From: Ktedonobacterales bacterium | GTDB lineage: Bacteria > Chloroflexota > Ktedonobacteria > Ktedonobacterales > JADMIN01 | Assembly (NCBI GenBank): GCA_025936795.1 | Contig: JAICSR010000006.1 | Span: forward strand, 1-32,164 | Direction: 5' to 3' | DNA length: 32,164 bases | Shown: in pieces, positions 1-32,164 of the stretch | How the letters are laid out: each line of letters begins with the position of its first letter | Numbering within the stretch: the first letter of the stretch is position 1 | Made by a program: the position numbers and the translations under genes | The notes under the pieces: generated by a model | The model's database searches: none | What the model was told of the DNA's origin: nothing | What the model saw: only the letters and a program-made list of their open reading frames with translations

Positions 1-1205
1 CAGATGGACCCGCTCACTGTCGTCGCGCGCAGCCACGATATCGCGCTCTGGGGCCGCGTGCGCGACTACCAGCCAGCGCAGCTTCATCGCGTGATGTGTA
101 TGAGCGCCGCGAGTTCTTCGACTATGGTGGCGGACTGTTCATCTATCCCATGCGCGAGCTACCCTACTGGCGCATGCCGATGGGCCGCCGGGCGCGCGAA
201 GGCCGCTGGGCTGACTTCGCCGCCGCTCATCCCCGCCTGCTCGACGAGGTGCGCGCCGAGCTACGCGCGCGTGGCCCACTCGGCAACCGCGATTTCAAGG
301 GTGGCGAGCGCGTCAAGAGCTATCGCGGCGGCAAAGATAGCTCGCTCGCGCTCTACTATCTCTGGCTGACCGGCGAGACGATGATTCACCATCGGCAGGG
401 CTTCGAGCGTGTCTATGATCTGCGCGAGCGCGTCGCCCCGCCCCAGTTCGATACAGTGGCGCCTGAGGATGAGGTCGAGGGGTTCTTTGCGCGCAAGCTG
501 CTGGCGTTTCGCGGCCTGATCGAGGAGCGACGCTGGGGCGCCTACCTGACTGGCTTCACTGAGTACGGCGTGGACCGCGCGAAGGCGGGCAGCTGGCTTG
601 CCCGGCTGACTGCGCAGGGCCAGGTCGCGCCGCTGCGCATCGAAGGGTCGCGTGAGCGCTGGTACGCCCTGGCCGAGGACTTGCCGCTGCTGGATGCGCT
701 CGAAGCGGGCGATGTTCCCACGGCTTGGCGTCCGCTCGATGCAACGACCGATACAGAGGTCATCCTGCTTGCCCCGCTCGAAATCGTCAGCGCGCGCGGA
801 CGGTCGAGCTGGCTCTTCGACTTCGAGTACATCTGGGAGGTGTACAAGCCCGCCGCCGCGCGCCGCTGGGGCTACTACACACTGCCGATCCTCGCTGGCG
901 ACCGCCTCATCGCCCGGTTCGATCCGCGTCTCGAGCGCGCCACGCAGACGCTCCACATCCTCGGCTACTGGCCTGAGCCAGACGCCATCGGCGATCCAGT
1001 CGCCTTCACCGAGGCGCTGACGCGCGGGCTGGCGCGTTTCGCGCAGTTCCTCGGCGCCCGCAGCATCACCCTCGCTGCGCTGGCGCCCGCCAGTGAGTTC
1101 GCGCCAATCGAGCGCGCGGTCAACGCGCGCCTCGCCGCTACTCCCACCACCACTCGCGTGGGCGAATCCAGTGTTTCTGACGTTTCTGGCGCCACTCCTG
1201 CATAG
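1..1205 (+). pseudogene. YcaQ/AlkZ-like winged-helix DNA glycosylase, 5'-truncated by the window edge and frameshifted near 94-98
   Basis: Frame-1 peptide ...DPLTVVARSHDIALWGRVRDYQPAQLHRVM (4-96) continues logically into the frame-3 ORF (99 onward) YERREFFDYGGGLFIYPMRELPYW...GPLGNRDFKGG...ALYYLWLTGETMIHHRQGFERVYDLRERV, the YcaQ/HTH_42 pattern. The two parts are in different frames. Confidence 0.75.
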
Positions 1206-1377
1206 GAAACTGCCAGCGAACACAGCAGGCCAGCGCAGGTCGCGCATGAGGCGCCCTGAGCAAGGGAAGGGACCAACGCACTGACGCGCGCATTCGTACC
1301 AGTTGCAGTACGATACTTCAGCCGTTACAACTTAGTATGAGTGTTTCGCTGAAGATGGGAAACGTGGCGTGTACGCC

Positions 1378-1518
1378 GCTGGCGGTTGAAACCGCACCTG
1401 ACGGCGGCCTGCGGGCCGCCACAAGACCCGCCTGCGCGGGGCCACATCCGCCATTCCAGTCCGCGCAGGCGGACTTTGCGGCCCGCCGGGTCATCCAGGC
1501 GCGGTTTCAACCGCCAGC
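1378..1518. repeat. Family A nested inverted repeat, copy A1
   Basis: Terminal GCTGGCGGTTGAAACCGC (1378-1395) matches the reverse complement of GCGGTTTCAACCGCCAGC (1501-1518). Internal hairpins GGCGGCC-TGCG-GGCCGCC (1403-1420) and AGTCCGC-GCAG-GCGGACT (1458-1475). Confidence 0.9.
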
Positions 1519-1569
1519 ATGCGGATGCTCATAGCGTAGCAGCGACCTTTGAGGGAGAGGACGAGTCAC

Positions 1570-3348
1570 TTGACCAAGGAGTTCTGCCGACACTGCGGCG
1601 CCGAGGCCCCGGAGGGCGCGCAGAACTGCGCGGTCTGTGGAGCGCGACTCGACGCAGCCGCCAGTGACGCTCTGCCGCAGGAGACCGCGCAGCGGCAAGC
1701 GCAGCGCGCAGCGGTTGCGTCTGGCCCCAGCAGCCCCATCGCGCCGCCCCCGTCACCCGCCGCGCCTCCCTCGCCTGCGCAGTACGCGCCCTATCCAGCG
1801 GCGCCCGGTGTGTGGGCGCCACCCGCCCAGCCCGCCTATCCGGGCTACCCGGCACAGCCGACGCAAGCTGGGCAGCAGGGGCAGCCAGGCTACCAGCCCT
1901 ACCCCTATGGCGCTGGCTATCCGCAGCCTGGGCAGGTCTATGCCTACCCAGGCTACCCAATGGGCGGCTACTATGCGCCGCAGTATGTCATGCAGCCAGC
2001 GCCCAGACGCGCGCCCGGCGAGGTCTATGCGCTCGTCGTCGCGTGGATCGTGACCGTCGCATCCGCGCTGGCCATCCTGGGCGGGCTGCTGGTGACAGCG
2101 CTCGCCACGCTGGGCGCCTTTAGCGGGCAGGGAGACGACCTCTCGTATCTCGGCGGCATCATCGGCTTCTCGCTCGCGCCGATCGTCGGCGGCGGCTTTG
2201 GCCTGTGGTATGGCATCCTCGGCATCCGGCGGCGACCCTCGCCGCGCTTCGGCTTGCCTGCCGCGTGGCTAATACTGGGGCTGGCCGTGCTGGCGATCGG
2301 CGGCGGGGTGGCGCTGTGGCAATACAACTTCTCGCAGATGCGCTCGCCGGGGACCGCCTTTGGCATTCTGCCGCTCGCCATGCTGACCGGCACGCTTCCA
2401 GCGCTGGCGATTCTCGCCTTCACCACCCAACGCCTGGGCAACCCGTCCACGCGCCGCCACGTCTGGATGTCGCTCTTCTATGGCATGACGCTCGCGCCGC
2501 TGCTGGCCGTCATCCTCGAACTGATCCTCAGCCTGATCATCGTCGCCGCACTCAGGCTGAGCGCGCAGGACGCGCAGAGTGTGCTGGGGCAGCCCAACAC
2601 CAGCAATCCCTCGCCGAAGCTGCTCGTCGCGATGCTGCTGGTGCTCTCGGTGGTGGCCCCGCTGGTGGAGGAAGGCGTCAAGCCGCTCGCCGCACTGCTC
2701 GTCATCCGGCGTCTGCGCACACCCGCCGAGGCCTTTCTGGTGGGGCTGGCAGCCGGAGTTGGCTTCGACATGCTCGAAACCATTGGCTACATCGGGCAGG
2801 GGCAGGCCGACTGGGTCTCCGTCTCGATGGAGCGCATCGGCGCAGGGCTGCTGCACGGTGTGGGCGCGGGCATGGGCGCGCTCGCCTGGTATTATCTCAT
2901 CAACGGCTCTGGGGTCCACCTGCGCTGGCTGCGCGCGATTGGCTGCGGCCTCTACGCGATCCTGCAACATGGCGTGTTCAACGCGCTTGGGTTCTACGAT
3001 CTGGCGCTGCCCTCAAACATCGGCGCCTGGCTAAACCAGCCATTCTTTCTCGGCGGCCTGCCGCTGCAAAACGCAGATGTGATCTATCTGGTCGCCTATG
3101 GCCTGATCCTTGGCGTGCTGATCTTCATGACCAGCCGCCTCTGGGGCGCGAAGGGCATGCCTGAGCGCAAGCCGCCTGTAGTTGGCCCAACACCGCAGGC
3201 CTGGCCAGCGTGGTATGCGCCCTATGGCTATTACGCGCCCTACGCGCCCTACGGCTCGTATGGCCAGCCTGCACGCGTCGTTCCAGGGGGATGGCCCGCG
3301 CCTGCTCCCATGCCGCAGACACCGCAGCCGATGGGAGGCGCGCAATGA
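1570..3348 (+). CDS. Zinc-ribbon / Pro-Tyr-Gly-rich / PrsW-family intramembrane protease
   Basis: CRHCG..APEGAQNCAVCGARL zinc ribbon; multi-TM core; PrsW motifs EEGVK, FDMLE, LLHGVGAG and LQHGVFNAL. TTG start at 1570 preceded by GAGGGAGAGG; the ORF track begins at 1549. Confidence 0.8.
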   Translation: MTKEFCRHCGAEAPEGAQNCAVCGARLDAAASDALPQETAQRQAQRAAVASGPSSPIAPPPSPAAPPSPAQYAPYPAAPGVWAPPAQPAYPGYPAQPTQAGQQGQPGYQPYPYGAGYPQPGQVYAYPGYPMGGYYAPQYVMQPAPRRAPGEVYALVVAWIVTVASALAILGGLLVTALATLGAFSGQGDDLSYLGGIIGFSLAPIVGGGFGLWYGILGIRRRPSPRFGLPAAWLILGLAVLAIGGGVALWQYNFSQMRSPGTAFGILPLAMLTGTLPALAILAFTTQRLGNPSTRRHVWMSLFYGMTLAPLLAVILELILSLIIVAALRLSAQDAQSVLGQPNTSNPSPKLLVAMLLVLSVVAPLVEEGVKPLAALLVIRRLRTPAEAFLVGLAAGVGFDMLETIGYIGQGQADWVSVSMERIGAGLLHGVGAGMGALAWYYLINGSGVHLRWLRAIGCGLYAILQHGVFNALGFYDLALPSNIGAWLNQPFFLGGLPLQNADVIYLVAYGLILGVLIFMTSRLWGAKGMPERKPPVVGPTPQAWPAWYAPYGYYAPYAPYGSYGQPARVVPGGWPAPAPMPQTPQPMGGAQ

Positions 3349-4112
3349 TCCCCACTGAGACGACCAATCCGCCAGCCACGCCCAACACAGCGCCGACCCG
3401 TCCAGCCGCACAGACAGTCTCCAGCCGCTACAGCCTGATCTTCGGCGTCGCGCTGACGGCGGTGACGGTGATCGCGCTGATCCTGGCCTTCTTCTCCTCC
3501 AACTTTCGCCCGCGCGCCTCGGATGCGCTGCCCGCCAGTTGGACCCAGGCCTACAACGCCGACCTGTCTGGCTCAGACACCGGTAGCTGGGATGAGACGC
3601 AGGGGTGCAGCATGACCGGGCTTGGCCTCGACGCCGATCCCGGCGACGACAACGATGCGCAGTGCGCCTTCACGCCGAGCGTGCGAGAGGATGTCACTGC
3701 CAACGGCTTCTACTTCGTGACCCAGCTGGCTCCGGCGGCCAAGGTGCAGGAGTTTGCCCGCTCAGTCGTCAGCGTGGGCGACATCAGCGCGTTCGATAGT
3801 GGCGATGGCGCAGCCATTCACTTCATCGTCGGCCAGGATGGCGCCTATATCCTCTGCGATGGCGACTGCTCGCAGGCGACCAGCGCCATCTATCTGAGTG
3901 GTGGCCTGGCGTCATGGCACGGCGACCCGCATGTCGCCAACACCATCGCCGTGAAGGTCTCGCCCGACCATAGCGCGCTGACGGTCTACGTCAATGACCA
4001 GGAGGTCGCGACGGTCGCGACGCAGTTTGGCCCGCAGCCCGGCATCGCCCTGGGGTCGCTCGCCGGCGATGAGGCGATCTACACGCATGCCACGCTCTAC
4101 ATCGGACGATGA
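3345..4112 (+). CDS. Single-pass membrane-anchored protein with C-terminal beta-sandwich (LamG/concanavalin-like) region
   Basis: ATG overlaps the upstream stop (ATGA at 3345-3348). TM segment YSLIFGVALTAVTVIALILAFF, followed by a soluble domain with NTIAVKVSPDHSALTVYVNDQEVATV, typical of LamG-like folds. Confidence 0.7.
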   Translation: MIPTETTNPPATPNTAPTRPAAQTVSSRYSLIFGVALTAVTVIALILAFFSSNFRPRASDALPASWTQAYNADLSGSDTGSWDETQGCSMTGLGLDADPGDDNDAQCAFTPSVREDVTANGFYFVTQLAPAAKVQEFARSVVSVGDISAFDSGDGAAIHFIVGQDGAYILCDGDCSQATSAIYLSGGLASWHGDPHVANTIAVKVSPDHSALTVYVNDQEVATVATQFGPQPGIALGSLAGDEAIYTHATLYIGR

Positions 4113-4621
4113 AGCCCATGCCACAGTTTGAGCCACAAGACCCGCAGTATGAGCGGCGCGTGCGTGACAGCTTCGCTCGCCAGCGCGTGATGGAGACGCT
4201 GGGCGCGACGCTGCTGCGGGTAGCGCCGGGCGAGGTGGAGATCGCGCTGCCCTTTCGCGCGGAACTGACACAGCAGCACGGCTACCTGCATGCGGGCGTC
4301 GTCACGACCATCGTGGATAGCGCCTGCGGCTACGCGGCGCTCAGCCTCATGCCGCCGGGCGCAGGTGTCCTGACTATCGAATTCAAGCTCAACCTGCTTG
4401 CCCCCGCCGCTGGCGCGCTGATGATCGCGCGTGGGCGCGTCACGAAGCCTGGCCGCACGATCACCGTCTGCGCGGGCGATGTCTTCGCCACGCCAGCGGA
4501 ATCAGACGACGCGCCAGACGGCGCGCAGAGGCAGGAGAAGCAGGAGAAGCAGGAGAAGCTAGTGGCGACGATGGTAGCCACCGTCATGACCATCCGCGAC
4601 CGCCCCGGCGTCAGCGACTAG
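4109..4621 (+). CDS. PaaI-family hotdog thioesterase
   Basis: QQHGYLHAGVVTTIVDSACGYAAL...TIEFKLNLLAPAAG matches the PaaI/YbgC hotdog signature. ATGA overlap with the upstream gene (4109-4112). Confidence 0.8.
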   Translation: MKPMPQFEPQDPQYERRVRDSFARQRVMETLGATLLRVAPGEVEIALPFRAELTQQHGYLHAGVVTTIVDSACGYAALSLMPPGAGVLTIEFKLNLLAPAAGALMIARGRVTKPGRTITVCAGDVFATPAESDDAPDGAQRQEKQEKQEKLVATMVATVMTIRDRPGVSD

Positions 4622-4645
4622 CGCGCCGACGCTGCGGCCTCCGAT

Positions 4646-6184
4646 TCAGATCGGCATGCGCCCGCGATAGGCGGCGTCGAGCAGGTCCACGAGGTGCAGC
4701 ACGGGCAATGCGCTGCCCATCTGATCGAGCTGCGCGCGCAGATGCAGCGCACAGCCAGGGTTGGCAGTGACGACGGCCTGCGCCTGTGTGGCGACGATGT
4801 GCCCGGCCTTGCGTCTGCCCAGCGCGCCCGCCATCTGCGGATGGGTGATGTTGTAGACGCCCGCGCTGCCGCAGCAGAGCGACGCCTCCGCCATCTCCAC
4901 CACCTTCAGGCCAGGGATGGCGGCCAGCAGGGCGCGTGGCTGGGCGCTGATGCGCTGGGCGTGCGCCAGGTGGCACGGCTCCTGATACGTCACCGTCAAT
5001 GGCAGCGGCTCGAAGCGCGTGTTTAGCTCGCCATGCGCCAGCGCCTCGCCCAACAGCTCGCTGATGTCGCGCACACGCGCCGCAAACGCGCTGGCCCGCT
5101 CGCGCCATGCCGGGAACTCGGCGAAGAGTTCGCCGTACTCCTTCAGCGCCGAGCCGCAGCCAGCGGCGTTGCTGACGACATAGTCCGCGCCGCTCGCCTC
5201 GCAGGCGGCGATGTTGCGCGTGGCCAGCGTGCGCGCGCGGTCCATCTCGCCCGCGTGGATGGTGAGCGCGCCGCAGCACTCTTGCCCAGCGGGCGCGACC
5301 ACCGTGAAGCCGTTGGCGTTCAAGACGCGAATCGTGGCGCGCTCGGTCGCAGCGAAGGCAGCGCTCATCACGCAGCCCGCGAAGAAGGCGACGCGTCCGC
5401 GCTGCGGCGCATCGGGCGGCGCGGCGTAGACCTCGCCGCTGGGCGCATAGAACTGGTCGGGCAGGCTGGGCGCCAGCGCCTCGGTCGCGCGCAGGCCGAG
5501 CGCATCCAGCGCGCCGCTTCCATGCGCCAGCCGCCGCGCGCCAGAGCGCTGATACCAGCGTAACGCTCGCCCCGCCAGCCGCAATCGTCGCTGATCGGCG
5601 AAGAGGCCGCTGAAGACGGCCGAGCGCAGCGCACGCTCTCCCGCAGGCCGTGATCGCGCCCGTTCGATCTGCGTGCGCGCCGTCTCGACGAGTTGGCCAT
5701 AGCGCACGCCAGAGGGGCAGACGGCCTCGCAAGCGCGGCAATCGAGGCACTGATACATCTGAGCGACGAAGCTGGGGTCCGTCAGGCTCAGCGCGCCATC
5801 GGCCACCGCTTGAATCATGCGGATGCGCCCACGCGGCGACGACGCCTCGCTGTAGGTTTCGAGATAGGTGGGGCAGGCGGGCAGGCAATAGCCGCAGCGC
5901 ACACACCGCTGCAAACTGTCGTCGCTGGGCTGATCTGGCCCACTAAAGCCCGAGACGCCGCGCGCACCTGCGCCCAGCACATGCTGCGTCAGGTCAATCG
6001 GCTGCCGTTGGGAGGCAAGCGCGCGATGCTGTGCGTCCTCTGGAGTCTCTGCGCTCACCTGCCGCCTCGCCTTCTGCTCGCCTGCTCGCTCTGCCTGCGC
6101 CTCCGTTGCGCATGCCTCACCAGTATAGACGCCATTGCCAACCCCACGCCACCGCGCGGCGCCTTGCCCTTCGGCCAACAGCAT
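4646..6184 (-). CDS. glcF: GlcF-like glycolate oxidase iron-sulfur subunit / (Fe-S)-binding oxidoreductase
   Basis: CVRCGYCLPACPTY and CLDCRACEAVCPSG ferredoxin motifs; two CCG-type motifs (AGQECCGAL, ASLCCGSAGVYNI). The true start is probably internal (GTG near 6060). Confidence 0.8.
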   Translation of the reverse strand: MLLAEGQGAARWRGVGNGVYTGEACATEAQAERAGEQKARRQVSAETPEDAQHRALASQRQPIDLTQHVLGAGARGVSGFSGPDQPSDDSLQRCVRCGYCLPACPTYLETYSEASSPRGRIRMIQAVADGALSLTDPSFVAQMYQCLDCRACEAVCPSGVRYGQLVETARTQIERARSRPAGERALRSAVFSGLFADQRRLRLAGRALRWYQRSGARRLAHGSGALDALGLRATEALAPSLPDQFYAPSGEVYAAPPDAPQRGRVAFFAGCVMSAAFAATERATIRVLNANGFTVVAPAGQECCGALTIHAGEMDRARTLATRNIAACEASGADYVVSNAAGCGSALKEYGELFAEFPAWRERASAFAARVRDISELLGEALAHGELNTRFEPLPLTVTYQEPCHLAHAQRISAQPRALLAAIPGLKVVEMAEASLCCGSAGVYNITHPQMAGALGRRKAGHIVATQAQAVVTANPGCALHLRAQLDQMGSALPVLHLVDLLDAAYRGRMPI

Positions 6185-6190
6185 CCGAGG

Positions 6191-6343
6191 TCATATCCTG
6201 AGTGATGGCCGCCAGAGAGGTTTGATGTGCTGATTGATGACTGGCGAGAAGTGTAGTTCGATGACTGCATTGGCTGTCGTACTGAGCCTGACGTCATCTT
6301 CGATAAACCACAGGAAGCTATGGGTATCCAGGAGCAGTTTCAT
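6191..6343 (-). pseudogene. Truncated PIN-domain (VapC / Sll0205-like) toxin remnant
   Basis: Translation MKLLLDTHSFLWFIEDDVRLSTTANAVIE matches a PIN toxin N-terminus; the reading frame stops after 50 aa with no PIN core. Confidence 0.7.
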
Positions 6344-6402
6344 CGCGTGTAGGCATCGAAGTCGGCAAGCGGACTATCGAAATCGTCGGCGACAACGATC
6401 AC
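6340..6402 (-). pseudogene. Remnant of antitoxin C-terminus (Phd/YefM-type)
   Basis: 20-aa frame IVVADDFDSPLADFDAYTR with the DDFD.PL motif typical of antitoxin C-termini; its stop overlaps the PIN start as ATGA (6340-6343). Confidence 0.5.
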
Positions 6403-6474
6403 TCCCTAATCAGTCGTTCTGCAGTATAGCATGCCCAATGTCTCATTCCACCCGCGCCTCGCCAGGCGTTTCAG

Positions 6475-7059
6475 CTAGCGCAACGCCGCCAGCCAGCGCG
6501 CAGTGGCGCGTGGTGAGCGCAGGTGGATGAACGTGACGTGGGCGTATTCGGGGCGCGTAGGGATCAGCGGGTACTCGCGGCGATGCTTGGGCCGCGAGGT
6601 GGTGGCCCAGACGAACAGCGAGTCGCGCGTGAAGAACTGCGGCCAGAGGCGCTCACGATTGCCGCTCCATAGCTCTACGCGGGCCAGCGTGCGCCAGAGT
6701 GTGCGGCGCAGCAGACGCGCGTAGATGACCGGCAGCGCGTAGTCGAGCCAGATGATCGTCTGAGCGCGCGGCCAGATGAGATCGTGCGCCTGGCGATAGT
6801 TGCCATCCACCACCCACGCATCACCTGCGACCGCCTGCGCCACTCGCTCGCGAAAGACAGCAGGCGCGGCAGGTGTCCAGTTCGGCTCCCAGTTGAAGGC
6901 GTCGAGTTCGATGCATGGCGCATCCAGCCGCTGCGCCAACTCCGCCGCCAGCGTAGACTTGCCAGAGCCAGTCACGCCCAGCACGACGATGCGCCGCCCC
7001 AGCGCGGCGAGTGACGTAGGCGGTGGAGTACGGATGTCATTCGTATCAGGGCGCGCCAT
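6475..7059 (-). CDS. P-loop NTPase, adenylate kinase-like / topology-modulation family
   Basis: Walker A VVLGVTGSGKSTLAAELA; DGNYRQAHDLIWPRAQTIIWLDYALPVIYARLLRRT as in FlaR-type kinases. Start taken at MARPDTND; the ORF extends to 7113. Confidence 0.75.
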   Translation of the reverse strand: MARPDTNDIRTPPPTSLAALGRRIVVLGVTGSGKSTLAAELAQRLDAPCIELDAFNWEPNWTPAAPAVFRERVAQAVAGDAWVVDGNYRQAHDLIWPRAQTIIWLDYALPVIYARLLRRTLWRTLARVELWSGNRERLWPQFFTRDSLFVWATTSRPKHRREYPLIPTRPEYAHVTFIHLRSPRATARWLAALR

Positions 7060-7147
7060 GTCGCTTCTCTCTCCTTTGCCCGCACAACTCACCTCTCTCT
7101 GACGTGCAGGCAAAGGAGTATAACACAGCGACTGTGCGCTCAGGAAT

Positions 7148-8485
7148 TCAGGCGCTCGGCGTGACAGCGACGGTCAGTGTAAACTTGACACGCTCGCGCT
7201 CGTAAATGTCGGCGGCGTGGGCGCGTTGCTGCTCACTCCATGCATCGCTCAATGGCAGCGTGTGGGTATGGAGTTGTGCGAGCAGCGCGGACGCCAGCGC
7301 CAGCAGGCGCACGCGCTCAGCGCCAAAGCAGTCGGCTTCGATGCGCTCGCGCAGGTAGTTGGCGATATAGCGATAGAGGTCAGCGAGCATGGGCAGCGCA
7401 TCTGCCTGTGCCCTGGTGGCGTCTTCGCGCGCCATCTGTCGCAGCAGATCATCGAGCAGCCGCATCAGGCCATCCGCGATGCGCTGGGTGGCGCGCGGAT
7501 CGTCGTCGCCCCAGTCGCGATGCTGGCGCCAGTAGGTCAGCAGGTAGGGTGGCGTGCGCGCGTCGCCGCGACAGAGCGCATGACGCATGCCCGTCCACAG
7601 CGAGTCAATCCAGTCGGGACTCGCACCCAGCGCGCGTAGCAGGCCTGAGTAGAGGTCGGTTTCAGCATCTCCCGTGGGCAGGCCCATCGCCGCAGCCAGC
7701 GTCAGGGCGCCCGCCGCCACATAGCCAAGCTGATAGGTGACGGAGGTGGGCGCCTTGCCAGCAAACTGTGCGCAGCCAGAGACCAGATTCTTGAGCGCGC
7801 GATAGCGTCCGCGATGGTAGCGATTGTCGCGCTCGGCCTCAGCGTCGCGCGCCGCCGCGAGAAAGCCGCCGAGCGTCTGCGCCAGCGCCCGCACCGCGCC
7901 GAGATCACCACGCCCAGTGGCGGCGGCAATGCTCGATTGCAGCACATCATAGCCGTCCTGCGCTTCCCACTGCTCGATTGGCGCAGCGCGCAGATCGTCC
8001 ACCGCCCAGCGCGCCGCATACTCGCCAGAGAGCCGCCAGGGCAGCGTCCAGAGATAGCCTAGCATGAACAGCACGACGGCGCCGAACCAGACGAGCATCT
8101 GCCACAATTGTCCCATATAGAGCGGAGGAGCCAGCAGGTAGACCAGCCCTACGCCTGTTGTCACTGTCCACCAGAGAAGGAACGGCGCCAGCGAGAGCAG
8201 CATCGCCCGCGCCAACGCCAGCGACATGAGTTGCCCGGCGGTCTGCAATCCGGCGACGTTGTAGCCAATCAGAATGGCGACGATCACGCCGAGCGTGGTG
8301 AGCGCCGCGCCCAGAAATGTCGCGGAGTCCACCCCACTGGCGGCGACCGACCGGCTCAGCGGCTCTGTAAAAGGCAGCCCGATGTGTGGCGCCAGCCAGC
8401 CGATGACCACGCCGACGACGATGCACACGACGGCCAGCGCCTGAAAAGCGCCCCCGACGAGGCGAACCTGGGCCGAGCGGGCCAT
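7148..8485 (-). CDS. DUF2254-type predicted membrane protein
   Basis: N-terminal TM segments; ATFLGAALTTLGVIVAILIGYNVAGLQTAGQLMS and long soluble C-terminal half. Start assigned at MARSAQVRL; the ORF opens to 8605. Confidence 0.55.
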   Translation of the reverse strand: MARSAQVRLVGGAFQALAVVCIVVGVVIGWLAPHIGLPFTEPLSRSVAASGVDSATFLGAALTTLGVIVAILIGYNVAGLQTAGQLMSLALARAMLLSLAPFLLWWTVTTGVGLVYLLAPPLYMGQLWQMLVWFGAVVLFMLGYLWTLPWRLSGEYAARWAVDDLRAAPIEQWEAQDGYDVLQSSIAAATGRGDLGAVRALAQTLGGFLAAARDAEAERDNRYHRGRYRALKNLVSGCAQFAGKAPTSVTYQLGYVAAGALTLAAAMGLPTGDAETDLYSGLLRALGASPDWIDSLWTGMRHALCRGDARTPPYLLTYWRQHRDWGDDDPRATQRIADGLMRLLDDLLRQMAREDATRAQADALPMLADLYRYIANYLRERIEADCFGAERVRLLALASALLAQLHTHTLPLSDAWSEQQRAHAADIYERERVKFTLTVAVTPSA

Positions 8486-8607
8486 CTCTCCCCTCCCAAT
8501 CAGCATGCGATGACTGGCCATCCGGCGCCGCAAGGCTTGCTCACTCTGCCGCGCATTCGCACTGAAGCGAGCAAGCCCCGGACACAGTGTACCGCGCCGT
8601 CGCAAGC

Positions 8608-9972
8608 CTACGGCGTCAGGCGGGTGAGGTCGCGCGGGAAGAGCGTCACCAGTTTGATGTTCGTGGCGCCTGTGAGCTGCGCGATCAGCCGCTCCAGGCC
8701 AATCGCGAACCCGCCCTCCGGTGGCATGCCATAGCGGAAGGCGTCGAGATACCAGCCGAATGGCTCTGGCGCGAGACCCGCGCGCTCCAGCGCGGCCAGA
8801 TAGTCGGCGTAGTGGTGCAGGCGCTGGCCGCCAGTGACTAGCTCCGTCCCACGGAAGAGCAGATCGAACGAGTTCGAGTACTCAGGCCGCGCCGGGTCGG
8901 GGTGCGTATAGAACGGTCGCTTGCGCATCGGGTAGCCGGTGACATAGAGGAAGTCGCTGCCATGCTCAGCCAGCGCCCACTCGCCAAGCCAGCGCTCCTC
9001 TTGCGGGGCCAGGTCTGGCTCGCCGCGCGAATCTACGCCGTGCAGGCGCAGGAGCAGCTCCTGCGCCTCAGTGAAGTGGATGTGCGGTATGCGCGCGGGA
9101 ACCGTCGGCAGATGCGCGCCCAGCAGCGCCAGTTCAGCGCCACAGTCAGCCGCCATGTGCGCAAAGATGCCCGCCAGCGTGTCACGCAGCAGCGCCATCA
9201 CGGTGAAGTGGTCGGCGATGAAGCCAAACTCCGCGTCGAGGCTGACATACTCGTTGGTATGGCGGGTTGTGTCGTGCGGCTCCGCCCGAAAGACTGGCCC
9301 CACCTCGAAGACGCGCTCGAAGACGCCCACCATCACCTGCTTGTAGAATTGCGGACTCTGCGCCAGGTAGGCTGTGCGGTCGAAATACTGGACGGCGAAG
9401 ACATTCGCGCCGCCTTCGGTCGCGGCGGCGACCAGCTTCGGCGTCTGAATCTCGGTGAAGCCACGCGCGCCAAGCGTCTCGCGGAAGCCCGCCATTGCGC
9501 TGGCCGCCAGCCGGAAGGCCGCGCGTCGCTGCGGATGGCGGTTGGTGACGACGGCCTCATCGAGCAGCGCCGTCAGGCTTGCCTTCACCTCGCGCTTGCT
9601 CAGCGTTACGGGGAGCGCCTCGCGCACGGGCGTGATGACCTCGATGCTGAGCGCACGCAACTCCACTCCACCAGGCGCTTGTGGCGCGGCGGTGATGGTC
9701 CCACTGATCGCCACGACGCTCTCGACGGCGGCGCCTGCCTCGCTCAGCGGCGCCAGTTCCGCTGCGCTCGCCGCCACGGCCTGCGCCTCGCCCCAGCCAT
9801 CGCGCACGATCAAGAAGGTGATCGCGCCGAGCTTGCGCACGCTGCGCAGCCAGCCCATCACACACGCCTGCTCGCCAATATGCGCCGCCAATTCGGATGA
9901 GCGCACGCGCTCGCCACCCGCGCTCATCTGCTGTGTGGTTGTTTCAGGTGTCTCGGTTGTTTGCTGTGACAT
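8608..9972 (-). CDS. aspS: Archaeal-type (probably non-discriminating) aspartate--tRNA(Asp/Asn) ligase
   Basis: Class II signatures EGGANVFAVQYFDRTAYLAQSPQFYKQ, VFEVGPVFRAEPHDTTRHTNEY, GGFAIGLERLIAQLTG. Start MSQQTTETPE; alternate ATG at 9984. Confidence 0.85.
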   Translation of the reverse strand: MSQQTTETPETTTQQMSAGGERVRSSELAAHIGEQACVMGWLRSVRKLGAITFLIVRDGWGEAQAVAASAAELAPLSEAGAAVESVVAISGTITAAPQAPGGVELRALSIEVITPVREALPVTLSKREVKASLTALLDEAVVTNRHPQRRAAFRLAASAMAGFRETLGARGFTEIQTPKLVAAATEGGANVFAVQYFDRTAYLAQSPQFYKQVMVGVFERVFEVGPVFRAEPHDTTRHTNEYVSLDAEFGFIADHFTVMALLRDTLAGIFAHMAADCGAELALLGAHLPTVPARIPHIHFTEAQELLLRLHGVDSRGEPDLAPQEERWLGEWALAEHGSDFLYVTGYPMRKRPFYTHPDPARPEYSNSFDLLFRGTELVTGGQRLHHYADYLAALERAGLAPEPFGWYLDAFRYGMPPEGGFAIGLERLIAQLTGATNIKLVTLFPRDLTRLTP

Positions 9973-10113
9973 GGTAGGAACCATCCTCTCTCGAACGCTT
10001 GCCTGAACGCTTGCCGCCGACCTGTCAGCGCATCTCATGGCGCCTCACGTGGGCGCGAGAATGCGGGCGATGCAGGAGCGCGCCCCGACAGGCCGGAATC
10101 TGCGTCGAAGAGG

Positions 10114-10158
10114 TCAGGCGCGCTCCCAGAGATTGGCGTCGCCGCCGGGATAGGTCAT
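10114..10158 (-). CDS. Candidate 14-aa leader ORF MTYPGGDANLWERA between T-box terminator and aspS
   Basis: ATG at 10158 preceded by GGAGGACGGT on the minus strand; TGA at 10114-10116. Confidence 0.35.
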   Translation of the reverse strand: MTYPGGDANLWERA

Positions 10159-10233
10159 ACCGTCCTCCGTTCAGGATGCTTTTCAGGACGCTTTCCGGGC
10201 GCCTGGCTTGCTGCCAATCTGGCGCGCCGGGCA

Positions 10234-10274
10234 AACAAAAAGCCCTCGTCCACCTACGATTGTGGACGAGGGCC
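10234..10274 (-). terminator. Intrinsic terminator of the T-box leader
   Basis: Minus strand GGCCCTCGTCCACAATCGTAGGTGGACGAGGGCTTTTTGTTT: long stem followed by a T-tract. Confidence 0.9.
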
Positions 10275-10530
10275 AGACGGCCAGCTCGTGGTACCACCAC
10301 GATTCATCTCCGGCTCAGGCCAGAGACCTTCATCAGTTCCACACGCGCCGTGTGAAACTATCGCGCGCTAACGGGCGCGGCCCGTGGCGGACTACTGCGC
10401 CGAATCGGCGGTTGGTCGCCAGGCTGGGAGGTGTTATCTGGGGGCGAGCGGCGATGGCGCTTGCAGCATGCGCGCCACTCTCTGTGCGCTCGACGTCAGC
10501 CCCCGACCTGTCCTCCGTCACGGCTCTCGA
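10234..10530 (-). promoter_or_regulatory. T-box riboswitch leader of aspS (approximate 5' boundary)
   Basis: Minus strand: stem I features CACAGAGAGTGGCGC...GCTGCAAGCGCCA, specifier loop AGATAACA, antiterminator T-box CGTGGTGGTACCACG (10287-10300). Confidence 0.85.
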
Positions 10531-10723
10531 TAGATTGTTCGCTCGGCGCCGACGCTCTGCCGCCATACCTGATAGGCGCCACGCACGTCGCGAATACGCA
10601 GAGGGTAGCATGGCGGCGCCGCACACGTCAAGGCGTCAACCAGTCTGCCAGCGGAGTGCGCGCGCTTCCCGTGGCATATGCGCGTGGTGTGCCTGGACAC
10701 AATCAAGCGCGGGAGGAGGTCAA

Positions 10724-10888
10724 GTGGCGGGTCAAGCGGTCATGATACATCTGTACTCGCAGCACAGGGAGGGTCCAGTAACAGGTGGCGCTACTTGTGC
10801 AACATCACTAGTCGAGAGAGTCAGTAGAGAGAATGCACGATACTTCATGTTAGAAAGTCGAGGCATTCCACAAGAAAAGCGGCCATGA
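10724..10888 (+). CDS. Candidate small protein (54 aa), unknown function
   Basis: GTG start preceded by GGGAGGAGGTCAA; continuous frame MAGQAVMIHLYSQHREGPVTGGATCATSLVERVSRENARYFMLESRGIPQEKRP. Confidence 0.3.
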   Translation: MAGQAVMIHLYSQHREGPVTGGATCATSLVERVSRENARYFMLESRGIPQEKRP

Positions 10889-11094
10889 GCAAGATAGAGG
10901 CCAAATCGAGTCACTCGTTCAATTGAGTACTGCCGCATTTAAACAAGCCACAGGAAGCCGCTACGCACCTATTCCGCCATGTCCTGGCCACGTTTTTCCA
11001 GCTTGATCTATGGAATATCTGCCAATAAGCTAGTACTTTCGGACTAATTTTCCTCCCAAATGGGGGTAAACGGGCAATTATACTCGCCCTGCAC

Positions 11095-11134
11095 TTGACA
11101 ACGCATTACACTAGTTATAATATATGTGAACTAG
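11095..11134 (+). promoter_or_regulatory. Candidate sigma70-type promoter with an inverted-repeat operator over the -10
   Basis: TTGACA at 11095-11100; TATAAT at 11116-11121; inverted repeat CTAGTT (11111-11116) / AACTAG (11129-11134). Confidence 0.55.
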
Positions 11135-11170
11135 CACTTGCTAGCGGCATCTCTCGCTGTAAGGGAGAGC

Positions 11171-11338
11171 ATGGATAATGATAGTATCATGGGTGGAGTG
11201 CAGGCCGCGCGGAGCGATGCCACCAACCAGCCTGTATTCATGAGACGACGGCTGTTCTCTTTGTCTCTATGCTGCAAGCACAGGTCAACGGACGCCCTTC
11301 TGCGCATTGCCTCCCCCCGACGAAAGGCAGTTTGCTGA
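11171..11338 (+). CDS. Candidate 55-aa upstream ORF coupled to the XRE-TPR gene
   Basis: AAGGGAGAGC-ATG; frame MDNDSIMGGVQAARSDATNQPVFMRRRLFSLSLCC... ends with TGATG overlapping the ATG of the next gene at 11338. Confidence 0.35.
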   Translation: MDNDSIMGGVQAARSDATNQPVFMRRRLFSLSLCCKHRSTDALLRIASPRRKAVC

Positions 11339-12732
11339 TGGCGAATCCCGTAGAGGGTAGAGTAGACAAGGACGTTGAAGCTGCGTCGGCGCTCCTGACG
11401 CCCGCGCAGCGCCTCGGCGTGCGCTTGCGTCAGGCCAGGCTGCGCCTGAATATGACGCAAAGCGAGGTAGCGGCGACACACTTCTCGGTCAGCTACATTT
11501 CAGCGGTCGAGCGAGGCCAGATACGCCCCTCGCTTGGCGCCCTTGAAGTGCTTTCCGATAGGCTCCAGGTGCCGCTCGAAGACCTGCTGGGAACCTCGCC
11601 ACTGCCCGGCGCAGCGAGCGGCGTCTCGCGCCAGGATGCAGCTGACCGTCGCCAGGAAGAGGCCGAGGCGCGGCTTAATGCGGCGCAGGCGCTCTCGTAT
11701 CAGCACAAGTACCAGGCGTCGATTGATGCGCTGCGCCAGATGACCCTCTCGCACCTCTCGCCTGCGGGCGCGCTCGAGGCGCGTCGCCTGCTCGTCTATA
11801 ACTATGTGGAGCTTGGCCAGGGAGAAGAGGCGCGCCGCGAGGCGCAGGAAGGCATCACGTTGGCCGAGCGCGCGGGCGATGAAGAGTCGCGTGCGCGCCT
11901 GCGCAATGAGCTAGGCAACGCCTACCTGCTGACCCGCAAAACCCAGATGGCGCTCGAACAGTATAAGCTGGCGTGGGACGCCATTGAGCAGAAGAACGCC
12001 CGCGATCCCTTGTTTCGGTTCAATGTGCTGTTTAATCTCGGCTCCGTCAACTGGCAATTGGGCCACAACGACGATGCAATTGGCTATTTGCGTCAGGCGG
12101 TTGAGAGCGCAGCAGATGTGAATAACCCCGAGCGGCTCGGTGACACGTTGTGGCAACTGAGCGTGGCCTACCAGGGGCAAGGCGACGTGCAGCGCGCCAA
12201 GCTCTATGCCTTGCGCAGCCTCGCCGCCTATGAGCGTGCGGCGAATGAGGCGCTCACCGCGCGCGCCTACACGCGGCTGGGCCGCGCGACGGCGCAAGCG
12301 AATCAGTTTGAGGATGCGCTGGAGTACCTCCAGACAGCGCAGTCGCTCTCTGTGCGTCAGGGCGACCCACGCGGGTTGGCAGAGGCGCGCCGCAGTCTGG
12401 CGGCGGTCCACATCAGTCAGGGACAGCTTGCCGAGGCGGCCAGCGCCGCACAGGAGGCGCTCGATCTGGCGGATAGCGTCGGTGACGACATTTTGCGCGC
12501 CGAGGCTCGCCTGACGATGGCCACACTGCAACAGGCGCAGGGTGACACCAACCAGGCCAAGAGCAGCTATGAGATGGCGATCTCGATGCTCGAAGGCGCT
12601 GACGCGCCGCAACACCTGGCGGACGCTTTTGCAGCATATTCAAACTTCTTAGGACAGAGTGGCGACAGCAAGCGCGCCTACGAACTGCTGCAGCGCGCCT
12701 GGAACCTGCGCGAGAATCTGGCGAGCGTCTAG
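11338..12732 (+). CDS. XRE-family HTH regulator with C-terminal TPR repeats
   Basis: RLGVRLRQARLRLNMTQSEVAATHFSVSYISAVERGQIRPSLGALEVLSDRL is an XRE HTH; about 300 aa of TPR-like repeats follow. Confidence 0.9.
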   Translation: MANPVEGRVDKDVEAASALLTPAQRLGVRLRQARLRLNMTQSEVAATHFSVSYISAVERGQIRPSLGALEVLSDRLQVPLEDLLGTSPLPGAASGVSRQDAADRRQEEAEARLNAAQALSYQHKYQASIDALRQMTLSHLSPAGALEARRLLVYNYVELGQGEEARREAQEGITLAERAGDEESRARLRNELGNAYLLTRKTQMALEQYKLAWDAIEQKNARDPLFRFNVLFNLGSVNWQLGHNDDAIGYLRQAVESAADVNNPERLGDTLWQLSVAYQGQGDVQRAKLYALRSLAAYERAANEALTARAYTRLGRATAQANQFEDALEYLQTAQSLSVRQGDPRGLAEARRSLAAVHISQGQLAEAASAAQEALDLADSVGDDILRAEARLTMATLQQAQGDTNQAKSSYEMAISMLEGADAPQHLADAFAAYSNFLGQSGDSKRAYELLQRAWNLRENLASV

Positions 12733-12767
12733 CGCCAGCGCCAGGGGCTCCCAATGGATGGAGACGC

Positions 12768-12807
12768 GACGAAGGGGATTGTGGCACAAGCCACAGTCCC
12801 TTTCGTC
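12768..12807 (+). terminator. Hairpin terminator downstream of XRE-TPR
   Basis: GACGAAGGGGATTGTGGC-ACAA-GCCACAGTCCCTTTCGTC, near-perfect 18-bp stem. Confidence 0.7.
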
Positions 12808-12855
12808 ATATATCAGGGCTATTTCTGGGAGCTATCCAGGCGCCTTCATCGCCAG

Positions 12856-13497
12856 CTATGCCTCAGACTGGCGTTGGTACACGCCCCACATCGCCACGGC
12901 GATCCAGAGCAGTTCGCCGCCCAGAAAGATGCGCTCATAGAGTCCAGCGAGTGAGCCGGGATGGAAGCCGACGCCGATGAGCAGGAACAACCCCAGGGCC
13001 GCCATCAGCCAGATCACCACGAGCGCGGCGCCGATGGCCGAGCTACGCCACAGCCGCGTCAACATGACGGTGAGCAGCAGCGTGGCAAACAAACAACTGA
13101 GAAAAGCGACTCCCGCCGCCAGCAGATGAATCTTGCCATGCGTGGTGGCTGGCGCCCCTTCAATGTCGTCTGCGACGAACGCCAGGACGCCCGACGCGAA
13201 AGCCCACAGTGTCAGCAGCCCGAGAGCGATGCGGCTGGTGAGGCTACGTGGCAGCGCCGCCCAGAGCGCGCCTGCCGCCGCGAGCGAGAATGCGCAGCGC
13301 AACAGGAAATTGGCGTCCATGATCCATGCCCATGGTCCATTGCCATAGTCACTCTCGGCGCGGCGTAAGAGGGGCAGGTCGGGTCGTAGGAAGAAGAGCA
13401 GGACATCGAGGGCAATGTAGAGCGCAATCCCACTGAGGCACAGCAGGGCCACGCGCCGAATCGTCGCAGGGGTGAGTTTCGTCGTGGTGGAGATCAT
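12856..13497 (-). CDS. DUF998-like multi-pass membrane protein
   Basis: Six or more hydrophobic segments with DYGNGPWAWIMDANFLLRCAF typical of DUF998. Start MISTTTKL; the ORF opens to 13542. Confidence 0.65.
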   Translation of the reverse strand: MISTTTKLTPATIRRVALLCLSGIALYIALDVLLFFLRPDLPLLRRAESDYGNGPWAWIMDANFLLRCAFSLAAAGALWAALPRSLTSRIALGLLTLWAFASGVLAFVADDIEGAPATTHGKIHLLAAGVAFLSCLFATLLLTVMLTRLWRSSAIGAALVVIWLMAALGLFLLIGVGFHPGSLAGLYERIFLGGELLWIAVAMWGVYQRQSEA

Positions 13498-13638
13498 CGT
13501 ATGCGCAAGCCCTTTTCCAGGCTGCCCTTCTGTTCCGACCAACCCGCTTCATGTCAGAGTCACTATGCGCCAACGTAAGCGCACTATAGCACGCAGTCGG
13601 GTGTTGTGCGCGCCATCGTGGTGGCGTCGGTGGATCCG

Positions 13639-13666
13639 CTCCCCTCGCCCAATCGAGCGAGGGGAG
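13639..13666. terminator. Perfect 10-bp stem hairpin
   Basis: CTCCCCTCGC-CCAATCGA-GCGAGGGGAG; sits 3' of the small minus-strand ORF at 13686-13910. Confidence 0.5.
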
Positions 13667-13685
13667 GCGTTGCAGGTTTCCCCGC

Positions 13686-13910
13686 TCAGTGACCAAAACG
13701 CCAGAGTGGCGGGTCTTTGTGCAGGCGGAGCGGGTAGAGCGTCAGCGGTTGCGCAGGTGGCGCAGGTGTGGACGCAGGTGTGGACGCCAGAGCGTCGAGG
13801 AGTGGCAGGCCTTGCGCCATGGTATATGGTTCGGCGGGTCGTCTGGGCGCCGTGGCGCTGTCGTCGGCCAGAGACTCATCGCGGCGTGGATCGCTCGTAT
13901 CATCGTGCAT
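13686..13910 (-). CDS. Small Pro-rich hypothetical protein (74 aa)
   Basis: ATG at 13910 preceded by GAGGGAG at suitable spacing; followed by a hairpin terminator candidate. Confidence 0.4.
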   Translation of the reverse strand: MHDDTSDPRRDESLADDSATAPRRPAEPYTMAQGLPLLDALASTPASTPAPPAQPLTLYPLRLHKDPPLWRFGH

Positions 13911-14382
13911 GGTGATATTGCTCCCTCGTGGCGCGCAGACCCCTTGCGCGCGGTCGTGGCACGTCGCACGACCACGGCATTGTCCGTGGCGCCGACAGTG
14001 GTTGAGAAGTTGTCGAGGAAGCGCTTCCGCATCGTGTAGCTACGCCATAGCTATACTGTGCTGGCGTCACAGTACGGAAGTCACAGGCGTGTGACTGCGG
14101 CGCGCCGATGGATAGGAGCCTCGGCGTATGCCCGACACGGGTAGACCATCTATGCGATGATATAGAGGGATCGAGAGGGCCGCCCGCTCGCGCGCTGCGT
14201 GACGGGGCGCGCGTTCTCACCAGGCAGTGAGAGAACGAAAAAAACTCCGCGCTCTTGCGTCATACAGAGAGATGCATGTCCCAGAGCAGGGCGATAGGGA
14301 GCGCACGCGCTCACTGCTCGGCTCGCATACAGCAGACACACCGGTATCATCCGCCAGTTGTCACCGTAAGGAGGACCCAACT

Positions 14383-17300
14383 ATGCGTCTGGAAGCGACG
14401 CGCCAGCAGCAAACCTCGCACAGTGGCGCGTCAGGTAGCGGCGCCCCACGGAGAGGGCGTGACGCTGGTCCCTGGCGCGGGAGCAGGGCAAGCGTCTTCT
14501 CCGCCGTGCGGCTGGCGCTCTTGCGACTGACGCATGGGCGAGCATTGCTCGCGGCGGTGGCGCTGGGTATGCTGGTGGCCGTCACGCTGATCTGCACAGT
14601 GCCACTCTTCAACTCCCTGATCGTCGACACGCAGCTCCAGCAAGATGTCAACACCAACGATCCGGCGGATCGCAATATCCAGGCGATGGTGACGACGGGG
14701 CAGCTCTCGCAGGCGATGCGCACGCAGACCACCAAGCTGATTCCGCAGCTGGGTCAACAGTACCTCGGCGCTTTCACCTCGCCACCCGATACCTACTACT
14801 CCGTCTCCAATGCGATGATTCTGCACAGCGCTGGCGCGAATACCTACGACCCGGTCAAAGGGCCACAGGCGCGCCTCCAGGCGTGGGACTACACCCAGGC
14901 GACGCCGCATATGGACTTTGTGGCGGGGCATGCGCCGCAGAGTACCGCATCGGGCGATACCATTCAGGTGCTCGTGACCAAGGAGATGGCCAACGACGCT
15001 GGGCTAAAGGTGGGTAGCCAGATCGTTCTCTGGCAGTATGGCTTGCACGAGGACCAGATCACCGGGCAAGTGGTCGGCATCTGGCAGCCCAAAGAGGTCA
15101 CCGACCCCTACTGGAACGATGCCCTCTTCAATGCGGGCGGTACCGTGAGCGCGCCGAAGCAGTATCCGGTGCTCATCACCGACGATGACTTCTATCGCAC
15201 GCTCAGCGCCTTCTCTGGCATGGGCGCTACGCAGAACTGGATTTTCCGCACGAACACGACAGCGATCAATGCCGGGAATATGGACGCGGCGGCCACGAAT
15301 ATCAAGCAGTTCCGCTCGCGTCTGAGCGGCGACGCACAGCCAATTAGCGGCGTGACGGGCGTCGGAGCGATCAGCAGCCTCGACAAGATCATCAGCGGGC
15401 TGCAAGGGCAGGAGAACCTGCTGGCGCTGCCACTCTATGTGGTGGTGGCGCAGGTCGTTGGCCTTGCCCTGCTCTTCGTCGTCGCGATGGCGGGCCTGCT
15501 GATCGAGGGGCAGGGGCAGGAGATCGCTACTCTCAAGAGTCGCGGCGCCAGTGGTACGCAACTACTCGGCGTCTTCATCACCCAGGCCGTCCTGCTCGCG
15601 CTGCTCTCGGCGGTCGTCGGCGCCTTCCTCGCCGCCCTGCTGGCGGTCGCGCTGGTCCAGGCGTTTGTTCCCAGCAGCGCGCTGGCCAGCCTGCCGGTCG
15701 GCTCGGTCTATCTGGCGAAGCTGGCCTCGCCGGGCAGCGTAATCGGCCCGGCCCTGCTGGGTGGGCTGCTAGGGGTGGGGGCGATCACGTTCTCGGCTCT
15801 GCAGATGGCGCGCATGGACGTGCTGGCCTTCCGCCGCGAGCAGGGACGCCAGTCGCAGCAACCCTTCTGGGCGCGCTACTACCTCGACCTGATCTTTGCG
15901 GCGCTCTGCCTCGTCGGCTATCTGGAACTGGGGCAATTCGGCGCGACGAGCGTGCGCGCGCAACTGCCCGGCGGCGCGTCGAGTCCGCTGCTGCTCGTCT
16001 CCCCGGCGCTGCTGCTGCTGGCAGGCGCGCTCGTGACGCTGCGGCTGGCGCCGTTGGCGGCGGCGCTGGGCGAGCGCATCGCGGCGCGTGGGCGTGGCTT
16101 CAGCGCGATGCTGGCCTTCGCGCAGGTTGAGCGCACACCAGCGAAGTATCTGCGCATGACGCTGCTGCTGACACTGGCGGTCGGGCTGGGCATCTTCGCC
16201 ATCTCCTATAACGCCTCCTTGCAGCGCAATGTCAGCGACAACGCCAGCTACACGGTTGGCTCCTCACTGCGCCTGACCCAGCACTTTGCCGAGGCGCAGG
16301 GCTTCTCGAACAAGATCGAGAGCGCCTATCAGGCGCAGCCGGGGGTGCGTACGATCTCGCCGGTCTATCGCACCGTCGCCACGACGACTGCGGATCAAGG
16401 CTCATCCGCGCTCAGCATGCTCGTGGTTGACCCTGCCACCTTCACGCAGGTGGTCAATCCTGTCTCATGGCGCTCGGACTACGGCAGCGAGTCGCTGCCA
16501 CAACTGATGCAGGGCATCCAGAGCAACACCTCGGCGCAGTCGGGCGTTGGCACACCGATCTGGGCGATTGTCAGTCAGAGCTTCGCCCAGCAGAATTCGC
16601 TCAGCGTGGGCGCCAAGTTCGCGCTGACCCTGGCCGAGAATACCTTTGGCTCCAATAACTTCGTCGTCGGCGCGATTGTCTCCGACTTTCCCACGCTCTA
16701 CCCGCAGCAATACCCCGATGGCTTTATTGTCGTCGGCCAACAGAGCTTCGATCAGGCGATCAAGGCCGCCAATCCGGGCGCTGGCATTGTGCTGGGGCCA
16801 AATGAGTTCTGGGTGCTGACCGATGGCAATGCCGCGCATGAGGCCGCGTTCACGCACTACGTCGGCGAGCATCCAGAGCTGGACACCGACACGACGCTAA
16901 GCTTGCGCGACACGCTGGCGACGGCGCAAGCCAACCCGGTCGGCTCCGGCATGCGCGGCCTGCTGCTGATTGGCGCGATCATGGCGGCGCTGCTCGCGGT
17001 GCTTGGCGCGATCATCCAGTCGGCGCTCGCCGCGCGCCAGCGCGCGACCCAGTTCGCGGTGCTGCGCACGCTGGGCGTAGGCAATCGCGAATTGACGCAG
17101 ATTCTGCTCAGCGAGCAGAGTGTCGTCTACGTCTTTGGCCTGGTTGGCGGCACGGCGCTGGGCGCGCTGCTGGTGACGGCGACCCTGCCGTTCCTGCAGT
17201 TCAGCGACCGCCCGGTGGACCCAGCGTTGCTTGGCACGCCGCCCTACGTGCTCGTCACCGACCCACGCGCGTTGGGCGTCTTCTATCTGGCGCTGCTGCT

Positions 17301-17385
17301 GGCCTTCGTGGTCGCGCTGCTGATCGCCGCGCGCTATGCCGCGACGGTTGGGCTGGGCCGCGCGCTGCGCCTGGGCGAAGATTAG
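14383..17385 (+). CDS. FtsX-like ABC transporter permease, two core domains
   Basis: AAGGAGG precedes the ATG; FtsX features LLIEGQGQEIATLKSRGASGTQLLGVFITQAVLLALLSAVVGAFLA and RATQFAVLRTLGVGNRELTQILLSEQ. Confidence 0.9.
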   Translation: MRLEATRQQQTSHSGASGSGAPRRGRDAGPWRGSRASVFSAVRLALLRLTHGRALLAAVALGMLVAVTLICTVPLFNSLIVDTQLQQDVNTNDPADRNIQAMVTTGQLSQAMRTQTTKLIPQLGQQYLGAFTSPPDTYYSVSNAMILHSAGANTYDPVKGPQARLQAWDYTQATPHMDFVAGHAPQSTASGDTIQVLVTKEMANDAGLKVGSQIVLWQYGLHEDQITGQVVGIWQPKEVTDPYWNDALFNAGGTVSAPKQYPVLITDDDFYRTLSAFSGMGATQNWIFRTNTTAINAGNMDAAATNIKQFRSRLSGDAQPISGVTGVGAISSLDKIISGLQGQENLLALPLYVVVAQVVGLALLFVVAMAGLLIEGQGQEIATLKSRGASGTQLLGVFITQAVLLALLSAVVGAFLAALLAVALVQAFVPSSALASLPVGSVYLAKLASPGSVIGPALLGGLLGVGAITFSALQMARMDVLAFRREQGRQSQQPFWARYYLDLIFAALCLVGYLELGQFGATSVRAQLPGGASSPLLLVSPALLLLAGALVTLRLAPLAAALGERIAARGRGFSAMLAFAQVERTPAKYLRMTLLLTLAVGLGIFAISYNASLQRNVSDNASYTVGSSLRLTQHFAEAQGFSNKIESAYQAQPGVRTISPVYRTVATTTADQGSSALSMLVVDPATFTQVVNPVSWRSDYGSESLPQLMQGIQSNTSAQSGVGTPIWAIVSQSFAQQNSLSVGAKFALTLAENTFGSNNFVVGAIVSDFPTLYPQQYPDGFIVVGQQSFDQAIKAANPGAGIVLGPNEFWVLTDGNAAHEAAFTHYVGEHPELDTDTTLSLRDTLATAQANPVGSGMRGLLLIGAIMAALLAVLGAIIQSALAARQRATQFAVLRTLGVGNRELTQILLSEQSVVYVFGLVGGTALGALLVTATLPFLQFSDRPVDPALLGTPPYVLVTDPRALGVFYLALLLAFVVALLIAARYAATVGLGRALRLGED

Positions 17386-17405
17386 CGTTGCAGCGCAGTG
17401 GAAAG

Positions 17406-17440
17406 CCCCTCTCCTGGTGGGAGAGGGGTTGGGGTGAGGG
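17406..17440. repeat. Family C GC-rich hairpin repeat
   Basis: CCCCTCTCC-TGGTG-GGAGAGGGG followed by TTGGGGTGAGGG; same motif as 23699-23734, 29709-29745 and 32131-32164. Confidence 0.85.
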
Positions 17441-17497
17441 TTGAGCCAGTACACGCATTGGCGAGCGATACGGCGAACACAGAGAGGATCGAGCCCA

Positions 17498-18397
17498 GTG
17501 GCGGAAGTCTTAGTTGAGAGCCATAACCTTGTCAAGATCTACCGCAGCCACGATCTGGAGGTCGTCGCGCTGCAAGGGCTGGACCTGCGCGTGCCACAGG
17601 GCGAGATGCTGGCGCTGGTCGGGCCATCGGGCGCGGGAAAGAGCACGCTGCTCAACATCCTCGGCGGCCTGGATGATCCCAGCGCGGGACGCTGCGAGGT
17701 GGCAGGCGTGGACCTCACCCATCTAAGCCGACGCGAGCGGCTACTTTATCGGCGGCGCATCGTCGGCCATGTGTGGCAGCAGACCAGTCGCAATCTGCTC
17801 AGCGACCTGACACTGCTCGACAACGTGATGACGCCGATGCTGCTGGCGGGCTATCCTGCGGGCAAGCGGCGCGCCCGCGCGACCGAACTGCTGCGGCTGG
17901 TGGGGCTGGGTGACCGGCTCGATCACAAGCCAGAGCGGCTCTCCGGCGGCGAGCAGCAGCGTGGCGCGCTGGCGGTGGCGCTGGCGAATGAGCCGCCACT
18001 GCTGCTCGCCGATGAGCCAACCGGCGAGTTGGATAGCGCCACGGCGGCGGAGGCGCTGAGTCTCTTGCGCAGCCTGAACGCGGAGCTAGGGCTGACAACC
18101 ATCGTCGTCACGCACGACCCACATGTCGCAGAGGCGATGGACCGCTCGGTGGCGATTCGCGATGGACGCACCAGCACAGAAGTCGTGCATGACGAGGCGG
18201 CGGAGGAGACGGTCATCATTGACGGCGTCGGGCGCTTGCAGATTCCACGGCCCGCCCTCGACGCAATCAACTTCGGTGGACGCGCACGCGTGCATCTGGC
18301 GGGCGATCATGTCGAACTCTGGCCCGCGAATACCTTCAACGAGCGCGCCGCCGAGACGCGCGGAACGAGCGGAACGAGCGAGCAGCGCCGCAACTAA
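17498..18397 (+). CDS. ABC transporter ATP-binding protein (MacB/LolD-like)
   Basis: Walker A GPSGAGKSTLLNIL, signature LSGGEQQRGALAVALA, Walker B LLLADEPTGELDS; GTG start at 17498. Confidence 0.9.
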   Translation: MAEVLVESHNLVKIYRSHDLEVVALQGLDLRVPQGEMLALVGPSGAGKSTLLNILGGLDDPSAGRCEVAGVDLTHLSRRERLLYRRRIVGHVWQQTSRNLLSDLTLLDNVMTPMLLAGYPAGKRRARATELLRLVGLGDRLDHKPERLSGGEQQRGALAVALANEPPLLLADEPTGELDSATAAEALSLLRSLNAELGLTTIVVTHDPHVAEAMDRSVAIRDGRTSTEVVHDEAAEETVIIDGVGRLQIPRPALDAINFGGRARVHLAGDHVELWPANTFNERAAETRGTSGTSEQRRN

Positions 18398-18604
18398 CGC
18401 TCCCTTGGCGTTCGCTGAGCCACCTGCCGAGGGAATTGACGAGGCCGGTCAACTGTGGCATTGTCGTAGTGACAGGGACCACGCGCTGTGCCGTGCGCTG
18501 TGCGCGGCGGTCTCCCTAGGTTCGTAGCGCCGCGTCCACTACCACATTCCGGCGCTGCTCACATGTCCTACGGCAGCCACTCGCTCAAAAGACAGGCCTC
18601 ATTC

Positions 18605-19414
18605 ATGCGACATCGCTCTGTTCCGCTTCCGCACGCGCTCGCTGTACTCTCGTTCTTCGCGTTGCTCGCCATCGCGCTCTCTGGCTGTGGCGCGCTCCAG
18701 GCCATCGGCTCCTCGAACACCAACTATTTCCCAACCAATCTGCCGCGCTCGACGCCCAGCGCCCAGACATTTCAAGGCTGCCCACCGCAGGGGCAGGGCG
18801 GCGATCCGGCGCTCAACACCCTCTACAATCGCCAGGATGACTCGCCTCCCAACGGCTACCGCGTGACCGACATCAGCACGGTGATGGCGTTGCCCACCAC
18901 GCCGCAGGTCGAGGGCCACGACCGCAGCGCGTGGTCGAGCGCCAACGCCAAGCGCGTCGCGCTCTATGAGGGCGCAGGCGTGCGCATCACTGGCTGGGTG
19001 GTGGCTGTGCGCAAGGGCGGACCGACCGCCGCCAACTGCGACTCAGACACCAATCGCGACTGGTATCTGTGGATCGGGACAGGCGCGGGCGATGCGCTGA
19101 GCACGACGATGGTGGTCACGGTGACACCACCCATCCAGAAGACGCGCCCCGGCTGGACGGACTACACGATGCGTCGGCTGGTGGGGCAGGTTGTGCGCGT
19201 GAGCGGCTGGCTGGTCTATGACCAGGAGCCGCCGCCATTCGTCGGCCCTAACCGCACGACCGCCTGGGAAATTCAGCCCGTCATGCACCTGGAGACGTTG
19301 TATCAGAACCAGTGGATCAATCTCGATCTGATCCCCTATGGCTCGCGGGTCACTGGCACACCCTCCGCCGCCACGCCCGCGACCAGCCCTGCGACCAGCA
19401 CGCCCGGCGTGTGA
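18605..19414 (+). CDS. Lipoprotein, unknown function
   Basis: Signal peptide with lipobox LAIALSGC; downstream of the ABC exporter genes on the same strand. Confidence 0.7.
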   Translation: MRHRSVPLPHALAVLSFFALLAIALSGCGALQAIGSSNTNYFPTNLPRSTPSAQTFQGCPPQGQGGDPALNTLYNRQDDSPPNGYRVTDISTVMALPTTPQVEGHDRSAWSSANAKRVALYEGAGVRITGWVVAVRKGGPTAANCDSDTNRDWYLWIGTGAGDALSTTMVVTVTPPIQKTRPGWTDYTMRRLVGQVVRVSGWLVYDQEPPPFVGPNRTTAWEIQPVMHLETLYQNQWINLDLIPYGSRVTGTPSAATPATSPATSTPGV

Positions 19415-19448
19415 GCATCGGCAGCGGACGTGAACGTCAGCCATACAC

Positions 19449-19479
19449 ACAAAAGCGGCAGCCCTTGTGGCTGCCGCTA
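19449..19479 (-). terminator. Intrinsic terminator of tRNA-Phe
   Basis: Minus strand AGCGGCAGCC-ACAA-GGGCTGCCGCTTTTGTGTG. Confidence 0.85.
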
Positions 19480-19484
19480 TGAGA

Positions 19485-19560
19485 TGGTGCCAAGGGGCGG
19501 GATCGAACCGCCGACGCCAGCATTTTCAGTGCTGTGCTCTACCGACTGAGCTACCTTGGC
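19485..19560 (-). tRNA. tRNA-Phe (GAA), CCA encoded
   Basis: Minus strand GCCAAGGTAGCTCAGTCGGTAGAGCACAGCACTGAAAATGCTGGCGTCGGCGGTTCGATCCCGCCCCTTGGCACCA; anticodon loop CTGAAAA. Confidence 0.97.
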
Positions 19561-19667
19561 GTGCGCTGACGCAGGGTCAGCGGGTGTTAGTGTACCATTG
19601 GGCGAGCGGCGCTGTCAACGAGGATTTTTGGCTGGGGTTCTACCAAAAGCCGGAGGCTAGCAGCGGG

Positions 19668-19793
19668 GCCAGCGGTTAAAACCGCGCCTGAAGGGCCTCC
19701 AGCCCACGAGGTCCGCCTCCGCGGACCCCCATCCGGATCCGGGGTCTGGTGGTGGCCCGCAGGCCACCTTCAGGCGCGGTTTCAACCGCTGGC
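19668..19793. repeat. Family A nested inverted repeat, copy A2
   Basis: GCCAGCGGTTAAAACCGCGCCTGAAGG against the reverse complement of CCTTCAGGCGCGGTTTCAACCGCTGGC; internal hairpins GGTCCGC-CTCC-GCGGACC and GGTGGCC-CGCA-GGCCACC. Confidence 0.92.
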
Positions 19794-19800
19794 TGCCCTA

Positions 19801-21012
19801 TTATAGCGTTTGGCTGATGAAGAAACGCCACATCCAGAGCAGCAGCAGCGCCAGGGTCGCGCCCAGCGTGATGGCCTGCGTGGTGAGCGCCGCCAGGCTC
19901 GATTGATAGGTGGGGCTGGGGTGGGCTGCCAGGCGTAGCGACCCCAGCAGCAGATGCAGCGCCTCATCTTCGGGGGCGAGGTCGCTCATGCGCTGTATCC
20001 CTGCCACGCTCTGCGAGACCAGCGGGGCAATGTCTGGCGTCGCACGCAGCGCCGGGAGGACTCCGGGCTGAGTCAGATACCAGGTGGTGTAGGCCGGGTT
20101 GATCGCATGGGCGCGTGTGACCAACTCTGCGGCTTGCGTTATATCAGCGGTTGAGGCGGCGGATTCGAGCAGGTAGATGGCGACCAGCGCTGGCTCAGGG
20201 GTGGTGACGCGCCGCAGACGAGTCAGCGTGGCGCCAAGCTGGCGGGTGAGACCGAGCGCGCGCAGAGCGCGGCAGAGCGCGCTCAGGCAGGCGGCGTGAT
20301 GCTCGCGGCGCACGTATGGTGCGAGCGCCTGAATATCAGACAGGCTCACCCGCGCCAGCGCCTCGGCCTCTGCGGGCAGGCCGCGCGCCAGCATCGCCTC
20401 GGCCAGCGTCGCATTGGCCCGCACCGAGCGCTCGGAGGTCAGATGACTCGCTAGACGCGCGGCTTCGATGGCCAGCTCGTAGCGGTTGAGCCGCACGAGC
20501 GCGACAGAGCAGTTGGCGATGGTCTGTGGATCGGGCGAGGCCTCCATCGCCACAATCGCGGCTGCCAGCGCCTCGTCGTAGCGCCCCAGCCCCAGCAGCG
20601 CCGTCACCCGGCGATTGAGCCAGACGAGCCGCCGCCGCCCAACCCAGGCGCCCGTCCCCGTGACCGCCAGCGATTGATCGCACATCGCCAGCGCCTCGGC
20701 GTAGCGCCCGCGCTGCGCCAGCGTGTCGGCGCGTGCGGCGGGCGAGAGCCAGCGCGCCACCCGCAGCAATGCCAGCCACAACGCGACGCCCAGCAGCGGC
20801 GCGCCACTCAGCGGCGTATCGAGCGCGATGGAGATGAGTATCGGCGCCAACGCCAGCCCCACCCAGGAGAGCGCCGCCACTCTGGTGAAGAGGCCGCTGC
20901 CATCAGTCACGACGAGGCGTGTGACAGGCGCAGTGACACGCAGCGTGCGGCCGCCGATGGGCGTGACGCCTGCATCTGCGCGCTCCGCATTCCCCTCGAA
21001 TGGACGAGCCAT
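19801..21012 (-). CDS. TPR-repeat protein with TM segments (C-terminal tail anchor)
   Basis: TPR-like helices (GRYAEALAMCDQSLAV, GRYDEALAAAIVAMEASP); C-terminal ITLGATLALLLLWMWRFF hydrophobic anchor. Confidence 0.75.
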   Translation of the reverse strand: MARPFEGNAERADAGVTPIGGRTLRVTAPVTRLVVTDGSGLFTRVAALSWVGLALAPILISIALDTPLSGAPLLGVALWLALLRVARWLSPAARADTLAQRGRYAEALAMCDQSLAVTGTGAWVGRRRLVWLNRRVTALLGLGRYDEALAAAIVAMEASPDPQTIANCSVALVRLNRYELAIEAARLASHLTSERSVRANATLAEAMLARGLPAEAEALARVSLSDIQALAPYVRREHHAACLSALCRALRALGLTRQLGATLTRLRRVTTPEPALVAIYLLESAASTADITQAAELVTRAHAINPAYTTWYLTQPGVLPALRATPDIAPLVSQSVAGIQRMSDLAPEDEALHLLLGSLRLAAHPSPTYQSSLAALTTQAITLGATLALLLLWMWRFFISQTL

Positions 21013-21030
21013 CGGCGCCAGCCTCCAATT

Positions 21031-21062
21031 GTTAGACGCGGTTTAGACGTGGTTTAGACGTG
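21031..21062. repeat. 11-bp tandem repeat, about 3 copies
   Basis: GTTAGACGCG-GTTTAGACGTG-GTTTAGACGTG; overlaps the stop codon of the GT87 gene. Confidence 0.85.
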
Positions 21063-22445
21063 GTCTTGCGCGGCCATCTGCTCCAGCGCCTCAGGCGCAG
21101 CTGCGGGCGGCGTTGCGACCGACCGGCGTGAGCGTAGCGGCCCAGCGCTCAGGATAGCGCGCAATGTGAAAGAGAGCAAGAGGATATTGCGAATCGCCAC
21201 GACTGGCATAAAGGCCCAGTCATACGTCACCGTCTGGATGGGGTTGCGCAAGCCGTAGAGATACGGGAAGATCAGCGTGGTCAGCGCGCAGATCAGCAGC
21301 CAGAGGCCATCGAAGCCAAAGACCTCGGCGACGAAGGGCGTGATCCAGATGAGGTACTGCGGGCTGAAAATCTTGTTGGCGACGACCACCACCCCCAGCA
21401 CGGCCAGGAAGGCCTGCGCCAGGCTCAGCCGTCCCCGCGCGAACCGCCAGTAGGCCCAGAGGCAGCCCACCGCGAGCGCCAGCGTGGAGAGCGGCTTGAG
21501 CGCGACATCGAGCGGACCGACGTAGTTGAGCGAGACGAACGAGAAGTCCGGATGGGCGGGTATGCCGACGATGGAGCCAAGCCAGAGCAGTGTCGCCGGG
21601 GTAGATTCGACCTGCAACGGGCGCGCGCCAGCATAGGTGAACTCGGCCAGCGCGCCAGAGGGGTTGAGCACGAAGGCGAGCGCGAATCCCAGACCGACCG
21701 CGCCGAGGAACAGCGCCGCGCCCTCGGCTGTGCGCCAGGTAGCCGGGGAGCGCAGCCAGCCGAACCAGCTACGCGCCCTGCGCAGCTGCGCCGCGCCTGC
21801 CGCCGAATGCGCCGATTGCGCCACGCCTTCCACTGGCTGCGCCGTAGCATGCAGCGTCTGCCACTGCGCGATCAGCGGCAGCGGCGCGAGGAAAATGGGG
21901 TAGAGCTTGAGCAGCACACCCAGCGCCAGCAGCAGATAGGCGCCTGCGAAGTGGCGGCGCTGCGTGGCCCAGAGCGCCACCAGCGTGACGAGCGCGGGGA
22001 AGATGTCGAAGCGGGCGACGAGTGTGGCAGCCGCGCCAATGATGAGGTAGACGGCGTAGGCGATGGCGCGCTTGCGGTCGGAGAAGCGCAGGTAGCCCAG
22101 GTAGCCCAGAATCACGGCGGCGGCGGCCCACCAGCTAAAGACCGACTCAAACGCGGGCAACGGCGGCAGCAGCGTCAGCGAGAACGGCAGAATCGCCAGC
22201 GGTGGATACTCCGTCGGCAGCGCGGTGAAGATCGGGTGGCCCGTCCAGAAGTTCAGCGCATAGGTGTGATACTCGACGACATCGCCATTGGGCAGGCGCG
22301 CGGTCGCGACGACGGCGCTGCGCATCGCCACCAGCGCCAGCGCCAGCAGACCAACCTCCGCGAGACGGGCGAGCCAGCGAAGCCAGTGGATGCGGCCCAG
22401 GTGGTGTGGCGCTCCCTCGCTCGCTCGCATCTCACGCTCCTGCAC
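21054..22445 (-). CDS. GT87-family (DUF2029-like) polyprenyl-sugar mannosyltransferase
   Basis: DVVEYHTYALNFWTGHPIFTALPTEYPPLAILPF and ALGVLLKLYPIFLAPLPLI, multi-TM. Confidence 0.8.
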   Translation of the reverse strand: MQEREMRASEGAPHHLGRIHWLRWLARLAEVGLLALALVAMRSAVVATARLPNGDVVEYHTYALNFWTGHPIFTALPTEYPPLAILPFSLTLLPPLPAFESVFSWWAAAAVILGYLGYLRFSDRKRAIAYAVYLIIGAAATLVARFDIFPALVTLVALWATQRRHFAGAYLLLALGVLLKLYPIFLAPLPLIAQWQTLHATAQPVEGVAQSAHSAAGAAQLRRARSWFGWLRSPATWRTAEGAALFLGAVGLGFALAFVLNPSGALAEFTYAGARPLQVESTPATLLWLGSIVGIPAHPDFSFVSLNYVGPLDVALKPLSTLALAVGCLWAYWRFARGRLSLAQAFLAVLGVVVVANKIFSPQYLIWITPFVAEVFGFDGLWLLICALTTLIFPYLYGLRNPIQTVTYDWAFMPVVAIRNILLLSFTLRAILSAGPLRSRRSVATPPAAAPEALEQMAAQDHV

Positions 22446-22585
22446 TGCCGCTGGCCCGCTAGCCTGCCACGCATGGCGCCATCAGCGCGCCGCTTCTCGA
22501 CCTCGTGTCAGTGTATCACGGCGGCCCAGGCGCGATAAGCCGCTGCGCTGGCGGATGGCTGCCAGTAGGGGGCAGGGCAGGGGCA

Positions 22586-22726
22586 GCCAGCGAATGAATT
22601 CGCGCCTGAAGGGCCTTGCGGCCCACAAGACCCGCCTACGCGGGTCCGAAGACTCCGGACGTGGACCTGCGCAGGCAGGTCTTGTGGCGACCGCAGTCGC
22701 CTTCAGGCGTGGTTTTAACGGCTGGC
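22586..22726. repeat. Family A nested inverted repeat, copy A3
   Basis: GCGAA-TGAA-TTCGC, GGGCC-TTGC-GGCCC and GACCCGC-CTAC-GCGGGTC, then mirrored GACCTGC-GCAG-GCAGGTC and GGCGAC-CGCA-GTCGCC. Confidence 0.92.
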
Positions 22727-22807
22727 CCCGCTGACCCGCTGCGGCTGAGGCCAGCCCACACGCCGCTACGCTTGACGCAAGCGGCGCGCTGGACGTAGGC
22801 TCATGGT

Positions 22808-23656
22808 ATGCGATTGAGCTTTTCGACGGGAACGTTCTATCATCGGTCCCTGGACTATAGCTTGCGGCTGGCGCGTGATCTCGGCTTCGATGGCGTGGAG
22901 CTTGCCATCGGGCCAGAGGCGCTCTACCTCGGCGTGGCGCCGCTGCGGCGCGCGATTGAGCAGGTGGGGCTGCCCGTGCTGAGCGTCCACCCGCCATTTC
23001 TGCGGCTGCCGGGGTGGCCGCGCTGGCCCTCGCAGCGCCTGCCGCGCCTGATGACGCTGGCGCGTGAGTTGGGCGCTGAGCTTGGCATCACACACACGAT
23101 GAACTTCTACGACCCCGACTCCGCGCGCAACGCCCATTTCAGCCAGGCGATCCACATGGGGCTGGCGGCTGGTGGCGGCCAGGTGGCGCTGACCATCGAG
23201 AACAGCCAGTACAACCGACGCAGGCGCATGGCCTACCTCGATCATCTGCGTCGCCTGGTCAACTACGCCCAGACGCGCGGCTGCGGCATCACCTTCGACA
23301 CCTGCCACGCGGGCGCTTGCCACGAAGACCTCCTGCGCGACTACGACCTCGTGCGGCCACTGCTGCGCAACGTCCATCTCAACGATCTCGTCTGGCGCAA
23401 CGGCCAGCCGCGCACACACACCATTCCTGGCGAGGGCGCGCTACCGCTGCGGGAACTGCTGGCGCAGATGGCGCGCGACGAGTATGCCGGGCTGGTGACA
23501 GTGGAACTGCACCCGCGCGAGGTAGGGCTGCTCAGTCGCACGCGCGCCGAGCAGGCGCTGGGCCGCTCGCTCGCCTTCATGCGCGCCGCCATCGCCGAGG
23601 CGGCCCCGACGGCTTCCACTCCGAGCAGCGAGCAGCAGACCATCGAGCAGGTGTGA
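22808..23656 (+). CDS. Sugar phosphate isomerase/epimerase (xylose isomerase-like TIM barrel)
   Basis: LSFSTGTFYHRSLDYSLRLARDLGFDGVEL..., TIENSQYN, GITFDTCHAG, VHLNDLVWRNGQPRTHTIPGEG. Confidence 0.85.
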   Translation: MRLSFSTGTFYHRSLDYSLRLARDLGFDGVELAIGPEALYLGVAPLRRAIEQVGLPVLSVHPPFLRLPGWPRWPSQRLPRLMTLARELGAELGITHTMNFYDPDSARNAHFSQAIHMGLAAGGGQVALTIENSQYNRRRRMAYLDHLRRLVNYAQTRGCGITFDTCHAGACHEDLLRDYDLVRPLLRNVHLNDLVWRNGQPRTHTIPGEGALPLRELLAQMARDEYAGLVTVELHPREVGLLSRTRAEQALGRSLAFMRAAIAEAAPTASTPSSEQQTIEQV

Positions 23657-23698
23657 AGGCCGCTGGTGGCCTGGGTCGTTGGCGTTGCGCCGCGCGAC

Positions 23699-23734
23699 CT
23701 CACCCCCGGCCCCTCTCCCGCGAGGAGAGGGGAG
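23699..23734. repeat. Family C hairpin repeat, between convergent genes
   Basis: CTCACCCCCGGCCCCTCTCC-CGCGA-GGAGAGGGGAG. Confidence 0.85.
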
Positions 23735-23739
23735 CAGGA

Positions 23740-24678
23740 TTACCGGATGCGCTCCGGCCAGGTGTAGACGTTACAGCTCTCGCCGCGCAGGAAGCCGACC
23801 AGCGTGATGCCGCCGGAGCGCGCCAGGTCAATCGCCAGGCTGGAGGGCGCCGAGACAGCGGCGATGATGGGGATGCGCGCCACCAGCGCCTTGAGCGTGA
23901 TCTCATACGAGAGCCGCCCGCTCACCAGCAGCGTGCGGGCGTGCAGCGGCGTCTCTCTGGCCAGCAGCGCGTGTCCCACCAGCTTATCCACCGCGTTGTG
24001 GCGCCCGATGTCCTCACGCGCCGCGATCAGCCGACCTGCGCCGTCGAAGAGCGCTGCGCCATGCAACCCGCCCGTCGCGCCGAAGACCCGCTGCTCGGCG
24101 AGGAGCTGATCGGGCAGGCAATAGAGCGTGGCGGGCGCGACGCTGAAGCCATCGAGCGCGACGGGCGGTAGCAGCGCGCATGCCGCCTCAACGGTGTTCT
24201 TGCCGCAGACGCCACAACTGGAGTTGACGGCGAACTGGCGCGAATAGCCCGCCGCGCGCATACGCTGGCCGAGGTCTACCCCGGCGGCGCAGCGCGCCTG
24301 GATGATGTTTGGCGAGGGTAGGCCGTCGTCGTCCAGGCCAGGCTGCAAGGCGACGATCTCATCGGCCCGCATAATCAACCCCTCGCTCAGCAGAAAACCC
24401 ATCGCCAACTCATCGTCGTGGCCGGGCGTCCGCATGATGACGGCGACCGTCTCAGGAGCGTGCGCCGCGCCGTCTGCGCCATCTGGCTCGCCAGAAAGCG
24501 CGCGAATCTCCAGCGGCTCCTCGGCGACGAGTTCATCGCTCGTCTCATCGCTCGTCGCGCCGCGCCAGCGAATGACACCGCTCGTCACCTGGGCCAGCGG
24601 ATTGGCGACGGAGCGCACGGCGCCGCTCAGCGCGCCGTTCGGCGTGTCGTGCGGCGCATGACTCGTCGCATTGCTCAT
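23740..24678 (-). CDS. fdhD: Formate dehydrogenase accessory sulfurtransferase FdhD
   Basis: RTPGHDDELAMGFLLSEGLI, NSSCGVCGK, GATGGLHGAALF, REDIGRHNAVDKLVG, SGRLSYEITLKA. Confidence 0.95.
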   Translation of the reverse strand: MSNATSHAPHDTPNGALSGAVRSVANPLAQVTSGVIRWRGATSDETSDELVAEEPLEIRALSGEPDGADGAAHAPETVAVIMRTPGHDDELAMGFLLSEGLIMRADEIVALQPGLDDDGLPSPNIIQARCAAGVDLGQRMRAAGYSRQFAVNSSCGVCGKNTVEAACALLPPVALDGFSVAPATLYCLPDQLLAEQRVFGATGGLHGAALFDGAGRLIAAREDIGRHNAVDKLVGHALLARETPLHARTLLVSGRLSYEITLKALVARIPIIAAVSAPSSLAIDLARSGGITLVGFLRGESCNVYTWPERIR

Positions 24679-25484
24679 GAGTCGCCTCCCTCCGCATTGC
24701 CATCGCAGATCGCTATCGCTGCCGAGACGCGCATGGCGTTGGCGCCGCAGGCCGCGCAGGTCGGCGGGAAGATGGCGCGCTCGATCAACACGGTCACGCT
24801 GTCAATCATCCGCTCAATCGGCAGATCATCATCGCGACGCGAGCCGAGGCTATCGAGCAGCGAGAAGAGGGCGAGCGCCGTTCCCTCAATGTCGAGGTCA
24901 GGCCAGACCCCACCGCTCTCGCGCGCGGCGCGCAGTCGCTCCTCGATCAGATTGAGCGCATAGCGGCGCACGGTGGCCTGGTAGGGCGCTAACTCCGGCT
25001 CCAGCGACATCAGTTGCTGCCAGACAACGCGCAATCCCGGTCGCTGGTCGCCCGCCAGCACGCTGGTGATGGCATCGTGAATTGTGGCGTGGTGGTCGCC
25101 GTGGGCCAGGTCCATCTGGGCGAGACGCACATGGGTGAAGATGTCGGAGAGTCGCAGCAGCGTCAACGCCAGCAAGATTTGCCGCTTGTTGCGGAAGTAG
25201 TTGTAGAACGTGCCGACACTGACCCCGGCGGCCAGCGCAATGTCATCGGCGGTGGTCGCGGCATAGCCCCGCGCGACAAAGAGCGCCTCAGCCGATTTCA
25301 GCAACTCGGCGCGCTTCTCGCGGCTGCGCGCCTGGCGTGGCGCACGCGGCAGCTCCTCCAGCGCAGGATACAGCGCTGCCTGGAGCGCACTCAGGTCGAG
25401 CGCGTCGGCCTGGGCGGGTGCGTCATCTTGCTCCACCGTCGCATCGGCGCCATCGCTGCGTCGCCGTGAGGATGACATGGCCAT
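24675..25484 (-). CDS. TetR-family transcriptional regulator
   Basis: SREKRAELLKSAEALFVARGYAATTADDIALAAGVSVGTFYNYFRNKRQILLA; ATGA overlap with fdhD. Confidence 0.92.
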   Translation of the reverse strand: MAMSSSRRRSDGADATVEQDDAPAQADALDLSALQAALYPALEELPRAPRQARSREKRAELLKSAEALFVARGYAATTADDIALAAGVSVGTFYNYFRNKRQILLALTLLRLSDIFTHVRLAQMDLAHGDHHATIHDAITSVLAGDQRPGLRVVWQQLMSLEPELAPYQATVRRYALNLIEERLRAARESGGVWPDLDIEGTALALFSLLDSLGSRRDDDLPIERMIDSVTVLIERAIFPPTCAACGANAMRVSAAIAICDGNAEGGDS

Positions 25485-25615
25485 CGAGCGATTCTCCACG
25501 ATTGACTGAGCGAGATCTGCTGAGCGGTTCGTCACGGCGTCGGCGCGTGACCCCGGCTCCTGGACTCCATAGTATGACGCAAACCCGCAATCCGCCAGCC
25601 AGAGGGAACGCGAAA

Positions 25616-25661
25616 GCTGGCTAGCAGGTTGAAACCGCGCCTGGAGGACGGTAAACCGCCT
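25616..25661. repeat. Family A fragment (one arm only)
   Basis: AGCTGGCTAGCAGGTTGAAACCGCGCCTGGAGG matches the family A terminal block; no mirrored arm seen. Confidence 0.7.
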
Positions 25662-25689
25662 GATATGGTTCGTCGCTTCACGATGCTCG

Positions 25690-26085
25690 CTAGCCGACGG
25701 GCATGGTCAGGCGGCGCTCGACAAACTGGGTGACATGCAGCAGGGCGTCGCGCTCGAATGGCTTGGGCAACATCTGCGCGCCAAGTTGACGCAGCAGGTC
25801 AGAGAAGGCGGGCGGAAAGTGCGCCGCCATGCTGGAGATGGCGACGTAGGCGAAACGCGGCGCGGTCAGCCCTTCCTCGGCGGCGCGGCGTAGCGTCTCG
25901 AAGCCATCGAGTCGGGGCATCTGGTAGTCCAGCAGCACAATCATTGGCGCGGGGCCTGCGCGCAGCGCGTCCAGCGCCTCCAGGCCGTCGGCGGCTTCGC
26001 GGGTCTCGTACCCCGCCTCGGTGAGCCACCCGCGCAGAGTCATCCGAACGGTAGCGCTGTCATCGACGATGAGGACGGGTATCAT
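25690..26085 (-). CDS. CheY-like single-domain response regulator
   Basis: PVLIVDDSATVRMTLRGWL, IVLLDYQMPRLDGFETL, AISSM, MLPKPF. Confidence 0.92.
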   Translation of the reverse strand: MIPVLIVDDSATVRMTLRGWLTEAGYETREAADGLEALDALRAGPAPMIVLLDYQMPRLDGFETLRRAAEEGLTAPRFAYVAISSMAAHFPPAFSDLLRQLGAQMLPKPFERDALLHVTQFVERRLTMPVG

Positions 26086-26210
26086 GCCTGCTCACTTTCT
26101 CATGGCGCGCATTCGGCTGCGCTACGCTGCCGCTATGATACCTGAGGATGGGCAAGCAGGCGATAGGTATGGGACTCTCCGGCCAGTGAGACGTGTGCGG
26201 GGGTGAGGGG

Positions 26211-26340
26211 CGCGGCATTGAAAGGCCGGCGCACGGTGTGCGGGGCATACAGGCCCTTTGGCGTGCCGCCACAGGCGCCATGCGCCCTTCCTCGGCCTTC
26301 AGGTCGGCGTCGGCGTGCGTCGGCCTTTCAAGGCTGCGAG
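26211..26340. repeat. Family B nested inverted repeat, copy B1
   Basis: Left end GCGGCATTGAAAGGCCGGCGCAC; right-end reverse complement CGCAGCCTTGAAAGGCCGACGCAC. Confidence 0.85.
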
Positions 26341-26377
26341 CGCTAGCGTTGGGAGGAAGCTTGCTCACCAGCGTTGC

Positions 26378-27064
26378 TCAGGCGGGAAACCAGGCGCTCA
26401 GGCCGGCGTCGAGCGCGGTGGCCAGCTCGTTCTGCTGCTGGGTAAAGAAGTGGTCGGCGCCGGGGACGATGGTGAGGCGCTTCGGCTCTGGCAGGCGGAC
26501 GAACCACTGCTCCAGCGCGGCGCGCGGGCCGTACTGGTCGAGCGCGCCTTGCACGATCAGCTTGGGCTTGACGCAGCCCGCCAGATCATCGGCATGCAGC
26601 AGCGAGACGGGCGCGCCTGCGGCGATCAGATGGGTGACGCGCGGGTCAGCGCAGCCGACTGGCAGTCCCACCCATGCGCCAAACGAGAAGCCCGCCAGCA
26701 GCAGCGGCGCGCCAGGATACCGCGCCGCCAGCGCATCGAGCGCGGCGCGCACATCCTCGGCCTCGCCGCGCCCCTCATCATACGCGCCAGTGCTGCGCCC
26801 GACGCCGCGAAAATTGAAACGCAGCGCCGGGATGTGATGCTCCACCAGCGCCGCGGCCAGCCGAAAGACCACTTTATTGTGCATCGTGCCACCAAACTGC
26901 GGGTGTGGATGGCAGACGACGGCGGCCATTGTCGGCAGCGCAGCCCCGTTGGCGTCGGCATCGCCCGCATCCCCAGCGCTGGCGGCCACGCCGTCGGGCA
27001 GCCGCAGCAGCCCTTCGAGGATGCCGTGCGACGCGGGGATGTCGGTCTGGATCAGTTGAGCCAT
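26378..27064 (-). CDS. Alpha/beta hydrolase (dienelactone hydrolase-like)
   Basis: VVCHPHPQFGGTMHNKV, LLLAGFSFGAWVG, LIVQGALDQYGP, VPGADHFF; start MAQLIQTD. Confidence 0.9.
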   Translation of the reverse strand: MAQLIQTDIPASHGILEGLLRLPDGVAASAGDAGDADANGAALPTMAAVVCHPHPQFGGTMHNKVVFRLAAALVEHHIPALRFNFRGVGRSTGAYDEGRGEAEDVRAALDALAARYPGAPLLLAGFSFGAWVGLPVGCADPRVTHLIAAGAPVSLLHADDLAGCVKPKLIVQGALDQYGPRAALEQWFVRLPEPKRLTIVPGADHFFTQQQNELATALDAGLSAWFPA

Positions 27065-27071
27065 GCGCAAG

Positions 27072-28370
27072 CTACTCCCCCACCAGCAGCAGGTGATAGC
27101 GATTCTTGCCCACCCGCAGCAGCAGCGCCCGCCCAAACAGCGCCTGCTCGCGCGTGATGGGACGCTCTGGGTCGCTCCAGCGCTCGTCATTGACGTAGAG
27201 GCCGCCCTGCTGGATCAGCCGCCGCGCGGCGCCTTTCGAGGGCTGCGCGCCCGTCAGCACCAGCGCATCGAGCGGCGAGAGGCCCGCCGCCAGCGCCGAG
27301 GCCGCGAAGATGGTGGTGGGGACGGCCTGCGCGAGATAGGGCAGATTCGCCTCCGCCAGACTCGCCACGCCGCCGCCAAAGAGCGCATCCGAGGCGGCGG
27401 CGACGCCATCGGCCACCGCCTGCCCATGCACGAGCCGCGTGATCTCCCATGCCAGCGTGCGCTGCGCCACACGGCTGGCGGGCTGCTCGGCCTGCGCGGC
27501 CTCCAGCGCGGCGATCTCAGCCAGCGAGAGGAAGGTGAAGACCTTGAGGTAGTGGCCCACATCGCGGTCGTCGGTATTGATCCAGTACTGATACATCTCG
27601 TAGGGCGTGGTCATCGCTGGATCGAGGAAGAGCGCGCCGCTCTCGGTCTTGCCCAGCTTGGCGCCGCTGGCCGAGGTGACGAGCGGAGCCGTGAGCGCGT
27701 GGGCATGCGCCTCGCGCGTCTTGCGAATCAGCTCGACGCCAGCCGTGAGGTTGCCCCACTGGTCGTTGCCGCCGACCTGCACAGTGCAGCCCATCACGTC
27801 AAAGAGATGCAGGAAGTCCGCCGCCTGGAGGATCATGTAGCTGAACTCGGCGTAGGAGATACCATGCTCGCGGCTCTCGATGCGGGTCTTGACCGATTCC
27901 TTGGCCATCATGTGGTTGATGGTGAAGTGCTTGCCGATGTCGCGCAAGTACTCGATCAGCGTCATCTTGCCGAGCCAGTCAACATTGTTGACCATGACAG
28001 CGGCGTTCTCGCCCTCGAAGTCGAGGTAGCCGGAGAGCTGCTGGCGCACCCGCTCGGCGTTGTCGCGCACCTGCTCCAGCGTCAGCATCTGCCGCTCATC
28101 GGACTTGAAGCTGGGGTCGCCGATCATGCCGGTGCCACCGCCGACCAGCAGGATGGGCTGATGCCCCGCGCGCTGGAAGTGCGCCAGCAGGATGATCGGC
28201 ACGACATTGCCGATTTGCAGGCTGGGGCGGGTCGGGTCGAAGCCACAATAGACCGTCAGCCGCTCCCGGTTGGCCAGTTCTTCGAGGCCGCTCTCGGTGA
28301 TCTGGCTGATGAGACCACGCTCGCGCAGCGTGGCGATCACATTGGTCGTTGGCTTGGCTTCACCTGCCAT
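27072..28370 (-). CDS. tyrS: Tyrosine--tRNA ligase
   Basis: YCGFDPTRPSLQIGNVVPIILL, GGGTGMIGDPSFKSDER, QVGGNDQWGNLTAG, GAKLGKTESGALFLD, C-terminal S4-like domain. Confidence 0.97.
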   Translation of the reverse strand: MAGEAKPTTNVIATLRERGLISQITESGLEELANRERLTVYCGFDPTRPSLQIGNVVPIILLAHFQRAGHQPILLVGGGTGMIGDPSFKSDERQMLTLEQVRDNAERVRQQLSGYLDFEGENAAVMVNNVDWLGKMTLIEYLRDIGKHFTINHMMAKESVKTRIESREHGISYAEFSYMILQAADFLHLFDVMGCTVQVGGNDQWGNLTAGVELIRKTREAHAHALTAPLVTSASGAKLGKTESGALFLDPAMTTPYEMYQYWINTDDRDVGHYLKVFTFLSLAEIAALEAAQAEQPASRVAQRTLAWEITRLVHGQAVADGVAAASDALFGGGVASLAEANLPYLAQAVPTTIFAASALAAGLSPLDALVLTGAQPSKGAARRLIQQGGLYVNDERWSDPERPITREQALFGRALLLRVGKNRYHLLLVGE

Positions 28371-28485
28371 ATCCGCTTCACACCCTCACGCTCTGCCGCT
28401 GCGGCTGACCACGCTTCCACTAAGCGCGGTCGCAGCCACCTCCATTGTACGACGCCGAGAGAGCGCGGCGCCGTGCGCCAAGCTC

Positions 28486-28673
28486 TCGGCCTTGAAAGGC
28501 CGGAGCACGCGGACGCAGCATAAATGCTGGATACGCTCTCGGCCATAAATGGCCGGAGCTCGTGGGCGCGGCCTGAAGGCCTGGACGCGGCGCACGCCGC
28601 CAGCAGCGCCGAACAGTATGGGCATTTATGCCCCGTCGCGCTGTGCGCCGGCATTTCAAGGCCGCGCCTGTCC
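28486..28673. repeat. Family B hairpin array, copy B2 (longest)
   Basis: CGGCCT-TGAA-AGGCCG, CAGCA-TAAA-TGCTG, GGCCA-TAAA-TGGCC, GGCC-TGAA-GGCC, then GGGCA-TTTA-TGCCC and GGCATTTCAAGGCC mirrored. Confidence 0.9.
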
Positions 28674-28786
28674 CTCCACCCCCTTCCATCGCTATGCTAC
28701 ACTGGCCATGCGCTCCAGGGCAGGCGTGGCTGGCAGGGCGGCGCGGCGATTGGGGCGTGTGAGCGCGCAGCGAGCGAGGTGGCAGG

Positions 28787-31435
28787 ATGCAGGCGTGGGC
28801 GCAGATGCGCGCAGCCGTGACGAAGCAGCCCAAGCCGATGCTGGGCTGGCGGCGCTGGCTGTGGCCGCGTGGCGTGGCCGCGCTGGCGGCGCTCTTCGTC
28901 GCACTGCTGCTGCTCGATGCGCTGCTCTACCAGATCACCCTGCCCATCGCCATCAGCAGCGACGGCGGGCGCCTGACCATCGCAGTGGATGGCGCCGCCA
29001 CGCAACGGCTGCCGATCAGCGGGCGCATCGTCTCCGTCGCCATCCCGCCGCGCGACCCGCTGATTCACGAGTATCAGCTCGATGGCACAGATAGCACGAA
29101 CAACTTCACCCTCGATCCCACCTACCTCCAGAGCATCGCCGCCACCCCCTACTACCGCTTCTACGCCTGGATGCGCGACCTCGACGGCCTCAGCCGTTGG
29201 CGCGACCTCTGCGCGAACGTCGGAGCCACTGCTGACGCCAGCGATACGAGCGCCTGTATCGCCGAGCCACCGCTCAGCGGCGCGCAACTGCTGATTCCGG
29301 CGGGCGCGACCCAGCGGATCAGCGTGCGCTTGCAGCGGCCAGAGACGCCCGTCTCGCTTGCGCTGACGATGAGCGATGGCAGCGTCGTCACGGTGACGCT
29401 CGACCGCAACGACCACGCCGTCAGCGTCAGCCGCGCCGTGGCCGGGCAGCCCAGGGCAGTCGTCGCGCGGACCTTCTTCCCCACCGACGCGGCGCCCTTC
29501 GCCGCCATGACTGCGGACTTCCTCGTGCGGCTGGCGCTCTGGGCGCTGGCGCTGCTGGGACTGATCTGCGGCGGTGAATGGCTGGTGGGCCTGCTGCTCG
29601 GCGCGCTGCGTCTCAGTCCAGCGGATGACCTCGCCACAGCGGATGGCCTCGCCACAGGCGCCATGCTCGGCGTCACAGTGGAGGATGCAGCGGAGGGGGC
29701 GGCGCGCCCTCACCCCCGGCCCCTCTCCCAGAGGGCGAGGGGAGTCGCTAGCTTTATTGACGCGGGCTGGCGCGGGCTGACGGCGGCGATTCATCCCATC
29801 GGGCTGCTGGCGCTGGCGGCGTCGTTCATCTTCGTCGTCTGGATCGCCCTCGCGCAATATCATGCTCAGCCACACATCTACGACGCCAGCGCCTACCTCT
29901 TTGGCGCAAAGACCTTCGCTGCGGGACGCCTCTTCGCGCCTGTGCCCGCCGCCGTGGATCGCTTTCCCGGCCCCTTCATGCTCGTGCGCGATGGCAAGTG
30001 GTTCACGCAATATGAGCCGGGCGCGCCGCTGACCCTGGCGCTGGGCGTGGCGCTGGGGGCGCCGTGGCTGGTCGAGCCGCTGTTGGGAACGCTGGCGCTG
30101 CTCGGCATCGGGCTGATCGCGCGGCGGTTCTATGATCGGCGTGTGGCGACGCTGGCCGTGCTGCTGGGCGTCGTCTCGCCCTTCTACAGCTACCTCGCCG
30201 CCAGCTATCTCAGCCACACCATCGCGCTGTTCTATCTGGTCTGGGGCTTCTGGGCGCTGCTACGCGCGCTCGACGCCGACCGACGCGGCGCGGCCTGGTA
30301 TCTGCCGCTGGCCGGGCTACTCTGGCTGATGGCGCTGCTGACGCGCGACACCAGCGCCATCTTCGCGGCGGTGGCGACGGCGGGCGCGCTCTGGCTCGCC
30401 TGGCGCGGCGGCTCGCCCACGCTGCGCCTGGCGCTAAGTGGGATGGATCGGCGACGCTGGCTCGCGCCGGGGCTGGCGCTACTCGGTGTCGGCGCGCTTG
30501 GCCTGGTTGTCGCCCTCGGCTACAACGCCGCGCTGACTGGCAGCCCGCTGCTCACCCCGCGCCAGCTCTTCTTCCCTGGCGATCACTACGGCTTCGGCAA
30601 GGGGGTCGGCTTCTATGGCCAGCACACGCTGGCCGCTGGCTTTGTCACCGTGGATGAACTGCTCGCCAGCCTCGCCATCAATCTCTACGGCTGGCCATTT
30701 TACCTGACGCTGGCGTTCCTGCTGATTCCCTTCCTCACGCGCCGCGCACGCGCCGCCGATGTCGTGATGCTGCTTGGCGCGGCGGCAATGACCTTCGCCT
30801 TCATCGGCTTCTACTACCATGGCATCTATCTCGGCCCGCGCTATCTCTTCGAGGCGCTGCCCTTCTTCCTGATCCTCACGGCGCGTGGGCTGGTGACGCT
30901 GGCCGAGGCGGGCCTCGCCGCCCGCGCGCATGGCGTCGCGCGTGGCGTCGCGCTGGCTGAGACGCGGCTGGCGGCGCCTGCGTCCTCCGCGTCCTCCGCG
31001 TCCTCCGCCCCTGCTGCCCCAATCGCGCGTGGCGCACACTGGTCGGCTGGCGTCTCGCTGACGGGCGCGCTGGGCGTCGCGCTGCTGGCCTGCCTCTTCG
31101 GCTACTTCTTGCCACGCCAGCTTGCGCTGCATACCGACTTCACAGGCATGGACGCCGGACGCGCCATCCAGATGAGCGCGCTCGACCACCCGCCGCTGCA
31201 TCACGCGCTGGTCGTCACCAGCGACAGCCAGCTCTATGGCTACACGCTCTTCGGGCTGAATGATCCGCTGCTGCGTGGCAATGTGATTTACGCCGAGGCC
31301 ACCAGCGCCGCCGATCTCACCGAGCTACATCGCGCCTTCCCCGACCGCAGCATCTACGCGCTGATCGTCGACGCCGATGGGGCGATCCACTTCATCCCGC
31401 TTGACAACAGCATCGAGAGCGGCGCGGCGCCATGA
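28787..31435 (+). CDS. Multi-pass GT39/ArnT-like glycosyltransferase (882 aa)
   Basis: Multiple TMs; IYDASAYLFGAKTFAAGRLFAP...FTQYEPGAPLTLALGVALGAPWLVEPLLGTLALLGIGLIARRFYDRRVA...LLTRDTSAIFA. Confidence 0.75.
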   Translation: MQAWAQMRAAVTKQPKPMLGWRRWLWPRGVAALAALFVALLLLDALLYQITLPIAISSDGGRLTIAVDGAATQRLPISGRIVSVAIPPRDPLIHEYQLDGTDSTNNFTLDPTYLQSIAATPYYRFYAWMRDLDGLSRWRDLCANVGATADASDTSACIAEPPLSGAQLLIPAGATQRISVRLQRPETPVSLALTMSDGSVVTVTLDRNDHAVSVSRAVAGQPRAVVARTFFPTDAAPFAAMTADFLVRLALWALALLGLICGGEWLVGLLLGALRLSPADDLATADGLATGAMLGVTVEDAAEGAARPHPRPLSQRARGVASFIDAGWRGLTAAIHPIGLLALAASFIFVVWIALAQYHAQPHIYDASAYLFGAKTFAAGRLFAPVPAAVDRFPGPFMLVRDGKWFTQYEPGAPLTLALGVALGAPWLVEPLLGTLALLGIGLIARRFYDRRVATLAVLLGVVSPFYSYLAASYLSHTIALFYLVWGFWALLRALDADRRGAAWYLPLAGLLWLMALLTRDTSAIFAAVATAGALWLAWRGGSPTLRLALSGMDRRRWLAPGLALLGVGALGLVVALGYNAALTGSPLLTPRQLFFPGDHYGFGKGVGFYGQHTLAAGFVTVDELLASLAINLYGWPFYLTLAFLLIPFLTRRARAADVVMLLGAAAMTFAFIGFYYHGIYLGPRYLFEALPFFLILTARGLVTLAEAGLAARAHGVARGVALAETRLAAPASSASSASSAPAAPIARGAHWSAGVSLTGALGVALLACLFGYFLPRQLALHTDFTGMDAGRAIQMSALDHPPLHHALVVTSDSQLYGYTLFGLNDPLLRGNVIYAEATSAADLTELHRAFPDRSIYALIVDADGAIHFIPLDNSIESGAAP
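29621..29656 (+). repeat. 18-bp in-frame tandem duplication within the GT39-like gene
   Basis: GCGGATGACCTCGCCACA / GCGGATGGCCTCGCCACA, one mismatch. Confidence 0.9.
29709..29745. repeat. Family C hairpin repeat inside a CDS
   Basis: CTCACCCCCGGCCCCTCTCCCAGAGGGCGAGGGGAG, encodes PHPRPLSQRARG in frame. Confidence 0.85.
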
Positions 31436-31449
31436 CGAGGGATGCGCCG

Positions 31450-31561
31450 CTGGCCTTGAAAAGGCCGGAGGACGCCGACGCGGCCTGAAGGCCGATTTCA
31501 GCGACGCGCAAGCGGGCATTTCTGCCCAATCGCTCTGTACGTCGGCCTTTCAATGCCGCGA
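31450..31561. repeat. Family B nested inverted repeat, copy B3
   Basis: GCTGGCCTTGAAAAGGCCGGAGGACGCCGACG and CGGCC-TGAA-GGCC left; GGGCA-TTTC-TGCCC and CGGCCTTTCAATGCCGCG right. Confidence 0.85.
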
Positions 31562-31630
31562 CCGTGCGATGTAGAACCGCGACCATGCTCTTGATGGCCG
31601 CGACCCCATGGCGAATGGAGGGAGACGCCG

Positions 31631-32116
31631 ATGCGCATGACCGCAGAACCGCAAGGCCTCATCACGCGGCGCTACAGCATCATGGCTGAGGGCGCGCCGG
31701 TCGCCGATCTCAGCTTTCCAGCGTTCGGCCCCTCCACCGTCTCGCCGATTGGCGGGCAGGCGTATCGCTTGCGGCGCGCGGGCGTGCTGCGCGAGCGCTT
31801 CACGCTGGAGCCTGCCGTCGCGGGCGCGCTAGCCATCGCCAGCGCCACACAACGCGACCCACTACGGCGCGAGTTTGCGGTCGAGGTGGGCGCGCGTCGC
31901 CTGAGCCTGCGCTCCGCGTCGCTCTTGCGCAGCGACTATCTGCTGCTGGATGGCGCGCAGACCATCGGCGCGCTACACTCGACAGGCGCGTTGCGGCAGG
32001 GCATCGAGGCCGACCTGCCCGACGAGCTGTCGCTGGAGGCGCGTGTCTTCATCCTCTGGGTTGTCCTGCTGCTCTGGCGGGGCCGACGGGTCACGCGCGC
32101 CAGCGCGGGCGAGTGA
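31631..32116 (+). CDS. Hypothetical protein (161 aa), possible LURP-one/tubby-like fold
   Basis: GGGAGACGCCG precedes the ATG; continuous ORF with codon usage similar to neighbours. Fold assignment tentative. Confidence 0.5.
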   Translation: MRMTAEPQGLITRRYSIMAEGAPVADLSFPAFGPSTVSPIGGQAYRLRRAGVLRERFTLEPAVAGALAIASATQRDPLRREFAVEVGARRLSLRSASLLRSDYLLLDGAQTIGALHSTGALRQGIEADLPDELSLEARVFILWVVLLLWRGRRVTRASAGE

Positions 32117-32130
32117 CGCGGAATCCGGAA

Positions 32131-32164
32131 GGCCCCTCTCCCACCGCAGTGGGGGAGGGGTTGG
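32131..32164. repeat. Family C hairpin repeat, cut by the window edge
   Basis: GGCCCCTCTCCCACCGCAGTGGGGGAGGGGTTGG. Confidence 0.75.

Follow-up and report, generated by a model that had tools for sequence, protein, structure and literature searches.

The closest described systems are the REPINs/BIMEs with RAYT of E. coli, Pseudomonas and Stenotrophomonas (PMC3116915, PMC8266576). They consist of inverted palindromic pairs in many, mostly intergenic copies, accompanied by one low-copy HUH Y1 gene that is flanked by copies. The pairs can be heterotypic, as in E. coli (y with z), and REP dimers are mostly heterodimers, for which there is no obvious explanation (PMC3733652). The element family described here shares this organisation. 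It differs in that its units are built of two or three perfect hairpins with conserved linkers and have no GTAG foot, and in that its enzyme appears to be of class 1.2 type, not class 2. TnpAY1 subclass 1.2, marked by the motif Y---Q--HH, has been described mostly from Cyanobacteria and Bacteroidetes, and as generally lacking typical secondary structures at its termini (PMC6006769). The enzyme type studied here has the same motif, the HUH motif and a low copy number, and is likewise common in Cyanobacteria. Unlike in the published description, multi-hairpin repeats flank nearly every locus here (units in 73/80), and the range includes Chloroflexota and Armatimonadota.

Three further Y1 systems show a partial likeness. 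In the case of TIRtrons/TIRYTs, as here, the Y1 gene lies between long inverted repeats, some of them self-complementary, and some repeat families form dimers (PMC3733652). However, TIRYTs are mostly of class 2.1 (PMC6006769), and many share the motif GGGGWSAS, which by eye is absent from the consensus of the present units. IS200/IS605 elements (IS608, ISDra2) have a related HUH Y1 transposase and subterminal hairpins, whereas here the gene is single-copy, the units are dispersed without it, there is no multi-copy autonomous element, and no such units stand beside class 1.1 genes. Class 3 TnpAY1, with atypical CnGA structures (PMC6006769), also has high-copy non-GTAG structures around the Y1 gene, but is set apart by its described Y----Q motif and different foot.

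The window, that is, the whole analysed stretch of 32,164 nucleotides, contains three copies of the element. Copy A3 (22586..22726) is a pair of inverted arms, each of ~63 nt, around a centre of ~13 nt; the arms score 80.7 and 77.6 bits with the covariance model. The left arm, of type X (22586..22648, plus strand), carries hairpin I, GCGAA-TGAA-TTCGC (22590-22603), as the earlier note had read it, hairpin II, GGGCC-TTGC-GGCCC (22611-22624), and hairpin III, GACCCGC-CTAC-GCGGGTC (22629-22646). In the right arm, of type Y (22662..22726, minus strand), hairpin III, GACCTGC-GCAG-GCAGGTC (22664-22681), and hairpin II, GGCGAC-CGCA-GTCGCC (22686-22701), are followed by a degenerate hairpin I (22709-22722), in which 2 of 5 pairs are broken. 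The description of A3 as mirrored arms of three hairpins each therefore holds for the left arm and fails for hairpin I of the right. The sequences given by the note for hairpin III were found in both arms of A3, and the linkers lie where it placed them. Its view that hairpin II has the same loop in either orientation had to be abandoned, since the two arms of one copy carry two different types of this hairpin. The reading frames on either side of A3 are divergent.

Copy A1 (1379..1517) is composed of a type Y arm (1379-1444, plus strand) and a type Z arm (1456-1517, minus strand), and its neighbours are an AlkZ-like gene (96-1205, plus) and a gene for a PrsW protease (1549-3348, plus). Copy A2 (19668..19793) has a type X arm (19668-19729, plus) and a type Y arm (about 19734-19793, minus), next to tRNA-Phe (19485-19560, minus) and an ORF at 19801-21012 (minus). 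The right arm of A2 is without hairpin III, which we read as lost, so the earlier account of this hairpin does not extend to it. A possible single degenerate unit was also found at 25620..25672 on the plus strand (E = 0.0083).

The source genome, that of a Ktedonobacterales bacterium (Chloroflexota), is a 4.28 Mb draft in 622 contigs. A BLAST search of it gave 74 matches at about 40 places, and 42 near-complete copies were extracted and examined. Collecting copies with a covariance model of the arm, as the earlier note had proposed, revealed at least 111 arm units; this model, R1, was built only from arms of this genome. Arm type is defined by hairpin II: GGGCC..GGCCC in type X, GGCGRC..GYCGCC or GGTGGCC..GGCCACC in type Y, and GCCTGGATGGCC..GGGCCGCAAAGTCC in type Z. 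The pairing is X/Y or Z/Y in 34 of the 36 copies with both arms scored by script; by eye, the remaining two (L008, L036) are also X/Y, as is every copy in which one arm went unscored. Among the examined copies there was no homodimer, with both arms of one type. The stems of hairpin III are identical in both arms in only 1 of 27 X/Y copies, while 6.6 were expected when the arms were re-dealt (P about 5e-5, a value that ignores the shared ancestry of the copies). The same difference was observed in other species: of 29 inverted dimers located near TnpA genes, 28 combine different stems in hairpin III, AACCC with AGTCC being a frequent pair; a cross-species permutation test of arm difference gave P = 0.63, the species differing from one another anyway. 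With DNA parameters, the mean fold energy of the real copies is -56 kcal/mol, that of the local hairpins alone -39.5 kcal/mol, and that of copies in which the right arm exactly mirrored the left -109 kcal/mol. Arms of different types would thus allow the local hairpins to compete with a long cruciform.

The earlier note had seen compensatory stem changes by eye and ascribed them to an RNA fold or a DNA cruciform. Measured over 68 arms of this genome, 97.9% of paired cells are standard, compared with 35-46% when partners are slid. Two-sided changes occur in 7 pairs (85 cells). The covariation score of 0.242 was reached in 0 of 500 shuffles, for which it is 0.113; slid controls gave at most 0.083. 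In a MAFFT alignment of 54 units taken from further genomes, which belong to three phyla, 98.9% of cells are paired, two-sided changes occur in 8 of 12 pairs, and the score is 0.438 against 0.173. A set of 133 distinct model-fitted units gave the same result, in an alignment that is itself fitted to the model. The covariation noticed by eye is thus real, and with many copies at hand neither a lack of covariation nor a scarcity of copies came out, so the observation stands. One-sided changes of the G-U type are very rare, with 4 against 85 two-sided changes in this genome and 1 against 101 across phyla. The near absence of such changes points to DNA hairpins rather than RNA.

Two other explanations of the covariation were weighed. 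The units could act after transcription as a non-coding RNA, a terminator or an mRNA-stabilising hairpin, with RNA folding behind the paired changes. The local hairpins are indeed strong and their loops small, and REPs of other bacteria can act secondarily in mRNA (PMC3733652). We nevertheless regard this explanation as very unlikely, for several reasons. The stem changes swap one Watson-Crick pair for another and hardly ever pass through G-U, and the reading frames next to A3 diverge. The element's two sides mirror each other, and in three phyla its units are found around the genes of a single type of transposase. Moreover, in a search of the window with Rfam 15, tRNA-Phe alone was matched and nothing over the units. 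The structured RNA named by the earlier note as a leading explanation is accordingly disfavoured. The second explanation, which we consider rather unlikely though clearly less so than RNA folding, is that the changes are unselected, and that hairpins are perfected by quasi-palindrome correction through template switching at replication. On this view stems should be Watson-Crick-perfect and G-U steps rare, as is the case. On the other hand, switching between the arms would equalise them, whereas identical hairpin III stems are as rare here as stated above and were seen just once among the 29 inverted dimers from other species; loops and linkers are also conserved across phyla. This explanation bears on the covariation only and is compatible with a REPIN-like identity of the element.

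As the earlier note had stated, the window is without a transposase. The genome, however, contains two Y1 HUH transposase (Y1_Tnp) genes, and one of these lies between two element copies. It is located at C288:5128-5595 on the minus strand, codes for 156 aa from ATG, and stands between complete copies at C288:5000-5136 and 5629-5778, whose type Y arms face inward. This gene is single-copy in the genome. Its product contains the motifs DHVH (HUH) and YIRGQAEHH (that is, Y---Q--HH) and matches PF01797 with 67.1 bits and NF033573, the NCBIfam IS200/IS605 transposase, with 58.2 bits (cut-off 55). Its nearest solved relatives are IS200-type transposases, ISHp608 among them. With the REP_Tyr_transpos profile the protein gave no match, and two of its relatives reached 28 and 19.6 bits against a cut-off of 80. 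Y---Q--HH was found in 84 of 86 proteins of this TnpA type and in 0 of 17 controls. From the HUH motif, Y---Q--HH and the low copy number, the enzyme is assigned to the TnpAY1 subclass 1.2 type. The second Y1 gene (L034 on C307, near 3669-3980) has no units of the three-hairpin family at its flanks.

Orthologues of this TnpA in other Ktedonobacterales genomes are 42-55% identical to it. In G011, G012, G008 and G005 (two loci), the orthologous gene stands between inverted units built on the same plan; in G005 the unit sequence has diverged and the plan is kept. The two paralogous TnpA loci of G005 (L052 and L070) differ in the unit sequence at their flanks, as would be the case if every enzyme had a repeat to itself. 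Loci L144 and L051 (the latter in G008, of the same family as the source genome) have the same flanking sequences. When each GTDB species was represented by one genome, a scan gave 339 TnpA relatives, of which the best 80, mostly from Cyanobacteria and also from Chloroflexota and Armatimonadota, were fetched. Model R1 finds 237 units (E <=0.01) in 73 of these 80 subclass-1.2-type loci, and the best 150 of the 237 units include 109 that are no more than 200 bp from the gene. Among 24 other Y1 loci, units are restricted to L069, with a pair 1.3 kb away, and at none do they adjoin the gene. Flanking inverted repeats exceed all 100 shuffles in 75 of 85 loci, the null being Markov shuffles within each locus; a locus-versus-locus null is unsuitable, because species share repeats and some records contain runs of N. 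All 15 tested genomes with this TnpA carry units, from 13 to 150 or more each. Six cyanobacterial loci (L090, L105, L133, L148, L154, L155) have a stem of the CACCCT..AGGGTG type in place of hairpin I and keep hairpin III; this form is possibly a second type of unit. In Oscillatoria sp. HE19RPO (L135), long tandem arrays of units were observed on both sides of the gene.

Units were found in 16 of 47 Ktedonobacterales genomes, including 6 of 6 with a close TnpA. The 29 family f4 genomes have none; in some of them there are up to 24 class 1.1 genes. In 120 genomes of Cyanobacteria, where TnpA of this type is present in 1-2 copies per genome, units occur in 18 of 18 genomes with a close TnpA and in 41 of the 102 others (Fisher 6e-7, uncorrected for kinship). 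Model R2 was tested in part on genomes that had also served to train it. Units without a detected close TnpA are common, being present in 10 Ktedonobacterales genomes and in the 41 of Cyanobacteria; to account for them one has to invoke gene loss, incomplete assembly or a different enzyme, and the persistence of REPs after loss of tnpAREP has been reported (PMC6006769). For an empty-site search, the joined flanks of 18 copies were compared with two congeners (G014 and G015). The element is absent from the orthologous intergenic region of G015 in the case of L005, of G014 in the case of L010 and L006, and of both in the case of L029, while for L003 and L020 a different unit of the same plan is present in G015. 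The congeners are only ~80% identical, a distance at which presence and absence are readable and base-exact insertion points and target-site changes are not. These differences show gain or loss of the element, whatever the mechanism.

Taken together, these results support the REPIN-like reading of the earlier note, which was right in substance: the copies are numerous, each pairs two palindromic units in inverted orientation, and they flank a cognate Y1 gene. We regard the family as REPIN-like non-autonomous elements, each an inverted pair of unlike multi-hairpin REP units (X or Z with Y), probably spread in trans by the single-copy subclass-1.2-type TnpA, and give this reading a probability of about 0.8. 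In a rival reading, the units are remnants of IS200/IS605, that is, MITEs of a class 1.1 IS moved as a unit with their gene. The NCBIfam name of the protein speaks for such an origin, as do the units on each side of the gene, which resemble left and right ends. Against it stand one gene copy for at least 111 units, genomes with as many as 24 class 1.1 Y1 copies and no units, and class 1.1 genes that have neither adjoining units nor Y---Q--HH; we therefore hold it improbable. A canonical REPIN of a GTAG-type RAYT (class 2 TnpAREP) would share the organisation, the inverted pairs, the many copies and the single gene flanked by copies. The unit consensus, however, has no GTAG or GTGG foot (no conserved one was found in the 68-arm alignment), the enzyme has Y---Q--HH and not Y---NP, and the REP_Tyr_transpos cut-off was missed by far where there was any match, so this candidate is refuted. 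By organisation the REPIN-like family is thus a REPIN with RAYT, but it lacks the features by which GTAG REPs and class 2 enzymes are defined.

By analogy with the known chemistry of HUH Y1 enzymes (PMC8266576), transposition of these elements may proceed on single-stranded hairpins. When the DNA is single-stranded, e.g., on the lagging strand, each arm would fold into its local hairpins. A TnpA dimer could then read the conserved loops (TNAA of hairpin I, CTNC of hairpin III) and the linkers, and its tyrosine would cut and rejoin the strand beside them. The unlike stems of the arms would weaken the long arm-to-arm cruciform, so that local hairpins can compete, which may be why the arms differ. 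In a wider and less certain proposal, which we favour by a modest degree, subclass 1.2 is the enzyme of a large unrecognised superfamily of two- and three-hairpin REPs in Cyanobacteria, Chloroflexota and Armatimonadota; it would read local hairpins with TNAA and CTNC loops and need non-identical ends, as left-end and right-end types, against cruciform collapse.

In the open-licence literature on REPIN/RAYT with Chloroflexi or Cyanobacteria, no description of an association between subclass-1.2 TnpA and hairpin units was found, and the repeat sequences themselves returned only unrelated primers and genes. The association would provide substrates for an enzyme subclass to which neither typical terminal structures nor a known role had been ascribed. 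It would add a hairpin code beyond the GTAG and CGTC REPs and, in the genomes of Cyanobacteria and Chloroflexota, account for a large class of intergenic palindromes. The difference between arms, which recurs across phyla, suggests a testable reason why REP dimers are mostly heterodimers.

The window contains two other kinds of repeat. One is a second element family of ~130 bp with TGAA/TAAA-loop hairpins (GGCCT-TGAA-AGGCC), found at 26200-26342, 28482-28677 and 31447-31564, with about 20 copies in the genome. The other, CCTCACCCCCGGCCCCTCTCCC...GAGGGGAG, is an inverted C-rich/G-rich palindrome present in several copies, which in the window are at 17406-17434, 23689-23734 and 29699-29744.
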